Assembly (NCBI RefSeq): GCF_015169395.1
Contig: NZ_CP063458.1
Coordinates: 5,704,001-5,768,000, forward strand
Source: Humisphaera borealis
GTDB lineage: Bacteria; Planctomycetota; Phycisphaerae; Tepidisphaerales; Tepidisphaeraceae
Length of the DNA: 64,000 nucleotides
Direction: 5' to 3'
The translations under genes were made by a program, and so were the position numbers. Below are positions 1-64,000 of the stretch, piece by piece (position 1 is the stretch's first letter; the number at the start of each line of letters is the position of its first letter). The notes beneath the pieces are model-generated. The model worked only from the letters and a program-made list of their open reading frames with translations. It had not been told where the DNA came from and made no database searches.

Positions 1-3
1 TTC

Positions 4-1526
4 TCAGGCCGTCGCCAGCGTTCCCTTGGCCGTTCCCGGAGCCAGCGTGTGGTCCTTTTCGCCGGCAGTGTCCAGGGCGAATCCCGGGTAACCTTCCATG
101 CCGTGCTCACCCACGTCGAGGCCTTCGATTTCCTCGGTCGCACTGACGCGAACGCCGATCGTCACCTTCAGAATCACCCATGTGATCAGCGACGCGACCA
201 GCACCGTCGCACCGACGGCGCCGATACCGATGAGCTGCGCGATCAGCTGCGTCGCGCCGCCACCGAAGAACAGGCCCGGCTTCACGTAGACGTCCGTGAC
301 CTGAAGCGGAATGATCTCGGGGTTGGCGAACAGTCCGACGCAAATCGTCCCGAAGACGCCGCACACCAGGTGAACGCTGAGCGCACCCACCGGATCGTCG
401 AGCTTGAGCTTGTCAAAGAACAGCACGCTGAAGACGACCAGTCCGCCGGCGATGGTGCCGATGATGGCCGCACTGGCGACGCTGACCACGGCACAGGAGG
501 CGGTAATCCCGACAAGACCGGCGAGACCGCCGTTGAGGATCATGCCGAAGTCGGGCTTGCCCAGGACCACCCACGCGACGATCGTCGCGGTGACGGCGCC
601 GAACGCGGCAGCGGTGTTGGTGGTGACGGCAATGTGACCAATCATCAGATTCGCGGTCATGGTCGAACCGGGATTGAACCCGAACCAACCGAGCCACAGG
701 ATCAGGCAGCCGAGTGCCGCCAGGCCCATGTTGTGACCAGGAATCGTGTTGGCCTTGCCCTCGGCAGTGTACTTGCCGATACGCGGTCCGATGATGATGA
801 CACCCGCCAGTGCGGCCCAGCCACCGACGCTGTGTACCACAGTGGAACCCGCGAAATCGTGGAACGGCGCGGAGCTGAGATTGGCCAGCCAGCCATTGCC
901 CCAGATCCAATGACCGGTGATCGGATAGATCAACGCGACCAGGACGAAGCTGAAGATCATGAACGCGTTGAACTTCGTCCGTTCAGCAACGGCACCCGAC
1001 ACGATGGTCGCGGCGGTACCTGCGAATACGAGCTGGAAGAAGAACTTCACGCCTTCAGGAACATTGGTCCAGGACAATGCCGGATAGTTCGCGCCATCGC
1101 CGGTCAGACCGGGGAACATCGGGGCCCAGCCGAGGAACCCGGCGAATGCCGCGCCGCCGCCGTCCGGCGTCTTGCCGCCGATGACGCTCGCGCCGAACAT
1201 CATGCCGAAGCCGGCCACCCAGAACGCGATCGAGCTGACCGCGAACACGATGAAGTTCTTGGCCAGGATGTGGACCGAGTTCTTCCTGCGGCACAGGCCC
1301 GCTTCGAGCGTCGCGAAGCCGGCGTTCATCCAGAACACGAGCATGCCGCAGATCAGCGTCCAGACCGTGTTGGCGACCTGCTGCAGGTCCGCCGACTTCT
1401 TGATCGCGTCATCGATCGTTGGGGGGCCGCGGGGGGAGTCTGCCCGTACGCAGAATCCGGCGTCAGCGCCATACATGCCACCAGAATCACGCCGGCCCAG
1501 GCAGCCAGCCGTGCAAACTTCCTCAT
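4..1526 (-). CDS. amtB: Ammonium transporter AmtB/Mep family (apparent N-terminal frameshift)
   Basis: This is a multi-pass inner-membrane channel for ammonium/ammonia. The body matches the Amt family: a VWTLICGMLVFWMNAGF first core helix, the FAGSTVVHSVGG segment with the first pore histidine, and VHLVCGVFG with the second. The open frame of the body continues upstream to 1563, but that upstream part is not Amt-like. In a different frame, an ATG at 1526 opens a good signal peptide (MRKFARLAAWAGVILVA, then an A-Y-G-Q type cleavage site). This joins the body if one G is added to either G6 run at 1421-1426 or 1431-1436. I therefore place the start at 1526 and treat the frame break as a homopolymer error or a recent mutation. 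No GlnB/GlnK gene lies beside it. The family call is firm; the true N-terminus is inferred. Confidence 0.87.
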
Positions 1527-1563
1527 AGTCAGTCTCCGAAAACGTGGTGTTACTGCTGATCAC

Positions 1564-1924
1564 CGGCCATGCGGTGTCTCAAGAAAGAATCACGATTGAG
1601 CCAGTCGGCGGCAGCCCGTCAGGAAGTCTGCAAACCGCTGAATGTCTTTCCCGGGTGACGCGGATAGAGATGCCTGATAAGGTCGGCCTCCGGCTGACTC
1701 GTGCAGGGGACGTAACAAATCCGATGCCGCGTCCGACAAAACCCCCTAGGATGGCACTTCAAAACCCCTACTGCGATTTTGCAACTTCCACTAAGGCATT
1801 CCCCGCTGCGTAGAAAACGCGCAAAGGAATATAACGGCATCATGAATTGCCGAGCGATCATGCAACCAGCAGGGCCGTGCACCCCCGGGTTTTCCGTAGG
1901 TCGATCGGGTAGGATCTCCCCATC
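1564..1924. other. Divergent spacer between amtB and a small membrane-protein gene
   Basis: This 361-base spacer should hold the promoters of both flanking genes. Open frames that cross it have atypical composition and no recognisable product. I looked for a sigma-54 type GG-N10-GC element, which is common before ammonium transporter genes, and saw no convincing match. Confidence 0.4.
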
Positions 1925-2164
1925 ATGCCGAAGACACCCGCCAACCCGCCGATGACCACCTGGGAGCTCTACAAGAAGTCCCTTCCGCGGACCCAGATCT
2001 CAATCCTTGCAGTCACGCTGCTGCTTTACGTGGTCCTGCGTCCCGAGGTCCATGTACTGATAGCCGTGTACGTGCTGCTCCAGATCTTCGGCTATCTGGG
2101 CGTCTGGTGGGGCCTGCGGACGGCCAGGCGGATCGGGGAAACGGAAGACAAGCCGTCGCTTTAA
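1925..2164 (+). CDS. Small membrane protein of unknown function (79 aa)
   Basis: I do not recognise a family. The protein has a short polar N-terminus (MPKTPANPPMTTWELYKKS), two hydrophobic stretches at about residues 26-40 and 43-62, and a charged tail, which fits a two-helix inner-membrane protein. Codon use is GC-rich like its neighbours and no better frame overlaps it. It lies between two ammonium transporter genes that run the other way, so a functional link is possible but not shown. The start is the only ATG before the first helix. Confidence 0.6.
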   Translation: MPKTPANPPMTTWELYKKSLPRTQISILAVTLLLYVVLRPEVHVLIAVYVLLQIFGYLGVWWGLRTARRIGETEDKPSL

Positions 2165-2287
2165 AGCAGCCGGCCGTGCGGGGCTCGGCCGCGACAGGGG
2201 GATCACGCTAGGGGGTCGCAATACGCGGGTCGCAACGCGGGGGATCGCATTAGGCGGGGGGTTACAACAATCATCCGCGATGGCATC

Positions 2288-2337
2288 AAAAAACCCGCCT
2301 TCGGATTCAGCCGAGGCTGAAGTTCCGAAGGCGGGTT
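2288..2337 (-). terminator. Long hairpin terminator downstream of the second ammonium transporter
   Basis: Arms at 2292-2305 and 2324-2337 are perfect 14-base complements. Inside them, 2306-2312 pairs with 2315-2321, leaving a two-base apical gap and a two-base bulge. On the minus strand the stem is followed by a T run (2288-2293), so it reads as an intrinsic terminator for the gene ending at 2375. Confidence 0.85.
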
Positions 2338-2374
2338 AGTTCGCATTGCGGGGGAGCCAGTGATCCAGGAGACC

Positions 2375-3853
2375 TTAGACGATCAGGTCTTCGTCCAGGT
2401 GGTAGCCCTTCTCGCCATGGAGTGCCAGGTCGAGGCCGGTCTGTTCGTCGTCGACCGACACGCGCATTCCGATCGTCTTGTGGATGATCGTTGCGATCAC
2501 GTAGGTCATAACGAACGCGAACACGGTCGCGATGCCCAGCCCGACCGCCTGCTTGATGAACTGGGTCATGCCGCCGGGAGCCTTGTCGTCGATGAGGGGG
2601 CGGATGGCGAAGATGCCGACCAGAAGTGCGCCGGCCGCACCGCCGACGCCGTGGACGCCGAACGCGTCCAGCGAGTCGTCGTAATTGAAGATCTTCTTGA
2701 GCTGCGTGCCGCCGTAGCAGACCACGCCGCCGATGAGTCCGATAACCATCGCGCCGCCGGGGTTGACGTGACCGGCACAAGGCGTGATGACGACGAGGCC
2801 CGCGACCATGCCGCTGGCAAAGCCCAGGATGGTGGGCTTACCCACGTGCCACCACTCGACAAACATCCACACGGTGGCTGCGGCGGCGGCGGCGACCTGC
2901 GTCGCGGTGAACGCCATCGCACTGATGCCCATGAAATCCTTCAGTTCGCTGCCGGGGATTGCGATGGTGGAACCGGCGTTGAACCCGAACCAGCCGAACC
3001 AGAGCAAGCCGGCACCGATGAGCGTCAGGCCGAGCGAGTGGGGCGGCATCGGTATTTTGCCGTATCCCACACGCGGACCGATCACGAGACAGAGTGCGAG
3101 CGAACTGACGCCGGCCAGCACGTGAACGACCGTGCCGCCTGCAAAGTCAAACACGCCGTAAGTCCAGAGGGCGCCCTGAACGTTCCAGACGCAGTAAGCG
3201 ACCGGGCAGTAGACGATCGTCGACCAGATCAGCATGAACAGGATGAAGGGGCCGAAACGAATGCGTTCGGCGACGGCACCGACGATCAGGGCCGGGGTGA
3301 TGATGGCAAACTTGCCCTGGAACATGACGAATGCCAGTTCCGGAACGCCGGTCGGAACCGCGTTGGTCGCGTCGCCGGACATCGCCAGGCGATACATCTG
3401 ACCCGGTTCGCTGAAGACCCGGAGCATGACCAGCCCGGGATCGAACCCGAGGATGTTGAATCCGCCGATCGACAGGATGGGAGCGTTGGCGGGGAAGGCG
3501 ATCGCGTAGCCAATGAAGATCCAGTGCATGCCGATGACGCCGATCGCGACCATGCAGCAGAGGAACATGTTGAGCACGTTCTTGGCGCGTACCATGCCGC
3601 CATAGAACAATGCCAGCCCCGGCACCATCAGGAGGACCAGCGCGCTGCTCATGAGCATCCAGGCAGTGACGCCATTATCAATTGCCGGCGCCGGTGCCGT
3701 TGCGGGGGCGGGGGCCGTTTCGGCCCAGGCCTGACCCACGGGCAGGACCAGAAGTGCCAGGATCACAAGCAACGGCCATTTCGGCCACACTCTACGCTCT
3801 GTCTGCAGCAAGGGACCTCCTTCAAGGAAATCGGTAAAACGGGACGATGCCAT
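2375..3853 (-). CDS. amtB: Ammonium transporter, second copy
   Basis: This is a second Amt/Mep channel protein, distinct in sequence from the one at the left edge. It has an N-terminal hydrophobic signal (WPLLVILALLVLPVGQAWA), an Ala/Pro-rich linker, then the family core beginning NGVTAWMLMSSALVLLMVPGLALFYGGM. The pore histidines are in FAGGTVVHVLAG and VHGVGGAAG. The open frame reaches 4093, but the first part is not Amt-like; ATG 3853 is used here. A strong Shine-Dalgarno (AAGGAGGT) lies further in, just ahead of TTG and CTG codons at about 3808 and 3805, so the real start may be a non-ATG codon there. A terminator hairpin follows the stop. Two Amt genes in one locus could differ in affinity or role. 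Confidence 0.92.
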   Translation of the reverse strand: MASSRFTDFLEGGPLLQTERRVWPKWPLLVILALLVLPVGQAWAETAPAPATAPAPAIDNGVTAWMLMSSALVLLMVPGLALFYGGMVRAKNVLNMFLCCMVAIGVIGMHWIFIGYAIAFPANAPILSIGGFNILGFDPGLVMLRVFSEPGQMYRLAMSGDATNAVPTGVPELAFVMFQGKFAIITPALIVGAVAERIRFGPFILFMLIWSTIVYCPVAYCVWNVQGALWTYGVFDFAGGTVVHVLAGVSSLALCLVIGPRVGYGKIPMPPHSLGLTLIGAGLLWFGWFGFNAGSTIAIPGSELKDFMGISAMAFTATQVAAAAAATVWMFVEWWHVGKPTILGFASGMVAGLVVITPCAGHVNPGGAMVIGLIGGVVCYGGTQLKKIFNYDDSLDAFGVHGVGGAAGALLVGIFAIRPLIDDKAPGGMTQFIKQAVGLGIATVFAFVMTYVIATIIHKTIGMRVSVDDEQTGLDLALHGEKGYHLDEDLIV

Positions 3854-4675
3854 CCGGCCAGGCTCCCCAGGCAGGAATGACTGCTCCGAAGGGTTTATCA
3901 ACTCAAGCGTCTCAACAACTCGCGCTTCGTCGATCACAGCGGGAACGGCCAGCGGTATGCAACCCGCGTTCCAAGCTCTTCGATGCACTGGACTTGATGC
4001 CCAGAAAGGCGGCAATAAAGCCGAACTCCATCCCCGCCCATGATCGACAACTGCGCGACGCGTCCGAGGAGAGCCACATTTATGCGCAGGCAAACGGTTC
4101 TCCTCGTCACGATTTAGAGAGGCAAGATAGCGGGCGCCGAATCCTCGTCAAATGAGCGGCCCCTTTTCGATCTGCCGAGGCTCACACAGAGATGCTAATT
4201 ACAGAATCTTGCTGGCAGTTCGCCTCGGCGGTTATTCTGATCGCAGCAGAAGGAAGAAGAATCGCTTGCAATATCGAGAAATCCTAATAAAATACGAACA
4301 TATAGGCACTGGTGCGTCTGCTACCCGCTTCGGCCTACGGGACTCGAGGACGGCCGATGAAAGCTGCGACCAATGAATGTCGCGTGGACTCGGTTCTCCC
4401 CGCCATGCCGAGGGTGGCATCTCCGACGATTGCCTGCAGCGGAGGATTCGTCGACGTGACAACTCGCCCAGGATCTGCATGGCGCGGAAACATCGAATTT
4501 CCCAAATCAAACCCATTGTCAACCGGTTGAATGCCGCTTTGGGTGTCGTGGCGAGGGTCGGTGACGGCGGGGCGTTTGGCTTTGGGTCGCCGCGTATCTG
4601 CTGGAAGATCGGTTCGCACGACCTATTGTGGTCGCCGTGCCGATCGATGCCGATGCGCGCGATCCCTCAATCCAT
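3854..4675. other. Long spacer upstream of lepA, no supported gene
   Basis: Short open frames occur on both strands, but none has a recognisable product, a good ribosome binding site or neighbour-like codon use. The stretch around 4190-4310 is clearly more AT-rich than its surroundings. I see no tRNA or clear structured RNA in it. Confidence 0.45.
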
Positions 4676-4704
4676 TTGTGGCTAAACCCCGCGGGGCGTA
4701 GAAT
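4676..4704 (+). promoter_or_regulatory. Probable sigma-70-type promoter of lepA
   Basis: A TTGTGG box at 4676-4681 and a TAGAAT box at 4699-4704 are separated by exactly 17 bases. They lie about 45 bases before the lepA ATG, which itself lacks an obvious Shine-Dalgarno. Confidence 0.5.
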
Positions 4705-4749
4705 CGGCGGACTCGCGACCACTCAGCCCCGTTCATTGGCCATAAGTAC

Positions 4750-6552
4750 ATGCAGATCCGCAACTTCTCGATTATCGCCCATATCGACCATGGTAAGAGC
4801 ACCCTCTCCGATCGGCTGCTCATGCGCGCCGGCGCGATTACCGAGCGTGAGTTTCAGAACCAGATTCTGGACGACATGGACCTGGAACGGGAGCGGGGCA
4901 TCACGATCAAGGCGTCGGCCGTGACCGTCTTCCACGACCACACCTATCCCGACGGCCGTACCGAGCGGTTCATGCTGAACTTCATCGATACGCCCGGCCA
5001 CGTGGACTTCCACTACGAGGTGCAGAAGGCGCTCCAGGCGTGTGAAGGCGCGATCCTGGTGGTCGACTCGACGCAAGGCGTTCAGGCGCAGACCGTCGCC
5101 AATGCCTACGCCGCGGTCGAAGTGGGCCTCGAGATCGTTCCGGTCATTAACAAGATCGACCTGCCGAGTGCCGACCCGGTGCGCGTCGCCGAGGAAATTG
5201 AACAGGTGCTGGGCTTCCCCGCCGAGGACGCGATTCTCGTGTCGGCCAAGACCGGGCAGGGGATCGACGAACTGATCACCGCGCTGTGCGACAAGCTTCC
5301 GCCACCCACCGGTAAGCCCGAGCTGCCCACCCGCGCCCTGATCTTCGACAGCATCTACGACGACTACCGCGGCGTGATCACCTACGTTCGCGTCATCGAC
5401 GGCGAGCTGCGCAAGGGCATGAAGATCCGCTTCATGGGTACCAACAAGCTGTACCAGATCACCGATCTGGGCAAACTCATGCCCCGGCCGAAGCAGGTCG
5501 AAGTGATCGGGACCGGCGAGGTAGGGTTCATCGTCGCGGCGATCAAGGACCTGCACGATGTTCGCGTCGGCGACACCATCACCGACGCCGGCAACCCCGC
5601 GCCCGCCGCACTTCCCGGCTACAAGCCGAGCCAGCAGATGGTGTACTGCGACTTCTACCCGTCCGGCAAAACGCAGTACGACGAACTGCGCGACGCGATG
5701 GACCGCCTGAGCCTCAACGACAGTTCGTTCAGCTTCGAACCTGAAAGCAACGACGCGCTGGGGTTCGGCTTCCGCTGCGGGTTTCTCGGCCTGCTGCACA
5801 TGGAAATCATCCAGGAACGGCTGGAGCGCGAGTTCAACATCGAAATGATCCAGACCGCCCCGACGGTCACCTACGAGATCAAGAAGACCGACGGCACCGT
5901 CTTCCGCATCGATTCGCCGAGCCAGCTCCCCGACCCGAACCACGTGGAAGAAATCCGCGAGCCGTTCATCGAAATGAACCTGATCCTGCCCGGCGACTGC
6001 GTCGGCAACCTGATGAAGCTCTGCGAAGACCGGCGCGGCATCTACAAGAAGACCGAGTACATCGGTGCGACGCGCGTGATGTTGCAATACGAGCTGCCGC
6101 TGGCGGAAGTCATCTACGATTTCTATGACCGTCTGAAGAGCGCCACCAAGGGCTACGGCACGATGGACTTCGACCTGATCGGTTTCCGCTCGGGGAACCT
6201 GGTGAAGCTCGACATCCTTGTGAACGGCGACAAGGTCGACGCGCTGAGCGTAATCGTCCACCGCGACCACGCCGAGAAGCGCGGCCGAGGCCTGCTGGTC
6301 CGCCTGAAAGAAGAGATCGACCGCCACCTGTTCGAAATCCCGCTGCAGGCGGCGATCGGCGGCAAGATCATCGCCCGCGAGACGATCAAGAGCGTCGGCA
6401 AGAACGTGACCGCCAAGTGCTACGGCGGCGACGTAACGCGTAAGCGCAAGCTGCTCGAGAAACAGAAGGAAGGCAAGAAGCGCATGAAGCGCGTCGGCAG
6501 CGTGGACATCCCGCAGCAGGCGTTCATGGCGATCCTGGAGAGTGGGGATTGA
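4750..6552 (+). CDS. lepA: Elongation factor 4 (LepA)
   Basis: This is a ribosome-bound translational GTPase that back-translocates stalled ribosomes. At 600 residues it matches the usual LepA length. The GTPase motifs are plain: AHIDHGKSTL (about residues 9-18), DTPGHVDF, NKIDL and SAKTGQG. LepA-type domains II, III and V follow, and the C-terminal tail ends in a Lys-rich RKRKLLEKQKEGKKRMK segment typical of the family. The first methionine gives the canonical MQIRNFSIIAHIDHGK start. A promoter is visible upstream. It reads in the same direction as threonine synthase about 120 bases on, with no evident functional link. Confidence 0.98.
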   Translation: MQIRNFSIIAHIDHGKSTLSDRLLMRAGAITEREFQNQILDDMDLERERGITIKASAVTVFHDHTYPDGRTERFMLNFIDTPGHVDFHYEVQKALQACEGAILVVDSTQGVQAQTVANAYAAVEVGLEIVPVINKIDLPSADPVRVAEEIEQVLGFPAEDAILVSAKTGQGIDELITALCDKLPPPTGKPELPTRALIFDSIYDDYRGVITYVRVIDGELRKGMKIRFMGTNKLYQITDLGKLMPRPKQVEVIGTGEVGFIVAAIKDLHDVRVGDTITDAGNPAPAALPGYKPSQQMVYCDFYPSGKTQYDELRDAMDRLSLNDSSFSFEPESNDALGFGFRCGFLGLLHMEIIQERLEREFNIEMIQTAPTVTYEIKKTDGTVFRIDSPSQLPDPNHVEEIREPFIEMNLILPGDCVGNLMKLCEDRRGIYKKTEYIGATRVMLQYELPLAEVIYDFYDRLKSATKGYGTMDFDLIGFRSGNLVKLDILVNGDKVDALSVIVHRDHAEKRGRGLLVRLKEEIDRHLFEIPLQAAIGGKIIARETIKSVGKNVTAKCYGGDVTRKRKLLEKQKEGKKRMKRVGSVDIPQQAFMAILESGD

Positions 6553-6670
6553 GGTTCTCCGTGCGTCGGTTCTTTGCGATGCCAACGGTATTGCCGGTCG
6601 TGTCTCGCGCCGTATGACCGCCCCTGCGCCGATTCGATCAGGCCGGCATGGCTACAAGCGGTCGATCACG

Positions 6671-7897
6671 ATGCCACATTTCGTCACCCATCTCGAAGGC
6701 GCGATCGACGGCGCTCGACTCGATCCGAACGTCGCACACACGCTGCACAAGGATCGGCCCATCTGGGTGCGCTACGATCTCGACGCCGTCCGCCGTGCCG
6801 TGACCCCGGCCGATCTGCAGTCGCGGCCGCCGACGCTTTGGCGTTATCGGGAGCTGCTGCCGCCGAAGGACGACGCATCAATTGTGTCGCTCGGCGAAGG
6901 AATGACGACGATCCTCCGCTGCCCGCGATTGGGGCAGGCGATCGGGCTCGACAACCTTTGGATCAAGGACGAGAGCCAGCTTCCGACCGGCAGCTTCAAG
7001 AGCCGCGGGCAGACGGTGGCGATCTCGATGTGCAAGCAGTTCGGCGTGAAGCGGGTGGCGATCCCGACGGCCGGCAATGCCGGCGGCGCGATGGCCGCCT
7101 ACGCCGCCCGCGCGGGGATGGAGGCCTACGTCTTCATGCCGGCCGATACGCCAGTGATCAACCAGTTCGAAGCGGCGTTGTGCGGCGCGAAAGTGTTTTT
7201 GGTCGACGGTCTGATCAACGACTGCGGCAAGATCGTCCGCGCGGGAACGGCGGCGATGCAGTGGTTCGACATCTCGACGCTGAAGGAGCCGTACCGCATC
7301 GAGGGGAAGAAGACGATGGGCCTGGAACTGGCCGAGCAATCCGGCTGGACACTGCCCGATGTCATCCTCTACCCGACCGGCGGCGGGACAGGCCTGGTCG
7401 GCATGTGGAAGGCGTTCGCGGAGCTGCGCGAGCTCGGCTGGCTGAAGTCCGACAAGCTGCCGCGCATGGTGTCTGTGCAATCCGACGGCTGCGCGCCGAT
7501 CGTGCGAGCCTTTGAATCCGGCAGCCGATTCGCCAACCTGTTCCCCAACGCCAAAACCATCGCCAGTGGGCTGCGGGTGCCGGTCGCCGTCGGCGACTTC
7601 ATAATCCTGGACGCGATCCGCGAGAGCGGCGGGACGGCGATCGCGGTCGAAGACGGGAAGATTACCGAGTGGATGCAATTGGCGTGCGGCGCCGAAGGCA
7701 TTGCCGTCTGCCCCGAATCGGCGGCGTGCGTGGGGGCGGCGATCAAACTAAAGGAGAGCGGCTGGATTCGGCCGGATGAGAAGGTGCTGCTGTTCAACTG
7801 CGGCGCGGCGCAGAAGTATCCGCACACGCTCAAGCTCGACCTACCGCGGATCGCCGACCCGGCGAAGGTGGATTGGGATTGGGTAAGTCGGGCGTAG
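6671..7897 (+). CDS. thrC: Threonine synthase
   Basis: This is a PLP enzyme converting O-phosphohomoserine to threonine. The protein is 408 residues from ATG 6671; an in-frame start at 6542 overlaps lepA and adds non-homologous sequence. The PLP lysine is in SFKSRG (K110), followed by an IPTAGNAGGAMAAYAARAG segment and the phosphate-binding GGGTGLVGMWKAF loop. It is the shorter, fold-type II threonine synthase found in many bacteria and archaea. Related fold-type II lyases such as threonine dehydratase are less likely because of the N-terminal LWRYRELLP and SLGEGMTT motifs. No other threonine genes are adjacent. Confidence 0.9.
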   Translation: MPHFVTHLEGAIDGARLDPNVAHTLHKDRPIWVRYDLDAVRRAVTPADLQSRPPTLWRYRELLPPKDDASIVSLGEGMTTILRCPRLGQAIGLDNLWIKDESQLPTGSFKSRGQTVAISMCKQFGVKRVAIPTAGNAGGAMAAYAARAGMEAYVFMPADTPVINQFEAALCGAKVFLVDGLINDCGKIVRAGTAAMQWFDISTLKEPYRIEGKKTMGLELAEQSGWTLPDVILYPTGGGTGLVGMWKAFAELRELGWLKSDKLPRMVSVQSDGCAPIVRAFESGSRFANLFPNAKTIASGLRVPVAVGDFIILDAIRESGGTAIAVEDGKITEWMQLACGAEGIAVCPESAACVGAAIKLKESGWIRPDEKVLLFNCGAAQKYPHTLKLDLPRIADPAKVDWDWVSRA

Positions 7898-7898
7898 A

Positions 7899-7990
7899 TT
7901 TGTGGCATGGGCATGTACTCATGCCCGTGTCTTGGACGGTTGGCTCGCGAGGCGGTGGACACGGGCATGAGTACATGCCCATGCCACAAA
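7899..7990. repeat. Perfect 33-bp inverted repeat (GGGCATG-N-CATGCCC type)
   Basis: The arms 7899-7931 and 7958-7990 are exact reverse complements around a 26-base loop. Each arm also holds a smaller near-palindrome, GGGCATG...CATGCCC. It fills the spacer between the convergent thrC and L,D-transpeptidase genes, so it may act as a bidirectional terminator, but it lacks a T run and resembles the other dispersed palindromes of this window. Confidence 0.85.
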
Positions 7991-7997
7991 GACCGCG

Positions 7998-9158
7998 TTA
8001 CTCCCGCACCAGCACCCGGCTCTTGCCGTCGCTCATCATGTCGTAGACGAGCTGGACGTCTTCGACTTTCAGCCGGACGCAGCCCATCGACGCCTGCTTG
8101 CCGATGCTGTCGGGCTCGATCGTGCCGTGGATGCCGTAGCTGGTCTTGCCGACGGCGTTGCCCTCTTCGCCCTTGAGCGCGATCCAGTAGCCGCCAAGCG
8201 GGTTCTTGGGGTCGTAGCCTTCGTAATGTTCGCCGGAGCGCGGGTTGGTCCAGGCGGGGTTCTTCATCTTGCCGCCGGGGACGACGGTCCAGAGCCCCGT
8301 GGGCGTCGAGTCGTCCTTGCCCAGGCCGACCGGCAGGCTGGTGACGTACAGCGCGCCCGGCTCGCCCGGCAGTCCGCCGAGGAACAGGTCCATCCGGTAG
8401 GCCTGCTTCCAGACGACGGCGTGGAAAGGCCCGAACGGCGTCTTGAGCTGCTGGCCGACACGGATGCGGCGGTCGGTCGTGTTGTTGATGCGGCAGATCA
8501 GCTCCCACGACACCGCGTGCTGCCGGGCGATCGCCCGCAGGCTGCCGCTGTTCTCGATCTTCGCCATCTGCGTGTAGGGATCGTTGGCGACCGGCGTGGG
8601 CGTGAACAGGAGTTGGTTGTTGGCGTTCGCCTGCAGGGCCCGGGCCTGATCGGCGGCGACACCCTTGAACTGCTCGTTGCAGATGCCGTCGTTCAGCAGG
8701 GCGCGGACGCCTACAAAGTCGCCGGCATCCAGGCGAGCCTTGGCGTCGAGGATCACCTTGTCGGCGTTGGCGATCGGAGCCGATGGGGCCGGCGGCACGT
8801 AAGCCTTGCCCGGTTGCGGCGGGGGAGTGACCTTCGCCGCCGCGGCCTTGCCGGCATCGGCCTTGGCAGCGTCCGTCTTGGCCGGCACCTTGGCATTGAC
8901 GGGTTTCAGCGGCGGGAGTGCGGAGCCCGAATCTTTCGGAGCCGTGGGCTGGACCAATTGGCCCGTCTGGCCCGTGACGATCGAGGCGCTCCCCGAACCG
9001 CCGGGTGACACAGGAGCGACATTGGCACCATCGGTCGCGCCGGCAGGCTTGGTTTTCTGAAGGTAGACAAAAGCCCCCGCCAGAAGAACGGCGAGCAGAA
9101 CAACGGCGGAAGCCCGGCTGACCTTGGTCCAGAACCGGCGAGATGAAATGAACGGCAC
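7998..9158 (-). CDS. LysM-like / L,D-transpeptidase (YkuD) cell-wall protein
   Basis: This is a probable periplasmic enzyme forming 3-3 cross-links in peptidoglycan or anchoring proteins to it. It has an N-terminal membrane anchor (ASAVVLLAVLLAGAFVYL), then a long Ala/Pro/Lys-rich linker. A LysM-like segment follows (SLRAIARQHAVSWELICRIN ... IRVGQQLKTP), and then the YkuD catalytic domain with GIHGT and the SMGCVRL active-site cysteine. The GTG at 9158 is preceded by GGAGG at ideal spacing, so I prefer it to ATG 9170. Some planctomycetes have reduced peptidoglycan, so this is useful evidence for a cross-linked wall here. The formyltetrahydrofolate ligase gene lies upstream on the same strand. 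Confidence 0.88.
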   Translation of the reverse strand: MPFISSRRFWTKVSRASAVVLLAVLLAGAFVYLQKTKPAGATDGANVAPVSPGGSGSASIVTGQTGQLVQPTAPKDSGSALPPLKPVNAKVPAKTDAAKADAGKAAAAKVTPPPQPGKAYVPPAPSAPIANADKVILDAKARLDAGDFVGVRALLNDGICNEQFKGVAADQARALQANANNQLLFTPTPVANDPYTQMAKIENSGSLRAIARQHAVSWELICRINNTTDRRIRVGQQLKTPFGPFHAVVWKQAYRMDLFLGGLPGEPGALYVTSLPVGLGKDDSTPTGLWTVVPGGKMKNPAWTNPRSGEHYEGYDPKNPLGGYWIALKGEEGNAVGKTSYGIHGTIEPDSIGKQASMGCVRLKVEDVQLVYDMMSDGKSRVLVRE

Positions 9159-9245
9159 GAGAACCTCCATGTTCTCTGTTTTAGTCGCCGAGGCACGATC
9201 CGCATTCCCGGGCAAAATTGCCCAGCGAGGCAGAAAACGGCACGA

Positions 9246-9851
9246 TCAGCGACTACTGATCAGGTTGGAAGAGAATCGGCTGATCCCACGATCCGTGACG
9301 AGCATACTAAGCGGCATGTCATGGTCAAGGACGGGAATCTCCGGAACCACCTGGTCGGAGAACGCCAACCCGCACGGAATGCCCACAAACTCTGGCTGGG
9401 CGAGAAACCGGTCATAGAAACCCATGCCCCGTCCGATGCGGTATCCCTGCTCACTGAATCCCAGTCCCGGGACAACCACCAGATCGATCAGATCGGTCGG
9501 GATGGGCTTGCCAGCCGTCGCGTCGGGCTCGCGAATCCCATGGCCTGTCGTCGTCATCCCGGTTTGTAGCGACGAAATCTCCACCGGCAGGATTCGCCGC
9601 TGGTCCCAGCTGACGCGCGGCACGACGACCGTTTTTCCGGACTGCCAACATTTCAGCGCCAGGGAAGCAATATCGACTTCGAGCGTCGTGCTCATGTAGA
9701 GCATGACGGTTGATGCCGCGGCGAACTCAGGCGTCGTCGCCAACAGCGAACAGGCCGCGATGCTCTTGGCATGGCGGTCGGCATCGGTCATGCCGGCAAG
9801 GATGTCGCGCAGTTTGCGGCGAATCGCTGGCTTGTTGGTTCCATCGTTCAT
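9246..9851 (-). CDS. 5-formyltetrahydrofolate cyclo-ligase
   Basis: This enzyme converts 5-formyl-THF to 5,10-methenyl-THF with ATP in cytoplasmic one-carbon metabolism. The 201-residue protein shows the family layout: a basic N-terminus (KPAIRRKLRDILAGM), the substrate region VMLYMSTTLEVD, and the signature VVPGLGFSEQGYRIGRGMGFYDRFL, quoted here in part. I chose ATG 9851 over 9860 because the extra three residues add nothing. In many bacteria 6S RNA lies near this gene; I did not find a convincing 6S fold in the short flanks. Confidence 0.9.
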   Translation of the reverse strand: MNDGTNKPAIRRKLRDILAGMTDADRHAKSIAACSLLATTPEFAAASTVMLYMSTTLEVDIASLALKCWQSGKTVVVPRVSWDQRRILPVEISSLQTGMTTTGHGIREPDATAGKPIPTDLIDLVVVPGLGFSEQGYRIGRGMGFYDRFLAQPEFVGIPCGLAFSDQVVPEIPVLDHDMPLSMLVTDRGISRFSSNLISSR

Positions 9852-9997
9852 AACACACAACCCTCGAACAACTGTAGTAAGACGAACCCCGACAATCCAC
9901 GCCCACTAACACCAAGCCCGTTCCTCGTGCACCCGTTGAGCCCATTTCCCCGACGCTCCGACACCTTCTACGCTCCCCGGGGCGTATCCGTTTGAGC

Positions 9998-11413
9998 CTA
10001 CTTCATTCTATCGGATCCCTCATTCGCATTCTCGCCCGCCTTTGGCTGGTTCCAAAGCCAGTCGAGCCGTCTGCCGATCTCCTTCTCAAATCCCTGGTCG
10101 CTCGGCACATAATATGTCTTATCGACACCCAAATAGTCCTGCGCCACAAATGCCCCGGGTTGGTCGTGGGCATATTGATAGCCGGCACCATTCCCGAGTC
10201 TTGCCGCACCGGCGTAAGTCCCGTCCCGAAGATGCTTTGGAACGGGAATGGTGCGGCCGTTGCGGACATCGTCCACCGCCGCATTGATCGCCGCATAGGA
10301 GCGGTTCGATTTGGGTGCGGCCGACATGTAAACGACTGCCTGCGCCAGTGTAATGCGGGCTTCGGGCATGCCAATGCGCTCGACGATGTCATAACACGCA
10401 GCCGCGATGCTGATCGCTCGCGGGTCGGCGTTGCCGACGTCCTCGCTTGCCAGGATCGCAATCCGTCGGGCGATGAAGCGAGGGTCTTCCCCGGCCTCTA
10501 ACATTCTCGCGAGCCAATAGATCGCCGCATCGGGATCGGAGCCGCGCATCGATTTGATCAGTGCGCTTGCGGCATCGTAATGCTCGTCGCCGGTGCCGTC
10601 GTACACGATCGCCTTCTGCTGGATCGACTGCTCGGCGACGTCGAGGGAAATTGTGAGCGTGGGGACGGACCCACGAAGGGTAGACGGCTCCTTACCCTCG
10701 GCGCTTTCGTGCTGGTGTGCCTTCGTGCCTTCCTCCATCAAGCTCAGGACCGCCACTTCCAGCGCCATCAGCGCCCGGCGGGCGTCGCCGTCGCAGATTT
10801 TCGCCCAGTGATCGACGGCCTCGTCCGTTAGTTCGATCGGCAGCTTGCCAAAGCCTCGCTCTTTGTCCGTCGCCGCCCGGCGAATGAGTTGCCGGATATC
10901 GTCCTCGGCGATCGGAGCGAACTGAAACACCTGGCTGCGAGAGATCAGCGGCGAATTGACGGAGAAAAACGGGTTCTCCGTCGTCGCCCCGACCAGGATA
11001 ATGTGACCCGCCTCGACATCCGGCAGCAGGATGTCCTGCTGCGACCGATTGAACCGGTGAATCTCGTCGAGAAACAGCACTGTACGGCGACCATTGTGAC
11101 CGAGGCGGTCGCGCGCCCCATCCAGAATCGCCCGAACCTCTTTCACTCCCACGGCGGCGGCGTTGACCTGCTCGAAGTGACAGTTCGTGTACTGCGCCAC
11201 CAGCGACGCGAGCGTGGTTTTCCCGGTGCCCGGCGGCCCGTAGAAGATGACACTGGTCAATCGGTCGGCCTCGAGCATGCGCCTCAGCAGCTTGCCGGGC
11301 GCCAGAAAGTGCTGCTGACCGACGAACTCGTCGAGCGACCGCGGGCGCATCCGCACCGCCAGCGGGGCCACGCGGTCGAGATTCTTCTGGCGTACATCGG
11401 CGAAGAGGTCCAT
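9998..11413 (-). CDS. rarA: Replication-associated recombination protein A (RarA/MgsA)
   Basis: This is an AAA+ ATPase of the clamp-loader-like RarA/WRNIP1 family, acting at stalled replication forks. The 471-residue protein starts MDLFADVRQKNLDRVAPLAVRMRP, then carries RPRSLDEFVGQQHFL, Walker A GPPGTGKTT, Walker B LFLDEIHRF and a sensor region VGATTENPFFSVNSPLISR. The C-terminal tetramerisation part (GSDPDAAIYWLARMLEAGEDP) is complete. The open frame runs upstream through the neighbouring oxyR gene, but homology begins at ATG 11413. It is divergent from oxyR. Confidence 0.95.
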   Translation of the reverse strand: MDLFADVRQKNLDRVAPLAVRMRPRSLDEFVGQQHFLAPGKLLRRMLEADRLTSVIFYGPPGTGKTTLASLVAQYTNCHFEQVNAAAVGVKEVRAILDGARDRLGHNGRRTVLFLDEIHRFNRSQQDILLPDVEAGHIILVGATTENPFFSVNSPLISRSQVFQFAPIAEDDIRQLIRRAATDKERGFGKLPIELTDEAVDHWAKICDGDARRALMALEVAVLSLMEEGTKAHQHESAEGKEPSTLRGSVPTLTISLDVAEQSIQQKAIVYDGTGDEHYDAASALIKSMRGSDPDAAIYWLARMLEAGEDPRFIARRIAILASEDVGNADPRAISIAAACYDIVERIGMPEARITLAQAVVYMSAAPKSNRSYAAINAAVDDVRNGRTIPVPKHLRDGTYAGAARLGNGAGYQYAHDQPGAFVAQDYLGVDKTYYVPSDQGFEKEIGRRLDWLWNQPKAGENANEGSDRMK

Positions 11414-11496
11414 TCGCGGATTATAGCCCGGCGACCTGCGGTGTTGGGGCCGACACCCTCGCCGCCATTGACAATCGCTCTGCAATCTGAGAATCC

Positions 11497-11511
11497 ATAG
11501 TCCACAGCTAT
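11497..11511 (+). promoter_or_regulatory. Candidate OxyR box overlapping the oxyR start codon
   Basis: The sequence reads ATAG-N7-CTAT, the core of the OxyR recognition motif. The last two bases are the A and T of the oxyR ATG. A TTGACA hexamer lies at 11468-11473, with no good -10 box at 17-18 bases. This suggests autoregulation, but only one motif unit is visible. Confidence 0.4.
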
Positions 11512-12388
11512 GGAAATTAACCAACTCGTTTATCTGGTCGCGATCGCCGAAGAGGCCAGTTTCTCTCGCGCCGCCGAGCGATTGGGCGTCGCCCAGCCGT
11601 CGATCAGCCAGCAGGTGAAGAAGCTGGAGGACGAACTGGGTACCCCGTTGCTCGACCGCCTGCCCCGACGCGTCGTTCCGACGGCGGCAGGGGAAAAGCT
11701 GCTGGAACACGCCCGGCGGATACTCGCCGAACTGTCCGACGCCCGCCGAAGGCTGTCAGACTCGGCCACCACAGTGTCGGGTTCGCTCAAGATCGGCGCG
11801 ATTCCCACCATCGCGCCCTACCTGCTTCCCGATGTCCTCAAGCACTTCGCCAGCAAACACCCCCATGTGCATGTCGATGTCGTTGAGGATGTGACCGCCC
11901 GCCTGGCTTCGCTCGCCGAGCAGGGGGAACTCGACCTGGCGATCCTTTCCACGCTCGAAGGGGGCCCCACGTTGCACGTCGAGACCATTGGCCACGAGGC
12001 GCTGCACCTCCTGCTGCCCAAAGCCCACCGTCTGGCCAAACGAAAAAGCGTTCCCTGGTCGGACCTGACCGAAGAGCGGTTCCTGGTGCTGCACGAAATG
12101 CACTGCCTCTCGGGACAGGTGGCGCACGTCTGCCAGCGGCGCAAGGTCCGGCCGAACGTGGTGATGCGGGGTGCACAACTGAGCACCATCGCGGAAATGG
12201 TGTCGGCCGGGATCGGCGTAAGCGTGGTGCCGGCGATGATGGCCGACCACGACAAAAACCCCGGGCGATTGACCCTGCCATTTGCCGGCGAAGCACCCAC
12301 GCGGGAAATTTGCCTGGCCTGGAGCCTGCTCCGTTACCGAACCCAGGCAGCTAGGGCGATGGAACAGACGATTCGGCAGCGGCTATGA
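11510..12388 (+). CDS. oxyR: OxyR-like LysR-family redox regulator
   Basis: This is a LysR-type transcription factor, probably a hydrogen-peroxide sensor. The N-terminal winged helix (MEINQLVYLVAIAEEASFSR, AAERLGVAQPSISQQVKKLE) is followed by a substrate-binding-like domain. Two cysteines fall at residues 199 and 208 in HCLSGQVAHVC, the same numbering and spacing as the redox-active C199/C208 pair of E. coli OxyR, which supports OxyR rather than a generic LysR. The 292-residue length is normal. It is divergent from rarA, with a 96-base spacer carrying a possible OxyR site. No catalase or peroxiredoxin gene is adjacent. Confidence 0.88.
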   Translation: MEINQLVYLVAIAEEASFSRAAERLGVAQPSISQQVKKLEDELGTPLLDRLPRRVVPTAAGEKLLEHARRILAELSDARRRLSDSATTVSGSLKIGAIPTIAPYLLPDVLKHFASKHPHVHVDVVEDVTARLASLAEQGELDLAILSTLEGGPTLHVETIGHEALHLLLPKAHRLAKRKSVPWSDLTEERFLVLHEMHCLSGQVAHVCQRRKVRPNVVMRGAQLSTIAEMVSAGIGVSVVPAMMADHDKNPGRLTLPFAGEAPTREICLAWSLLRYRTQAARAMEQTIRQRL

Positions 12389-12447
12389 AGTTCGGATCGA
12401 CGGGCGGTTGTCACCGATCGGCCCATCGTCGCAAGGCCCTCTTACGC

Positions 12448-12478
12448 AAAAACCCTCGCCCGAGAGGACGAGGGTTTT
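12448..12478. terminator. Bidirectional terminator between oxyR and tRNA-Ala
   Basis: AAAACCCTCG at 12449-12458 pairs with CGAGGGTTTT at 12469-12478 over a 10-base loop. There is a T run on the + strand for oxyR and an A run whose complement serves the tRNA on the minus strand. Confidence 0.8.
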
Positions 12479-12487
12479 CTGTCACCA

Positions 12488-12560
12488 TGGAGCGTACCGG
12501 GATCGAACCGGTAACCTCCGCGTTGCAAACGCGGCGCTCTCCCAATTGAGCTAACGCCCC
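12488..12560 (-). tRNA. tRNA-Ala (TGC)
   Basis: On the minus strand the 73-base sequence folds as a cloverleaf. The GGGGCGT acceptor pairs with ACGCTCC with one G-T, the D-arm is TAGCTCAATTGGGAGAGC, and the anticodon stem CGCGT/ACGCG, after GCC, frames loop TTGCAAC. The T-arm contains GGTTCGATCC. CCA is not encoded. Confidence 0.95.
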
Positions 12561-12713
12561 TCCAGTCCGGGCATTCTAGGGTTTGCGACGAAACCTTCAA
12601 CTGCCCGAAGACGCAGGATTGTCGGCACTCGGCAAGAAACTCAGCGCCGTGCCATCTTCCACTGTACTATCGACGCATTGGCGATACGCTCCGTTCGACA
12701 CCTGGAGGATTCC

Positions 12714-14195
12714 ATGGCTATCCGATCGCTTCTTTTGGCTTCACTGCTTCTGTGCACGACGGTCGCCGCGGCCAACCCGTCTTACCGTCTGGACCTTCGC
12801 ACCCGTGCGCCGGTCGGCGGAGTTGGTGGCCTGATCGAGGTGGTCGAGAAGCCCGCCGAGTGGGCCCCGTCGGAAACAGCGCTGGTCATCTGCGACATGT
12901 GGGATACCCACTGGTGCAAGAGTGCATCGGAGCGAACCGCGCTGGTCGCACCACGGATCGACAAGCTGGCAAAGTCCATGCGAGCGAACGGGTCGCTGAT
13001 CATCCATGCCCCCAGTGACACGATGAAGTTCTACGCCGAAGCTCCCGGCCGAAGACTCGCGATCGCCGCCCCGAAGGTCGAGCCGCCGAGCCCGCCCAAC
13101 CGCACCGGCGGGCCTGCTCTCCCGATCGATGACAAAGACAACGGCTGCGACGACCTTCCCCAGTGCGTCATCCCCAACGGCAAGACGATTCCGTATCCGT
13201 GGAAGCGGCAGATCTCGACGATCGAAATCGCCGACACCGACCCCATCACCGACAACGGCCAGGAGGTCTACAACCTCCTCAAGCAGCGGGGCATCAAGCA
13301 CCTTCTCGTGTGCGGCGTTCATACGAACATGTGCATCCTGCATCGATCGTTCGCGATCAAGCAGATGACGCGGTGGGGCATCGATTGCGCCCTGGTCCGC
13401 GACTGCACCGATGCGATGTACAACCCGCGTCGGGCACCGTTCGTCAGCCATGCCTGCGGTACGGGGATGGTCATTGAGTACATCGAGCAGTTCTGGTGTC
13501 CTTCGATCCTGAGCACACAGATCCTCGCCGACGCCAAGCCGACGAAAGTACTGCTCATCTCGGCCGAGCAGGAGTATGGTGCCAAGGAAACCCTGCCTGC
13601 CTTTGCAAAAGAAGTCCTCGAACCGCTCGGCTACGCAACCCAGCACATCAACAGCGACGACGTGAAGAGCATTGCCGGCCTGGACGCATTGAAAGACGCC
13701 GACGTGCTGGTGCTGTTCCTGCGTCGTCGCGAACTGCCCGAGGATCAGTTGGCGAAGTTCAAAGCCTGGTTCGAAGCCGGCAAGCCCGTGGTCGCGCTGC
13801 GAACGGCCTCGCATGGGTTCCAGACTTACCTGGAGTTCGACAAGCAGGTGCTCGGCGGAAGCTACACCAACCATTACGGCAAGGGCGGGATCACGAAGAT
13901 CACGATCGACGAGAAGGCCAAGGACCACCCGATCCTGCGCGGCGTAAAGGGCCCCTTCGAATCGAACGGATCGCTGTACAAGGTCAATCCCCTGGGACCC
14001 AACACAACGCCGCTGCTGACGGGCACGTTCCAGGACAAGCCGCCGGAGCCGGTGGCCTGGACGAACACGTATAAAGGCGGCCGGATCTTTTACACCTCGC
14101 TCGGGCATGCCGACGACTTCAAGTTGCCGCAGTTCCGCACACTGCTGAGCAACGCCATCCAATGGGCCGCGGACAAGCCCGTGACCGTCAAGTAG
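12714..14195 (+). CDS. Exported isochorismatase-like hydrolase fused to a ThuA-like domain
   Basis: This is a two-domain exported protein. A signal peptide (MAIRSLLLASLLLCTTVAAA) is followed by a cysteine-hydrolase domain (about residues 20-265). That domain has ALVICDMWDTHWC carrying the catalytic Asp and CGVHTNMC carrying the nucleophile Cys. The C-terminal part (about 275-490) looks like a ThuA/trehalose-utilisation fold: VLLISAEQEYG at the start, DADVLVLFLRRRELPEDQLAKF, GKPVVALRTASHGF and a late GGRIFYTSLGHADDF. The start at 12714 has GGAGG six bases ahead; 12678 would spoil the signal peptide. ThuA domains are frequent in planctomycete sugar metabolism. The substrate is unknown. The next gene is an altronate-dehydratase relative. 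Confidence 0.85.
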   Translation: MAIRSLLLASLLLCTTVAAANPSYRLDLRTRAPVGGVGGLIEVVEKPAEWAPSETALVICDMWDTHWCKSASERTALVAPRIDKLAKSMRANGSLIIHAPSDTMKFYAEAPGRRLAIAAPKVEPPSPPNRTGGPALPIDDKDNGCDDLPQCVIPNGKTIPYPWKRQISTIEIADTDPITDNGQEVYNLLKQRGIKHLLVCGVHTNMCILHRSFAIKQMTRWGIDCALVRDCTDAMYNPRRAPFVSHACGTGMVIEYIEQFWCPSILSTQILADAKPTKVLLISAEQEYGAKETLPAFAKEVLEPLGYATQHINSDDVKSIAGLDALKDADVLVLFLRRRELPEDQLAKFKAWFEAGKPVVALRTASHGFQTYLEFDKQVLGGSYTNHYGKGGITKITIDEKAKDHPILRGVKGPFESNGSLYKVNPLGPNTTPLLTGTFQDKPPEPVAWTNTYKGGRIFYTSLGHADDFKLPQFRTLLSNAIQWAADKPVTVK

Positions 14196-14229
14196 GCGGG
14201 TCAAACTCGGCGCTCCCGAGAGACGTGGA

Positions 14230-14369
14230 GGACAGACATTCTTGTCTGTCACTCGGGACCAAGCGGCCGTTCGAGCGTCAGCCGACTTCTTTGATTCGTC
14301 GCAAGTCGAGGGCGGATCCGTGTTCGAAGACTCGGCTTGGTCCGCCTCGACTGACAAGAATGTCCGTCC
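14230..14369. repeat. Imperfect 34-bp inverted repeat (GACATTCTTGTC type)
   Basis: Arms 14230-14263 and 14336-14369 are similar reverse complements sharing GACATTCTTGTC and GGACCAAG. The right arm runs to within eight bases of the ATG of the next gene. It belongs to the same class as the other spacer palindromes. Confidence 0.7.
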
Positions 14370-14377
14370 CCAATGAC

Positions 14378-15877
14378 ATGCCCGATTTCCTCCGTATCCA
14401 TCTTCGAGACAACGTCGCCGTCGCGCTGTCGGAATTGCCGCAGGGATCTGCAGTGCTCGGGATCGTCACCAACGCGGTGATTCCGCGCGGGCACAAGGTG
14501 GCGTTGAAGGATCTTGCAGCGGGCGAGCATGTCATCAAGTACGGCCACCCCATTGGCCGGGCCATGCGCCACATTGCCGCAGGCGAACTCGTTCATTCGC
14601 ACAATCTGACGAGCGACCTCGCCGGCTCTGTCGGCAATGCAGACTTTAGCGCACCAATCACTTCGGCGATCAACAACCCGCCGGCGACGCCCCGTACCTT
14701 CGACGGCTTCCGCCGCCACGACGGCGGCGTCGGTATCCGCAACGAAGTCTGGATCATCAACACCGTCGCGTGTGTGAACCGCGCCAGCGAGCAGATTGCC
14801 CGCGCTGCCAACGCTCGCTACTGCAGCTACAAAACTTGCGACGGCGTCTTTTCCTTTACCCATCCGTTCGGCTGCGCCCAGCTTGGCGACGACCTGCTCT
14901 ACACCCAGAAGGTCCTTGCCGGCCTGATTCGCCATCCCAATGCCGCCGCGGTGCTGATCCTCGGCCTTGGTTGCGAAAACAACCAGATGAAGCTGCTGCT
15001 GGAGCAGGTCGGCAGCGTCAACGCCGATCGGGTGAAGTACTTCAACGCGCAGGACGTCGCCGACGAGATCGAGTCCGGACTCGACATCGCCGCGAACCTG
15101 GTCGAATGGGCCTGTCAGTTCAAACGGGAGCCGATCGATGCGCGGGAGTTGATCGTCGGCCTCAAGTGTGGCGGCAGCGACGGGCTGAGCGGCATCACCG
15201 CCAACCCGCTGGTCGGCCGCGTCGCCGATCGACACTGTGCCCGGGGCGGAACGGCGTTGCTGACCGAAGTCCCGGAGATGTTCGGCGCCGAGCAGGTGCT
15301 GCTCGAGCGATGCAGCAGTCGACGAACGATCGACGACACGCTGACGATGGTCAACGGCTTCCGTGACTACTTTCGCCGCTACAACCAGCCGATCGACGAG
15401 AACCCGTCGCCGGGGAACAAGGACGGCGGCATCACCACGCTAGCCGAGAAATCGCTCGGCTGCGTGCAGAAGGCCGGGTCGTCACCGATCGTCGATGTGC
15501 TTCCCTACGGCATGCCTGCGAAACCGGGCCGCAGGGGCGTGGCGCTGGTGAACGCCCCCGGCAACGACGGCGTTTCCAGCACCGCAATGACCGTTGCCGG
15601 TGCCCACCTGCTGCTGTTCACCACCGGCCGGGGAACACCGCTGGGAATGCCGGTGCCGACGATCAAAGTCTCCAGTAACACCGCACTGCGCGATCGCAAG
15701 CCGAGCTGGATCGATTTTGACGCCGGTGCCATGCTCGCCGACGGCGCCTCGGCCGACGACCTGGCCGAGCAGCTCTACGATCTGTGCCTCGATGTCGCCA
15801 GCGGTAAACGCGAAGCACGGAACGAGATCAGCGGCAACCGCGAGATCGCGATCTGGAAAGACGGCGTCACGCTGTAG
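14378..15877 (+). CDS. UxaA-family (altronate/galactarate dehydratase-like) hydrolyase
   Basis: This is a lyase of the UxaA/GarD family, which dehydrates sugar acids such as D-altronate to a 2-keto-3-deoxy acid. The single chain holds an N-terminal SAF domain (IHLRDNVAVAL ... GHKVALKDLAAGEHVIKYGHPIGRA) and the C-terminal catalytic part. The latter shows GFRRHDGGVGIRNEVWI, HPFGCAQLGDD, LGLGCENNQ and LKCGGSDGLSGITANP, all family hallmarks. The start at 14378 avoids translating the inverted repeat; ATG 14360 lies in its right arm. The substrate cannot be fixed from sequence. The product would feed a KDG/KDPG route, and a KDPG aldolase occurs 44 kb away. Confidence 0.9.
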   Translation: MPDFLRIHLRDNVAVALSELPQGSAVLGIVTNAVIPRGHKVALKDLAAGEHVIKYGHPIGRAMRHIAAGELVHSHNLTSDLAGSVGNADFSAPITSAINNPPATPRTFDGFRRHDGGVGIRNEVWIINTVACVNRASEQIARAANARYCSYKTCDGVFSFTHPFGCAQLGDDLLYTQKVLAGLIRHPNAAAVLILGLGCENNQMKLLLEQVGSVNADRVKYFNAQDVADEIESGLDIAANLVEWACQFKREPIDARELIVGLKCGGSDGLSGITANPLVGRVADRHCARGGTALLTEVPEMFGAEQVLLERCSSRRTIDDTLTMVNGFRDYFRRYNQPIDENPSPGNKDGGITTLAEKSLGCVQKAGSSPIVDVLPYGMPAKPGRRGVALVNAPGNDGVSSTAMTVAGAHLLLFTTGRGTPLGMPVPTIKVSSNTALRDRKPSWIDFDAGAMLADGASADDLAEQLYDLCLDVASGKREARNEISGNREIAIWKDGVTL

Positions 15878-15889
15878 TCGGTCCACCCG

Positions 15890-16234
15890 CTAAACAGTTG
15901 TCTCGTTCTTCGCGCGTCTCCGATTCTTCCCCTTCGACTGCCTCTTCGTGTCGTCGCCGACGAGCGTCCCCAGGCCGACGACGAACATCGCGATCCCCAG
16001 GCCTAGCGCCACCCAGCTTCGCACGCCGGAAAGTGTGAAAAGGCCCAGGACGGCGAGCAGGCCACCCGAAATCCAAAGCGTCCAACCGACGATCGATTCC
16101 CGCTTCGACTTGGCCGATTCTGCGGATGCCGGAGTCGCCGGTTTGAACTCCAGGAGGTCGCTGCCGCATCGCGGGCAGTACATCGCCTGCTCAGGCACTG
16201 GCGTCGAACACTCGGGGCAGGCGTAGTCGGACAT
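15890..16234 (-). CDS. Zinc-ribbon membrane protein, unknown role
   Basis: This small protein starts MSDYACPECSTPVPEQAMYCPRCG, a double CxxC zinc ribbon. Two membrane helices follow (WTLWISGGLLAVLGLFTL and VALGLGIAMFVVGLGTLVG), then a basic tail (KRQSKGKNRRRAK). The layout resembles zinc-ribbon membrane proteins of unknown function common in bacteria. The start at 16234 is preferred to 16249, as the cysteine ribbon usually begins within a few residues. It overlaps no other gene and is convergent with the UxaA-like gene. I infer a cytoplasmic ribbon and a membrane anchor. Confidence 0.75.
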   Translation of the reverse strand: MSDYACPECSTPVPEQAMYCPRCGSDLLEFKPATPASAESAKSKRESIVGWTLWISGGLLAVLGLFTLSGVRSWVALGLGIAMFVVGLGTLVGDDTKRQSKGKNRRRAKNETTV

Positions 16235-16285
16235 GTGGAGCCCTCGCACGGGTCGGGTTCGGGGTCGGGATCAGGGGTCGAGACA

Positions 16286-16525
16286 TCAGGCCGACTCGTC
16301 CAGGTCGATCAGCGGCTCACCGGGATAAATCGCCGCACCCTCGGCGACAAGAAGCCGCCGTACGTGGCCGCTGCAATCGGCTTCTAGCTCGCCGCAGGCT
16401 TTGTCTGTCTCGATGTCTGCAATCACCTGCCCTTTGAGGATGTACTCGCCTTCCTTCACCCGCCATCTCGAAAGGATAAACGGGCCGCCTTGGAGCAACA
16501 TTGGAGTGGAAATCGTCCTAGCCAT
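16286..16525 (-). CDS. Stand-alone lipoyl/biotinyl domain protein (79 aa)
   Basis: The whole protein is one lipoyl-type beta-barrel domain: MARTISTPMLLQGGPFILSR, then VKEGEYILKGQVIADIETDKA with the modifiable lysine in ETDKA, then GHVRRLLVAEGAAIYPGEPLIDL. This matches the N-terminal lipoyl domain of 2-oxoacid dehydrogenase E2 subunits, but no catalytic domain, E1 or E3 gene is nearby. It could serve as a carrier for another complex or be a remnant. A TATACT-like box sits 12 bases before the ATG with little room for a leader, and no clear Shine-Dalgarno is seen. Confidence 0.75.
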   Translation of the reverse strand: MARTISTPMLLQGGPFILSRWRVKEGEYILKGQVIADIETDKACGELEADCSGHVRRLLVAEGAAIYPGEPLIDLDESA

Positions 16526-16654
16526 TTCTTGGTTTAGTATAACCGGCTCCGGCCTTCCGCCGCATTTGCTTGGAGGACTTGTCCGGCACCGTTACTATCC
16601 GAAGGGAAGCCCGGTTCGTCTGGGCGATACCGCATCTCGCTCCGGAGGAACCCC

Positions 16655-17587
16655 ATGCTCACTCGTCGCAACCTGCTCAAGTTCGCCGCCCTTTCGGCCG
16701 CCGGCACGGCCCTGGGCTGCTCAACCAGCACCACGTCCGCCGACCCGGTCGCGAAGGACAAGGTCAAAGCCCCGTTGTTCAAGATCTCGCTCGCCGAGTG
16801 GTCCTTCCACGTCGCGATGCTTAAGGACAAGTCGATGGACCACCTCGACTTCGCCAAGGTTGCCCGCACCGAGTTTGACATCGACGGCGTCGAGTACGTC
16901 AACCAGATGTTCATGGACAAGGCCACCAACCAAGCCTATCTCGCCGACATGAAGAAGCGTGCCGACGATCATGGCGTACGCAGCGTACTGATCATGTGCG
17001 ATCGGGAAGGCGACCTCGGCGACCCCGACGAGGCCAAGCGCAAACTTGCCGTTGAAAACCACCACAAGTGGGCCGACGCTGCGAAGTTTCTCGGCTGCCA
17101 CTCGATCCGCGTGAACGCCAAGAGCAAGGGGAGCTACGACGAGCAGAGCAAGCTCGCCGCCGACGGCCTGGCACGGCTCAGCGATTACTGCGCCAAGCTG
17201 GACCTTAACTGCATCGTCGAGAACCACGGCGGTCTCTCGAGCAATGGCGAATGGCTCGCCAAGACCATCAAGGCGACCGGCAAGAAGAACTGCGGCACAC
17301 TCCCCGATTTCGGCAATTTCAAGGTCTCCCCGACCGAAGAATACGACCGCTACAAGGGCGTGACGGAGCTCATGCCCTTCGCCAAAGGCGTCAGCGCCAA
17401 AAGCCATGAGTTCGACGCGCAGGGCAACGAGACCAAAACCGATTACATCAAGATGATGAAAATCGTCCTCGGTGCCGGCTACCACAGCTACGTCGGCATC
17501 GAGTACGAAGGAACCAAGCTCGCAGAGCGCGACGGCATCAAGGCCACGCTCAACTTGCTCAAGCGCGTGCGGGAGCAGTTGGCGTAA
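16655..17587 (+). CDS. Exported sugar phosphate isomerase/epimerase-like TIM-barrel lipoprotein
   Basis: This is an AP-endonuclease-2-like TIM-barrel protein of the family that includes xylose isomerase-like and inositol-catabolic epimerases. The N-terminus, [22 protein letters not shown], combines a twin-arginine-like motif and a lipobox (ALGC), so it is probably exported and lipid-anchored. The barrel shows [39 protein letters not shown] and SYVGIEYEG, typical of this family. A good GGAGG lies before ATG 16655. Such exported isomerase-like proteins are numerous in planctomycetes; the substrate is not predictable. A short terminator hairpin follows. Confidence 0.88.
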
Positions 17588-17611
17588 CCGACCCCAACGT
17601 ATGGCAACGAA

Positions 17612-17641
17612 TCCCCTCCTCCGGTACGCCGGAGGAGGGGA
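17612..17641. terminator. Bidirectional hairpin between convergent genes
   Basis: CCCCTCCTCCGG (17613-17624) pairs perfectly with CCGGAGGAGGGG (17629-17640) around a TACG tetraloop, extended by one outer T-A pair. It sits between two convergent stop codons; no long T run is present. Confidence 0.7.
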
Positions 17642-17643
17642 GT

Positions 17644-18636
17644 TCACACCGTCTCTTCGCCCCCGATTCCCATCACAAGCAGCGTCAGATCGTCCCGCGG
17701 ATTCAGGCTGCCGACTTCGAAGTCGAGGTGACGGGCGATCTCGTAGATCAGCGCCTCGCCGCTGAGATGCCTTCGCTTGAAGAGCTCCTCACTGAATCGG
17801 TAAGGATCGGCGGTCTCGCTGTCGGGTGAGAACGCGACTTCGACGCCATCGGTGTAAAGCAGGACGCGATCCCCGGCGCCGAGTTGAATCGTTCGCGTTC
17901 GGTACTGCTCTCCTTCGAAGATACCAAGCAGGGAACCTTCGACCGGAATTGGCCTGGGCGGGTCGTCTCCGCGCAGCAGCATGGGCGTCGGATGGCCGGC
18001 GCTGGCCAGTTCCATCACCTGGGTCTGCAGGTCGAGCACCGCATAGCACGCCGTGCAAAACGTACCGGTCGCCAGGTTCTGCCCGGCGAGGGCGTCATTC
18101 AACCGGGCCAGCGTTTCGCCGGGATCCAGCAGACGGTAGGTCTGATTGCTGATCTCTTTCGTGACGAGCGAATGCTTGATGAACATCGTCAGCAGCGCCG
18201 CCGGTACGCCGTGCCCGACGGCATCGGCGATGTAGAACCCGACATGGTTCTCGTCGAGGCGGAAGATGTCGTAGATGTCCCCGCTGACATACCCTGCCGG
18301 ACGCCAGAGGGCATTGAACCCGACAGTCCCGAATCTTGGCATCGACTTCGGAAGAAAGTCCTGCTGCAATCGTGCTGCCATCCGCAGCTCTTCGTCGATG
18401 CGCTGCATATGGAAGTTGACGGTCCGGTCGCGCTTGCGAAGCTGCTCCACTTCTTCACGGAGCGACGTCATTTCGCGCTCCACCGCGTCAAGTTGCTGCT
18501 CGATCACCTCCACCGGCGGCAAATCGGGAATCAGCCGCGACAGGTCGGGCAGCGGGGCGGTCGCGTCCGTCGGCATTGCCAAGTTCGGAAGGGACGACTG
18601 CCTCGTCCCGAGTTCCGCGGGTATTAAACTGATCAT
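17644..18636 (-). CDS. SpoIIE-type PP2C serine phosphatase (RsbU/RsbP-like)
   Basis: This is a probable protein phosphatase in a partner-switching or stress-signalling pathway. The N-terminus has a predicted coiled coil at about residues 42-75 (VIEQQLDAVEREMTSLREEV), similar to linkers before RsbU-type domains. The catalytic domain follows: ELRMAARLQQDFLP, VSGDIYDIF, IADAVGHGVPAALL and a final NPRDDLTLLVMGI, with the metal-binding aspartates in place. Length is 330 residues. No sensor domain or anti-sigma/antagonist gene is adjacent, so the signal is unknown. It is convergent with the TIM-barrel gene. Confidence 0.92.
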   Translation of the reverse strand: MISLIPAELGTRQSSLPNLAMPTDATAPLPDLSRLIPDLPPVEVIEQQLDAVEREMTSLREEVEQLRKRDRTVNFHMQRIDEELRMAARLQQDFLPKSMPRFGTVGFNALWRPAGYVSGDIYDIFRLDENHVGFYIADAVGHGVPAALLTMFIKHSLVTKEISNQTYRLLDPGETLARLNDALAGQNLATGTFCTACYAVLDLQTQVMELASAGHPTPMLLRGDDPPRPIPVEGSLLGIFEGEQYRTRTIQLGAGDRVLLYTDGVEVAFSPDSETADPYRFSEELFKRRHLSGEALIYEIARHLDFEVGSLNPRDDLTLLVMGIGGEETV

Positions 18637-18855
18637 TGTCCGCTACCTTTCCCGGGTCGGCCACACAGCAGGCCATCCCAAGAGCGGTTTCGGATTGCCG
18701 CCGATCCCCCTTTGCCTCAAGTGCCGGGAATCATGCGGATTTCAAGGCTGATATGCGGCGGGACAGGCAATGCGCCGGTCTGACCACTACAGACGTAAAA
18801 GTCACCGACCGTTCGCGTCCGATCATTCGTGGGCGAAAGCACCTATAATCCGGCC

Positions 18856-19257
18856 ATGTCGTTGAAGGACATTGACCTCGGTGCCGCGCTGCATCGCCTG
18901 GCCGACCGCAAGATCGAGCAGGCGATCAAGGACGGAAAGTTCGACCGCCTGGAAGGTGCCGGCAAGCCACTCGACCTCGAGCCCATGCCGGCCGAAGAGA
19001 ACGCAAGGCTCACCTGGTGGGCCCTTCGGCTGTTGAAGCAGAACGACTTCATCCCGCACGAAGTGCAGTGGCTGAAGCAGATCGAGCAACTGAAAGAGAA
19101 GCTGGAGCAAACGACCGACGACACGCAGGTCGTTCACCTGGTGGCGGCGATCAACCGGCTGGTCTTCCAGTTGAACACACTCGGCACGAACGCGATTAGC
19201 GGCCCGGTGGCACAGGTGTCGCTGGAGGCCGAGCGTGCGAAGCGAAGAACGCCATAG
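18856..19257 (+). CDS. DUF1992 (DnaJ-homologue subfamily C-like) protein
   Basis: This small cytoplasmic protein of unknown function has the DUF1992 signature LADRKIEQAIKDGKFDRLEG, continuing into AGKPLDL near the N-terminus. A helical stretch follows (EVQWLKQIEQLKEKLEQ) with heptad-like spacing. I chose ATG 18856, which gives 133 residues; the 18829 alternative adds nine residues that do not look like the family. The domain also occurs in DNAJC28-type proteins, but no J domain is present here. It lies 14 bases before queG on the same strand, so the two may be co-transcribed. Confidence 0.9.
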   Translation: MSLKDIDLGAALHRLADRKIEQAIKDGKFDRLEGAGKPLDLEPMPAEENARLTWWALRLLKQNDFIPHEVQWLKQIEQLKEKLEQTTDDTQVVHLVAAINRLVFQLNTLGTNAISGPVAQVSLEAERAKRRTP

Positions 19258-19271
19258 CAGCGGCACCGGGT

Positions 19272-20279
19272 ATGCGCAACCCCATCGATCAACTTCGCGA
19301 TGCCACCCTCGCCCGCGCCGTCAAGGCCAAAGCGACCGAGCTCGGCTTCGACCTCGTCGGCATCGCGCCGGCCGATCCTTCACGCTTTGCGGCGTTCTTC
19401 CGTCGCTGGCTCGACGAAGGCCGGCAGGGGGAGATGGCGTACCTCGCCGACCGGTTCGACGAGCGGGTCGACCCGCGCCGGTATCTGCCTGAAGCCAGGT
19501 CGGTCATCTGCGTCGCCCGCAACTATTACAGCACGCTCGAACCCATTCCCGAAGCCGACCGCCAGCGCCATGGCCGCATCGCCCGCTATGCCCTGGGCAA
19601 GGATTACCACAGCCATCTGAAGGACAAGCTCTACGATCTGGCCGACTGGCTTCGCGAAACTGTCCCGGGCTCGCAAACCCGCAGCAGCGTCGATACCGCA
19701 CCGGTTATGGAGCGAGAGATGGCCGCCCGCGCGGGCATCGGATGGGTGGGTAAGAACACCTGCATCATTCACCCCCGCGTCGGATCGTATCTGCTGCTCG
19801 GCCAGGTGCTGACGACGATCGACCTGCCCATCGACGAACCCGAGCCTGACCACTGCGGCACCTGCACCCGCTGTATCGACGCCTGCCCCACGCAGGCGAT
19901 CACCGGCCCGTATCAGCTCGACGCCCGGCGGTGCATCTCGTACCTCACAATCGAACACACCGGCGATATCGCTCCGGAGCTGGCGTCGCAGATGGGCGAT
20001 TGGGTCTTCGGTTGCGACATCTGCCAGGACGTGTGCCCGCACAACCGACAGCCGCCGGAGACAACCGATGCGGCGCTACGGCCGAGAATCCCGACCGGAT
20101 CCATCGAAGTCGACCGCGCACGGCACTGGTCAATGGACGAGTACCACGCCGGGACACGCCACACGGCCATGCGGCGGGTGAAGCTGCCGCAATTCCAGCG
20201 CAACGCGGCGATCGCATTCGAGAACCTGTCGCGGGCGAAAGACGCGATCGACACGGTCGCACGACAGCACGATGGGTAA
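19272..20279 (+). CDS. queG: Epoxyqueuosine reductase QueG
   Basis: This is a cobalamin- and Fe-S-dependent enzyme that reduces epoxyqueuosine to queuosine in tRNA anticodons, the last queuosine step. The 335-residue protein shows LGFDLVGIAPADPSRF, RYALGKDYHSHLKDKL and GWVGKNTCII. Two [4Fe-4S] clusters follow as CGTCTRCIDACP and CDICQDVCP. Start ATG 19272 gives MRNPIDQLRDATLARAVK. No other queuosine genes are adjacent; the DUF1992 gene is directly upstream. Confidence 0.96.
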   Translation: MRNPIDQLRDATLARAVKAKATELGFDLVGIAPADPSRFAAFFRRWLDEGRQGEMAYLADRFDERVDPRRYLPEARSVICVARNYYSTLEPIPEADRQRHGRIARYALGKDYHSHLKDKLYDLADWLRETVPGSQTRSSVDTAPVMEREMAARAGIGWVGKNTCIIHPRVGSYLLLGQVLTTIDLPIDEPEPDHCGTCTRCIDACPTQAITGPYQLDARRCISYLTIEHTGDIAPELASQMGDWVFGCDICQDVCPHNRQPPETTDAALRPRIPTGSIEVDRARHWSMDEYHAGTRHTAMRRVKLPQFQRNAAIAFENLSRAKDAIDTVARQHDG

Positions 20280-20291
20280 CTCGAAGAGAGT

Positions 20292-20472
20292 GAACCACAG
20301 ATGCGCACAGATGGGCACAGATAAGATGCAGGCCATCACAACGAATGGCACGCTCTTTCGTGTGTCTTTTCATACACGCGCCATTGAGAAGGCTTTTCGG
20401 CACGCGGGCAGGTTCTGCCAGAACTATCGCCTTCAAGTCTTATCTGTGCCCATCTGTGTGCATCTGTGGTTC
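20292..20472. repeat. 35-bp inverted repeat with CACAGAT iterations
   Basis: Arms 20292-20326 and 20438-20472 are reverse complements with one mismatch, separated by about 110 bases. Each arm contains several CACAGAT or ATCTGTG words. It lies between the convergent queG and the exported helical protein gene. The loop has no evident gene. Confidence 0.85.
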
Positions 20473-20518
20473 ATCCCGGACTGCGCCGTTGGTCGCGACA
20501 TCGGCATCATCTGCACGC

Positions 20519-21904
20519 TCATCGAGCCGCTGACATCTCGTTCCACGCCGAGCGGATTGTCCCCAGTATTCCGCCTGCCTTGGCGTCGGGACCGGCTTCG
20601 TCCGAGGCTCCTCGCTCTGTCAGAAGGGCATCGGGCATGAAGCCCGAAACAACGAGCGCGAGCCGGCGATTCATCGGCATCGCGGCGTTCCATGCATCGC
20701 TGCTTCGCTTGGCGCCGGCCTGAGTCACGCGCTCGATCGCTGCGAACAACTCTTTGGTACGCGTCGGCGCGTCCGGCCCGGCTGTGGGGACCGGATCGCC
20801 GAAGACGCCCGGCGACTCGGGTCGGGGCGGGACGATCGGCTGGAGCTTCGTGTCATACCGGTGATACCACTGCTGCTGCGCGTCCCGACCCAGTGTCGAG
20901 ATCGCATCACGGGCAACCTTCAGCATCTCCCCGAATCGGCCTTCCTGCTGAACCAGATAGCCTGCCAGCGCCACCTCCAGCGCGTATCGCGACGACAGCA
21001 GGTCCACGCAGATCGGTACAGATTCAAGGCGTGTCAGCGCGTCCCCGTCGAGCTTGCACATCGTCGGCCAGAGCGCCCGGACCGGCGGCAAACCGGCGCT
21101 CAGGCGGCAGAACCCGAGCATGTCGGCCGCCCGAGTGAACGACAGGTGCAGTTGGCGTTCCGGCGTCCACTGCCCGCGCGCGTCTTCCCCGCTGAGCACT
21201 TCACCGCCCAGCAGCGTGACCAGGGCCGCATTGCGATGGTCGGTCTGATTGAGCACGAGCAGGCGCGACCCCTGCCCCTTGGCTGCGTCGGGCGGAACAA
21301 GGTTGGGCCAACCGCCAGCGCGCGACTGCTGCCCCGAGAGCCAGTACGCGGCCTTCAGCGAAGGGCCCCGCAGGCGTGCGTCCTGTTTCGGCTGCGACGC
21401 GAGGATGGACAGCAGTGTCGCAAGCGCGGCACAGGTCGGCCGGCGGTCGGGGACGTCGGCCGCATCGTCCTTGGTGCCGCCGAAGGCACCCATGACGCCG
21501 AGGCTACGGATCTGCCCGGTGCGGGTCTGAACAGCAAGCAGCCCACGACCTGCCTCGATTGATGCCGCAGTGAACTTCTCGGCCGCATAGGTCTCACCCA
21601 CCAGGTGCAGCAGCATCCCGGCGGATGCGGTCAGCGTCGCGTTTATCTCCGGGGGTCGCCCCTTGGGGCGGGCGCGGTTCAGGTCGATCCCCTCGACCTC
21701 TTCATTCCAGCCGAAGCCATATGGCGAACGCACCGCCCTGGCGAGCAATGCTTCGCACCGATCGGCGACCGCCGTCGGCAAGACACGGCGGGATGCCGGG
21801 GTTGTCGCCGGCGGGGGACCGTCTGCGCGCAGCGATCCGGGCCAAAGGATCGCGCCAGCGGCCGAGGCGAGAAAGGACCTTCGCTGGATTCTCACACTCG
21901 GCAT
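20519..21904 (-). CDS. Tat-exported helical protein, unknown function
   Basis: I do not recognise a certain family. The N-terminus MPSVRIQRRSFLASAAGAIL is a twin-arginine-like signal. The mature protein is almost wholly helical and rich in ordered Trp/Tyr/Gly turns (YGFGWNEEVEGIDLN, AYWLSGQQSRAGGWPNLVP). This recalls alpha/alpha-toroid enzymes such as pectate lyases or glycoside hydrolases, but no catalytic signature is visible. The start at 21904 drops 30 upstream residues that precede the signal. It is divergent from yjbQ. I would call it an exported protein, possibly carbohydrate-active. Confidence 0.72.
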   Translation of the reverse strand: MPSVRIQRRSFLASAAGAILWPGSLRADGPPPATTPASRRVLPTAVADRCEALLARAVRSPYGFGWNEEVEGIDLNRARPKGRPPEINATLTASAGMLLHLVGETYAAEKFTAASIEAGRGLLAVQTRTGQIRSLGVMGAFGGTKDDAADVPDRRPTCAALATLLSILASQPKQDARLRGPSLKAAYWLSGQQSRAGGWPNLVPPDAAKGQGSRLLVLNQTDHRNAALVTLLGGEVLSGEDARGQWTPERQLHLSFTRAADMLGFCRLSAGLPPVRALWPTMCKLDGDALTRLESVPICVDLLSSRYALEVALAGYLVQQEGRFGEMLKVARDAISTLGRDAQQQWYHRYDTKLQPIVPPRPESPGVFGDPVPTAGPDAPTRTKELFAAIERVTQAGAKRSSDAWNAAMPMNRRLALVVSGFMPDALLTERGASDEAGPDAKAGGILGTIRSAWNEMSAAR

Positions 21905-22056
21905 CGTCGCAACGTTGTCGCGTGATGTCGAGATCAACAAACGGCAGACCGGCATCGAAAGTGAAGCGTCTGGCGAAATACCCGCCTTCCACACCGCTTG
22001 TCACCGCGTCTCAATCTTGGTCAAGTGTTCGGCGCGATTGCGAGGAGGAAACGGTC

Positions 22057-22497
22057 ATGGCTGTCTACCGATTTACCATTGCGCTGGCCACCGAAGGCAA
22101 TGCGCAGATCATCAACCTACAGCCCGAGATCGCGCGCAAGCTCCAGGAGGTCTCCGCGACCGCACCGGGGATAGCCAAGGGCCCGGCGATGTTGTCGCTG
22201 TTTGTCGTCGGCTCGACCGCGGCGCTGACGACGCTCGAGTTCGAAGTCGGCCTGGTGAAGCACGATCTTCCCGCGCTTCTGCAGAAACTTGTCCCCGACG
22301 ACGCCCGCTACGAGCACGAAGCCACCTGGCACGATGACAACGGCCACTCGCATCTTCGGGCGGCACTGCTCGGCCCGAGCCTGTCGGTTCCGCTTCAGGA
22401 CGGGCGGATGATGACCGGGGAATATCAGCAGGTCGTCCTGGTCGAACTCGATACCCGCCCCCGCAAACGCACGATCATTGGTACGATCTACATGTAG
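22057..22497 (+). CDS. YjbQ/UPF0047 family protein
   Basis: This 146-residue protein belongs to the YjbQ (UPF0047) family, linked to thiamine phosphate synthase side activity in some bacteria. It shows GIAKGPAMLSLFVVGSTAAL, then HLRAALLGPSLSVPL and the C-terminal GEYQQVVLVELD plus RTIIGTIYM. A GAGGAGGA sequence lies about 8 bases before ATG 22057. A longer in-frame start at 21625 runs through the neighbour's promoter and is rejected. The role here is not evident from neighbours. Confidence 0.9.
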   Translation: MAVYRFTIALATEGNAQIINLQPEIARKLQEVSATAPGIAKGPAMLSLFVVGSTAALTTLEFEVGLVKHDLPALLQKLVPDDARYEHEATWHDDNGHSHLRAALLGPSLSVPLQDGRMMTGEYQQVVLVELDTRPRKRTIIGTIYM

Positions 22498-22608
22498 GAC
22501 TGGCGTTCCGAGCCCTCTTCCACCAACCGCGGACAGCCCGGCTGTGCTGCAGATGCCTGCTCCGCCACAATAGTTCAAGGTGTTCGACGTCTTCCTGTCT
22601 GGTGAACC

Positions 22609-23874
22609 ATGGCCCAACGGCACTCGCGCGATAACAACTCGTCATCCACCCAGTCCGGCGGATTCGGCTCCTTCATCGTACTGCTGGTGGTGGCGGCGCT
22701 GGGCGCCGCGATCGTGATCGCCCGGCCCTGGACGTGGGGTCAGACCGCCGCCAACCCCACCACCAAGCCCGCCGGCGAAGAAGAAGGCATCAAGGCCTGC
22801 TGCCTCAAGATGCCCGACCACTTCACGCATTCTGATAATGGCGGCCCTCCGGGCATGGTCTGGATTCCCGGCGGCACTTTCGCCATGGGCGACTCCCGCG
22901 GCGACGGGTTTGAGTGGGAACGCCCGGTCCACCCCGTCACCATCGACGGCTTCTACATGGACATCTACGAGGTCACCAACGCCCAGTGGCAGGCATTCGT
23001 CGATGCGACGGGTTTCGTCACGACGGCCGAGAAAGTGCCGGACCTGCGCGAGATCATGAAGCAGCTCCCGCCCGGCACGCCGCCCCCGCCCAAGGACAGT
23101 CTCAAGGCCGGTTCGCTGGTGTTCCGCAAGACGCGCGGCCCCGTGCCGACCGATGGTTCCAACTGGTTCCAGTGGTGGGAATTTGTCGGCGGTGCCAACT
23201 GGCAGCACCCGACCGGCCCCGGGTCTGACATCAAGGGCAAAGAGTACTACCCTGTCGTCCACATCTGTTGGGACGACGCCGTCGCGTACTGCAAATGGGC
23301 CGGCAAGCGCCTGCCGACCGAAGCCGAATGGGAGTTCGCCGCACGAGGCGGGCTCGACAAGAAGCCTTACACCTGGGGCGATGACCCCTTCGACCCGAAG
23401 AAGTCCCACGCGAACATCTGGCAGGGCAAGTTCCCGTACGAAAACAGCCTGGAGGACGGCTACGACACTGCCGCCCCCGTCGGCCAGTACAAGCCCAACA
23501 ACTACGGCCTGTACGACATGGCGGGCAACGTCTGGGAATGGGCCAGCGACTGGTTCAGCCCGTTGACCTACGGCGAACAGGCCGCCGGCGGAAAGACGGC
23601 CGTCAACCCGCAGGGCCCCGACCAAAGCGTCGACCCCGACGGCGCGGGCGTGCCCAAGCGATCGATCCGCGGCGGATCGTTCCTGTGCAGCGATTCGTAT
23701 TGCTCCTCGTACCGACCCAGTGCGCGAATGCACACCAGCCCCGACTCCGGCACCAATCACCAGGGGCTTCGCACCGTCATGACCAAGGCGCAGTGGGAAG
23801 AGGCCAAGGCCAAACGCCTCGCCACAACCCGTCCGACGTCGGCCGCCGTGCCCGCGACTTCACCGTCGAAGTAA
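22609..23874 (+). CDS. FGE-type (SUMF1/EgtB-like) formylglycine-generating enzyme
   Basis: This is probably the enzyme that oxidises a sulfatase Cys (or Ser) to formylglycine. A membrane anchor (FIVLLVVAALGAAIVIA, about residues 24-40) precedes the catalytic domain, which begins MVWIPGGTFAMGDS. It then shows DIYEVTNAQWQAFVDATGF, GKRLPTEAEWEFAARGG and DMAGNVWEWASDW. The C-terminal RGGSFLCSDSYC carries two cysteines (about residues 360 and 365), spaced as in the copper/disulfide active site of human FGE, so it is not one of the many inactive relatives. The anchor suggests it acts outside the cytoplasm. No sulfatase gene is in the window. Confidence 0.9.
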   Translation: MAQRHSRDNNSSSTQSGGFGSFIVLLVVAALGAAIVIARPWTWGQTAANPTTKPAGEEEGIKACCLKMPDHFTHSDNGGPPGMVWIPGGTFAMGDSRGDGFEWERPVHPVTIDGFYMDIYEVTNAQWQAFVDATGFVTTAEKVPDLREIMKQLPPGTPPPPKDSLKAGSLVFRKTRGPVPTDGSNWFQWWEFVGGANWQHPTGPGSDIKGKEYYPVVHICWDDAVAYCKWAGKRLPTEAEWEFAARGGLDKKPYTWGDDPFDPKKSHANIWQGKFPYENSLEDGYDTAAPVGQYKPNNYGLYDMAGNVWEWASDWFSPLTYGEQAAGGKTAVNPQGPDQSVDPDGAGVPKRSIRGGSFLCSDSYCSSYRPSARMHTSPDSGTNHQGLRTVMTKAQWEEAKAKRLATTRPTSAAVPATSPSK

Positions 23875-24228
23875 TCGCCCGCGTCGGTCACCACCTCGCG
23901 GCGGACCTCGCCGCACCCCACGCCCGGCACACCGGTACGTTCGCCCAGGCGTTAACGGTCTGAGCAAGCGCCGGCGCTCCCTGCGCGCCTTTCATAGCGG
24001 CCGTCCACCCCAAACACGCCAAGTTGCAAGCGTCGCGGCTTGCGGTCGCGCCCATCCGTATCAGGGAAAGCCTCCAGTCATTTATACATGATTGCCATAG
24101 GTGATTTACTTATTTTAATCTTGACCGGCCAGTACTGGGAATCCTAACCTAACCCCCATCGGAGGGCTCTTCATTATCCACGTCCGATCTGCCCGGCCCG
24201 ATATCAAGTCCCTGTCGTTGGAGGTTTT
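23875..24228. other. Spacer before the pseudopilin gene
   Basis: I see no gene in this 354-base stretch. The part at 24078-24120 is AT-rich and holds a TTGCCA at 24092 and TATTTTAAT nearby, but at the wrong spacing for a confident promoter. Confidence 0.35.
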
Positions 24229-25137
24229 ATGTCCGTTCCTTACCGCAGGAGTCGTCGCGGCTTTACGCTCGTCGAACTCCTTGTCGTGATCGGCATCATT
24301 GCGCTGCTGATCTCTATTCTGCTCCCCAGCTTGAACCGGGCGCGCGAGCAGGCGAACCGCATCAAGTGTGCCAGCAATCTGCGGCAGCTGGCGATGGCCG
24401 GGATCATGTACGCCAACCAGAGCACCCGGGAAAAGGGCAGGTTCCCCCGCACCTACTTCAACAACACCGAGGACGGCGTCAGCCGCAGCCCGACCGCCGG
24501 CAACAGCGCACCCGACGCGTTTACCGGCAGTTCCGGCACGGTAGGCAACAACAACATCGCGGCGTCTTTCTTTCATCTGCTCAAGGCAAGCGACCTGACG
24601 CCAGAGGCATTCCTGTGCCCAAGCACCAACGCCACGCGAGCCTGGCAGGGGGCCGAGATCCAGAAGAAGTCGAACTGGCTCGCGACGGGCAAGTTCAATA
24701 CGGTCTGCTCGTACAGCTACAACACCCCGTTTGGTTCTCCCAACAGTGCGGTAACGGCCGGCTGGAAGTTTGACGTCACGCTCAGCCCCGATCACCCGTT
24801 TGCCGCCGACATGAACCCCGGCACCAGCGGGGAATCCACCGGCGGTTACGGCCCTAATGCCGTCGGCCAGTTCCCCTACACCGCGCCCAAGAAGGACATG
24901 GCGCGGATGAACTCCAACAACCACAACGGCGACGGCCAACAGGTCGCGTACGTCGACGGCCACGTGGAATGGCAGGATTCTCCGTTCTGCGGATCGCCGT
25001 CTCCGACATCCCCCTTCCGCGACATGATCTACATGAGCCGCATCTCCCCGTTCGACAAGAACACAGGGACCGGCGGAAGTTTCGGCAAGGCGATGGATCG
25101 CTACGACGCCCTGATGCTCCCGACCGACGACGATTGA
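24229..25137 (+). CDS. Type II/IV pseudopilin-like protein with H-X-DG motif
   Basis: This is an exported prepilin-like protein. The N-terminus [20 protein letters not shown] is a class III signal, with cleavage after the G before FTLVEL. The C-terminal half has [17 protein letters not shown], the His-spaced-DG motif of the planctomycete prepilin group; here ten residues lie between the His and DG rather than nine. These are abundant in planctomycetes and most are not studied. It may be handled by a type II secretion or pilus prepilin peptidase. A small lipoprotein follows 43 bases on. Confidence 0.93.
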
Positions 25138-25180
25138 CCGCGACCGTCGGCATCCAACCCCGCAAACAAGGAACACAACC

Positions 25181-25531
25181 ATGAAGTTCAACACTGTCCG
25201 TAAATGCCTCGCCGTCGTCGTGCTGATGTCCGTTGTCGTCCCGCTCGCCGGGTGCGGCAAGAGCGAGCAGGTCGCCGCGCCGCCGCCCGCTTACGAGGGG
25301 CAGTACAAGAACGCCCGTGGGGCGACTGTTCTTGAGATCAAGGACGGCAAAGCAATGTTCACCGACCCGCGCACGCGGGCGAAGGTCGAAGCACCGTTTT
25401 CCCCGGCCGGTGACAAGCTGATGATCGAGAGCGCCAGCGGTACCTTCACGCTGACATTCCAGGCCCCCGACACCATCACCGGCCTGCCGGCCACGATCGC
25501 CGGCACCACGGATCCGCTCAAGAAGTCGTAG
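25181..25531 (+). CDS. Small lipoprotein
   Basis: This 116-residue protein has a lipobox (VVPLAGCGKS) giving a lipid-anchored mature form. The rest is beta-rich: EGQYKNARGATVLEIKDGKAM and KLMIESASGTFTLTFQAPDT. I recognise no specific family. It sits just after the pseudopilin-like gene on the same strand, so the two may be one transcript. A strong hairpin terminates the pair. Confidence 0.8.
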   Translation: MKFNTVRKCLAVVVLMSVVVPLAGCGKSEQVAAPPPAYEGQYKNARGATVLEIKDGKAMFTDPRTRAKVEAPFSPAGDKLMIESASGTFTLTFQAPDTITGLPATIAGTTDPLKKS

Positions 25532-25577
25532 GGACACCGGTACGAAGACGTCCCGTCCCCGATATGCAATGCTGAAC

Positions 25578-25615
25578 GCCGAAACGCCTCGATCCTTCGA
25601 TCGAGGCGTTTCGGC
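25578..25615. terminator. 17-bp hairpin terminator
   Basis: Arms 25578-25594 and 25599-25615 are perfect complements around a four-base CTTC loop. It lies between the convergent lipoprotein and response-regulator genes. No long T run follows on either strand. Confidence 0.75.
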
Positions 25616-25723
25616 GATTGCAATATCTATGTTCCGCGTATGAGCCGATCGCGAACACTGCCCAGCCGACCGGCTCTATCGTCGCACACTCCGGTCGGGC
25701 GGAGACTCCGCGAACGGCACCCG

Positions 25724-26116
25724 TCAAACCGCCGGGGCGAGGCGTTCGCCGCTGCCGGTGAGCGCGCGGATTTTGGCCGAAAGCTCGCTGACCTGGGTTT
25801 CGCCCTTCAAGAGGACCTCCACCGCGCCCAGGTCCCGTGCCTGTTGCAGCGTCATCGCGTTCGGCGAACCGCTGAACACCAATACGGGCACCGTCCGCCA
25901 AAGCATGTTCTGGCGAAGGCGCTTGAGCACCTCGATCCCGTTCATCCGCGGCATGTTGATGTCGAGAATAATCAGGTCCGGTGGACGGTTGGCGACGTAT
26001 CCGATCGCCTGCAAACCGTCGTCGGCGGCGAGCACCTCAAACCCCTCCTTGCGGAGCGCCCGGCTCAGCGACGAGCGCATTGCCGGTGCATCATCGATCA
26101 CGAGAATCTTGGTCAT
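25724..26116 (-). CDS. Single-domain response regulator (CheY-like)
   Basis: This is a receiver-only signalling protein. It shows MTKILVIDDAPAMRSSL with the acidic pocket, the phospho-acceptor Asp at residue 52 in LILDINMPRMNG (part of the segment), the switch Ser in VLVFSGSPN and a conserved Lys in VLLKGE. Length is 130 residues from ATG 26116, which has a purine-rich AGAGGGAAAGG ahead of it; an upstream start at 26173 adds non-homologous residues. No histidine kinase is nearby, so its partner is unknown. Confidence 0.92.
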   Translation of the reverse strand: MTKILVIDDAPAMRSSLSRALRKEGFEVLAADDGLQAIGYVANRPPDLIILDINMPRMNGIEVLKRLRQNMLWRTVPVLVFSGSPNAMTLQQARDLGAVEVLLKGETQVSELSAKIRALTGSGERLAPAV

Positions 26117-26228
26117 TGCCTTTCCCTCTGTTGATTCGGCCGCCCGATAAGCCCGCGGGCTGCCGCTGTTCAACCACCGTAGGCCACCTCAGCAACTCCA
26201 GGCCAGCATGACGGCGATTTCATTCGAG

Positions 26229-26329
26229 GGCAGTAGGTGGCAGGCAGTACGCAGAGAAATACATACAATACCGGTGGAGATGCGATTGCCGCCTCTTCAC
26301 TGCGTACTGCTTACTGCGTATTGCCTACT
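26229..26329. repeat. Partly palindromic spacer with GCAGTACGCAG arms
   Basis: GCAGTACGCAG (26244-26254) is an exact reverse complement of 26300-26310. The flanks repeat GTAGG/GCAGTA and CTACT/TGCCTAC words, so the pairing may extend imperfectly. It lies just upstream of nuoB. Confidence 0.5.
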
Positions 26330-26343
26330 TTTTAGGTCCCCGA

Positions 26344-26904
26344 ATGTCCTGGATCGAAAACCGCTTCGAAGAAGGCCTGATCGTCACGAGCCTCGACTTC
26401 GTCATCAACTGGGGCCGCAAGAACTCCATCTGGCCGATGACGTTCGGGCTGGCGTGCTGCGCGATTGAGATGATGGCCGTCGGTGCGTCGCGGTTCGACC
26501 TCGACCGCTTCGGTGCTGGCGCGTTCCGCGCCACGCCGCGACAGGCCGACCTGATGATCGTCGCGGGGACCGTCAACTATAAGATGGCCAGCCGCGTCAA
26601 ACGGCTCTACCAGCAAATGCCCGATCCGAAGTACGTCATCGCGATGGGCGCGTGCACCGTAGGCGGCGGGCCGTACTTCAAATACGGGTACAACGTCGTC
26701 AAAGGCGTGGACCTGATCGTGCCGGTCGATGTGTACGTCCCCGGATGTCCTCCCCGGCCCGAAGCGCTGATGGAAGGCATCATGCGGCTGCAGGACAAGA
26801 TCGCCGCCCAGACGATCGGCATGCCCAAGGGCACCAGGGCCGCCGCCAAACGCAAACGCGACAAGGATGGCGCGTTCGTCCTGCCCGGCGGCGTGCCGGC
26901 GTGA
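26344..26904 (+). CDS. nuoB: NADH-quinone oxidoreductase subunit B (lone copy)
   Basis: This is the [4Fe-4S] N2 subunit of complex I. The four ligands are visible: the tandem CC in [11 protein letters not shown], the Cys of MGACTVGG and the Cys of [11 protein letters not shown]. Other hallmarks are [12 protein letters not shown] and SRFDLDRFG. The protein is 186 residues with a Lys/Arg-rich C-terminal extension ([11 protein letters not shown]). No other nuo gene is adjacent, which is odd because nuoB normally sits in a cluster with nuoA, nuoC and nuoD. It could be a second, separate copy. The start at 26344 gives the standard [11 protein letters not shown]. Confidence 0.95.
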
Positions 26905-26976
26905 GAGGCGAGTAGCACTGGTGCATCCGGTGCCCGGGAAATCTAAAGACTCGCGGAAGTTCGATTTCGCCACGAA

Positions 26977-27082
26977 GGCACGAAGAGCACGAAGGCCACG
27001 AAGAAGCATCAGGAAATGACGGCACCCACAAAAAGGTAGTTCCGTTTCTGCCTCTTCTTCGTGACCTTCGTGGCTTCGTGCC
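26977..27082. repeat. Inverted repeat with CACGAAG words (family also at 45.5 kb)
   Basis: Left arm 26977-27006 and right arm 27054-27082 are near-perfect reverse complements with one base of offset. Each contains CACGAAG three times. The same words build the repeat at 45508-45657. It lies between nuoB and a small membrane-protein gene. Confidence 0.85.
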
Positions 27083-27159
27083 CGTCATGGCGAGACCGGA
27101 CTTCGAACCAACACCCTTCGAGATCAGCACCTCGCAGCACGCGTATAGTTCCTCCACCG

Positions 27160-27480
27160 ATGCCGCTGGCTCATTTCGAAGCGATTGATCTCTCCGACAG
27201 TTCCAAGACCTGGATCGTGGTCGCGCTGATGTTCCCCGGTGCGGTCATCGTGTTCGGGCTCATGATTACCTACCTGCTTCGCCGACCGGGCAAGCTTGAT
27301 GAGCCGTCGCCGGGCGAGCCGGGCTATTACCGCGTGCTCGGTCTCGACGCCACGACCGGACTGAAGCGCGAATCCCTCATCCACGCCGACAGTCGCCAGT
27401 CGGCCGAGGGCCAGGCCCGCCTTCAAGGCATCGTCGTGACGGAGATTGAACCCGCCGGCTCCCCGGACGAACCGGTGTGA
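27160..27480 (+). CDS. Small single-pass membrane protein, unknown function
   Basis: The 106-residue protein has one membrane helix (IVVALMFPGAVIVFGLMITYLL, about residues 18-39) and a soluble tail with YYRVLGLDATTGLKRES and a final EIEPAGSPDEPV. I do not recognise the family. ATG 27160 is preferred to 27061, because the upstream residues are encoded by the CACGAAG repeat region. It may be a conserved planctomycete membrane protein. No operon partner is clear. Confidence 0.65.
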   Translation: MPLAHFEAIDLSDSSKTWIVVALMFPGAVIVFGLMITYLLRRPGKLDEPSPGEPGYYRVLGLDATTGLKRESLIHADSRQSAEGQARLQGIVVTEIEPAGSPDEPV

Positions 27481-27508
27481 GATGCCGGGGCAATGAGTCG
27501 GCCCACCC

Positions 27509-27601
27509 GGGACCGCCGAGCTCCAGCTCGGCATCTTAGGTTTCTATCGAGCGCGCAGTGAGGCGCTTCCAACGCAGGCCGAGCTGGAGCTCAGCGTTCC
27601 C
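27509..27601. repeat. 24-bp inverted repeat (GAGCTCCAGCTCGGC type)
   Basis: Arms 27509-27532 and 27578-27601 are reverse complements with two mismatches. The arm itself holds GAGCTCCAGCTC, a near palindrome. It lies in a 385-base spacer without a gene (27481-27865). Confidence 0.8.
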
Positions 27602-27865
27602 AAAGCCCCTCACACGGCCAACTCGACGCGGTCCGTGACGAACTGGCCCTCGTTTTCACCCGCTTCAAAACTCGGACAATTTACGCCATTTCATGTCGTC
27701 GCCACGCGCCTCGCTCAGAACGATTCGCAGGCGAAAACCAGTGAATTGCGGCTCATGCCTTCATAGCGGCCCCGGCGGCATCATGTTTGCCATGGTGCTT
27801 CACGAGTGCGGTGCGACCGATGCCCCGCCCCGACCAGTGAACTCTAACCCGAAGGAGTGACCCCA

Positions 27866-28156
27866 ATGTCACGCATCGTCGAACAAGTCCGCGAATTCGC
27901 CGAACGCCATGTCCCCTCGAGCGACCGCGAAGGCGGCCTGGCCCGACCGATCGAAGAAATCACCTCGAAGCTGCCGAGCGACACCTGGCTGTGGCTGGGC
28001 TACGGCTCGATCGCCGCCTCCATCACGCTCAAGCTGATGGGCCGCGGCCGCGATGCCAACTTCGTCGGCATGTGGGCCCCGGTCTTCCTGATCCACGGCG
28101 TGTACAACAAAATCGTCAAGACCCAGGGCCACGACAAGTACGATCAGCGAGACTGA
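27866..28156 (+). CDS. Small two-helix membrane protein
   Basis: This 96-residue protein starts MSRIVEQVREFAERHVP, has amphipathic N-terminal residues and two membrane-like stretches (LWLGYGSIAASITLKL and NFVGMWAPVFLIHGVYN), and ends HDKYDQRD. A GAAGGAG lies eight bases before ATG 27866. It looks genuine and may be conserved in the group, but I recognise no family. A GTG at 27857 is an alternative start. Confidence 0.68.
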   Translation: MSRIVEQVREFAERHVPSSDREGGLARPIEEITSKLPSDTWLWLGYGSIAASITLKLMGRGRDANFVGMWAPVFLIHGVYNKIVKTQGHDKYDQRD

Positions 28157-28325
28157 ACCACCCGCTACGCGACGACACCTCGAACGCCCGCGAAAGCAAC
28201 GATGCTTCCGCGGGCGTTTGCACAGGGTGGGATAGCTCCGACGCCGCAAAAAAACCACCACGGAGTTCATCACCAGGCCTCTGGCCGCTCTCCGAGGCGA
28301 TGAACCTTCGTACCGCGCCAGGCTT

Positions 28326-28401
28326 GAACGCCAAGGCGCCGAGACGCCAAGAGTTGTCTTGCCTCGGATTGCGTCCTTGGCGTCTCGGCGTCTTGGCGTT
28401 C
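28326..28401. repeat. 26-bp inverted repeat (GCCAAG/GACGCC type)
   Basis: Arms 28326-28351 and 28376-28401 are reverse complements with a single mismatch and a 24-base loop. Each repeats GACGCC and GCCAAG words. It is in the gene-free stretch 28157-28565. Confidence 0.85.
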
Positions 28402-28565
28402 ATCGCGTCTGTTTTCGGAGTACGTCCAGTCCGAGGGGCACATGCCCCAAACCGGGCTGCCCACCTCAGGTATTCGCCCCGACAGCCAATGCACCTCATG
28501 TTTCTCCCAGCGGATGACAGCGTGTTGTACCGCCTGCTCGTCAGACCCCTTTTGGGAGACCACCC

Positions 28566-29825
28566 ATGTTCGAAACCCTCGAAAACCGCAAGCTTTTCGC
28601 CGTCACCGCGTCGGCGTTCCACGACACCCTGTACGTCTGGGGCGACAACAACCAGAACGGGCTCAGCGTCGAGAAGCAGGGCACCGATCTGGTCGTGAAG
28701 AAGTACGTCGGCGGCGGGCATGCTGGTTACGAAGAATTCTTCCGCGTCGCCGCAAGCGATGTCAGCTACATCCGCATGTACGGCTACGACGGCGCCGACA
28801 CCATGACCGTCGCCGACAACGTCACCGAAGAAGCCACCCTCATGGGCGGCAAGGGCGGCGACTACCTCAAAGGCGGCGGGGGCATGAGCTATCTGTGGGG
28901 CCACGGCAACTTTGCCGGCGACCCCAACCACGGCCCGACATCCGATGACAGCGCCGCCGACATCCTCGTGAGTGGCAAGGGCTACGCCGTCCATTACGGC
29001 CAGAAGGGCAACGACAGCTTCTACACCGACAACACCGCCGGCAGCGGCTACGACGTGATGAACGGCGGCGACGGCAACGACAACTTCAACATCTCCGGCA
29101 GCGGCAACACCGCCTACGCGTTCGGCGAAGCCGGCAACGACACCTTCACCGCCACCCAGGCCGCCACCCAGAACGCCAGCTTCTACGGCGGCGCGGGCTA
29201 CGACACGGTGGACTACAGCGCCTGGACCAGTGCCGTCTACGTTAGCCCCAACGGCACCGACTACAGCGGCCTGCGCTACGGCACCCGCCGGCACGTCATC
29301 CAGTCCGACGTCGAAGCCGTCAAGGGCGGCAGCGCCGGCGACTACTTCAATGGCTCCAGCGGCAACAACACCTTCTACGGGAACGCCGGCAACGACACGA
29401 TGTACGGCAACGCCGGGGCCGACATCCTGCTCGGCGGAGCCGGCAACGACTCACTCTACGGCGGCAGCGGCAACGACTTCGTCAACGGCGAAGCCGGCAA
29501 TGACACCCTCTACGGTGACAGCGGCGACGACGACCTGTTCGGCGGCACCGGCCAGGACGACATGCACGGCGGCTCCGGCAACGACGACCTCTATGGCGAA
29601 GCCGACAGCGACTGGCTCTACGGCGACAGCGGCAACGACACCCTCGTCGGCGGCACCGGCGCCGACTACCTCGTCAGCCACGACGGCGTCTTCGGCAACG
29701 ACATCATCTTCGGCGACAACAAGGACGGCACCGGCGCAGGTTCCGGCGTCTGGGACGTCGCCTACATCGACAGCGGCTGGCCGTTGCCCGACTTCACCTT
29801 CGGCGTCGAGAGCATCAGCTTCTAG
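28566..29825 (+). CDS. Secreted Gly/Asp-rich calcium-binding-like repeat protein
   Basis: The protein begins MFETLENRKLFAV, a short motif (LExRxLF type) that sits at the N-terminus of many large planctomycete surface proteins and may act as an export or sorting signal. The body is built of nonapeptide-like repeats resembling RTX (GG-x-G-N-D-x-L/F-x): MNGGDGNDNF, YGNAGNDTMYGNAG, LLGGAGNDSLYGGSGND, dense at about residues 240-390. Such repeats bind calcium. The last part, WPLPDFTFGVESISF, has no C-terminal anchor. It would be extracellular or surface-bound; the function is unknown. Confidence 0.85.
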   Translation: MFETLENRKLFAVTASAFHDTLYVWGDNNQNGLSVEKQGTDLVVKKYVGGGHAGYEEFFRVAASDVSYIRMYGYDGADTMTVADNVTEEATLMGGKGGDYLKGGGGMSYLWGHGNFAGDPNHGPTSDDSAADILVSGKGYAVHYGQKGNDSFYTDNTAGSGYDVMNGGDGNDNFNISGSGNTAYAFGEAGNDTFTATQAATQNASFYGGAGYDTVDYSAWTSAVYVSPNGTDYSGLRYGTRRHVIQSDVEAVKGGSAGDYFNGSSGNNTFYGNAGNDTMYGNAGADILLGGAGNDSLYGGSGNDFVNGEAGNDTLYGDSGDDDLFGGTGQDDMHGGSGNDDLYGEADSDWLYGDSGNDTLVGGTGADYLVSHDGVFGNDIIFGDNKDGTGAGSGVWDVAYIDSGWPLPDFTFGVESISF

Positions 29826-29831
29826 CATTTT

Positions 29832-29887
29832 TTGTGGTGCGGGCTTCAGCCTGCACCGAAATGTGCAGGCTGAAGCCCGCACCACAA
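29832..29887. repeat. Perfect 24-bp inverted repeat directly after the repeat-protein gene
   Basis: Arms 29832-29855 and 29864-29887 match exactly, with only an eight-base loop. It starts seven bases after the stop codon. The T run lies before the hairpin rather than after it, so it is not a canonical intrinsic terminator. Confidence 0.85.
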
Positions 29888-29941
29888 TCAATCCTCATTC
29901 AGCCCCGCCAACAGCAGGGCGGCCGAGCCACCGAGAATACA

Positions 29942-29971
29942 AACACGCCGGCGATCGCTCGCCGGCGTGTT
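29942..29971. terminator. Hairpin terminator of ilvC
   Basis: Arms 29942-29954 and 29959-29971 pair perfectly (AACACGCCGGCGA) around a TCGC loop. It lies 34 bases past the ilvC stop on the minus strand; its minus-strand side is followed by a short T-rich tract. Confidence 0.7.
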
Positions 29972-30004
29972 GCTTCTTTGTCTGGTCCGCACGGGCATGG
30001 GCAC

Positions 30005-31024
30005 TCACGCCTTCGGCGGTTCCTTCGCCTTGAGCCAGGGCATCATCTTCCGCAGTTTGCGGCCGGTGACTTCGACGGGGTGGGTGTTGTCGGCTTCGTA
30101 CAGCCGCTTGAAGTTCTTCATGCCGGTTTCGTACTCGGTCCGCCAGCCCTTGGCGAACGTGCCGTTCTGGATCTCGGTCAGCACCTTTTTCATCTCCGCC
30201 TTGGTCTGGTCGGTGATGATGCGCGGGCCGGTGATCAGATCGCCCCACTCGGCGGTGTTGCTGATGCTGTACCGCATGTAATCCAGGCCGCCCTGGTAAA
30301 TCAGGTCGACGATCAGCTTCACTTCATGGACGCACTCGAAGTACGCCATCTCCGGCGGGTAGCCGGCTTCGGTGAGGGTCTCGAAGCCCGCCTTGATGAG
30401 GGCCGAGAGGCCGCCGCACAGGACGACCTGTTCGCCGAAGAGGTCGGTTTCGCACTCGTCTTTGAAGGTGGTTTCGATGATGCCCGAGCGGGCGCCGCCG
30501 ACACCGTTGGCCCAGGCCAGGCCGGTGGCGCGGGCGTTGCCGGTGGGGTCCTGGTGGACGGCCAGCAGGCAGGGGACGCCGCCGCCTTTTTCGAACTCCG
30601 ACCGCACCAGGTGTCCCGGGCCCTTGGGGGCGACGAGGATCACGTCGACATCGGTCGGCGGGGTGATGGTCTTGAAGTGGACGTTAAAGCCGTGGGTGAC
30701 GCCGAGCGTCTTGCCCGCCTTGAGGTGCGGGGCGATCGACTTGTTGTAGACCTCGGGCTGGACTTCGTCGGGCAGGGTGATGATCGCCAGGTCGGCGGCT
30801 TTGACGGCGTCTTCGACGCTCATCGGGTCGAAGCCCTTTTCGATCGCGAGCCGGCCGTTGGCCGAGTCGCGGCGATTGGCGACGATCACCTTCAGGCCGC
30901 TGTCGCGCATGTTCTGGGCGTGGGCATGGCCCTGCGACCCGAAACCGAGAATCGCGATCGTCTTGCCCTTAAGGCCGTCGATCGGGGCGTCCTGTTCATA
31001 AACCATCTTGAGGGGTTCTGGCAT
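30005..31024 (-). CDS. ilvC: Ketol-acid reductoisomerase (NADP+)
   Basis: This is the second common step of branched-chain amino acid synthesis, the isomerisation and reduction of acetolactate. It is a class I enzyme of 339 residues. The Rossmann part shows AILGFGSQGHAHAQNMRDSG, followed by RRDSANGR whose R/S pattern points to NADPH. The Mg-binding and substrate region follows with DLFGEQVVLCGGLSAL and AYFECVHEVKLIVDLIY. ATG 31024 has GGAGGAA upstream. No other ilv genes are next to it. Confidence 0.97.
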   Translation of the reverse strand: MPEPLKMVYEQDAPIDGLKGKTIAILGFGSQGHAHAQNMRDSGLKVIVANRRDSANGRLAIEKGFDPMSVEDAVKAADLAIITLPDEVQPEVYNKSIAPHLKAGKTLGVTHGFNVHFKTITPPTDVDVILVAPKGPGHLVRSEFEKGGGVPCLLAVHQDPTGNARATGLAWANGVGGARSGIIETTFKDECETDLFGEQVVLCGGLSALIKAGFETLTEAGYPPEMAYFECVHEVKLIVDLIYQGGLDYMRYSISNTAEWGDLITGPRIITDQTKAEMKKVLTEIQNGTFAKGWRTEYETGMKNFKRLYEADNTHPVEVTGRKLRKMMPWLKAKEPPKA

Positions 31025-31154
31025 CGGAAAGTTCCTCCAGACCGGCGAACCCTCCGAAGCCGTCGGAAATCGTCGCTGCGGTCGAATAGCACTGGAAAAA
31101 TCGAGTCGAGCAGTCTAAACGCCGGGGGAGTGGGTGTCAAAAGAGCGGAGTAGA

Positions 31155-31248
31155 CAGTAGTCAGTAGTCAGTAGTCGGAAGGCGGAAAAGAACCGTGGCG
31201 TGAAATCGAAGCGGCACCTGCGTCCTGACTACTGACTACTGACTACTG
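31155..31248. repeat. 22-bp inverted repeat made of CAGTAGT iterations
   Basis: Arms 31155-31176 and 31227-31248 are exact reverse complements. Each arm is three tandem copies of the seven-base word CAGTAGT (or its complement). It lies just upstream of the ilvC promoter region. Tandem and palindromic order together are unusual. Confidence 0.88.
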
Positions 31249-31575
31249 CCCCCGACCTACTTCCCTTCCGACCGACATCGCGTAGAATGTGAGCAGTTGA
31301 TTCAACTGACGTTTCGGAGCCGCGATTTCGGCGGCCGCGGCGCGGTTGACGGACGGCAAGCCTCTTAAGCGGAAGGCTTTCCGGCCGACAGAAGGCCCCT
31401 TGTGACAAGCGCAAACCGGAGAGAAATCGTCGCCGACTCCCTCTGAGACGGCACAGTATTTGGGCGGACAACCCTACTGATGCGGGCTATCAGGCCATGT
31501 GGCCGATCGGCACCCCATCTCCCGCCCGTCCGGCGCGCTTGCGATACGATCTTGAACTGACGCCCGATCGATTCC
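31249..31575. other. Spacer between the CAGTAGT repeat and a weak ORF
   Basis: I found no supported gene. Several short GC-rich self-complementary stretches occur around 31320-31410, so a structured leader is possible, but I could not match it to a known RNA. Confidence 0.3.
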
Positions 31576-32058
31576 GTGCAGAACTTCCTGCCCATCCTCG
31601 CAACCCTCACCCTTGCCGCCGGCCTGTATGCGCCGGTCGCCAGGGCTGTGGTGGTGCGTCGGTCGGCGGGGCACCTGCCCGGCTCATCGTGCGTCGTCAC
31701 GGACCGGGTATCGACCCGGCCGACAGCGCAGCACCCCGTCGACATTCGAACGTCGGCAGCGGTGCAGGAACTGGAGTGCGGCGCGACCTTGGCTGGGCCC
31801 GTTCGGCCGGCTGATCCTGTCGCCCGCGCGCTCGAATCCGGATGGTGGCTTACACCACCAGGTGGTTCGCCGAGTGGCTGCGTTGCGCGCCTTACGCGCG
31901 GAATGCCGACACCAGGTGAATCGGTTGTACTGGATGGCATGGGCTGGCGTACCTGCCTGTCCCTGTCGTTCGGCGACCCACGGCTTCCACGGGCAGCGGA
32001 CTACCGCAGCTCCTGGCACCCGCGTCTGTGCCCGGGTTCGAGGTCCGATCAGGCCTGA
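31576..32058 (+). CDS. Possible exported small protein (weak)
   Basis: A GTG start at 31576 opens a 160-residue frame with a plausible signal peptide (MQNFLPILATLTLAAGLYA, ending PVARA). Wobble positions are GC-rich as in real genes. I recognise no family and the remaining sequence is rich in Arg, Pro and Ser with a few Cys, which also fits a chance frame in GC-rich DNA. Competing frames overlap. Treat as a candidate only. Confidence 0.35.
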   Translation: MQNFLPILATLTLAAGLYAPVARAVVVRRSAGHLPGSSCVVTDRVSTRPTAQHPVDIRTSAAVQELECGATLAGPVRPADPVARALESGWWLTPPGGSPSGCVARLTRGMPTPGESVVLDGMGWRTCLSLSFGDPRLPRAADYRSSWHPRLCPGSRSDQA

Positions 32059-32205
32059 TCGGATCCGGTACCATCTTGCGCGCCGTTAGATCGTTCTCGC
32101 ACGTCTTAGGGTGACCTTCCTTTTGTAGTCCGCCGCCTTTGGGCCGAAATCCGCCTGTGTCGCAAGAACTGCGACAACGGCTTCGGTATCGGAGCGGAAG
32201 CACCT

Positions 32206-33759
32206 ATGGATTATGTCATCGGAATTCTGATCGGATTGATCGTCGGAGCGGCGGGTGTCGCCGCATATCTCAAGTTCGCCGGCAATAGCGCCCTGCAGCG
32301 CGCCCGCGAGGAAGGGGAAAAGCTCAAGGCCGAATCGGTTCGCGACGCCCAGGCCAAGGCGAAGGAAATCGAACTCAACGCCAAGCAGGAACAGATCAAG
32401 CTCAAGCAGCAGTTCGACCGCGACCACGAGTCGGCCCGCCGCAAGCTCGAAGAACACGAAAGCCGCCTGAACAAGCGCGAAGACGTGCTCGACAAAAAGC
32501 TCGACACCCTCACCAGCAAGGAACGCCAGCTCGACGACCTGGAACGTAAAGTCTCCAACCGCGACAAGGCCCTGGCGATCAAAGAACAGGACATGGAAAA
32601 GGTGCTGAAGGAGCAGCGCGACCGGCTGCTGCAGATCAGCGGCATGAGCTACGACCAGGCAAAGGAGCTGATGCTCCGCCGACTTGAAGACGAATGCCGC
32701 GCCGAGGCCGGCGAGATCATCACCAAGATCACCGAAGAAACGCAGGAACAGGCCAAGGACAAGAGCCGGCAGATCATCCTGCAGGCGATCCAGCGCTACG
32801 CCGCCGAACAGACTGCCGACCACACCGTCAGCAGCGTGCAGATCCCCAGCGACGACATGAAGGGTCGCGTCATCGGGCGTGAGGGGCGCAACATCCGCGC
32901 GTTCGAGAAGACGACCGGCGTCGATGTGATCATCGACGATACGCCGGGCATCGTGGTGGTTAGCTGCTTCGACCCCGTTCGGCGTGAAGTAGCTCGCATC
33001 TCATTGGAACGGCTTGTGCAGGACGGCCGAATCCACCCGACGCGCATCGAAGAAATCCACGCCCAGGCGAGCAAGGAGATGGAGGACGAACTGCTGAAGA
33101 CCGGCCGCGAGGCGGTCCAGGAAGTGCAGTTGCCCGGCGTGAACAAGGGCATCATCCCGATGGTCGGCCGATTGGCCTACCGCACGAGCTACGGCCAGAA
33201 CGTGCTGCGGCACAGCGTGGAAGTGGCATACCTCTGCCAGGTCATCGCCGATGAGCTGGGCCTGGACGGCAACCTCGCCCGCCGTTGCGGCATGTTCCAC
33301 GACATTGGCAAGGCGATGGACCACGAAGTCGAAGGCGGCCACCCGCAGATCGGCATGGAGTTCCTGCGGAAGTTTAACGAGCCCGAAGCGGTGCTGAACG
33401 CCGCGTTGGCCCACCACGGCGACGTCCCCGCGACGACGCCGTACACGGTGATCGTGATGGCGGCCGACGCGATCAGCGCCGCCCGCCCCGGCGCCCGCCG
33501 CGAAAGCCTGGAGCGTTACATCAAGCGCCTGCGCGAGCTGGAAGACGCCGCGATGACCTTCGACGGCGTCCGCCAGGCGTACGCGATCCAGGCCGGCCGC
33601 GAGGTGCGGGTGATCGTCGACGCCAAGATGATCGACGACAAAGGCAGCGCCAAAGTCGCGCGGGATATCGCCAAGAAGATCGAGAACGAGATGCAGTACC
33701 CCGGCGAGATCAAGGTGACCGTGCTGCGTGAACTGCGGACGGTGGAATACGCGCGGTAG
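32206..33759 (+). CDS. rny: Ribonuclease Y
   Basis: This is a membrane-anchored endoribonuclease that starts bulk mRNA decay. The N-terminal helix ([21 protein letters not shown]) is followed by a long coiled coil (about residues 30-150, [20 protein letters not shown]). A KH domain comes next with [20 protein letters not shown], then the HD domain, with [19 protein letters not shown] as the metal-binding signature. Length 517 fits the family. It is preceded by a spacer with no clear gene and followed by an inverted repeat. Confidence 0.97.
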
Positions 33760-33817
33760 GGTCCGCCTTGGCGGACGCGGGGCTGCGGCCGGGGGAACCG
33801 CGTCGCTCCGAATGCAA

Positions 33818-33906
33818 AATGCAAAACGTGCAATGAAAAATGCAAAATGACCGGAGGCTTTGATTGCCTTCTGCCATTTTGCACTTTTCATTGCATGTTT
33901 TGCATT
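33818..33906. repeat. 32-bp inverted repeat with TGCAAAA words
   Basis: Arms 33818-33849 and 33875-33906 are reverse complements with two mismatches. Each contains repeated ATGCAAAA. It lies between rny and the DinB-like gene, whose longer frame starts inside the right arm. Confidence 0.85.
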
Positions 33907-33962
33907 CTGTATTCAATTCGGCGGATCACGCCGCGCCCAAGAACGAAAGCTACAACGCCATT

Positions 33963-34535
33963 ATGCCCCATCCAGACACGCCCACCCCCGGTTCTCCCAT
34001 CGTCGCCGGCATGATCGCCGAGTATCGCCGGTACAAATCGCTCGCCGACGGCGCATTCGCCCAGGTGACCGACGATCAACTGCTCTGGAAGCTGTCTCCG
34101 GCCCAGAACAGCCTGTACGTCATCGCGCAGCACCTATCGGGGAACCTTCGTTCGCGGTTCACCGACTTCCTGACCAGTGACGGCGAAAAGCCCGACCGCA
34201 ACCGAGACGGAGAGTTCATCGAACCTGCCGGCCCGGTGTCGCGGCCGCAGTTCCTGGCGATGTGGGAGGCCGGCTGGAAGGTGCTGTTCGAAAGCCTGGC
34301 CACCCTGACCGACGCCGACCAGGGCAGGACGGTGCTCATCCGCACCGAGCCCTACACCGTGGCCGAGGCGCTGACGCGATCCGTCGCCCACGCGTCGTAC
34401 CACGTCGGGCAGATCACCCTGCTGGCCAAGCACCTCAAAGGCGTCGGGTGGAACTACCTCACCGTCCCGCCCGGCGGCACACAGCACTTCAACCAGCAGG
34501 TGGCGGCGGGGGAGCGGTCGCAACGGGTGAAATGA
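33963..34535 (+). CDS. DinB/DUF1572-like four-helix protein
   Basis: This is a probable DinB-superfamily metal-binding protein. It starts MPHPDTPTPGSPIVAGMIAEY. Visible hallmarks are the helix-1 region MIAEYRRYKSLADGAFAQV, the HLSGNLRSRFTDFLTSDGEKPDRNRD segment (only part quoted), and SVAHASYHVGQITLLAKHL with a His-x3-His pair. DUF1572 proteins have three histidines that bind a metal; the role is usually unknown. ATG 33963 avoids encoding the inverted repeat, which a start at 33864 would include. It is convergent with the esterase gene. Confidence 0.88.
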   Translation: MPHPDTPTPGSPIVAGMIAEYRRYKSLADGAFAQVTDDQLLWKLSPAQNSLYVIAQHLSGNLRSRFTDFLTSDGEKPDRNRDGEFIEPAGPVSRPQFLAMWEAGWKVLFESLATLTDADQGRTVLIRTEPYTVAEALTRSVAHASYHVGQITLLAKHLKGVGWNYLTVPPGGTQHFNQQVAAGERSQRVK

Positions 34536-34572
34536 AGTCGGTCGCGACCGGCTTGCAGGGGGTCGCCGGGGC

Positions 34573-36186
34573 CTATTTCGTCGCTTCCAGCGGCCAATCG
34601 TCGGTGCGGAATGGCCCGGCGGGCAGTCCGTCCCTGTTGTACAGGTTCGCGCCGACGGGATTCGTCGAAAACGCATAGCGTACCGCGACCGGTTGCGGCA
34701 CACCGGGCGAGCGGACGACGACCGTATTGCCGTCGATGACCGCGTCGGCCGGGAACCACTTGCGATCGGTTCCGGCGATCGCGAATCGGCCGAGCGGGTT
34801 TGCCTTATCCTCGGCCGCGGGCTCGCGACCTTTCTTCACGCCGATCATCAATCCCGACCCGACAGAATCAAAAGACAGCCGCGCACTGGCGCCTTCAATT
34901 CTGAGCTCGCGATAGACCGGGCCAGTGTCGATCAGCGTTGTCTTTCCGTATTCTCGTTTGAGTGCAAGCAGCGCCAGCCGATTACCGACATCGAGCTTGT
35001 TGCGCGGGTGAATGTCGTCGGCTTCGCCGATATCGAGGGTCACTGCCAACGCCGTGTGTGGGATCGACAGGCACTTTTGCTGCGATTCGCGGAGGACAGA
35101 CCACGGATCGCCGCCACCGGGAGAATCTGCCGACTGGCGGTAGCCGGGCAACTGAACGATGTAAAATGGCAGCGATTCGACGCCGAATAAATCCCGCCAG
35201 GACTGGATGAGCAAAGCAAGCCTGAACCTGTACTGGCTCGCCGAGGCGATGTCGCCGGCGTTTCCCTCACCCTGGTACCAGACGACACCCCTGATCGACA
35301 TCGGTGCCAGCGGCGAGATCATGCCGTTGAAAAGAGTCACGCATCGCGGCCGACGCACCTTCTCGCCGAACGGATAGGGCGGAAAGTCCGCCGAGTCCGG
35401 CGTCTTCCCGGCTTTGATCGCGGCGGCCTTGTCTTCTTCCCAGGCCGCGAGTGACTTTCGCATGGTCTCGGCAAAGGCACCGGAGTGGGGAGACTTAAGG
35501 AGCGTCTCCTGCGACAGCCACATCTCGATTCCCGTGCTCCCTTTGGCAGACCGAACGATGCCAACGGGCACACCCGTTTCGGTATGAATCCTGATCGCAA
35601 AGTAGAACGCGACAGCAGATATCCGTGACGCGGTTTTGGGCGAGCAGACCAGCCACTCGCCCGTCACGTCGGTCTGCGGCGTCGAAGCGAAGTGTTCGAC
35701 AACGCCAAACTGACGGATGGCCGGGTAGTCGGCGCGGGCCATGTCCTGCCTGGCCTCGGGCGTGGTGAAATGCCCTGCCGAGATCGACATGTTCGATTGG
35801 CCGGAACAGAGCCAGACATCGCCGAGCAGCACGTCTTTGACTTCAAGTCGCGTCGCCCCGTCGGCAACGACAAGCACGACGGGCGTAGCCGACGCCGGCT
35901 GGGGCGGCAGTTTTACCGACCAATTGCCGGCGGCATCGGCCGATGCAGTGGCAGTGATCGTCCCCAGAGACACGGTTACCTTCTCGTGCGGACGAGCCCA
36001 TCCCCAGACCGCCAGTGCACGGTCCCGCTGCAAGACCATGTGATCGGAAAAGCATCGCGGAAGCGAAAGTCTTTCCGGTGCCGCTGCCCCGGCCGGATCG
36101 ACCGGGGCAGCGGCGTGTACCAGGCCCGACGCCAGCAACCATGTCACACAGATTGCCAACCGTACATCGCAGCGATTGCATCGCAT
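34573..36186 (-). CDS. Secreted sialate O-acetylesterase-like SGNH hydrolase
   Basis: This is a probable carbohydrate esterase that removes acetyl groups from sugars. A signal peptide (RLAICVTWLLASGLVHAAA) is followed by a beta domain (FSDHMVLQRDRALAVWGWA) and the SGNH core with GDVWLCSGQSNM carrying the catalytic Ser. Further on are VVWYQGEGNAGD and the DDIHPRNK Asp/His pair. Length is 537 residues from ATG 36186, matching the family. It sits 53 bases from the beta-propeller gene upstream on the same strand, suggesting a two-gene unit for extracellular polysaccharide use. Confidence 0.92.
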   Translation of the reverse strand: MRCNRCDVRLAICVTWLLASGLVHAAAPVDPAGAAAPERLSLPRCFSDHMVLQRDRALAVWGWARPHEKVTVSLGTITATASADAAGNWSVKLPPQPASATPVVLVVADGATRLEVKDVLLGDVWLCSGQSNMSISAGHFTTPEARQDMARADYPAIRQFGVVEHFASTPQTDVTGEWLVCSPKTASRISAVAFYFAIRIHTETGVPVGIVRSAKGSTGIEMWLSQETLLKSPHSGAFAETMRKSLAAWEEDKAAAIKAGKTPDSADFPPYPFGEKVRRPRCVTLFNGMISPLAPMSIRGVVWYQGEGNAGDIASASQYRFRLALLIQSWRDLFGVESLPFYIVQLPGYRQSADSPGGGDPWSVLRESQQKCLSIPHTALAVTLDIGEADDIHPRNKLDVGNRLALLALKREYGKTTLIDTGPVYRELRIEGASARLSFDSVGSGLMIGVKKGREPAAEDKANPLGRFAIAGTDRKWFPADAVIDGNTVVVRSPGVPQPVAVRYAFSTNPVGANLYNRDGLPAGPFRTDDWPLEATK

Positions 36187-36239
36187 GACTTTCTCCAGGC
36201 GTGGCAGGGGGGACATCCGGCGGGTATTCGTCGGCGTGT

Positions 36240-37094
36240 CTATTCTTCTACCACCACCAGCGTGCACGGGTGCTTCATCGCCGGGCTCTTGATGACCTTG
36301 ACGATCTTCTTATCCGGCGAGACTTCGCGGATGACACCCGCGTGGGCTTCGGAGATCAGGGTGTTGCCGTTGGCCAGCCGGACAAATCCACTCGGCCAGT
36401 TCAGCTTCTGCTCCTTGGGGGCGTCAGCACCGCCATACTTCCAGACGGTCTTGCCGTCCTTGTCGACTTCGATGACGAAGAACCCCTGCGGGCTGCCGTA
36501 GCCGTCGCCGCTGCTGATGATCGTGTTACCGTTGGCCTGGCGGGTGGCCAGGTAGGGGAAGGGGACTTCGTACTGCCAGACCGTTTTGCCGTCTTTATCG
36601 ACCTCCAGAACCTTGTCGAGCGTGCTGGCACAGATCAGTGTATTGCCGTTGTCGAGCCGGCGAACCTGCCGCATGGTGGCGGCCTTGCGGTTGTTGCTGT
36701 TGGGGACGTCGTAGCTCCAGACGATTTTCTTGTTCTGGTCGATCTCCACGACGCGGTGCTTGGAGTTGTCGGCGATGACGGTGTTGCCGTTCTCAAGCCG
36801 CTGGGCCGCTTCGGCGCCGCCGACAACGTCCTTCCCCGCTTCCCAGACGATCTTGCCGTCCGGCGAGTACTCGCGAACGCCCGGCGGGCAGTTCACCAGC
36901 ACGTTGCCGTTCTTGAGCAACTGGACGTCGTGACCGTTGTTGTTGTCGGCTTCCCAGAGGACCTTGCCGTCGTCGGTGATCTTCAGCACTTTCTTGATGC
37001 TGTGATCCGCGACATAGATGTGACGCTCGGCCTGGACGATGCCCGCCGAAAGCAGCAACGTCGAGACGGCAACCGCAAGATGGCGTCGAAGCAT
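36240..37094 (-). CDS. Secreted beta-propeller (PQQ/NHL-like) protein
   Basis: The protein has a signal peptide (LRRHLAVAVSTLLLSAGIVQA) and six or seven short beta repeats of the form DxxGKxVWE and LxNGNTLI: DDGKVLWEADNNN, LLKNGNVLVN, RLENGNTVIADN, RLDNGNTLICAS, DKDGKTVWQYE, RLANGNTLISEAH. This is typical of PQQ- or NHL-like propellers that serve as binding scaffolds. It lacks residues of a catalytic PQQ enzyme. It lies directly upstream of the esterase gene and may act with it. The start at 37094 precedes the signal peptide. Confidence 0.85.
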   Translation of the reverse strand: MLRRHLAVAVSTLLLSAGIVQAERHIYVADHSIKKVLKITDDGKVLWEADNNNGHDVQLLKNGNVLVNCPPGVREYSPDGKIVWEAGKDVVGGAEAAQRLENGNTVIADNSKHRVVEIDQNKKIVWSYDVPNSNNRKAATMRQVRRLDNGNTLICASTLDKVLEVDKDGKTVWQYEVPFPYLATRQANGNTIISSGDGYGSPQGFFVIEVDKDGKTVWKYGGADAPKEQKLNWPSGFVRLANGNTLISEAHAGVIREVSPDKKIVKVIKSPAMKHPCTLVVVEE

Positions 37095-37248
37095 GAACTG
37101 TTCCCTCGTCGTGTGTAACCCCGCATGAGAATCACCTGCCCGCCAACACGGCGGCAGGGCACTCATCAGGATTCGTACACCCGGCGCGATCATTCATTCG
37201 AAAAATGACTCGCGACGGCGGCGGGAGAACAATCGCCCGGCGACGCAA

Positions 37249-40242
37249 TCAGTTCACGTACGCGATCTCGTTGGCAAACAACAGCGCCTGGGCATACTGC
37301 TCCCAGATGGTCAGTGGCTTGCGTTCAACGGTCTCGCCAGTGTTCTGAATCGCGCCCTTGGCACCAATCGGCTTGGCCGCGTCGGCCTTGGCACGCTCGT
37401 CGGCCTTGGCCTGGCTCTTGGTCTTCTCGGCGGGCGGCTTGCCCTTATTCCCGGCCGCACGCTGCGCCAGGATGTGCGTGTTGTAGAACTCCGCCGCCAG
37501 CGACACTTCGACCGGCCGGGCGTTGCGCTGGTAAATCACCTCGTACATCGCACGCACGCGGGCATAGTCGTCGCCGGCCTTGAGGAACTCGGGACGACTG
37601 CACACCTTGCGGGCCACGTCGGCCGACATCGGGCTGTTCATGAAGAACAACGCCTGCTGCGGCACGATCGTCGTCGCCCGCTTGCTGTTGGGGCGGTTCG
37701 GGTCGGCGTAGTCGAACTCCGACAGCAGTTCCGGCAGGTTGCCACGGTCCACGTAGCCATAGACGCTGCGGCGGTTGCTGTAGGGCTCGTCGGTCAGGTT
37801 GACCGGCTTGCCGCCGATGGTGCGATCCAGCTTCCCGCTGAACTGCAGCATCGTGTCGCGGATCGCCTCGAAGTCGAGCCGACGGAGATTGGCCCGCCAG
37901 AGCAGGCGGTTGTCGGGGTCTTTCTGCGTGTAGGTCGGGTTGTTGTCGCTCGCCTGCTGCCAGGTGCTGGACATCAGGATCGTCTTGTGGAGCTTCTTAA
38001 GGCTCCAGCCGTCGGCGACGAACCGCGACGCGAGGTAGTCGAGCAGTTCCGGATGGCTCGGCAGTTCCGATTGCACGCCCAGGTCATCGGGCGTGCGGAC
38101 GAACCCTTCGCCGAAATGACGCAGCCAGACACGGTTCACCAGCACGCGCGCCGTCAGCGGGTTGTCCTTGCTGGCGATCGCCTTGGCGAGTTCCAGCCGG
38201 CCGCTGCCCTGCTTGAAGGGCTGGCGTTCGCCGGTCGTGAGCATCTGAAGGAACTGCCGCGGAACCACCTTGCCCTTGTTGTTCGCTTCGCCACGAATCA
38301 GGATCGGCGAGTCCTGCGGGGTCGCCAGATCGGCGACCACCATCGCACGACCCGGGCCGCCGGCGTGGGTCAGTTCCAGCGTATTGATCTCATTGAAGAT
38401 GAACCGGCCGTAAGCCGTTTCGCCTAGCTTCAGGGTGCCGAAGATTTCGCGCAGGTGGGCATCGGTCATCACCGAGGCGGGCTCGATCTTCAGCGGCACC
38501 TCAATCAGTTGAATCAGGTCGGCGTCGTAGCCGGTCACCGGGCCGCTCGTCGCTTTGCGGTTGGCCTCGATGTACGCCTTGGCCTGCGGGCGGATCGACG
38601 CCAGCAGCTTGCCGTAAACATTGGCGACGTCGTCAATGCTCTTGAGCGAGCTCGGCGAAACGCCCTTGAACGCCGCCACCACCCGGCGGTTCAGCGTTAC
38701 CTTCGTTCCGCCGCCTTCGGCGATGCGATCCAGCACGTCCTTGACGGCTTCGGCGTACCGTTCCTGGCCGAGCTCGGCGAACCATCGGAACGGGGCAAAA
38801 ACCGGGTCGTCCCGCTTGTCGGCCGGGATCGCATTGAGCAACTGCCCGTTGCCGCGGCTCGAAAGCGTGAACTCCTTCACCGTCTTCTGCTTGGCGGCCG
38901 GGTCGCGGAACTGCCCGCGGGAATAGAGCGACGTCAGGATGTAGCCCGCCGCCTTGGGCAGCACCTCGGCCGACGTCTCTTCCAGCACGTCGTAATAGAT
39001 GTCGCGGTTCTTTTTGGCCAGCTCCGCCATCTTCGCGTCAAAGTCCTTCTTGGCGGCCGACGTCGGCGCGGCGCCGACCAACGGCTTTTCGTCCGGCTCT
39101 TCGATGCTGTTGAACACGCCGTGCAGCGAGTAGTAGTCGGCGGTCGGGATCGGGTCGAACTTGTGATCGTGGCAGCGGGCGCACGAGACGGTGATTGCCA
39201 TCGTCGACTTGGTGACCGCGTCGATGCGCTCGTCGATCGTGTCCTGCTTGTTGGCGAACCGCTTGCCGACCGTCAGGAATCCCAGCGCCGCGAGCGAGTC
39301 GGGCTTCTTGGCCGCATCGGGGAGCAGGTCGGCGGCGATCTGCTCGGTCAGGAACTGGTCGTACGGCTTGTCTTCGTTGATCGCCTTGATGACCCAGTCG
39401 CGGTACGTCCAGGCGTAGGCAAAGCGGTAGTCTTCCTTGCGGTTGTTTTCGGTGAAGCCGGTCGTGTCGGAATATCGGGCCGAGTCCAGCCAGAATCGAC
39501 CCCAGCGCTCGCCATAGTGCGGGCTGGCCAGCAGACGATCCACCAGCCGCTCGTACGCGTCCGGCCGGCGATCCATCACAAACGCCTTCACTTCTTCCGG
39601 CGTCGGGGGTAGCCCGATCAGGTCATAACTGACCCGGCGGATCAGCACTTCGCGGGCAGCAGGCAGCGACGGCTTCATGCCGTTCTGTTCGAGCTTCGCC
39701 AGGATGAACGCATCGACAGGATTCTTGATCCACCCCTGCGTCGCGGTCTTGGGCTGCGGAACCGGCGGCTCCTTCACCGGCTGATACGCCCAGTGGCTGC
39801 GGGCCTTGGCGGTCAGTCCGGTCATCTTGCCCGCACCGGCAACTCGCGGGTCGGGCGCGCCCATCTTCACCCACGCCGTCAGGTCGGCGATCTCCTGGTC
39901 GGACAGCTTCTGGCCCTTCGGCGGCATCTGAACGTTGGCGTCGGTGTAGCTGACGGCCTTGATGAGCAGGCTGTTTTCCGCGTCGCCGGGGACGAGCGCC
40001 GGGCCCGTATCGCCGCCGGTCTTCCAGCCGTCGCGTGAGTCGAGCACCAGGCTGCCGCGGCTTTTGCCCTGCGCCGCGCTGTGGCAGTCGTAGCACTTGG
40101 CCGTAAGCAGGGGGCGGATCTTGGCTTCAAAGAACTGGGTCTGCTCGGCCGTCAATGCCGGCGCCGCCACGGGCGCGTCGGCGGCGAAGGCACCGGCCGT
40201 TCCGGAAAGCAGGATCGCAGCGAGTAGTTTGCGGATGTTCAT
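37249..40242 (-). CDS. Exported DUF1549/DUF1553 protein with cytochrome-like CxxCH motif
   Basis: This large (997-residue) exported protein has a signal peptide (MNIRKLLAAILLSGTAGAFA) and an N-terminal cytochrome-c-like planctomycete domain. That domain has KCYDCHSAAQGKSRG with the haem-binding CxxCH and a later MPP methionine. DUF1549 (KNPVDAFILAKLEQNG ... RYSDTTGFTENNRKEDY, part quoted) and DUF1553 (NPLTARVLVNRVWLRHFGEG) follow. The family is nearly confined to planctomycetes and verrucomicrobia; its chemistry is not established. The upstream gene on the same strand, 74 bases away, encodes its usual DUF1501 partner. The ATG at 40242 is used; the TTG at 40251 is less likely. Confidence 0.94.
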   Translation of the reverse strand: MNIRKLLAAILLSGTAGAFAADAPVAAPALTAEQTQFFEAKIRPLLTAKCYDCHSAAQGKSRGSLVLDSRDGWKTGGDTGPALVPGDAENSLLIKAVSYTDANVQMPPKGQKLSDQEIADLTAWVKMGAPDPRVAGAGKMTGLTAKARSHWAYQPVKEPPVPQPKTATQGWIKNPVDAFILAKLEQNGMKPSLPAAREVLIRRVSYDLIGLPPTPEEVKAFVMDRRPDAYERLVDRLLASPHYGERWGRFWLDSARYSDTTGFTENNRKEDYRFAYAWTYRDWVIKAINEDKPYDQFLTEQIAADLLPDAAKKPDSLAALGFLTVGKRFANKQDTIDERIDAVTKSTMAITVSCARCHDHKFDPIPTADYYSLHGVFNSIEEPDEKPLVGAAPTSAAKKDFDAKMAELAKKNRDIYYDVLEETSAEVLPKAAGYILTSLYSRGQFRDPAAKQKTVKEFTLSSRGNGQLLNAIPADKRDDPVFAPFRWFAELGQERYAEAVKDVLDRIAEGGGTKVTLNRRVVAAFKGVSPSSLKSIDDVANVYGKLLASIRPQAKAYIEANRKATSGPVTGYDADLIQLIEVPLKIEPASVMTDAHLREIFGTLKLGETAYGRFIFNEINTLELTHAGGPGRAMVVADLATPQDSPILIRGEANNKGKVVPRQFLQMLTTGERQPFKQGSGRLELAKAIASKDNPLTARVLVNRVWLRHFGEGFVRTPDDLGVQSELPSHPELLDYLASRFVADGWSLKKLHKTILMSSTWQQASDNNPTYTQKDPDNRLLWRANLRRLDFEAIRDTMLQFSGKLDRTIGGKPVNLTDEPYSNRRSVYGYVDRGNLPELLSEFDYADPNRPNSKRATTIVPQQALFFMNSPMSADVARKVCSRPEFLKAGDDYARVRAMYEVIYQRNARPVEVSLAAEFYNTHILAQRAAGNKGKPPAEKTKSQAKADERAKADAAKPIGAKGAIQNTGETVERKPLTIWEQYAQALLFANEIAYVN

Positions 40243-40316
40243 GGGCGTCAAACCAACGGACAGACTTCACGGCACAGGAACGTACGGGTTGCGGTTGCGG
40301 ACAAAGATCCAGGTTC

Positions 40317-41732
40317 CTACGCGATCACACCCTTCACGACCTCGCCGAAGTTGTCGGTCAGGCGGAAGTCGCGGCCGTTGTAGCGGTAGGTGAGCTTGGT
40401 GTGATCGAACCCGAGCAGCGCCAGGATCGTCGCGTGCAGGTCATGAATGTGGACCTTGTTCTGCTCGGCCCGCGCGCCGAACTCGTCGGTCGCGCCGTAA
40501 ACGTTGCCGCCCTTGACGCCGCCGCCGGCCATCCAGCAGCAGAACCCGCGGCCGTTGTGATCGCGGCCGGCGTTGATCGCCCGCTCGTTACCGGTGACGG
40601 TCCGGCCGAACTCGCCGCCCCAGATGACCAGCGTCTGGTCGAGCAGCCCGCGCTTTTTGAGGTCGGCCAGCAGTGCCGCGGCCGGCTGATCGATGTCTTC
40701 GGCCCGCTTGCGCAGGTTGACCTCGAGGTTTTCGTGGTGATCCCAGCCGCCGGCGTTCACCTGGACGAACCGCACGCCGCGCTCGACCAGCCGCCGGGCC
40801 ACCAGCAGCTTGGCGCCCATATCGGTTTCGCCGTACGACTCGCGCATCGCCTGGGTCTCTTTGCTGATGTCGAACGCCTCGGTCGCCTCCGTCTGCATCT
40901 TGAACGCCATCTCGAAGCTTTCGATCCGGCTTTCGAGCTGGTCTTCCTTCCGCAGCTTTTCCGAGTGCATGCCGTTGAGCCGGCGGGCCAGTGCCAGTTG
41001 CAGCTTCTGGTCGTCGGTGGTGACGAACTGGTTCTTGATGTTCAGCAGGACCTTGTCCAGCCGCATGTTCCGGGCGTAGTTGACGTTGACACCCTGGTAT
41101 AGGCTCGGCAGGAACGACGCCTGGCGGTGTTCGGGCTCGCCGCCGAGGGTAATGAACCCGGGCAGGTTCTGGTTCTCGGTGCCCAGGCCGTAGACGGTCC
41201 ACGATCCGAGCGACGGCTTGGGGAGCTGCAGCGAACCGGTGTGCATGAACCGGCTGGCCAGCTCGTGGGCGGGGGCGTCGGTCCAGAGCGACCGGATGAC
41301 GGTCATGTCGTCCACGTGCAGCCCGAGCTTGGGGAACACTTCGCTCACTTCAATGCCGCTCTGGCCGCGCTTGCTGAACTTGTACGGCGACGGCAGGGCC
41401 ACGCCCGCCAGGCCGGGCAGCGTCTTCTCGGCGTACTGCGCCAGTGCCGGCTTGGGATCCCAGGTGTCCACGTGAGACGGCGCGCCGGCGGCGAAAATGT
41501 GGATCACATGCTTGGCCTTGGCCTTGAGCGGCGGCTGCTTCGGCGACAACGGACCCGCCGCGGTCGGCGCTCCTGCGGCACCGGCGGTTTGCGAGCTCGC
41601 GAGCATCATCGCCAGCGACAAGGCGCCCATCCCCATCCCCGTCCGCTGGAGCATCTCCCGGCGGTTCAGGAACAGATCGGCAAGGGTCGGGGTGTGCTGG
41701 GCGGGATCGTAAGTCTTAAAAGGCTTGATCAT
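40317..41732 (-). CDS. Tat-exported DUF1501 protein (sulfatase-fold)
   Basis: This 471-residue protein has a twin-arginine signal (NRREMLQRTGMGMGALSLAMMLA). It is followed by KHVIHIFAAGAPSHVDTWDPK, a phrase typical of DUF1501, which has an alkaline-phosphatase/sulfatase-like fold. Later hallmarks are VWGGEFGRT and GRDHNGRGFCCWMAGGGVKGG. The pairing with a DUF1549/DUF1553 gene on the same strand, with this one first, is the common planctomycete arrangement in content. Function is unknown, probably polymer or redox related in the periplasm. Confidence 0.94.
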   Translation of the reverse strand: MIKPFKTYDPAQHTPTLADLFLNRREMLQRTGMGMGALSLAMMLASSQTAGAAGAPTAAGPLSPKQPPLKAKAKHVIHIFAAGAPSHVDTWDPKPALAQYAEKTLPGLAGVALPSPYKFSKRGQSGIEVSEVFPKLGLHVDDMTVIRSLWTDAPAHELASRFMHTGSLQLPKPSLGSWTVYGLGTENQNLPGFITLGGEPEHRQASFLPSLYQGVNVNYARNMRLDKVLLNIKNQFVTTDDQKLQLALARRLNGMHSEKLRKEDQLESRIESFEMAFKMQTEATEAFDISKETQAMRESYGETDMGAKLLVARRLVERGVRFVQVNAGGWDHHENLEVNLRKRAEDIDQPAAALLADLKKRGLLDQTLVIWGGEFGRTVTGNERAINAGRDHNGRGFCCWMAGGGVKGGNVYGATDEFGARAEQNKVHIHDLHATILALLGFDHTKLTYRYNGRDFRLTDNFGEVVKGVIA

Positions 41733-42026
41733 GGTGCTGGATTACGGGTTACAGACTACGGGTGCGTGTTAAAGAAGCCCTGGCAGCCGTCGAAAAAAAA
41801 CCAAGCGCGCTGCGTCCCCACGAGCATACGACACAACCACTACGAATTGCGCTATGAATCGTTAGATTCCGGCTATCCATAGTCATCAAAAATACCACTC
41901 TTCCCCGAGGATTCTCACATTCGGGCGAACCTGGCACCGCTTCTATCGGGGAAACCCGCATCTCGTCCGCAAGGGAGTCCCGCCGAACAAACCACCCGGA
42001 TTGCCAGAATCGCCCGGCCCATTCAA
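41733..42026. other. Spacer between the DUF1501 gene and tetR, no supported gene
   Basis: A 93-residue frame on the minus strand (41749-42030) overlaps the tetR stop and has no recognisable product. I see no other gene or RNA here. Confidence 0.35.
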
Positions 42027-42659
42027 TCATCCCGGGGATTCACCCACCCTTGAGTGGGTTCGGGAGATGAAGTCACCGGCAACGACGCTTTCGGCCGGCA
42101 GGTACCGGTCCACAACCGACTCCACGAGTCGCCTTGCCGCGGCGAGGCTGGCGGTGTCGCGGGTGAGCTGCTGAGACACGAACGCGCCTTCGATGATCAG
42201 GCACACTTCCTTCGCCAGGGCCTCCGGGTCGCTTGCCCGGGCGCGTTCGGCGATCTCAACGATGATTCGCTCGATCGCGCGCCGGTTCTCCACCGCCGCC
42301 AGGTGCGCCGGATCGTACGGTTGCGGAAACTCCATGATGGCGCTGATGAAAATGCAGCCGTGGTAGCCCGGCTCATTCATGATCTGCTCGATCGCCTGGA
42401 AGAGCGAAAGCAACTGCCCGCGGGCCGATGTGCCGCCGTGCTCCCGGATCGTCTGCAGGAAGTGATTCTGAAGCCAGACGTTCTGCCGGTTCAGCGCTTC
42501 GACCATCAGGTCGTCTTTGCTCTCAAAGTGCTTGTAGAACGCGGTCTTGGTAATCCCCACATCCCCCAGCACCTGATCCAGGCCCACGCTGCGAAATCCC
42601 TCGCGATAAAACAGCACGGTGGCGGCTTCAATCAGGCGTTCGCGGGTTCCGGCGGCCAT
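42027..42659 (-). CDS. TetR-family transcriptional regulator
   Basis: This is a TetR/AcrR-type repressor. The DNA-binding part shows TRERLIEAATVLFYREGFRSVGL, then VLGDVGITKTAFYKHFESKDDL; the C-terminal ligand domain is all-helical (HGGTSARGQLLSLFQAIEQIM). ATG 42659 gives 210 residues and the standard MAAGTRERLIEAA start. It is divergent from the probable mddA gene, with a possible operator in the spacer, and probably controls that gene and itself. Confidence 0.92.
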   Translation of the reverse strand: MAAGTRERLIEAATVLFYREGFRSVGLDQVLGDVGITKTAFYKHFESKDDLMVEALNRQNVWLQNHFLQTIREHGGTSARGQLLSLFQAIEQIMNEPGYHGCIFISAIMEFPQPYDPAHLAAVENRRAIERIIVEIAERARASDPEALAKEVCLIIEGAFVSQQLTRDTASLAAARRLVESVVDRYLPAESVVAGDFISRTHSRVGESPG

Positions 42660-42694
42660 CTTGATGTCTCCGATCCAAAGCAGCAGGTGTACCG

Positions 42695-42724
42695 ATAGTT
42701 CACCAAAGGTGTACTGCAAGTCAA
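42695..42724 (-). promoter_or_regulatory. Candidate tetR promoter with overlapping operator
   Basis: On the minus strand TTGACT (42724-42719) and AACTAT (42700-42695) are 18 bases apart. Within them an imperfect palindrome, AGTTCACC-AAA-GGTGTACT (42697-42715), fits a TetR half-site pair. A repressor bound there would block the promoter. Confidence 0.45.
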
Positions 42725-42781
42725 CTGGCCGGGGCTCCAAAGCGCGTCATAAGTAATGCAGTCCCTTTCAAGGAGCCACAC

Positions 42782-43561
42782 ATGAAGCGCATCGCATTTT
42801 TTGTTTACGGCGTTACGAGCCACGGCATGTTCCTGCTGGTCTACGCCGCACTGGGGTTCTTCGTAACCGGCCAGTTCCTGCCCAGGACGATTGACGGACC
42901 GACCGGCCTTTCCGGCGGGCCGGCGGCAATGGTGAACACGCTGCTACTGCTCAGTTTTGGCGTTCCGCACAGTGTCATGGCCCGCCCCGGCTTCAAGGCC
43001 TGGTGGACACAGATCATCCCCAAGCCTATCGAACGCAGCACGTACGTGCTGATCTCCAACCTGCTTGTCCTGGCGATGATGGCATTCTGGCAGCCGATCG
43101 AGAGCGTCGTTTGGCACGTTCAGTCGCAGCCGCTCGCCGGGCTCATCTGGTCGCTCAGCGCGATCGGCTGGCTTCTGGTCCCGCTGTCGAGCCTGCTAAT
43201 CAACCACTTCGACCTTCTCGGGACGCGACAGGTCTGGCTCTACATGCAGGGGAAGGCGTACAGCCATCTTCCCTTCGCGTCGCCGCTGCTCTACCGGATC
43301 GTCAGACACCCGCTGTATGTCGGCTGGCTGTTGGCGTTCTGGGCGACGCCCTACATGACCGTGGGGCACCTCCAGTTCGCCGGGATTCTGACGGCTTACA
43401 TCCTGATCGCGATCCGGTTCGAAGAGCGCGATCTCCTCGATCAGCACGGCGAGCGCTACGCGAAGTATCGCCGCGAGGTGCCGATGCTGATTCCGTCCGG
43501 CCGCCGCCCCCAGCCAAACCACGCCGCCGAGGCCCCTGTTCGGCACGAGCCGGCGCTATGA
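42782..43561 (+). CDS. mddA: Probable methanethiol S-methyltransferase (MddA-like membrane methyltransferase)
   Basis: This is a membrane protein of the NnrU/isoprenylcysteine-methyltransferase-like superfamily. It has about five to six helices. The C-terminal SAM-binding signature reads YRIVRHPLYVGWLLAFWATPYMT, a phrase characteristic of MddA, followed by RFEERDLLDQHGERYAKYRREVPMLIP. MddA turns methanethiol into dimethylsulfide. Length, 259 residues, fits. A clear AAGGAG lies ahead of ATG 42782. Other methyltransferases of the superfamily (isoprenylcysteine or phospholipid) remain possible. The divergent TetR gene is the likely regulator. Confidence 0.72.
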   Translation: MKRIAFFVYGVTSHGMFLLVYAALGFFVTGQFLPRTIDGPTGLSGGPAAMVNTLLLLSFGVPHSVMARPGFKAWWTQIIPKPIERSTYVLISNLLVLAMMAFWQPIESVVWHVQSQPLAGLIWSLSAIGWLLVPLSSLLINHFDLLGTRQVWLYMQGKAYSHLPFASPLLYRIVRHPLYVGWLLAFWATPYMTVGHLQFAGILTAYILIAIRFEERDLLDQHGERYAKYRREVPMLIPSGRRPQPNHAAEAPVRHEPAL

Positions 43562-43609
43562 CGCGCATGTAACCCTTAAGTCGTCGACCGGAACGCGCGG
43601 AGGTGCATC

Positions 43610-44089
43610 ATGATCAGAGTGCGATCAACCTGTTCGTCAACGCTAACGCAATGGAACTGGTGGCAATGGGCGGTTACGTGGGTTTTGGTACTTACCGCAG
43701 TGGCCGGCGTCTGCCGGTACGCCCTAGCGGCGGCGGCAGTGATTTGCCTGGCGAGCATCGCAATCCTTCGGAGTCGCGACGGCAGCCTTGGTGGCTATCC
43801 GGCACAGATTCGCATCGGATTCCTGGTTCTGCTGCTGTTGGGGAGTTTGCCGTACGGCGGCTGGCTCCATCTGCTGCAACTCGGCGGAACGCTGTCGATG
43901 TGCGCGATCGGCTACTGTCCGATGCATCGGGTGCTGCTGCTCATGCCCTGGAATCGCACCCGCAGGCTTGATTGGACGCTGATTCGCCATTCCCTGTTCA
44001 GCCCGCCGGGCGCAGGTGGACTGGTGCAGTTGGAGACCGGCCGAAAGGTGATGACTTCAGCTTGCGTTGCGGGCGGCACACTTGGGTGA
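43610..44089 (+). CDS. Small multi-pass membrane protein, unknown function
   Basis: The 159-residue protein has four hydrophobic stretches (WAVTWVLVLTAVAGVCRYALA; AAVICLASIAILR; IGFLVLLLLGSLPYGGWLHLL; LSMCAIGYCPMHRVLLLM). The C-terminal half resembles DUF2892-like proteins with a GYCP motif. GGAGG lies about eight bases before ATG 43610. The gene follows mddA by 48 bases and may be in its transcript. The match is too weak for a firm family call. Confidence 0.65.
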   Translation: MIRVRSTCSSTLTQWNWWQWAVTWVLVLTAVAGVCRYALAAAAVICLASIAILRSRDGSLGGYPAQIRIGFLVLLLLGSLPYGGWLHLLQLGGTLSMCAIGYCPMHRVLLLMPWNRTRRLDWTLIRHSLFSPPGAGGLVQLETGRKVMTSACVAGGTLG

Positions 44090-44265
44090 TGAAGGGGTTT
44101 GCGGTGCCTTTACTTCTTGGCTTAGCGCCTTCGTGTTCTCTTCGCTCCGGCGGCGGGGCGAAGAATCTGAAAACCGGGATAACTGGATTGGTGTTGCGGC
44201 GGTCCCCGAACCGCGTCGAACGCTCGCTACTCACCCCAGCGAGCCCCCATCAACCTTCGTACGAA

Positions 44266-44339
44266 TGCAGCCTGCAGGAGTCGAACCTGCAACCCTCGGC
44301 TTCGTAGGCCGATGCTCTATCCAATTGAGCTAAGGCTGC
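44266..44339 (-). tRNA. tRNA-Arg (ACG)
   Basis: The 74-base minus-strand sequence folds into a cloverleaf: acceptor GCAGCCT/AGGCTGC, D-arm TAGCTCAATTGGATAGAGCA, anticodon loop CTACGAA (anticodon ACG) and T-arm GGTTCGACTCC. CCA is not encoded. Position 34 is A, normally deaminated to inosine by TadA. Confidence 0.95.
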
Positions 44340-44422
44340 GAATGACAGTCCCTTCGGTGCGTCCACCGATGGGGGTAGAAGTGTAGTGCAACTCGGGTAT
44401 TGCTGCAATAGTCGCGTGCGAC

Positions 44423-44461
44423 AAAAAAAGGACAAGCCCGCGGATCATCCGCGGGCTTGTC
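44423..44461 (-). terminator. Intrinsic terminator of the OmpH-like gene
   Basis: The hairpin 44431-44445 / 44447-44461 is a near-perfect palindrome (arm GACAAGCCCGCGGAT). On the minus strand it is followed by seven Ts (44429-44423). It terminates the gene ending at 44501. Confidence 0.9.
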
Positions 44462-44500
44462 GGGTTTTCGGTCGAATCGCCGGGCAATCCTCGGACGGCG

Positions 44501-45256
44501 TTACTTGGCCGAGGCCCGGGTTGCCGGAGCGGCAGCGGCGGGGGCCGTGGCCGGGGCGGCTTCGCCAAGGTTGATCGTCGGCAACTGCATCGTCGGCATC
44601 GACGGGTACGTGATCTTCGGCATGTTCGCACGGACGGCGTCGGTCACCTTGTCGGTGATGTCCACCGACGCGGCGTTGTGGAAGATCGCGTCGTTCTTCA
44701 GCAGCACCAGGGTCATGCCCTGCGCCTCGGCTACCTGACGCACGATCGGCTGCGTCGCCTTGCGGTAGCTCGTCAGGATTTCAACCCGACGCTGCTGCAA
44801 CAGCTTGCCGGCGTACTGGTCGGCACCCTGGATGTACTGCTGGCGGTTCTGAAGCACGATCGCCAGCGTCTGCAACTGCTCCTTCGTCAGCGGGAGCTTG
44901 TCGAGGTTGACGTCCTTGTTCAGGTCGTCGGCCTGCTGCGTGCTGAGCTTGGCGCTCTTGATCAGCTCGGCCTTGTGCTGCTTCACCTTGTCCAGCACTT
45001 CGTTGGCGAACGAGGTGACCAGGCGGGTGAGCTCTTGCTTGGCGGTTTCGTTGTCCTTGTTGATCTCGGCGTTCCAGTTGACGGCATCGGCGACCTTGTC
45101 GAGGTCAACCACACCGGCCACGCCACTGTTGCCACCGGAAGCGGCGGCGGTGGTGGTGGTCGTCTTGTCGCAACCGATGGAGGCGAACATTCCGCCGAAG
45201 GCAAAAATCGCGACGGCACCGAAGCGAACGAAGCGGGAAAGGTTCCTGTTCTTCAC
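44501..45256 (-). CDS. OmpH/Skp-like periplasmic lipoprotein
   Basis: This is a probable chaperone-like protein of the Skp/OmpH family, which aids outer-membrane protein folding. The N-terminus has a lipobox (GGMFASIGCDK) instead of a plain signal peptide. VDLDKVADAVNWNAEINKDNE and a coiled-coil stretch (about residues 65-165) follow, then QMTLVLL-like AEAQGMTLVLLKNDAIF and VDITDKVTDAV, which is the OmpH C-terminal signature. An Ala/Pro-rich tail closes the protein. A strong terminator follows. No bamA or lpxD gene is adjacent. Confidence 0.85.
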   Translation of the reverse strand: MKNRNLSRFVRFGAVAIFAFGGMFASIGCDKTTTTTAAASGGNSGVAGVVDLDKVADAVNWNAEINKDNETAKQELTRLVTSFANEVLDKVKQHKAELIKSAKLSTQQADDLNKDVNLDKLPLTKEQLQTLAIVLQNRQQYIQGADQYAGKLLQQRRVEILTSYRKATQPIVRQVAEAQGMTLVLLKNDAIFHNAASVDITDKVTDAVRANMPKITYPSMPTMQLPTINLGEAAPATAPAAAAPATRASAK

Positions 45257-45507
45257 GATGAGATTCCTCGTCTGGGCTTGAAAGGACTTGCAGTGGTGGG
45301 GCGACCGCGTCGCCCGGGGCTAAACTCTCAGGCGGGCGACGCAAATGCACCGCTCGCCGTGAGCCTCGTTAACACGGTGTATCCCATGAATTGCCCGGAC
45401 GCAAGCCGAGTGGCCCCGGCCTTACAGAATGCGAAACTTATGGGACCCCGTGAAATCCAACGCCCTGAACGACTCTGACCACGCCGATGGGAAGCCGCTT
45501 GAAGTCC

Positions 45508-45657
45508 GATTTCAACACGAAGGGCACGAAGAGCACAAAGGGCACGAAGAAGACAAATAATGTGCCGTTTTCGACGGCTGCTCTGCTTAACAGTTGTTTC
45601 TTCGTATCCCGTCTTTCTTCGTGACATTCCTGGCTTCGTGCTCTTCGTGTTGAAATC
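45508..45657. repeat. 47-bp inverted repeat with CACGAAG words
   Basis: Arms 45508-45554 and 45611-45657 are imperfect reverse complements. They share the CACGAAG words seen at 26977-27082, so this is a second copy of one family. A lone, degenerate half-arm (GTGCC...CTTCGTGTTCTC) is visible at about 44104-44146. It is in the gene-free spacer 45257-45742. Confidence 0.8.
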
Positions 45658-45742
45658 GACTACCTGAGCGATTCGATCGGCGGATCCATCGGCGTGTCTT
45701 GCCCGTGCTGCACGTCATCGACAAATCGACCGGAGATACGGC

Positions 45743-46921
45743 CTACCCCACCGGCACAAGCTGTTCCGCCGCCGCGGCGGCGGCCGATTCCCGCCGAATG
45801 GGCCGGTAGAGCGTGTCGCGCTCGACGGGCGTTCGGCCGGCCTCGCGGATCAGGCGTTTAAGGTCTGACACGTGCATTTCCTGGTGCGTCGGCCGCTGTT
45901 GCTCCCCTTCGCGCTTGGTGATGTCATACCAGACCACCGTGCCGTCGAGGTCGTCGCAGCCCCACGAAAGGGCAATCTGCGACAGCCCGACACCCTGCAT
46001 GATCCAGAACGCCTTGATATGGCTCACGTTGTCCAGCATCAGCCGGGCGATCGCCAGGGTCTTGAGGTCGGTCAGCCCGGTGTTGCCGGGGAGGTAGCCG
46101 AGTTCGCTCTGCTCGGGGGCGAAGCTGAGCGGGATCATGCAGTTGAAGGCCGCCTTCGCCTGTTTGCCTTGCATTGCGGCGAGAGATTCCGCCTGCAACT
46201 CCCTCAACTTCAACAAATGTCCCACGCGCTCGGCAGGGGTCTCAACGTGGCCATAGAGCATGGTGGCGTTGGAGAAGATGCCCAGGCTATGGGCCGTGCG
46301 GTGGACGTCGAACCACTTGTCGGCGCGAACCTTGCCTTTGAAGATCTCATCGTGCACGCGGTCGTCGAAGATCTCGGCGCCGCCGCCGGGCAGGCTGCCC
46401 AGGCCGGCTTCGCGCAGCGCGACCAGCACTTCGCTCACACTCTGACGGCTGATCCGGCTGAAGTGGATGATCTCAATCGCCGTGAACGCCTTAATGTGCA
46501 GTTGCGGGCATTCCTTGCGAACGCCGCGGAGCATGTCGAGGTAGTAGTCGAACTTCAGCCAGGGGTGCAGCCCACCGACAATGTGGACTTCCGTCGCGCC
46601 GCTGTCGGCGGCCTGGCGGGCGATATGGATCACCTGCTCGATCGGCATCTCGTACGCGCCCTCTTCGCCGCGCTTGCGATAGAACGAGCAGAACTTGCAG
46701 GACAGGGCACAGACGTTGGTGTAGTTGATGTGCCGGTTGCGGTTGTAGTAGGTGTTGTCGCCGTGCAGCCGTTCGCGGGCATGGTTGGCCAGCCGGCCGA
46801 CGCCGTGCAGGTCGCGGGTGGCATAGAGGGCCAAGCCGTCCTCGAACGACAAGGGTTCGGCGGCGGCGACTTTCTCGGCGATCGGGAGCAGACCGGGATC
46901 GGAAACGCGCGGCAGTGACAT
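45743..46921 (-). CDS. mqnE: Aminodeoxyfutalosine synthase MqnE (radical SAM)
   Basis: This is a step of the futalosine pathway to menaquinone: it joins the 3-[(1-carboxyvinyl)oxy]benzoate product to SAM. The radical-SAM cluster is CALSCKFC in NYTNVCALSCKFCSFYRKRG. Other family marks are GATEVHIVGGLHPWLKFDYYLD (part quoted), LPGGGAEIFDDRVHDEI and SFAPEQSELGYLPGNTGL. ATG 46921 gives 392 residues; the frame runs upstream to 47266 without homology. The paralogue MqnC is the main alternative, but the EIFDDRVHDEIFKGK region favours MqnE. No other mqn gene is in view. Confidence 0.9.
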   Translation of the reverse strand: MSLPRVSDPGLLPIAEKVAAAEPLSFEDGLALYATRDLHGVGRLANHARERLHGDNTYYNRNRHINYTNVCALSCKFCSFYRKRGEEGAYEMPIEQVIHIARQAADSGATEVHIVGGLHPWLKFDYYLDMLRGVRKECPQLHIKAFTAIEIIHFSRISRQSVSEVLVALREAGLGSLPGGGAEIFDDRVHDEIFKGKVRADKWFDVHRTAHSLGIFSNATMLYGHVETPAERVGHLLKLRELQAESLAAMQGKQAKAAFNCMIPLSFAPEQSELGYLPGNTGLTDLKTLAIARLMLDNVSHIKAFWIMQGVGLSQIALSWGCDDLDGTVVWYDITKREGEQQRPTHQEMHVSDLKRLIREAGRTPVERDTLYRPIRRESAAAAAAEQLVPVG

Positions 46922-47099
46922 ATCGCCACGAGTATACGGGAGGGGTGGCGGGGGTTCTATTTGAGTCTGAAGGTTTTGAAAATCGCGTGTTGATCCGAGC
47001 GGCATCACGCCGCGACCACCCACCGCGATCCGAACGCCTACCGCGCCGCGGTGGGGCCCACGGCAGCGCCGTGGGCGTGTCAGACTACGACGCGGGCCC

Positions 47100-47588
47100 T
47101 TAGTCGATCGCGCCGGACTGCGTCCCCTTCGCCGGCACGCCGCCTTCGGGCTTGGGGGCGTACTTGGCCTTGGGGCGGTCGCTGTCGTTGGGGCGGATGA
47201 CGACGATCTCAGGCGGGTGCAGGTCGGCGCCGGTCGAACGGTAGCTGCTGACGACGGGTGTGCCATCCTGAAGCGACGTCACGCGGTAGAGCATCGGGCC
47301 GCTGCCCGAGGGCACCTGTTCGACGGCGACGATCGGCGACGACGGGTTGTCTCGGGTAAACGAGGCCTGCACCCCCGCCGGCAGGTGGTCGATTGCGGGG
47401 TAGGTGAACGCATCGGCCTCAGCGACGGGGGCCATGACGGTCGGCTGAGTCGCCGGCGGGGTGTAGCCGCGGGCCATTCGCTTGCTGGGCCACTCGTTAC
47501 GGAAGGTGCTGCAGCCAATGGAACCGGCGACCAGCGCCGAGGCGCAAACACCCAGAACCCCGACCCGTGCAAGGCGGCTGAAACGCAT
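47100..47588 (-). CDS. Small lipoprotein of unknown function
   Basis: The 162-residue protein has a signal peptide and lipobox (SALVAGSIGCSTFRNE). The mature part holds RMARGYTPPATQPTVMAPV and the end is Lys/Pro-rich (KAKYAPKPEGGVP). I recognise no family. ATG 47588 has a GAGG-containing leader; the frame runs to 47747 but that part is not plausible. It lies between mqnE and the exported dehydrogenase gene. Confidence 0.68.
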   Translation of the reverse strand: MRFSRLARVGVLGVCASALVAGSIGCSTFRNEWPSKRMARGYTPPATQPTVMAPVAEADAFTYPAIDHLPAGVQASFTRDNPSSPIVAVEQVPSGSGPMLYRVTSLQDGTPVVSSYRSTGADLHPPEIVVIRPNDSDRPKAKYAPKPEGGVPAKGTQSGAID

Positions 47589-47705
47589 GGCGACACCTCG
47601 TGAGAGCGACAACCGGACTGAAGACCGCCCGTCCTGAGCGGTGTGCTGCAGAATGTAGCAGCCGGGAGGGCCGGGGGACAGCGGAAAGTTGGGGAGAGGA
47701 TGGAC

Positions 47706-47795
47706 GATTGAAGATCGAGGATCGCCAAAGCTGTAACGCTCCGCCATCCGCGATCCTCAATCCTCCATCTTCGATCCTCAATCTTCCCGCGATCG
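47706..47795. repeat. Palindromic spacer with GATCGAGGATCG words
   Basis: The left arm at 47706-47724 and the right arm at 47750-47795 are imperfect reverse complements built from GATCC/TCAATC and GGATCG/GATTGA words. The right side carries the word twice, so the structure is asymmetric. It lies in the divergent spacer between a lipoprotein and the dehydrogenase gene. Confidence 0.6.
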
Positions 47796-47902
47796 CCTCA
47801 CAACTTTACCCATTCACACTTTTTTCTCTCAACAACTCGCCCCCATCCTTGTTAACATAAGGCACGTCGCCTCCTGTCATTTCTTCCCAACCAGCAGGAT
47901 CT

Positions 47903-49504
47903 ATGAACCAACCGATTTCTCGTCGCAAAGTCATCCAGGCATCGGCCGCCGTCGCGGCCGCCGGATACTTCGGATTTTCCGCCCGCTCGTACGGCAACAT
48001 CATCGGTGCCAACAACGACGTTCGCGTCGGCGTGATCGGCTTCAAGAGCCGGGGCAACAGCCATATCGACGCCTGGACGAAGCTCAAGGGTGTTCGGCTG
48101 GTGGCGTTGTGCGACGCGGACAAGGACGTGCTGGGCAAGACCCTGGCCCGCCTCGAAGGTGGCAAGAAGGCGACGCCGAGCACCAAGCCGTCATCCGCGA
48201 CCAAGCCCGTCGCCAAGGCCGACCGCAAAGAGATGCAGGGCAAGCCCGAAGAGGCCGCCGCCCCGACCACCAAGCCGGCGACCAAGATCGAAGGCTACGC
48301 CGACCTTCGCAAGATGCTCGATAACAAGGATATCGATGCCATCTCCACCGCCACCCCGAACCACTGGCACTCGCTGATCGTGGTCTGGGGCTGTCAGGCC
48401 GGCAAAGACGTGTACGTCGAGAAGCCGATCTCGCACAACGTCTGGGAAGGCCGCCAGGCCGTCGCCGCCGCCCGCAAATACAACAGGATCGTCCAGGCCG
48501 GCACACAGGCCCGCGCCAATGACGCCCTGGGCGCCGCTTACAAGTGGATCCAGGAAGGCGGCATGGGCAAGATCAAGGTCGCCCGCGGCCTGTGCTACAA
48601 GCGCCGAGCCACGATCGGGCTGACCGAAGGCCCGCAGGAAGTCCCCGCCAGCGTCGATTACGACCTGTGGTCCGGCCCGGCCGCCAAGGAAGCCCCGCAC
48701 CGCAAGCAGTTCCACTACGACTGGCACTGGCAGTGGGCCTACGGCAACGGCGACCTGGGCAACCAGGGCATCCACCAGATGGACACCGCCCGCTGGGCCC
48801 TGGGCAAGAACACCCTCGCCCCCAGCGTCCTGAGCATCGGCGGCCGCTTCGGCTACAAGGACGACGGCGAAACCCCCAACTCCCAGATCGTCATCCAGGA
48901 CTACGGCGACAGCCTGCTCATCTTCGAAGTCCGCGGCCTGCCCAAGGAATCCGGCTCGGGCCTCATGGACAAGTACCGCGGCCAGTCCGTCGGCACGGTC
49001 GTCGAATGCGAAGGCGGCTACCTGACCGACCAGGGCTACACCTCCAGCCCGATGGCGTACGACTACAGCGGCAAGCTGATCAAGAAGTTCACCATGTCGA
49101 AGGAGAAGGACGACCCGGCCATGAAGTCCGACCACTTCGGCAACTGGATCGCCGCCGTCCGCAGCCGCAAGCAGGAAGACCTCAACGCCGACATCCTCGA
49201 AGGGCACCTGTCCAGCGCCCTGTGCCACACCGGCAACATCTCGTACCGGCTGGGCGAGAAGGTCAAGAGCAAGGAAATCCGCGAAGTCCTGAAGGACAAC
49301 CCGGCCGCGCTCGAAACCTTCAGCCGCTTCCGCGATCACCTCGAGGACAACGAGGTCTCGCTGATGTCCGACAACGCAGTGCTGGGCGCCGCACTGACGA
49401 TGGACGTCAAGACCGAGAAGTTCACCGGCGACAACGCCGAGAAGGCCAACAAGTTCCTGACCCGCGAATACCGCAAGCCGTTCGTGGTTCCGGAATCGGT
49501 GTAA
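47903..49504 (+). CDS. Tat-exported Gfo/Idh/MocA family oxidoreductase
   Basis: This is a periplasmic NAD(P)-linked sugar dehydrogenase-like protein. The twin-arginine-like signal MNQPISRRKVIQASAAVAAA is followed by VRVGVIGFKSRGNSH (Rossmann). Unusually, about 43 residues rich in Lys/Pro/Thr/Ala (residues 86-128) are inserted before the YADLRKMLDNKDIDAISTATPNHWH segment (part quoted). The family's catalytic phrase is YVEKPISHNVWEG. The substrate is unknown; these enzymes are expanded in planctomycetes and act on sugars or polyols. ATG 47903 begins the signal. Confidence 0.93.
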   Translation: MNQPISRRKVIQASAAVAAAGYFGFSARSYGNIIGANNDVRVGVIGFKSRGNSHIDAWTKLKGVRLVALCDADKDVLGKTLARLEGGKKATPSTKPSSATKPVAKADRKEMQGKPEEAAAPTTKPATKIEGYADLRKMLDNKDIDAISTATPNHWHSLIVVWGCQAGKDVYVEKPISHNVWEGRQAVAAARKYNRIVQAGTQARANDALGAAYKWIQEGGMGKIKVARGLCYKRRATIGLTEGPQEVPASVDYDLWSGPAAKEAPHRKQFHYDWHWQWAYGNGDLGNQGIHQMDTARWALGKNTLAPSVLSIGGRFGYKDDGETPNSQIVIQDYGDSLLIFEVRGLPKESGSGLMDKYRGQSVGTVVECEGGYLTDQGYTSSPMAYDYSGKLIKKFTMSKEKDDPAMKSDHFGNWIAAVRSRKQEDLNADILEGHLSSALCHTGNISYRLGEKVKSKEIREVLKDNPAALETFSRFRDHLEDNEVSLMSDNAVLGAALTMDVKTEKFTGDNAEKANKFLTREYRKPFVVPESV

Positions 49505-49632
49505 GCCGCCAGAGCCGCTACTGAAACAGGGCGGTGGAGATACGAACCGGCAAGGGCGTCGCGTCATGCGGCGCCCTTGCTGCGTTAAAGCGTCCTGTGT
49601 GGCACGTGTAGATGTTCTGAGATGAGCGCCAC

Positions 49633-50418
49633 TTAGCCGACCCGCTGTCGAAACGCGGCGACAACGAGCAGGCCCGGCCAGGCGTTCCATTCGTGGTGGA
49701 CTACATTGACCATTCGTTTGCCCTCGGCCATCACCTCGATCTTGCCGCTCCCGGAGTTTAGTTCAGCCGATTCGATGGAGGCCCATGGAACTTCCTTTCC
49801 ACTCGCAACGAAACGGATACCCCGAGGGGTCAGAACCATCTCTGGGGTCCATCGGACTTCCGCGCCATCGGAGACCTTCTGGAAGATCCGTTCTGCGATG
49901 GGCTTCTGAATCAACTCCTTGATTATGGCTCCGTTCTCCCAATTGGGTGCCGTGTCACCGGGACGCACATTGGCTGTGGCCCAGGAGATCTCAGGTTCGA
50001 CGGTATCTGTAGGGGATTTCAGCATTCGGAGCCCGAACGACATTGCTCGATAATTGTGATCGATCGCCATGCAATACTGCATTGATGCAACCGTATCGTA
50101 TGGAACAATCTGCTTGCCCTCCCTCGAATGGAACACGACGCCACGCTCGTAAAACCAAATCTCGCGATTACCCTTGGCCAACAACGCTGCGCCGGCGGTC
50201 AAGCAAAGCACGCCGACGATAACGCCGCCTATTAACGGACCGGGCTGAGATGACCCTTTCTCTCCGTAAACGGCTAGGTAGAGGGTAAAGCCCAAGAGGA
50301 TGGCGACAGGGCCGCTGATCAGACACCAGATCGCCACTTTTTTGGCGTTGATACGATCATGCAGGAGCAAACGACCGAACTGGTGCTCCGTGTCTTCACT
50401 TTGCGTTATCGTCTTCAT
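49633..50418 (-). CDS. Membrane protein with two N-terminal helices, unknown function
   Basis: The 261-residue protein has helices at about residues 29-48 and 61-82 (VAIWCLISGPVAILLGFTLYLA; LIGGVIVGVLCLTAGAALLA) followed by a soluble part. The pattern of YERGVVFHSREGKQIVPYDTV then TPRGIRFVASGKEVPWASIE suggests two PH-like beta modules, resembling DUF6585-type proteins, but the match is weak. GC content is lower than in neighbours. It precedes another unrecognised gene in a short stretch of unlike composition. Confidence 0.7.
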   Translation of the reverse strand: MKTITQSEDTEHQFGRLLLHDRINAKKVAIWCLISGPVAILLGFTLYLAVYGEKGSSQPGPLIGGVIVGVLCLTAGAALLAKGNREIWFYERGVVFHSREGKQIVPYDTVASMQYCMAIDHNYRAMSFGLRMLKSPTDTVEPEISWATANVRPGDTAPNWENGAIIKELIQKPIAERIFQKVSDGAEVRWTPEMVLTPRGIRFVASGKEVPWASIESAELNSGSGKIEVMAEGKRMVNVVHHEWNAWPGLLVVAAFRQRVG

Positions 50419-50639
50419 CGCCGTCTCCCGTAGATATGTCCCATCTGCGCGTTTTTCCCCAGACGGGGCCCTGTATTGGCAAGGCTAACGCGTGCGAGAA
50501 ATTGCTTCAACAAGGCTCTTACAATGCTCGCCGTTTCATGGCAGTGACTTAAGTGACAGGAGATGGAGAGCCCGTCCTGCGGTATCACTGCAGGGTTATC
50601 CCAGGCGGTTTTGCCCCCTCATTCAAATCATAACTGCGT

Positions 50640-51299
50640 ATGCGAAGAATCTGCGACCAACTGCTAGGCAAAGACCACCTAGCTCGGGCCGTCGATGTCA
50701 ATGGAAAGCAGATCGTCGCCTACGTCTCCAGAAAGCCATACAAAGTTTCGACGGCAACCGCGAAAGCAAAGGGGCTTCAAGAGATTGCCCGAAGGTCGCG
50801 CGTGGCCCTTTTTGCGGGGGTTTTAGATGACCTGCAACTTCGCCCGCGAGGGAGCACCGTTTGGCTGATCGCTATACCGGGCGTCACCGCACCCCAACTG
50901 GCGGACATTGTCGGGGTCGGCGTCTCTTCCGAAGAAGGTGTCAATTCACCCGACGCCATTCGACACATCATAGAGCTCTATCCCGACGGGCCCATGGCGA
51001 GAATGGTGAAGTCGGGATTGCTTACAATAGAGCAGCTCGCAGATCCCCAGCCGGACGGTCAGCGACAGCAGATGCGTAATCTGTTTCGGGGGATCCACAA
51101 GCGGGCTCCGTTTGAGATCATTTACGCCGATCGCAAGGGATGCCTCGTATGTTTTCTTGACAAAGTTTCAGCACGCGCCGCCAAGTGGATCGAACGGCAA
51201 GTCAATGAGGTGAACCCCGAGGCCGACGATGTTACGGAGTTCGGTTCGGTGAGTAGGGACATTTCACGAAAGGGTGAGCTGCGACTCTGGTGGGATTGA
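50640..51299 (+). CDS. Protein of unknown function (219 aa)
   Basis: I do not recognise a family. The protein is soluble with no signal peptide or membrane helix. It begins MRRICDQLLGKDHLARAVDV and has GLQEIARRSRVALFAGVLD and WIERQVNEVNPEADDVTEF, and it ends in KGELRLWWD. The stop is followed within 90 bases by the next gene. GC content is below the window average, as in the neighbouring membrane-protein gene, so both may have been acquired recently. The start is provisional. Confidence 0.55.
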   Translation: MRRICDQLLGKDHLARAVDVNGKQIVAYVSRKPYKVSTATAKAKGLQEIARRSRVALFAGVLDDLQLRPRGSTVWLIAIPGVTAPQLADIVGVGVSSEEGVNSPDAIRHIIELYPDGPMARMVKSGLLTIEQLADPQPDGQRQQMRNLFRGIHKRAPFEIIYADRKGCLVCFLDKVSARAAKWIERQVNEVNPEADDVTEFGSVSRDISRKGELRLWWD

Positions 51300-51387
51300 G
51301 TGGTCGGCGGATGTCGCGGCGTAACGCGACAGTCAACCGCTACATCCGCCGTTGCACGCCTCAAGCCCCGCCCCGTATCCTTTCACC

Positions 51388-52656
51388 ATGCTCACCCGCC
51401 GCACCTTCCTCAAAGCGTCCGGACTTGCCCTCGGTGCCGCCACTTTGCCGCTGCGCGCCGTCACCCCCAAGCTGCAGAAGACCGTCCTGCTGCAATGCGG
51501 CTGGGCGACCAAGAACATCGGCGACATCGGGCATACCCCCGGCACGCTGCGCTTTCTCGAACAGCACATTCCCCAGGCAAAACTGATCCTCTGGGCCGCC
51601 AACACCAACAAGGCGGTCGATGAGATGCTGATGAAGCGCTTCCCCAAGCTGGAGATCGTCAAAGGGTCGATCGCCGGCAAGGACGGCGTGGTCGCCGATG
51701 CCATCAAGCGGTCCGACTTCTTCTTGCGCGGGCCGGGGATGGGCCAGAGCACCGATTTCATGATCCACTGCGGCAAGACCGGCAAGCCGTGGGGCCTTCA
51801 GGGCCAGTCCTACTTCCCCGACATGGTCACCGGTCCCGGCGGGGCGGAGCGCATCGCGCTGCTCAACCAGGCCGCGTTCATCTACTGCCGCGACTCCAAG
51901 ACCCTCAAGATGCTTCAGGAGGTTGGCGTCAAACCGCCGGTGCTCGAGTGGGGCCCCGACGGCTGCTTCGGCATCGACGTCCGCGACGAAGACCGCGCGC
52001 TCGCCCGGATGAAGAAGCACGGCTTGGAACCCAAAAAGTTCATCACGATCCAGCTCCGCACGCATTCCCCTTCCATCCCCGGCGTGGACGACAACCGACC
52101 GCAGAAGCTCAACCCACTCCACCCCACGCCGCAGAACATCGCCGACGACACGCGGCGAGCGAAGGTCTACCAGGACCTGATCGCGATGTGGGTGAAGCAG
52201 ACCGGCTGGAAGGTGGTCATCGCGCCGGAGGTGAACAAGGAGATGGAGTACAACAAGAAGTTCATCTACGACCCGCTGCCCGACGACCTGAAGAAGCACG
52301 TGGTCAACTTCGACGAGTTCTGGAACGCCGACGAGGCCTGCTCGTTCTACGCCCGCGCGCACACCGTCATCTGCCACGAGCCGCACACGCCGATCATGGC
52401 GCTGGCGGTCGGCACGCCGATGATGCACACGTTCTCCGAGTTCCACTCGCCCAAGTGCTGGATGTTCAAGGACATCGGCCTGGCGGACTGGGCCCCCGAG
52501 TTCGACGCCACGCCGGCCGAGAAGATGTTCGAAATCCTCATGGGCATCCACAAGGATTACCCCGCCGCCGAGGCGAAGGTGAAGAAGGCGATGGCGTTCG
52601 TCGAGGCGCGGGCGGCGGCGCAGATGGGTGTACTCAAGGGCGTCATCGGGGCCTGA
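51388..52656 (+). CDS. Tat-exported polysaccharide pyruvyl transferase-like protein
   Basis: The N-terminus MLTRRTFLKASGLALGAATL is a twin-arginine signal, so the protein is probably exported. The body looks like the polysaccharide pyruvyl transferase family: an early NIGDIGHTPGTLRFLEQHIP, then DFFLRGPGMGQ, an IYCRDSKTLKMLQEVGV segment and the late HTVICHEPHTPIMALAVGTPM phrase (HTPIMALAVGTP). Pyruvyl transferases normally use cytoplasmic PEP, so an exported member is unusual. The family call rests on motifs only. Confidence 0.75.
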   Translation: MLTRRTFLKASGLALGAATLPLRAVTPKLQKTVLLQCGWATKNIGDIGHTPGTLRFLEQHIPQAKLILWAANTNKAVDEMLMKRFPKLEIVKGSIAGKDGVVADAIKRSDFFLRGPGMGQSTDFMIHCGKTGKPWGLQGQSYFPDMVTGPGGAERIALLNQAAFIYCRDSKTLKMLQEVGVKPPVLEWGPDGCFGIDVRDEDRALARMKKHGLEPKKFITIQLRTHSPSIPGVDDNRPQKLNPLHPTPQNIADDTRRAKVYQDLIAMWVKQTGWKVVIAPEVNKEMEYNKKFIYDPLPDDLKKHVVNFDEFWNADEACSFYARAHTVICHEPHTPIMALAVGTPMMHTFSEFHSPKCWMFKDIGLADWAPEFDATPAEKMFEILMGIHKDYPAAEAKVKKAMAFVEARAAAQMGVLKGVIGA

Positions 52657-52722
52657 AACAACGGCACGTCGCCGACCTCCAACCGCGCCGGGCAGATCGC
52701 CGAAAGTCCGCAGTCTTCGGCG

Positions 52723-55251
52723 CTATCGCGCCGGGATTCCCTTCTTGGGCGTCTTGTCGCCGCCGTTGGGAATATAGAACAGGCGCTGCTCGGTCAGCGG
52801 CTGCTTGAGCAGTTGCCACACAACGCCTGCCACCGGCTTGACGCGGGGGGCAAACTCGGGATTGACGGCATCGGCCAGGACCTGCGACATGAGCCACTCC
52901 CCGGCCTCGGCCAGCTCGTCGGTGTTCACCACTTTCGGCAGATAGGTGCCGTTCGGCACCGCACGGGGTTCGGGCATGGTCCCGACGCCGCGCGCCGCGG
53001 CACGGATCGGCAGCGGCGACTTGTGCAGCAGGTAGAACCACCGCGAGCTTCCGTTCGCGATGGTGGCAAGCTTGTCGAACGCCGACAGGTCCGGGGCCTC
53101 GTGGCCGGTGCGGGTCTTGATCGCGTACAGGCGGAAGCCGCGGTCCGCCGCCATCTTCACGAGCCGCTCGCAGTCGCTCTGCGTATTGGCATGCGGCGGC
53201 GCGTCGCCGATCACCACGACAGCCCGCTTGCCCGCCGCCGGGTAGTTCCCCTTGTCGAAGTTGTCGGCCAGGCCTTCGCGAACGGCCTCGGGCCCGTCCT
53301 CGCCGCCCTGCGCCTCGGCGGTCGAGAACCAGTTCCCCAGCTTCTGCAGATTGCCGGTCGTCGGCAGTGTCTTGGCGACAAACTGGTCCGCCACATCGCG
53401 ATAGAACGTGCAGTTGACCGCCGGCTCCAACGCGACCAGGCGGATGGCATCGGCGATTCGCTTGAGGTCGCGTCGTACCCACAACAGCGCCGGCCCCATC
53501 GATCCGGTCGTATCCACCACCAGCCCGAGCGTGAACGGTTGCAGTCCCGGCGACCGCAGCTCCAGATCGCGCCGCCAGGAGGGATCCTTCGGGTCCACGG
53601 ACTGGCTCATGTCCACAGTGGGGACGAACTGCCCGCGCAGCTTTCGCCAGGCACCGGGCTCCATCGTGGTGCGTGGCCGCCACGCCGGCCGGGTTGATCG
53701 CCACCAAGCTTCGTATTCGCCGGGCGTGACGTCCATCATCCTGGCCGAGGCGAGTTCGAGATTCCGGTAGTGCGACCAGGTCACCTCGCACCCCAGCCGG
53801 TGCAGGACCGCTTCGACGCGTTCCATCTCTTCATACTTGCGGAGGCGCGGCATCATCAGATCGACGATCGTCGGGTCGCCCCAGGCCCGCAGCGTTTCGG
53901 CCACCTCGAACAGGACGACATCGTCGTCCGGATCCAGCGTGTTGCACTCGTCCAGCGTGCGCAGGAGGAACTCGCGCGCCGCCCGATCCGGCGGCCGGAG
54001 CGCTAAAACCTGCAGCAGCGGCACCCGCAGCGTGCCCGCAAACGCCCTGGCGTTGACCAGCGGCGTCGTGAGATCGAGCCACTTCCTGAACTCCGTTTCG
54101 GTCATGCCGTTGGCCCGCGCCAGCAGGCATTGCCACGCGACCATCTTCACCGTCACGTCCCGCTCGGACTGCAGGACCTCCAGCAGTTTGGCGGTCGCGT
54201 CGGCCCGCGGAATGCGGGCGATGCAGACGAGCGTCATCGAGCGGCCGAGCCGTTCGCGCGTCTTGATCAACAGCCCGTCGTACTGCTTCATCAGGTAGTC
54301 GAGCAGGGCCTGGCCTTCCTGGTTCCGCCTGGCGATCTGCTCGGGTGTCAACGAAGGCGTCGTGGGGGCGGTCGTCTGTGGCGTCGCAGGCGGCGGAGTC
54401 GTTGGCGCGGGGATGGGGCCAGGATTAGCGCCGGGACCGGGACCGGCAGCCGGTGGCGTCGGCGGGCGAGCCGGCTGATTGCCGCCGGCGGCGACCGGTG
54501 TGGATGGCGGATTCGGCGGGACCACCGGGACGAGTGTCGGCGGCTGTCCGCCGGCGGGTGCGCCGCCCGCGAGTTGCGCCGTCACCGCATTCAGATAAGC
54601 AAGCGTATCGCGGTCGGCCGGCGACAGCTTCGACGGGTCCGTGTTGTACAGAACCGCCGCCCGGCACCGCACGATGATCACACCGATGAGCTTCGTGTCG
54701 GGCGACGTACGGCGCAGAAGCGAGCGGACCTGCGACTTCAGAAACACGGCGGCGACTTTGGAATCGCCCACATCCACGTCCGGCGGAAGATTGCCGGCGA
54801 CCCCGGCGAACTTCGGATCGACAACCAGCTCTCGCCGGGCACCCAGCGAGCCCCAGCGCGTGCCGGGCCCGCCGCGAATACCCACCAGGCCGCCCGACCC
54901 CTTCGGCGGAACCAGAAGCTGGAGCATGCTGTTGGGCGCGGCAACGATCGTTCCCGGGCGATTGGGGTCGTCCGACGGACCGACCACCTTGTGCTGCTTC
55001 ACGCCGCCGAACCACCGCTCCTCCCAGGTGTCGTCCGCGATCTGCGTCCAGATGCGCGGCGACCCGTCGGAGGGGAACTCACACCAGAACCGCTCGCCAC
55101 CTGCAGGTTGCTGCACCGGTTGCGGCTGCGCCGGTTGAGGCTGTGCCGGCCGCGGCTGCGCGGGTTCAGGCTGCACCAGTCGGGGCTGCGCAGAAGCGGC
55201 CAGATTAAAAACTAAAACGCCCAGGAGTGTGAACGCCAGTCGAGACCCCAT
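52723..55251 (-). CDS. Exported von Willebrand factor type A domain protein
   Basis: This is an 842-residue protein. A signal peptide (MGSRLAFTLLGVLVFNLAASA) is followed by a QP-repeat segment, a beta-rich domain, a Pro-rich linker and HEAT-like helices (about residues 330-520). A VWA domain follows (about residues 572-760). Its metal-binding motif reads DTTGSMGP, a variant of DxSxS, with VVVIGDAPPH further on. It may act as a surface adhesion or protein-protein interaction module. ATG 55251 is chosen for the signal. The gene is convergent with the pyruvyl-transferase-like gene. Confidence 0.85.
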   Translation of the reverse strand: MGSRLAFTLLGVLVFNLAASAQPRLVQPEPAQPRPAQPQPAQPQPVQQPAGGERFWCEFPSDGSPRIWTQIADDTWEERWFGGVKQHKVVGPSDDPNRPGTIVAAPNSMLQLLVPPKGSGGLVGIRGGPGTRWGSLGARRELVVDPKFAGVAGNLPPDVDVGDSKVAAVFLKSQVRSLLRRTSPDTKLIGVIIVRCRAAVLYNTDPSKLSPADRDTLAYLNAVTAQLAGGAPAGGQPPTLVPVVPPNPPSTPVAAGGNQPARPPTPPAAGPGPGANPGPIPAPTTPPPATPQTTAPTTPSLTPEQIARRNQEGQALLDYLMKQYDGLLIKTRERLGRSMTLVCIARIPRADATAKLLEVLQSERDVTVKMVAWQCLLARANGMTETEFRKWLDLTTPLVNARAFAGTLRVPLLQVLALRPPDRAAREFLLRTLDECNTLDPDDDVVLFEVAETLRAWGDPTIVDLMMPRLRKYEEMERVEAVLHRLGCEVTWSHYRNLELASARMMDVTPGEYEAWWRSTRPAWRPRTTMEPGAWRKLRGQFVPTVDMSQSVDPKDPSWRRDLELRSPGLQPFTLGLVVDTTGSMGPALLWVRRDLKRIADAIRLVALEPAVNCTFYRDVADQFVAKTLPTTGNLQKLGNWFSTAEAQGGEDGPEAVREGLADNFDKGNYPAAGKRAVVVIGDAPPHANTQSDCERLVKMAADRGFRLYAIKTRTGHEAPDLSAFDKLATIANGSSRWFYLLHKSPLPIRAAARGVGTMPEPRAVPNGTYLPKVVNTDELAEAGEWLMSQVLADAVNPEFAPRVKPVAGVVWQLLKQPLTEQRLFYIPNGGDKTPKKGIPAR

Positions 55252-55427
55252 GCCAGCCTCCGAACCTGCAGAAAGTGACGTGATCCACCGGCATCCCGAG
55301 AAGCCCAACGCCGGATTGGCGACGAATTGTAACGCCGCCCGCATCAACTCACCAGCATTCCCCGACGGCAGCGAGGGCCGGGGCGTACAACCAGACGCGA
55401 TCACATAGCTCCTGCCGAAGATTCTTC

Positions 55428-55455
55428 TTGTACGACGGCTTCGTATCCGTACAAT
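55428..55455 (+). promoter_or_regulatory. Probable promoter of the SRINGAKSRGP-type gene
   Basis: TTGTAC (55428-55433) and TACAAT (55450-55455) are spaced by 16 bases in an AT-rich stretch, with the next gene 112 bases on. The rest of this 316-base divergent spacer (55252-55567) has no supported gene. Confidence 0.5.
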
Positions 55456-55567
55456 ATACTAACATTATGGCCAGCGGTGCGCGGGTGGTCAACCTGAAAA
55501 TCGGGTGCCCGGCACGTCGGCCGGGGTGGTCAATCTGGGCGGCCGAGCGGCCGCGAAAGGGGTTCTT

Positions 55568-56557
55568 ATGCAATCGTTCGAAACAGCGTTCGACCCGTCG
55601 TGCGGGGCGGCAACGATCGCGACGCCCGTTGCGGCGGCTGCCGATGGCTGCACTGCCGATGCGCCTCGGCGGACGCGGGCCGAGCAATCGCGGATCAACG
55701 GCGCCAAGTCGCGCGGGCCGACGACCGACGCCGGTAAATCGGTCGCGGCGCAGAATGCCTGGAAGCACGGTTTACGCGCCCGAGGGCAGTTGCTCCCGGA
55801 TGAAGACCCCGCGGTGTTCGACGCGTTTGTCGCGTCGTTTCGCGACGATCTGCAAGCCGTCGGCCCGTGCCAGGTGATGCTCGCCGAGCGCGTCGCGGAA
55901 ATGGCGTGGAAGCTTCAACGCATGCCGGTCGTGCGGTCGGCGGTGCTCTGCTCGCGGCGCGACAAGAAGTGCGCCGACGACGGCGGGTTCGGCGGAATGG
56001 ACACCCTCGGCGACGTCATCTTCGAACTGCAACGGGCCGACGCCAACGGCGGGATCGTCATGCTGCTGCAACGGTACGAAGCCCAGATCGAGCGGTCGAT
56101 GCAGGCGGCGCTGCGCGAGCTGCGGATTCTGCAAGGCGGAACGCGCAACCGTGGAGCCCTGCATGGGCAGAATGATCCGACGGCAGACGGAGTGCCAGGC
56201 GTGACGACGGCGACAGAACCTGCGCCGGCGACCGCCCGATCCGTCGACCCGGTGCCGGGTGACCGGGAAGATCCGTCGGCGGCTGAATCTCGGGTTCGTT
56301 TGGCGGAATCGCACGGGGTCGCGACCGCGGCCGTCGATCCAGACGCTTCCGTCGATTCCGTTCCCTCCGTCGTCGCCGGAGTTGCAACGCTTGTAAACCC
56401 AGTCGCGCCGACCGGTTCGGCGACCTTCCACCCCGACGACCTGCTGCCGGCGGATGCCGGTTCTCGGGTTCGTTCGGCGGAAGGGTTGCGCGGCCGGACG
56501 GCTCCGGTTCGGTGCGACCACTACGGCAAGGGACGCTCCGCTGCGCGTCGCGGCTAA
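55568..56557 (+). CDS. Planctomycete-type protein of unknown function (SRINGAKSRGP family)
   Basis: The protein has RAEQSRINGAKSRGPTTDAG, then AAQNAWKHGLRARGQLLPDEDP, a phrase shared by a large family found in planctomycetes and some Acidobacteria whose role is unknown. The VGPCQVMLAERVAEMAWKLQRM segment (part quoted) is also typical. The rest is low-complexity Ala/Asp/Val. The stop codon and last residues (GRSAARRG) are encoded by the left arm of an inverted repeat, so the gene end may have been set by repeat insertion. ATG 55568 gives 329 residues. Confidence 0.75.
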   Translation: MQSFETAFDPSCGAATIATPVAAAADGCTADAPRRTRAEQSRINGAKSRGPTTDAGKSVAAQNAWKHGLRARGQLLPDEDPAVFDAFVASFRDDLQAVGPCQVMLAERVAEMAWKLQRMPVVRSAVLCSRRDKKCADDGGFGGMDTLGDVIFELQRADANGGIVMLLQRYEAQIERSMQAALRELRILQGGTRNRGALHGQNDPTADGVPGVTTATEPAPATARSVDPVPGDREDPSAAESRVRLAESHGVATAAVDPDASVDSVPSVVAGVATLVNPVAPTGSATFHPDDLLPADAGSRVRSAEGLRGRTAPVRCDHYGKGRSAARRG

Positions 56558-56614
56558 CCGTTCCATCGCGACGCTAAACAGAGCAATCGGTTAGCCGCGA
56601 CGCGAAGCGGAGCG
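56534..56614. repeat. 27-bp inverted repeat overlapping a gene end
   Basis: Arms 56534-56560 and 56588-56614 are reverse complements with one mismatch. The left arm contains the last codons and TAA stop of the preceding gene, so it may have inserted into it. Confidence 0.85.
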
Positions 56615-56731
56615 CGGGACGCGAGCAAAGCGCGTGCGGTCTTGGGGTGCGCTTGTCTTTAGGTTCCCGCGAGAACAACGTCTTCGTCCAACGCTTGCAC
56701 TTGTCGTATCGCGCCATACCCTTCGGCAACG

Positions 56732-57523
56732 ATGTCACTTTCTCCTGTCATTCTCGTTACCGGTGCCAGCCGCGGCCTGGGCCGTGGGATCTCCGAAGAG
56801 CTTGCCCGGACCGGCCATTCGGTCGCGATTCACTACGCCAGCAATCGCGCCGCTGCCGACGAAACGCTCGCCGCGTGCCGTGCCGTCGCGACGTCGCCCC
56901 TGCAGCAGTTCGTCCTCGTCCAGGGGGACGTCAGCAAGGCCGACGACCGCCGGGCGATCTTCGATGGGACGATCGCAGCATTCGGCCGGATCGACGGCCT
57001 GATCAACAACGCCGGCATCGCGCCGCGTGTGCGGGCCGATCTGCTTGACGTCACCGAGGAAAGCTACCGCGAGGTCAACGGCATCAACCTCGACGGGCCG
57101 TTCTTCCTCTCGCAATTGGCCGCCAAGTGGTGGCTCGCCCACCCCGGCGAAAGCCGACTGCCCGGCGGGTACAAGCTGATCTTCATCTCGTCGCTGTCGG
57201 CGTACGCGATCAGCGTGAACCGCGGCGAGTACTGCGTCTCCAAGGCCGGCCTGGCGATGACCACTCAACTCTTCGCCGCCCGATTGGCCGAGCACGGCAT
57301 CCAGGTGCTGGAACTGCGCCCCGGCATCATGGCGACCGACATGACCGCGGGCGTGAAAGACAAGTACGACAAGATGCTCGCGGATGGCCTGGTCCCGCAG
57401 AAGCGGTGGGGCACCGGTGCCGATGTCGGCATGGCGGTGCGGGCGATCTTTCAGGGGTTGTTCCCGTTCACCACCGGGGATGTGATCAACATCGACGGCG
57501 GGTTTCATCTGCGGCGGCTTTGA
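56732..57523 (+). CDS. Short-chain dehydrogenase/reductase (FabG-like)
   Basis: This is an NAD(P)-dependent reductase of the SDR family, 263 residues. It shows VTGASRGLGRGISEELARTG (Rossmann Gly motif), INNAGIAPR, the SSLSAY serine region and the YCVSKAG catalytic Tyr-Lys pair. The C-terminal GDVINIDGGF is also typical. It resembles 3-oxoacyl-ACP reductase-like members often found in sugar-acid operons. With the GH88 hydrolase and KDPG aldolase downstream, it could act as a 2-keto-3-deoxy-gluconate type dehydrogenase (KduD-like), but substrate identity is inferred from context only. Confidence 0.9.
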   Translation: MSLSPVILVTGASRGLGRGISEELARTGHSVAIHYASNRAAADETLAACRAVATSPLQQFVLVQGDVSKADDRRAIFDGTIAAFGRIDGLINNAGIAPRVRADLLDVTEESYREVNGINLDGPFFLSQLAAKWWLAHPGESRLPGGYKLIFISSLSAYAISVNRGEYCVSKAGLAMTTQLFAARLAEHGIQVLELRPGIMATDMTAGVKDKYDKMLADGLVPQKRWGTGADVGMAVRAIFQGLFPFTTGDVINIDGGFHLRRL

Positions 57524-57538
57524 GATTGCCATGAAGCC

Positions 57539-57560
57539 GAATTAAGTGTACACTTAATTC
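57539..57560. promoter_or_regulatory. Perfect palindrome abutting the toxin start codon (candidate operator)
   Basis: A perfect palindrome of 22 bases, centred on GTGTACAC, ends one base before the ATG of the toxin gene. Such a site fits autoregulation by the ribbon-helix-helix antitoxin. A TTGAGA (57520-57525) and a TTAAGT (57542-57547) 16 bases apart would start transcription near the ATG, giving an almost leaderless mRNA. Confidence 0.6.
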
Positions 57561-57830
57561 ATGTACGAGTTCCGCTGGATCGATTGGAACGTCGATCACA
57601 TCGACGAACATCAGGTGTCGCCGAGAGAAGCGGAATATGTCGTGAATCACTCCCGACGGCCTTGGCCGAAGATCATTGAGGATCAGAAGCGGATCGTTTG
57701 GGGACAGACCGACGCGGGCCGGATGTTGCAGGTGGTCTACGTGCTCGACCCGGACGGTACGGTATTCGTGATTCATGCGATGGAGTTGCCGTCGGGTAGG
57801 AAGAGGCAGTACCGCAGGAGAAGACAATGA
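57561..57830 (+). CDS. BrnT-like toxin (RelE superfamily)
   Basis: This is a probable type II toxin and ribonuclease-like protein of 89 residues. It begins MYEFRWIDWNVDHIDEHQVS and has PREAEYVV, then IVWGQTDAGRMLQVVYVL and a final AMELPSGRKRQYRRRR. The order of FEW-like N-terminus, HxV segment and Arg-rich RxxRQY tail matches the BrnT/DUF4258 group. It overlaps the next gene by four bases (ATGA). No Shine-Dalgarno precedes it, and a palindrome abuts its ATG. The family call is good; activity is inferred. Confidence 0.75.
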   Translation: MYEFRWIDWNVDHIDEHQVSPREAEYVVNHSRRPWPKIIEDQKRIVWGQTDAGRMLQVVYVLDPDGTVFVIHAMELPSGRKRQYRRRRQ

Positions 57831-58129
57831 GCAAAAAGAAGATCTGGTACTCCAAGCTGCCGCCGGCGGAACTTGAGAAGTTGGCCGCAGGACTTAGCGG
57901 GCCCGTCGATCCGGCCAGGATGAAGCCGTTGACGGCGACTCAGCAACGAGAAGAGTCGCGTGCCCGTCGAAAGGCGGGCCGGCCGCGCGTTGGAGCGGGC
58001 GCCGAGAAGCTCCGTGTGAGCATGGAACGGACACTGCTCAAGCGGGTTGATGCATATGCCCGAAAGAAGGGCGTCAGCCGTTCGGAGTTGATCGCCGAGT
58101 CGTTAAAAAGGACGATCGGCGCGGCGTAG
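57827..58129 (+). CDS. Ribbon-helix-helix antitoxin
   Basis: The 100-residue protein ends with a CopG-like ribbon-helix-helix: EKLRVSMERTLLKRVDAYARK, followed by KGVSRSELIAESLKRTI. The N-terminal part is basic and likely binds the toxin (KKIWYSKLPPAELEKLAAGL). The toxin-first order with a four-base overlap is that of brnTA modules, although this antitoxin is not an evident BrnA. It would repress the promoter at the palindrome. The module sits inside a sugar-acid gene set. Confidence 0.78.
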   Translation: MSKKKIWYSKLPPAELEKLAAGLSGPVDPARMKPLTATQQREESRARRKAGRPRVGAGAEKLRVSMERTLLKRVDAYARKKGVSRSELIAESLKRTIGAA

Positions 58130-58185
58130 TGCCGCAGTCCCGCCAAGTTGGCTCCCAACGTCCCGCCTACTGCCTGCGTTTTCCC

Positions 58186-59589
58186 ATGATCCACATCGAC
58201 CCGCGAGTTTCGTCAAAAGACCTCCTGCCGATCGTCAGCAAGCTTTTTGCGCTGTCGGGCAAGAAGATTCTCCGTCTGCAGAACCGTTGGAACCCGACCG
58301 CCGGCACCCCTGTGTTTACCGAGAAGGGCGCGTACACCGCCCGCGGGTGGACGGAGTGGACGCAGGGGTTTCAGTTCGGGTCGGCGCTGCTGCAGTTCGA
58401 AGCGACCGGCGACGAGCAGTTCCTGAAGATCGGCAGGGAGGCGACGGTCGAACTGATGGCGTCGCACGTCAGCCATATCGGCGTGCACGACCACGGGTTC
58501 AACAACGTCAGCACCTACGGCAACCTGCTGCGGATGATGACCGAGGGCACGATTCCCGAAGACCCCTGGCAGCGGCGGTTTTATGAACTGGCGTTGAAGG
58601 TTTCGGGTGCGGTGCAGGCCAGCCGCTGGACGCAGCTCTCGCCGGACTCTGGTTACGTGTACTCGTTCAACGGCCCGCACTCGCTGTTCGCCGACACGAT
58701 TCGCTCGATGCGGGCACTGGCGGTGAGCCATCTGTTGGGACATCGGCTGATGGGCGAGGGGGACAAGCCGATCGACCTGCTCGGCCGGATCATCCAGCAC
58801 GCCGAGACGACCGCGAAATTCAACGTCTACTTCGGAGAAGGCCGCGACAGCTACGACGTCCGCGGGCGGACGGCGCACGAGTCGATCTTCAACCTCAACG
58901 ACGGCGCTTACCGGTGCCCGAGCAGCCAGCAGGGGTATGCCCCGTTCAGCACCTGGACGCGCGGGCTGGCGTGGATTCTGTGCGGCTACCCTGAACAACT
59001 CGAGTTCATCGACACGCTGCCGGAAGCCGGCTTCGCCGCGTTCGGCGGGAAGCAGAAGATCGTCGACCGCTGGATTGCCACAGCCCGCGCGGTCGCGGAC
59101 TTTTACATCGACCAGACGCCGACGGATGGCATTCCGTATTGGGACACCGGCGCGCCTGGGTTGGCGCAGCTAGGCGACTACCTCGACCGCCCGGCCGAGC
59201 CGTTCAACGAGCACGAGCCGGTCGACAGCTCCGCCGCGTCGATCGCCGCGCAGGGGTTGCTGCGGCTGGGGCGATACCTGCGAACGCACGGCCAGGTGGC
59301 CGACGGCGACCGGTACTGGCAGGCGGGGCTGACTGTGGCAAAGACGGTGCTCGCCGAGCCCTACCTGTCGGCCGATGAATCGCACGAAGGACTGATCGTC
59401 CACAGTGTCTACCACCGCCCCAACGGCTGGGACTACATCCCGCCCGGCCGCAAGGTGCCGTGCGGCGAATCGAGCATGTGGGGCGACTATCACGCGCGGG
59501 AGTTGGCACTGATGATCCAACGCGAGGCGGCGCGGAAGGAATGGCTTGCGTTCCATCGAGTTAGCCAAAACAATCCGCGATCCGTTTGA
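58186..59589 (+). CDS. Glycoside hydrolase family 88 (unsaturated glucuronyl hydrolase)
   Basis: This enzyme removes unsaturated glucuronic or galacturonic acid from oligosaccharides released by polysaccharide lyases. The (alpha/alpha)6 family marks are NRWNPTAGTPVFTEKGAYTAR (part), DHGFNNVSTYG, PFSTWTRGLAWIL, IPYWDTGAPG, EPVDSSAASIAAQGLLRLG and SMWGDYHARELALMIQ. No signal peptide is seen, so it would act in the cytoplasm on imported oligosaccharides. The start at 58186 gives MIHIDPRVSSKDLLPIV; 58129 would overlap the antitoxin stop. KDPG aldolase follows 17 bases on, indicating a uronate catabolic operon. Confidence 0.92.
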   Translation: MIHIDPRVSSKDLLPIVSKLFALSGKKILRLQNRWNPTAGTPVFTEKGAYTARGWTEWTQGFQFGSALLQFEATGDEQFLKIGREATVELMASHVSHIGVHDHGFNNVSTYGNLLRMMTEGTIPEDPWQRRFYELALKVSGAVQASRWTQLSPDSGYVYSFNGPHSLFADTIRSMRALAVSHLLGHRLMGEGDKPIDLLGRIIQHAETTAKFNVYFGEGRDSYDVRGRTAHESIFNLNDGAYRCPSSQQGYAPFSTWTRGLAWILCGYPEQLEFIDTLPEAGFAAFGGKQKIVDRWIATARAVADFYIDQTPTDGIPYWDTGAPGLAQLGDYLDRPAEPFNEHEPVDSSAASIAAQGLLRLGRYLRTHGQVADGDRYWQAGLTVAKTVLAEPYLSADESHEGLIVHSVYHRPNGWDYIPPGRKVPCGESSMWGDYHARELALMIQREAARKEWLAFHRVSQNNPRSV

Positions 59590-59606
59590 TTTACAGGAAG
59601 CGAGAC

Positions 59607-60254
59607 ATGACCAAACACGACATCATCCACCGCATGATCAACCCCGGCGTGATCGCCGTTATCCGTGCCGACAGCTCGGAGCAGCTCCTCGACGCCGCCC
59701 GGGCGATGGCCGAGGGGGGCGTGATCGCGATGGAGGTCACCATGACTACGCCCAACGCGATCGACACCATCAAGGCCGTCGTCAAAGAGCTCGGCGACAA
59801 GGTGCTGATGGGCGTCGGCACGGTGCTGGATGACATCACCGCGCGGCTGGCGATTCTCGCGGGCGCCGAATACGTGGTGACGCCGGTGATGCGGCCGGAC
59901 GTGATCGCGCTCTGTCGGCGGTACAGCAAGCCGATCGTCTGCGGGGCGGTGACGCCGACCGAAGCGCTGAACGCCCATGAAGCCGGGGCCGATTTCGTGA
60001 AGCTCTTCCCGGCCGACACGCTGGGGCCGACCTACATCAAGGCGCTCAAGGCGCCGCTGCCGCAGTTGCAGATCATTCCGACTGGCGGCGTGACGACGAA
60101 AACCGCCGGCGACTTTATCAAGGCCGGCTGCGCCGCCGTCGCGGCGGGGTCGTCGCTGGTGAGCAAGGACGTCCTGGCGAAGAAGGATTGGAAGTCGCTG
60201 ACGGAGATCAGCCGACAGTTCGTCGAAGCGGTGGCGGTGGCGCGGAAGGGGTGA
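59607..60254 (+). CDS. eda: KDPG/KHG aldolase
   Basis: This is a class I aldolase splitting 2-keto-3-deoxy-6-phosphogluconate into pyruvate and glyceraldehyde-3-phosphate. Key residues are in place: Glu43 in MEVTM and the Schiff-base Lys132 in FVKLFPAD. Other marks are GVIAVIRA and PTGGVTTKTAGDFIKAG. It is 215 residues, normal for Eda. ATG 59607 has AGGAAG ahead of it. It closes the GH88/SDR cluster and would take the product of a KDG kinase, which is not in the window. Confidence 0.93.
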   Translation: MTKHDIIHRMINPGVIAVIRADSSEQLLDAARAMAEGGVIAMEVTMTTPNAIDTIKAVVKELGDKVLMGVGTVLDDITARLAILAGAEYVVTPVMRPDVIALCRRYSKPIVCGAVTPTEALNAHEAGADFVKLFPADTLGPTYIKALKAPLPQLQIIPTGGVTTKTAGDFIKAGCAAVAAGSSLVSKDVLAKKDWKSLTEISRQFVEAVAVARKG

Positions 60255-60264
60255 AGCCCGCACA

Positions 60265-62013
60265 TTACGCTGCCCGAGGCCGTCGCCGTCGGCCGCGGAG
60301 TGGCGTGCCGATCTTCCAGCCGAGGATCGCGAGCGTCAGCGCCGCCCCTGCGGTGCTGGCGTTGTTCGCCCAGTCGAGGCCGTCGAAACGGACGGCAACT
60401 CGATGCCGTCCGGGGGGAAGATCGACCGTGACATGCGTGCCGCTTGCGCCGTACGGCGACGGCCGGCCGTTCACAGTCACGCGGAGCATGTTCGGATACC
60501 AGAGCACCGGAAGCACGATGCGCGTGGGGCTCGTGACTTCGGCACGGAAGACCGGAAGGGCGCCCGGCGGGCGGGTGGCGGCGAACGTCTCTGCGGGAAC
60601 GCGCTGCCAGCCGGCCGGCAACGGAGGTTCGACTTGCGGCCGCAGCACGTAGTCGCCGAGGCCGCCCATGATCGGCCGATCGTTGATCCATCGGTGCGAC
60701 CCGCGCGGGTGATACAGGCCGGGTGGGTAGTACGCGAACTGCGTCAGGGCGGCCGCGGCAATCACGACCAGGCAGGCGATCCAGCCGAACCGCCGACCGA
60801 AGCCGGGGCGTCTAACCGCAGACGCGGAACGAGCGGCGATGCCCGCAAGCCCCAGCGCAGCCAGCAACGCTCCGAAGAGCAGGACGAAACCGAGGAGCCG
60901 ATAGGTGAACTGCACGAAGTAGAACAGCTTCGGAACGAAGGGCCAGAAGTCGACGGGAGTCCAGACGATGAAGATCGCGACTGCCCAGAGGACAAGCAAT
61001 CGGACCTGAAGACCTCGTTGAAGTCGACGTCGCGGTGCATGGTCGCTGAAGCGACCACGCCCAAAGGCATTCGTCCACGCGATGAACGCGCAAGCGACTC
61101 CCGCGAGGACGAGCCAGCCGATCTGCAGACCGAGCCTCGGTATCGTCGAGATCGCCGGCGTTCGGCAGATCGGCCAGAGCAGGACGGCTAGCGGCACCAG
61201 CTCAGCGCTCCAGGCCGGCGAGGCCAGGTCGGCGGCGATCGCGAGCTGAGGCATCAGGGCGAACTGCGGCGCGACGTACCAGACGAGCATCAACGCGTGC
61301 AGCAGTCCGGCCAGTGCGAGCCGACCGAGGCGAGGCAGAACGCGGCGTCTCGGCCAACAGAAGCTCAGGATGAACACGCTGATGAACGTGGCACCGTACA
61401 GGTAGGTGATGTTGTGCGTCAGCCCCAGCGCCGTCCACGCGATCGCGCAAACGGCCGACCGCCAGAGACCGCGGCGGACCATGCAGGTCCAGGTCGCGAG
61501 CAGCGCCGCGGGCAGCAGGCTGATTGCGAAGACCTCGGCGACGGCACCGCGGTCGTTGAGGTTGGTCATCAGATACGGTGCCGACAGGAACACTGCGATC
61601 GCCGACAACGCCGCCGGCTGCGAACGCGTCCACCGCCAGGCCAGCCGGCCGATGCTCAGGCCGCCGATCATCAGGGCGGCGAACATCGTCCACTTCCAAG
61701 CGCTGTAGGGGTTGCGACCCTCTTCGCCCATGATGAAGCCGGCGACGGTGTACGGAAGGTTGGCGTAGAACTGGAAGACCGGATACTGCCGGCCGTCGAG
61801 CTGGTTCGGCGCGACGCGGAGAGGAAATTGCCCTTCGGCCAGTGCGTTGCGAGCCTCGACCACGCCGCCGAGGAAGTTCCAGAGGTCGCCGTTCTGGTAG
61901 ATGCCGTCGTGGAAGTAGGGGGCAAGTACGCCGAGCGACAGCAGGGCGGTCAGCGCGATCGCCGCGGTGCTGCGAAGCAGGGAAGGCAGTCGGAGTGGGC
62001 GAGGTCGTTTCAA
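60265..62013 (-). CDS. Large multi-pass membrane protein, GT-C-like
   Basis: This is a 582-residue membrane protein with about 10-12 helices and a soluble C-terminal beta domain. The first loop contains YFHDGIYQNGDLWNFLGG, and later YPVFQFYANLPYTVAGFIMG (part quoted). This layout fits GT-C-type or PTPS-related glycosyltransferase-like proteins that use polyprenyl-linked sugars, but I see no clear DxD metal motif. It is convergent with the aldolase gene, ten bases past its stop. The family call is tentative. Confidence 0.65.
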   Translation of the reverse strand: MKRPRPLRLPSLLRSTAAIALTALLSLGVLAPYFHDGIYQNGDLWNFLGGVVEARNALAEGQFPLRVAPNQLDGRQYPVFQFYANLPYTVAGFIMGEEGRNPYSAWKWTMFAALMIGGLSIGRLAWRWTRSQPAALSAIAVFLSAPYLMTNLNDRGAVAEVFAISLLPAALLATWTCMVRRGLWRSAVCAIAWTALGLTHNITYLYGATFISVFILSFCWPRRRVLPRLGRLALAGLLHALMLVWYVAPQFALMPQLAIAADLASPAWSAELVPLAVLLWPICRTPAISTIPRLGLQIGWLVLAGVACAFIAWTNAFGRGRFSDHAPRRRLQRGLQVRLLVLWAVAIFIVWTPVDFWPFVPKLFYFVQFTYRLLGFVLLFGALLAALGLAGIAARSASAVRRPGFGRRFGWIACLVVIAAAALTQFAYYPPGLYHPRGSHRWINDRPIMGGLGDYVLRPQVEPPLPAGWQRVPAETFAATRPPGALPVFRAEVTSPTRIVLPVLWYPNMLRVTVNGRPSPYGASGTHVTVDLPPGRHRVAVRFDGLDWANNASTAGAALTLAILGWKIGTPLRGRRRRPRAA

Positions 62014-62079
62014 GGTGTGTTCGTTGAACGGACGGCGGCGTACAAGCGGGATGGAAGTTCAGCGGACTGGCGTCTCGGC

Positions 62080-62475
62080 TCAGCTCAGTTCCGCGCCCTG
62101 AAGCTCGACGCGATTGCCGTCGGGGTCGTAGACGAAGAACCGGTCGATGCCCGCGATCTTATGCTTGGTGTTCCAGAGAACCTCGAGTCCCTTACTCGTG
62201 ATGTGCGTCTCGGCGGCGCGGAGGTCGTCGACCATCATGCAGAAGTGCCGGCGACCGCGGCCTTCGGATTCGTCCATGCCGAGCAGATGAAGCGTCTGAC
62301 CGCCCGCCGCCGGCCCGAGCCGGAACCAGGCGCCGGGGAAGTCGAAGCTGGGCGGGCGGGCGATCTCCGTCAGGCACAGGACTTCGCGATAAAACGCCAC
62401 GGCGCGGGCGACATCGGTGACGACGATCGCAACGTGATCGAGGCGGGTGGTGTTGAAGGGGCTGGTCACCCCCAT
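62080..62475 (-). CDS. VOC-family protein (glyoxalase/bleomycin-resistance-like)
   Basis: This is a 131-residue single VOC domain. It starts with LDHVAIVVTDVARAVAFYREVL. A mid segment GGQTLHLLGMDE and a late HFCMMVDDL, plus FFVYDPDGNRVELQG, complete the betaalphabetabetabeta pattern. The substrate is unknown; lactoylglutathione lyase or a ring-cleaving type is possible. Metal-ligand positions are H14 and a late E near the C-terminus. It is convergent with nothing and lies between the membrane protein and the sigma factor. Confidence 0.88.
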   Translation of the reverse strand: MGVTSPFNTTRLDHVAIVVTDVARAVAFYREVLCLTEIARPPSFDFPGAWFRLGPAAGGQTLHLLGMDESEGRGRRHFCMMVDDLRAAETHITSKGLEVLWNTKHKIAGIDRFFVYDPDGNRVELQGAELS

Positions 62476-62687
62476 AATCTACGGCGAAACCCGACCGATT
62501 GGGATGCCGTGCCGGGAGCACCAAATGCAGGCCCGGCCCAGCCCGAAAGACCCGAACTGGCGTCCGGCGTGCCCCGGCCCGCTATTGAGGATGACCGGCA
62601 TCGACAGTCCGGATTGAAATATCAAATTGCGCAGACATTTTTTGTCAGGTTTCCCGATCGAGCGGCACCAGCATGGCGAGGACGATG

Positions 62688-63245
62688 CCAGAAGACCTCA
62701 AAGACCTCACCCGGCGGTTCCTGGCTCATCGCCACCAGTTGCTCGGGTTTATCCACGGGCTGGTGCGGGACTTGGACGCTGCTGAAGAGATTCTGCAGGA
62801 AGTCTGGATTCGGCTGGCCGACGCGGTCGAGCGGGATGTTGATATCCGTCAGCCCGAGGCCTGGTGTCGCGGGACAGCCAAGAACCTGGTGCTGCACTAC
62901 TTCCGCAGCAAGCGGACGGCTAAGGTGACCGCCGACAGCCGGTTCCTGGACCTGGCCGAGCAGGCATTCGCCGAGGCCGAGCAGGGCCCGTCGCTCTGGA
63001 CGACTCGGCGTGAGGCGGTGTTCCGGTGCGTCGAGACGCTGCCCGACAAGAGCCGGGAGATCGTCCGCATGAAGTACGTCGAAGGCTTGAAGGTCGCGGA
63101 GATCGCCCGGAGAAAGGGCCGGTCGATCGACGCGGTCATGAAAGCCCTGTCGCGGATCCGCCAGGTGCTCGGCGAATGCGTCGAGCGCCGGCGGCTCGGC
63201 GAAGACGGCCTGGGATTACTCGCCGAAGGACCGGCCGGCAGTTAA
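62688..63245 (+). CDS. ECF-type RNA polymerase sigma factor
   Basis: This is an extracytoplasmic-function sigma factor of about 185 residues. Region 2 shows LLGFIHGLVRDLDAAEEILQE (part) and WIRLADAVERDV; region 4 shows LPDKSREIVRMKYVEGLKVAEIA (part). ATG 62688 has GAGGA just upstream; ATG 62673 is also possible. A FecR-like membrane protein gene follows 49 bases on, which is the common arrangement of an ECF sigma with its membrane regulator in planctomycetes. Confidence 0.9.
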   Translation, partial: PEDLKDLTRRFLAHRHQLLGFIHGLVRDLDAAEEILQEVWIRLADAVERDVDIRQPEAWCRGTAKNLVLHYFRSKRTAKVTADSRFLDLAEQAFAEAEQGPSLWTTRREAVFRCVETLPDKSREIVRMKYVEGLKVAEIARRKGRSIDAVMKALSRIRQVLGECVERRRLGEDGLGLLAEGPAGS

Positions 63246-63294
63246 CAGCGATCGTGCGGCAGTTGCAGATTAGCGACCTCAGAAACGGCCCGAA

Positions 63295-64000
63295 ATGTCC
63301 GACACCCCGTCCATCGACGACCTGCTTCTGGCCTGGCGTGAAGACACGCTGACGCCGGAGCAGTACGAGCAGTTGGTGGCGCGGCTTGCGTCGCCGGAGG
63401 CTCGCCGGGCGCTGGTCGAAGAGTTCACCTTCGCGGCGGTCGTACGGGAATCTGCGGCACTGTCGCCGCCCGAAGTCGACGAGCAACTCGTCGCCGTCAA
63501 TTCCGAAGAACTAGAGTCCATCCTGGCGTCGCGGGCGAGCCGGATCGAAGTCGATGGGGACTTCAGGTCCGCCCCCGCGGCCCCGATGGATTTCTTCGGC
63601 GCGGCGCGAGCTCGCCCGGTCCTCTTCTCTTTCAAGACGCTCGCTCTGCGAACAGCCGCGGTCGCGGCGATCGTGCTTGTTTCGGCGACGGCGGTCTGGC
63701 GGTTCGGGTTCGTGCCGGACGAGCCGGTGCCGGTCTCGGTTCTGGCGCCGCAGCCTGCCGCTCCGGTGGCCCGCGTGGTCTCGGTCGCCGGCGCTCTGGA
63801 AGTCCTCAGCCCCGATGGTACGGTCCGCTCGGCGATCGCCGGCGAGGGTGTCCACCGCGGCCAGACGCTCCGCACCCTCGGGATGGACAGCTACGCCACC
63901 GTCGAGTTTGACGACCGCACCCGGCTGGAACTGTCGGTCGATACGACCATGCGGTTCGGTGACAGCGATGTCGCGCTGGGCAAGCGCGTCTACTTCGCGG
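63295..64000 (+). CDS. FecR-like membrane protein (runs off the window)
   Basis: This is the N-terminal 235 residues of a longer protein. ATG 63295 begins MSDTPSIDDLLLAWREDTLT. The N-terminus resembles an anti-sigma-like helical part (YEQLVARLASPEARRALVEE). A membrane helix follows (TAAVAAIVLVSATAVWRFGF), then a periplasmic beta domain with RVVSVAGALEVLSPDG, GEGVHRGQTLRTLG and YATVEFDDRTRLEL, the FecR pattern. It sits directly after the ECF sigma factor gene and probably regulates it. The C-terminus lies beyond position 64000. Confidence 0.85.
   Translation, partial: MSDTPSIDDLLLAWREDTLTPEQYEQLVARLASPEARRALVEEFTFAAVVRESAALSPPEVDEQLVAVNSEELESILASRASRIEVDGDFRSAPAAPMDFFGAARARPVLFSFKTLALRTAAVAAIVLVSATAVWRFGFVPDEPVPVSVLAPQPAAPVARVVSVAGALEVLSPDGTVRSAIAGEGVHRGQTLRTLGMDSYATVEFDDRTRLELSVDTTMRFGDSDVALGKRVYFA

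Follow-up and report, generated by a model that had tools for sequence, protein, structure and literature searches.

The fusion of an isochorismatase-like hydrolase (IHL) domain to a ThuA-like domain, found here in the Humisphaera borealis protein P0001, occurs in a minority of Planctomycetota genomes, yet it is the commonest architecture among the IHL loci examined. P0001 thus appears to be an uncharacterised example of a protein type already known, which recurs in the phylum, and not a rarity. The best explanation of the evidence as a whole, which we hold tentatively, is an exported two-domain hydrolase for an oxidised sugar derivative. That the protein is exported and has a role linked to sugar oxidation seems fairly probable; that it hydrolyses such a derivative in a Cys-dependent manner is a possibility to be held loosely. 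The gene lies in a 64,000-nucleotide stretch of DNA (contig NZ_CP063458.1, positions 5,704,001 to 5,768,000), the whole of which is called the window below.

Architecture and predicted structure of P0001

Pfam, AlphaFold2 modeling, and fold comparison agree with a sequence-only reading of this DNA, which had described a single chain with two folds and an export-signal-like start (Table 1). Isochorismatase (PF00857) scores 43.7 bits against a membership cut-off of 27 over residues 183–235, and ThuA (PF06283) scores 87.2 bits against 33.4 over residues 278–485. The AlphaFold2 model, built on 25 aligned fusion proteins, has a mean pLDDT of 89.1 and a pTM of 0.66; because of the latter value, the relative placement of the domains in the model is unsure. 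The sequence-only reading would have failed had the C-terminal part not folded as ThuA; it does fold as ThuA: in VIA-align comparisons, residues 274–493 superpose on the ThuA-like structure 4e5v_A with Z 22.4 (215 aligned, rmsd 2.7), and residues 24–273 superpose on RutB (8blm_D) with Z 19.0 (182 aligned, rmsd 2.9). ThuA-like and IHL structures were also among the top-ranked Foldseek hits of the model, where the alignments to TrtA, BiuH, and RutB had rmsd values of approximately 8–10.

Residues 1–20 resemble a Sec signal peptide, and P0001 is probably exported; the mean pLDDT of residues 11–20 is 54. A hydrophobicity test for signal peptides, weak and applied to mechanically chosen starts, was positive for 34 of 48 fused and 24 of 34 unfused IHL proteins. 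A tRNA-Ala (TGC) gene lies at 12488–12560 (−), between a LysR gene and the fusion gene and on the strand opposite to the latter.

Table 1. Features in and around the fusion gene (window coordinates).
Feature	Position	Strand	Basis and remarks
IHL-ThuA fusion gene (P0001)	12714..14195	+	493 aa; start ATG 12714, stop 14195; ORF, Pfam, AlphaFold2 model, fold comparison
GGAGG, ribosome-binding-site-like	12704..12708	+	Sequence; 5 bases 5′ of ATG 12714
Signal-peptide-like N-terminus	12714..12773	+	About residues 1–20; read from sequence
Isochorismatase-like hydrolase (IHL) domain	12777..13529	+	Residues 22–272; Pfam, fold comparison, alignment
ThuA-like domain	13530..14192	+	Residues 273–493; Pfam, fold comparison, alignment
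Dispersed inverted-repeat (REPIN/MITE-like) element	14225..14375	.	Arms 14230–14264 and 14335–14369
Galactarate/altronate dehydratase-family gene (P0002)	14360..15877	+	Start probably 14378; Pfam, NCBIfam

Distribution and recurrence of the fusion

IHL-domain matches at E ≤ 1e-30 were found in 57 of 392 genomes of the phylum, or 38 of 267 genera. Whole P0001 matched 6 of 26 family genomes at E ≤ 1e-40, five via the IHL domain and one (G414) via ThuA alone; the IHL matches among these 26 were in the window genome (G000), G394, G406, G411, and G412. A contig scan added five IHL loci, from Verrucomicrobia (fused), Armatimonadota, Poribacteria, Chloroflexi, and Sumerlaeota, the last cut by a contig end. 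Altogether, 82 distinct IHL loci, window included, comprise 47 with the order IHL-ThuA, one with the reversed order ThuA-IHL (L099), and 34 without ThuA in frame, two of which (L015 and L050) are cut by contig ends. Eleven match rows of the 392-genome search fall outside these loci; their open frames of 182–336 aa are too short for them to be fusions. By tally, 43 of the 392 genomes carry fused loci, as do G406, G411, and the contig from Verrucomicrobia. The two folds in one chain had been called uncommon, a description that does not survive a count of 48 fused loci among 82.

Among the titles and abstract openings surveyed, a scope that leaves out most subscription papers and the domain-architecture databases, none described an IHL-ThuA fusion, and the terms "isochorismatase" and "ThuA" came together in an unrelated safety study alone; the fusion may be listed elsewhere. 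In the loci of genus code g79 (L068, L073, and L119–L125), an extension of approximately 153–154 aa follows IHL-ThuA, and that of L068, the one scanned from this set, gave no further Pfam match.

Phylogenies of the separate domains suggest that the fusion was gained or lost several times. In quick searches without bootstraps, which do not distinguish gains from losses, the IHL tree (63 domains) requires eight changes of the fused label, at least four of them forced by starred branches, and the ThuA tree (55 domains) requires six, at least two of them forced, with long branches flagged in the latter (L128, L006, and L173). The reversed protein looks like a separate fusion, as its ThuA domain is grouped with those of just three other proteins, none of which has an IHL domain (SH-aLRT 99). 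The IHL domain of the window protein clusters with members that are unfused or reversed (SH-aLRT 92, not starred), and its ThuA domain with that of the G406 fused protein (SH-aLRT 90, not starred). If the fusion was indeed gained or lost repeatedly, the two domains probably function together. At one locus (L181), IHL and ThuA-DUF7133 are encoded by separate genes, close together but on opposite strands.

Conserved residues of the two domains

Twelve positions are identical in all 63 aligned IHL sequences: Asp61, Trp63, His98, Tyr107, Arg113, Asp176, His203, Cys207, Arg211, Asp230, Thr232, and Asp233. The catalytic Asp and Cys of canonical D-K-C cysteine hydrolases are thereby present as Asp61 and Cys207. 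The Lys of this triad stands 33 residues before the Cys in TrtA (D24-K129-C162), according to passages of PMC7948467, and in MhIHL (D13-K78-C111), according to passages of PMC5353710; the latter also give PhzD as D38-K122-G155, with Gly in place of Cys at the nucleophile position and Lys 33 residues before it. In the IHL subgroup, this Lys is not conserved: just 1 of 63 sequences has Lys at position 174 (33 residues before Cys207), and at the sequence level, each column between His98 and Cys207 contains Lys in at most 26 of 63. Arg or Lys occupies position 165 in 49 of 63.

An hhalign comparison with 19 ordinary IHLs, drawn from 30 candidate loci, places the triad Lys site near residue 140 of P0001, as against 174 by spacing from the Cys, and Lys is unconserved there too; in the 19 ordinary IHLs, Lys is present by selection, since the pattern used to choose them required Lys 33 residues before Cys. 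P0001 itself has Lys at 141 and 164, either of which may play a role in the window protein alone. As the lysine of D-K-C is unconserved, the usual IHL mechanism may not apply. By analogy with V157-T158 of TrtA (parts of PMC7948467), V202-H203 is where a non-proline cis-peptide of the active site would be expected.

These residues bear on whether the IHL domain could be an ordinary amidohydrolase (ureide, biuret, or nicotinamide type) that releases ammonia extracellularly from a nitrogen compound, with ThuA aiding binding only. Amide breakdown is possible from the predicted fold, the high-scoring IHL structures being RutB (Z 19.0), TrtA (18.6), and BiuH (17.7), and Cys-bearing IHL enzymes are described as hydrolases of amide or ureide bonds in sections of PMC7948467 and PMC5353710. 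One fused gene (L056) also has an Amidohydro_2 gene 111 bases upstream. However, the NCBIfam scores of P0001 fall far under the cut-offs for BiuH (20 of 370) and RutB (12.7 of 377.95), the subgroup has no conserved triad lysine, and none of the 20 neighbour proteins scanned received a ureide, biuret, or pyrimidine name. We consider this alternative unlikely, and prefer a hydrolase for an oxidised sugar derivative.

We know of no settled reaction for ThuA proteins. The ThuA domain of P0001 carries Arg363-Thr-Ala-Ser-His367 where five of the eight other ThuA proteins of the window genome included in the comparison have His (L005–L008 and L009/L010, the last two being one protein). The Arg type is shared with L002, L003, and L004 of the window genome and with L049 of G414. 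Across the window genome, PF06283 gives 16 match rows in 15 frames, among which the His and Arg motifs distinguish at least two types.

A second alternative, in our view also improbable, makes ThuA the real catalyst, which would handle 3-keto sugars as the Thu pathway does, with the IHL domain as partner or regulator. ThuAB is a major trehalose catabolic route in Sinorhizobium according to portions of PMC3518184, and a passage of PMC12022489 ascribes a presumed carbohydrate-binding role to a ThuA-like domain of PelA. Kindred ThuA proteins without an IHL domain exist, and one related ThuA (L173) is fused to a 3-keto-disaccharide hydrolase domain (DUF1080), which passages of PMC9007349 place in 3-ketotrehalose hydrolase and a proposed 3′-ketolactose hydrolase, but also in an endo-xanthanase. 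Conservation points the other way, with 36 invariant columns in the IHL part of the 25 aligned fusion proteins against 21 in the ThuA part. Moreover, the IHL domain stands without ThuA in frame at 34 of 82 loci (two of them truncated), and the His of most compared ThuA proteins is Arg in P0001. This balance leaves the IHL domain as the favoured catalytic unit of the proposed hydrolase.

Genomic context and proposed role

The gene downstream had been described as a sugar-acid dehydratase relative, and P0002 does belong to the galactarate/altronate dehydratase family, with Pfam GD_AH and SAF domains above cut-off; its score against the galactarate dehydratase equivalog TIGR03248 is 292 of the 730.85 bits required. 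Its ATG at 14360 sits in the right arm of the repeat element, and the next ATG, at 14378, is the likelier start, because matches in relatives begin at residues 4–11. The two genes lie on the same strand, 164 bases apart, and a dehydratase related to sugar-acid chemistry would suit a single two-step sugar-acid pathway, the pairing put forward by the sequence-only reading. We regard such a pathway as very improbable. A tblastn search with the dehydratase against 127 loci matched the window's own locus alone (present twice, as L001 and L016), although the downstream side is absent from the two nearest family loci (L085 and L086), whose contigs end at or just after the fusion gene. At E ≤ 1e-100, the dehydratase is found in 5 of 41 relatives (G000, G392, G396, G413, and G416), with no match in G411 or G406, so that at the thresholds used the window genome alone has both genes, several of the genomes being incomplete.

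The two genes are further separated by the repeat element, which is 151 bases long with 35-nt arms that are 80% complementary. It has 25 match rows in the window genome, 16 of which form eight opposite-strand pairs spanning approximately 120–216 bases, and it has matches in 5 of 41 relatives, among them G000, G396, and G406. The lack of pairing elsewhere, the co-occurrence in one genome, and the intervening repeat leave an operon of fusion and dehydratase unsupported. A promoter and terminator scan of 12380–16660 gave no more hits than in shuffles. Also in the window are a xylose-isomerase-like TIM-barrel gene (PF01261; 16655–17587, +), downstream of P0002 on the same strand with a weak, sub-cut-off TAT-signal match, an FGE-sulfatase-like gene (22609–23874, +), and a gene for a DUF1549/DUF1553 planctomycete cytochrome c protein (37249–40251, −).

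Domains fused to IHL or IHL-ThuA in some relatives are of a kind associated with sugar oxidation, and it is from these that a sugar-oxidation role is drawn. At one locus (L096), a PQQ dehydrogenase precedes the IHL domain in one chain (PF01011, E 2.4e-206); its best NCBIfam PQQ model is of the glucose/quinate/shikimate type, with a score below cut-off. Three proteins (L091, L093, and L094) join IHL-ThuA to DUF7133, HEAT, and cytochrome c in a single chain, and L095, cut by a contig end, has IHL-ThuA with DUF7133; NCBIfam names L091 and L094, the two scanned, as PVC-type haem-binding proteins. IHL-ThuA is joined to a propeller of the SGL/gluconolactonase family in L076 and L067, and NCBIfam named no lactonase for that of L076. 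Other IHL chains include a sulfatase (L117), URO-D (L014), and an acetyl-xylan-esterase-like region just below cut-off (L079). Oxidation modules occur in a minority of IHL proteins, and the window protein has none.

ThuA-less IHL genes lie 4–13 bases from, or overlap, a GFO/IDH/MocA gene at the four loci scanned (L012, L013, L087, and L117) of a seven-locus cluster; L012, L013, and L087 have no clear signal peptide by a crude hydrophobicity test. The other scanned neighbours of fused genes are mixed (LysR, an LpoB-like protein, YchF GTPase, an MFS transporter, an amidohydrolase, a beta-lactamase fold, a sulfatase, a kinase, and a phosphatase), and a search for a conserved fusion neighbourhood by crude ORF clustering yielded mainly clusters confined to close relatives. 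Because the genes adjacent to the fusion differ between genomes, they fix no single pathway. An 11-locus ORF cluster that appeared as a neighbour gene is apparently the antisense shadow of the fusion gene itself, and an N-terminal domain of unknown kind in L168 and L169 was dismissed, as the sequences look like overlong frames before a signal-like start. Close to the fusion in G283 and G321 (L020/L097 and L021/L098) are LysR genes with 33–39% identity to the one found upstream of it in the window; LysR genes being common, this recurrence was not counted as evidence.

GFO/IDH/MocA, sulfatase, and haem modules are abundant in Planctomycetota. The partner modules point, not strongly, to sugar oxidation outside the cytoplasm, and the sugar-related setting proposed for the fusion was right.

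For P0001, we infer an extracytoplasmic location, hydrolysis by Cys207, an oxidised-sugar substrate, and a division of labour between the domains. The exported protein, with its two Rossmann-like domains, would have as substrate a small sugar derivative that arises from sugar oxidation, and would act on it outside the cytoplasm. The IHL domain would be the catalytic unit, with Cys207 as the nucleophile towards a lactone, ester, or amide carbonyl and Asp61 as acid/base, and the invariant arginines and histidines would hold a polar, probably anionic, substrate. The Arg-type ThuA domain may bind or further convert the sugar part. A bolder version, which we think unlikely to hold in full, is that a planctomycete-centred IHL lineage without the triad Lys was recruited to extracytoplasmic sugar oxidation by repeated fusion to Arg-type ThuA, giving rise to a hitherto unrecognised class of enzymes for the hydrolysis of an oxidised-sugar intermediate (a lactone or 3-keto-sugar enol ether) supplied by PQQ or haem dehydrogenases.

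P0001 remains of experimental interest because its subgroup lacks a conserved triad lysine and the fusion has probably recurred. A ThuA domain that was probably fused more than once to a cysteine-hydrolase-like domain, in some relatives with sugar-oxidising modules, offers a concrete, testable partner chemistry for ThuA, and the fusion may help explain sugar processing outside the cell in Planctomycetota.

Among known systems, RutB, TrtA, and BiuH resemble P0001 in fold (Z 17.7–19.0), in the Asp that ends the first strand, and in the Cys that follows a G-V-x-T type motif. P0001 differs from all three in having an export-signal-like start and in belonging to a subgroup with no conserved triad lysine, and from RutB and BiuH in falling below their equivalog cut-offs (12.7 of 377.95 and 20 of 370 bits, respectively). 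The isochorismatases PhzD and EntB share the fold (Z 16.3 and 16.0). EntB lacks the nucleophile Cys. In PhzD, the nucleophile site is Gly in the parts of PMC5353710 that describe it, whereas the P0001 group has Cys in 63 of 63 sequences. The ThuA-like structures 4e5v, 1t0b, 4jqs, and 4pxy likewise share the fold of the C-terminal domain (Z 20.8–22.4), but P0001 has Arg-Thr-Ala-Ser-His in place of the His motif of ThuA and ThuA-like proteins and is fused to an IHL domain. The PVC-type haem-binding CxxCH proteins (TIGR02604/TIGR02603) include relatives that run IHL-ThuA-DUF7133-HEAT-cytochrome c in a single chain, unlike P0001, which consists of IHL and ThuA only.

Follow-up and report, generated by a model that had tools for sequence, protein, structure and literature searches.

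Inverted AGTAGTC arrays in Humisphaera borealis and a possible relation to S23 genes and rRNA intervening sequences

The palindrome between ilvC and rny

The stretch of Humisphaera borealis DNA analysed here, 64,000 nucleotides in length and referred to as the window, is part of a 7.19-Mb contig and contains a palindrome of seven-base words in the intergenic gap between ilvC and rny, where no rRNA gene is located. The features of interest, with positions counted from the first base of the window, are as follows.

30005..31024, minus strand: ilvC, ketol-acid reductoisomerase, left neighbour
31112..31140, minus strand: sigma70-type promoter of ilvC, TTGACA-17-TAGACT (from the motif and comparison with a same-genus genome)
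31149..31176, plus strand: left arm, AGTAGAC AGTAGTC AGTAGTC AGTAGTC from outer to inner (from the sequence)
31177..31226, strand not applicable: 50-nt loop separating the arms (from the sequence and comparison with the loops of other copies)
31227..31248, minus strand: right arm, three AGTAGTC words in inverted orientation (31155-31176 is its exact reverse complement)
32206..33759, plus strand: rny, RNase Y, right neighbour, 958 nt away
33810..33914: second heptamer-type hairpin, word ATGCAAA/ATGAAAA (arms 33810-33849 and 33875-33914)

A preliminary description of this site had reported 22-base arms that are both exact reverse complements and tandem seven-base repeats, and direct reading of the sequence confirmed this. 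The motif (CAGTAGT)x3 occupies positions 31155-31175 and (ACTACTG)x3 positions 31228-31248; the exact inverted repeat of 22 nt (31155-31176 and 31227-31248) encloses a 50-nt spacer, and an imperfect fourth word, AGTAGAC, carries the left arm out to 31149. Two consecutive CAGTAGT words, with at most one mismatch, were found at one location in the window as compared to 0.00 expected from 100 dinucleotide shuffles, and folding of the palindrome strand gave a z score of -6.2. The palindrome is real, its coordinates and structure are correct, and an origin by chance is excluded. Its terminal inverted repeats form a long stem that starts about 8 bp upstream of the -35 box of ilvC, which places the element outside the ilvC transcript. 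The promoter is also recognisable upstream of ilvC in a same-genus genome, and the element is missing from the orthologous site in that genome.

Heptamer hairpins in the Humisphaera borealis genome

AGTAGTC arrays were located at about 20 places in a search of the genome itself. Reading of 18 further stretches and parsing of their words yielded a set of 17 inverted pairs, all 17 with the same polarity, (AGTAGTC)n - loop - (GACTACT)n; each arm holds 2-14 words, and the loops measure 18-73 nt. The arms are often unequal in length and include variant words such as AGTGGTC, AGTCGTC and GGTAGTC. The preliminary description had proposed that slippage and inversion together underlie the growth of the palindrome, and had named a fixed copy number and a single site as observations that would speak against it; what we found was a variable number of words at many sites, with dozens more in other genomes. 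Slippage is further indicated by runs in which an identical variant word is repeated in one arm but not in the other (14 vs 4 words, L035). Joint growth of the arms was not upheld, as the mirror order of variant words, or paired changes expected under mutual correction of the arms, was not significant (p = 0.12 and 0.08). Within this genome, the loops of different copies, that of the window copy included, showed no similarity to one another.

The copies are intergenic, some within operons such as rpsN-rpsH and coxB-coxA, and the arrays are frequently situated 2-15 nt from stop or start codons, as judged from heuristic gene limits. In one case, the stop codon TAA of coxB falls inside the first word of the array. 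Relatives contain unrelated sequence in the rpsN-rpsH and coxB-coxA gaps, and the element is missing at the orthologous coxB-coxA site of the same-genus genome. The rpsN-rpsH gap is 100 nt here and 16-97 nt in relatives; in the relative G006 (L211) it contains another inverted repeat (GCCAATT.. / AATTGGA..). Outside the arrays of this genome, the search for a conserved target revealed just a weak preference for G at the last two outer positions, and no target-site duplication was apparent at the array edges, for which there was no near-identical empty site for comparison.

Could the hairpin be a functional RNA kept by selection, such as a terminator, an mRNA stabiliser or an RNase III site? 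The stable fold and the intergenic position, often within operons, are compatible with such a role, and RNase III is known to cut the stems of rRNA intervening sequences (IVSs) (PMC4990558). However, the window copy is upstream of the promoter of ilvC, terminating copies in rpsN-rpsH and coxB-coxA would break essential operons, and selection on the stem is not reflected in significant paired changes between the arms or in arms of equal length. We consider this explanation unlikely, and a terminator or a known RNA family was rejected since no terminator-like site (a GC-rich stem followed by a T run) was identified at the window element and no Rfam match was obtained above the cut-off.

We also examined the broader repertoire of hairpins in a sample of 1.26 Mb of this genome along with a Markov control. 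The sample contained 233 hairpins with a score of at least 16 and the control contained none. Among tandem arrays the dominant period was 7 (33 vs 0 in the control), followed by its multiple 14 and by 15. Arms with period 7 were present in 29 of the 233 hairpins, with words such as AGTAGTC, AGTANGC, AATGACG and AAGGATG, and the polarity was constant within each word (50 similar arm pairs in the same and 0 in the opposite orientation, among 32 period-7 hairpins). The period-7 hairpins had a median residual spacer of 26 nt and the remaining hairpins one of 85 nt (p = 8e-5), with similar total gap lengths of 141 nt and 131 nt, respectively.

Being tandem, dispersed, intergenic and variable in number, the 7-nt words resemble STRR-type repeats. 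An ordinary STRR-like heptamer satellite would arise by slippage in place within neutral spacers, template switching would produce the palindrome, and any link to S23 genes would be incidental. The dominance of period 7 is in line with this explanation, as are the filling of gaps of ordinary length by the period-7 hairpins, the range of rpsN-rpsH gap lengths in relatives and the other inverted repeat in one of them. However, an origin in place does not produce one word at 20 sites with a single polarity.

Besides the heptamers, this genome contains many hairpin families with words of 8 to 10 nt, including CACGAAGG, CGCCAAGA and CACAGATGCG. Inverted repeats of these families are located in the window at 20291-20473, 26988-27072, 28325-28402, 29832-29887, 45507-45658 and 56534-56614, and relatives of those at 29832 and 56534 flank Y1 genes. 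An ORF at 28566-29825 contains many GGxGxD-like nonapeptide repeats that by eye are of the RTX calcium-binding type.

The genome contains 11 Y1 genes and also REP-like hairpins of several families. These, together with the inverted intergenic pairs and the sequence GTAG within the word, raise the question of whether the palindrome is a REPIN-like element mobilised by a Y1 (RAYT) transposase. Inverted repeats flank 9 of the 11 Y1 genes, but most of these are from the REP-like families, and no heptamer array is located within 1.5 kb of any of the 11. Moreover, the arms are period-7 arrays rather than small palindromes tagged with GTAG. This explanation is very improbable, and mobilisation by RAYT was rejected because no Y1 gene is linked to heptamer arrays. 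At the Y1 loci L147, L149, L150, L152, L153 and others, separate REP-like palindrome families each flank their own Y1 gene, which gives this single genome a rich collection of REP/RAYT pairs.

Distribution, dispersal and loop inversion in other genomes

Among 60 relatives, the array was present in only five others. A screen of 392 genomes of the same phylum identified the exact forward pattern in this genome only and the reverse order, with opposite polarity, in none. The exact hairpin pattern matched 42 genomic stretches from GTDB, the majority of them from Chloroflexota, Planctomycetota and Acidobacteria, with Geminisphaera (Verrucomicrobia), Desulfobacterota and Desulfotruncus as further hosts. 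The polarity of the arm pairs in other genomes was likewise uniform (79 vs 0), and the double word gave 155 matches in one Anaerolineae genome. A hairpin of this type was also seen in a record titled Klebsiella pneumoniae MAG (L115), a label that may be wrong.

In two related Chloroflexota genomes, G445 and G446, a 61-nt core consisting of a 47-nt loop with one word on each side yielded 5 and 7 matches. Full-length copies of this element are 75-90% alike and their flanks are unrelated, except for one orthologous pair. Since the 47-nt loop is common to copies at unrelated sites, the element has spread as a unit in these genomes; with the unlike loops in Humisphaera borealis, such unit-wise spread is demonstrated in Chloroflexota only. 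Neither the loops common to unrelated sites nor the presence of the same hairpin in several phyla is explained by a heptamer satellite.

We compared five orthologous sites in G445 and G446, with identities of 92-94%. At two of the five sites the loop was inverted, in both cases in metagenome assemblies and with arms of about 28 nt, which is below the usual assembly k-mers. In the pair L250/L257 the loop is inverted between conserved flanks (score 27 inverted and 8 direct), and the two copies further differ by one word in one of their arms, another sign of slippage. For L258/L260, the inverted alignment had 76/96 identities and the direct alignment 60/94, with a centre score of 10 vs -11 and a shuffled maximum of -3. 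The other three sites contained the same element with an unchanged number of words (L247/L248), a changed outer arm (L121/L119) and a composite difference (L254/L251). Inversion as proposed in the preliminary description is thereby supported in the form of loops that have flipped within their arms in orthologous copies, and not as a demonstrated maker of the palindrome. The AGTAGTC element in L254 has an enlarged loop, owing to an insert whose inverted arms, each about 26 nt, match perfectly.

S23 genes and the nature of the element

S23 is the four-helix-bundle protein of 23S rRNA IVSs. A search for genes between hairpins identified an S23 gene between two AGTAGTC hairpins in L104 (Planctomycetaceae) and L132 (Anaerolineales) and a decayed S23 gene (PF05635) in the same setting in L251 (Chloroflexi), amounting to three loci in two phyla, all initially chosen for their hairpins. 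The gene is located between two whole hairpins at these loci and between two arms elsewhere; the 50-nt loop of the window copy contains no S23 (PF05635) ORF. The collected loci, 1.26 Mb of this genome and 800 kb of an Anaerolineales genome were also searched with an S23 profile. This yielded two more S23 genes, which had not been selected for repeats; each lay between heptamer arrays that were inverted relative to each other and made up of other words. In Humisphaera borealis the profile search covered 1.26 Mb, about 20% of the genome, and detected no S23 gene there.

S23 relatives were also gathered by protein alone, from IMG/VR (19 loci) and from plasmids (32 records, 14 of which were read). 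Adding the two genes from the profile search and removing duplicates and cut genes resulted in a dataset of 31 S23 genes. A best flank period of 7 was obtained for 26 of the 31 genes and for 59 of the 557 control stretches (Fisher 3.5e-19). Mutual inversion of the flanks reached p <= 0.005 in 21 of the 31 genes and p <= 0.05 in 24. The median inverted-flank score was 23 for the S23 genes, and mismatched pairs and a set of 80 further ORFs from these loci both had a median of 9; no ORF in that set exceeded the 99th percentile. Most S23 genes had words other than AGTAGTC and 7 of the 31 were without significant inverted flanks; L356 lacks heptamers, and those of L357 and L363 are direct, not inverted. 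S23 genes from many lineages are linked to inverted heptamer arrays to an extent that far exceeds the controls, against the expectation of an incidental association, and we regard the satellite explanation as rather doubtful.

The inverted heptamer arrays with an S23 gene appear to constitute a wider class that is assembled from the same parts as the 23S rRNA IVSs. Like the IVSs with an S23p ORF in Coxiella and Leptospira (PMC4990558), the hairpins have inverted repeats and a long stem, with an ORF in between in the full form, and are sporadic and horizontally spread. The Coxiella IVS also has tandem heptamers of variable number adjoining the ORF, two or three before the S23 ORF depending on the strain (PMC4990558). 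According to the same paper, IVSs had earlier been proposed to be transposition remnants, or mobile elements in which the ORF serves mobility. Unlike the IVSs, the heptamer hairpins are located outside rRNA in intergenic regions, in tens of copies per genome and with heptamers in both arms, and the window copy has no ORF.

Parallels also exist to the cyanobacterial STRRs and the TAACTGA repeats of Beggiatoaceae (PMC4679880), which as described there are intergenic 7-nt words that change in length by whole units and occur in scattered phyla, and to the P6b stem of the Nostoc trnL intron, which in the account of PMC4476775 is formed by two complementary heptamer arms. Unlike the AGTAGTC pairs, the TAACTGA arrays are almost all direct, with 169 direct sets and one indirect repeat (PMC4679880), and the passages on heptamer repeats in these two papers contain no S23 link or loop inversion. 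A text search for AGTAGTC in papers, with most subscription journals outside its range, returned nothing relevant, and an earlier report of S23 with heptamers may exist. REPIN/RAYT systems (BIME, REP) are similar in being short dispersed intergenic inverted pairs and non-autonomous kin of a gene-carrying element, but here the arms have no GTAG-tagged palindrome, no Y1 gene is linked, and the candidate partner is S23. MITEs share the terminal inverted repeats without an ORF and the many copies, but not the arms, which here consist of tandem words and vary in length; we saw no target-site duplication and found no matching transposase.

Our preferred reading, to which we assign a probability of roughly 0.55, is that the window palindrome is an ORF-less member of a dispersed heptamer-hairpin element of the IVS/S23 type, in which slippage alters the words and the loop can invert. 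The interpretation in the preliminary description is partly supported; the dispersed family and the link to S23 genes were absent from it. To our knowledge, the function and mode of movement of S23 proteins and rRNA IVSs are not known, and descriptions of bacterial heptamer repeats have treated them as isolated curiosities. Should S23 genes prove to lie regularly between inverted heptamer arrays, with the ORF-less hairpins derived from them, three puzzles would merge into one element class, and the mover would become testable as S23 plus a hairpin substrate.

For such an IVS/S23-type element, slippage by 7 nt would lengthen and shorten the arms, which may pair and allow the loop to flip via recombination or template switching between them. 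We infer that S23 drives the movement of the hairpins, with the machinery of the S23 element presumably acting on hairpin RNA or single-stranded DNA to move copies. The window copy probably has no host function and may be tolerated because it is outside genes and outside the ilvC transcript. More tentatively, heptamer hairpins with S23 may represent a widespread class of small mobile elements, of which the rRNA IVSs are the case that landed in rRNA. S23 would bind the hairpin and promote its copying, a reverse transcriptase perhaps acting in trans, the ORF-less hairpins would ride along and the loop would invert; the retro-copy route is put forward as a proposal only.

In diversity-generating retroelements, a reverse transcriptase works together with the accessory protein Avd, and S23 is distantly similar to the Pfam family bAvd (down to E = 4e-9, below the family cut-off). 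S23 also matches the solved entries 2gsc and 2rld, the former of which is the pentameric Xanthomonas S23p (PMC4990558). Several of the plasmid S23 genes sit between related genes, such as nrdB-nrdA, cas6-cas4 and cmr2-cmr3. In the cyanobacterial plasmids L357, L358 and L361, S23 genes with heptamer or purine-rich flanks are located between CRISPR genes (cas6-cas4, cmr2-cmr3).
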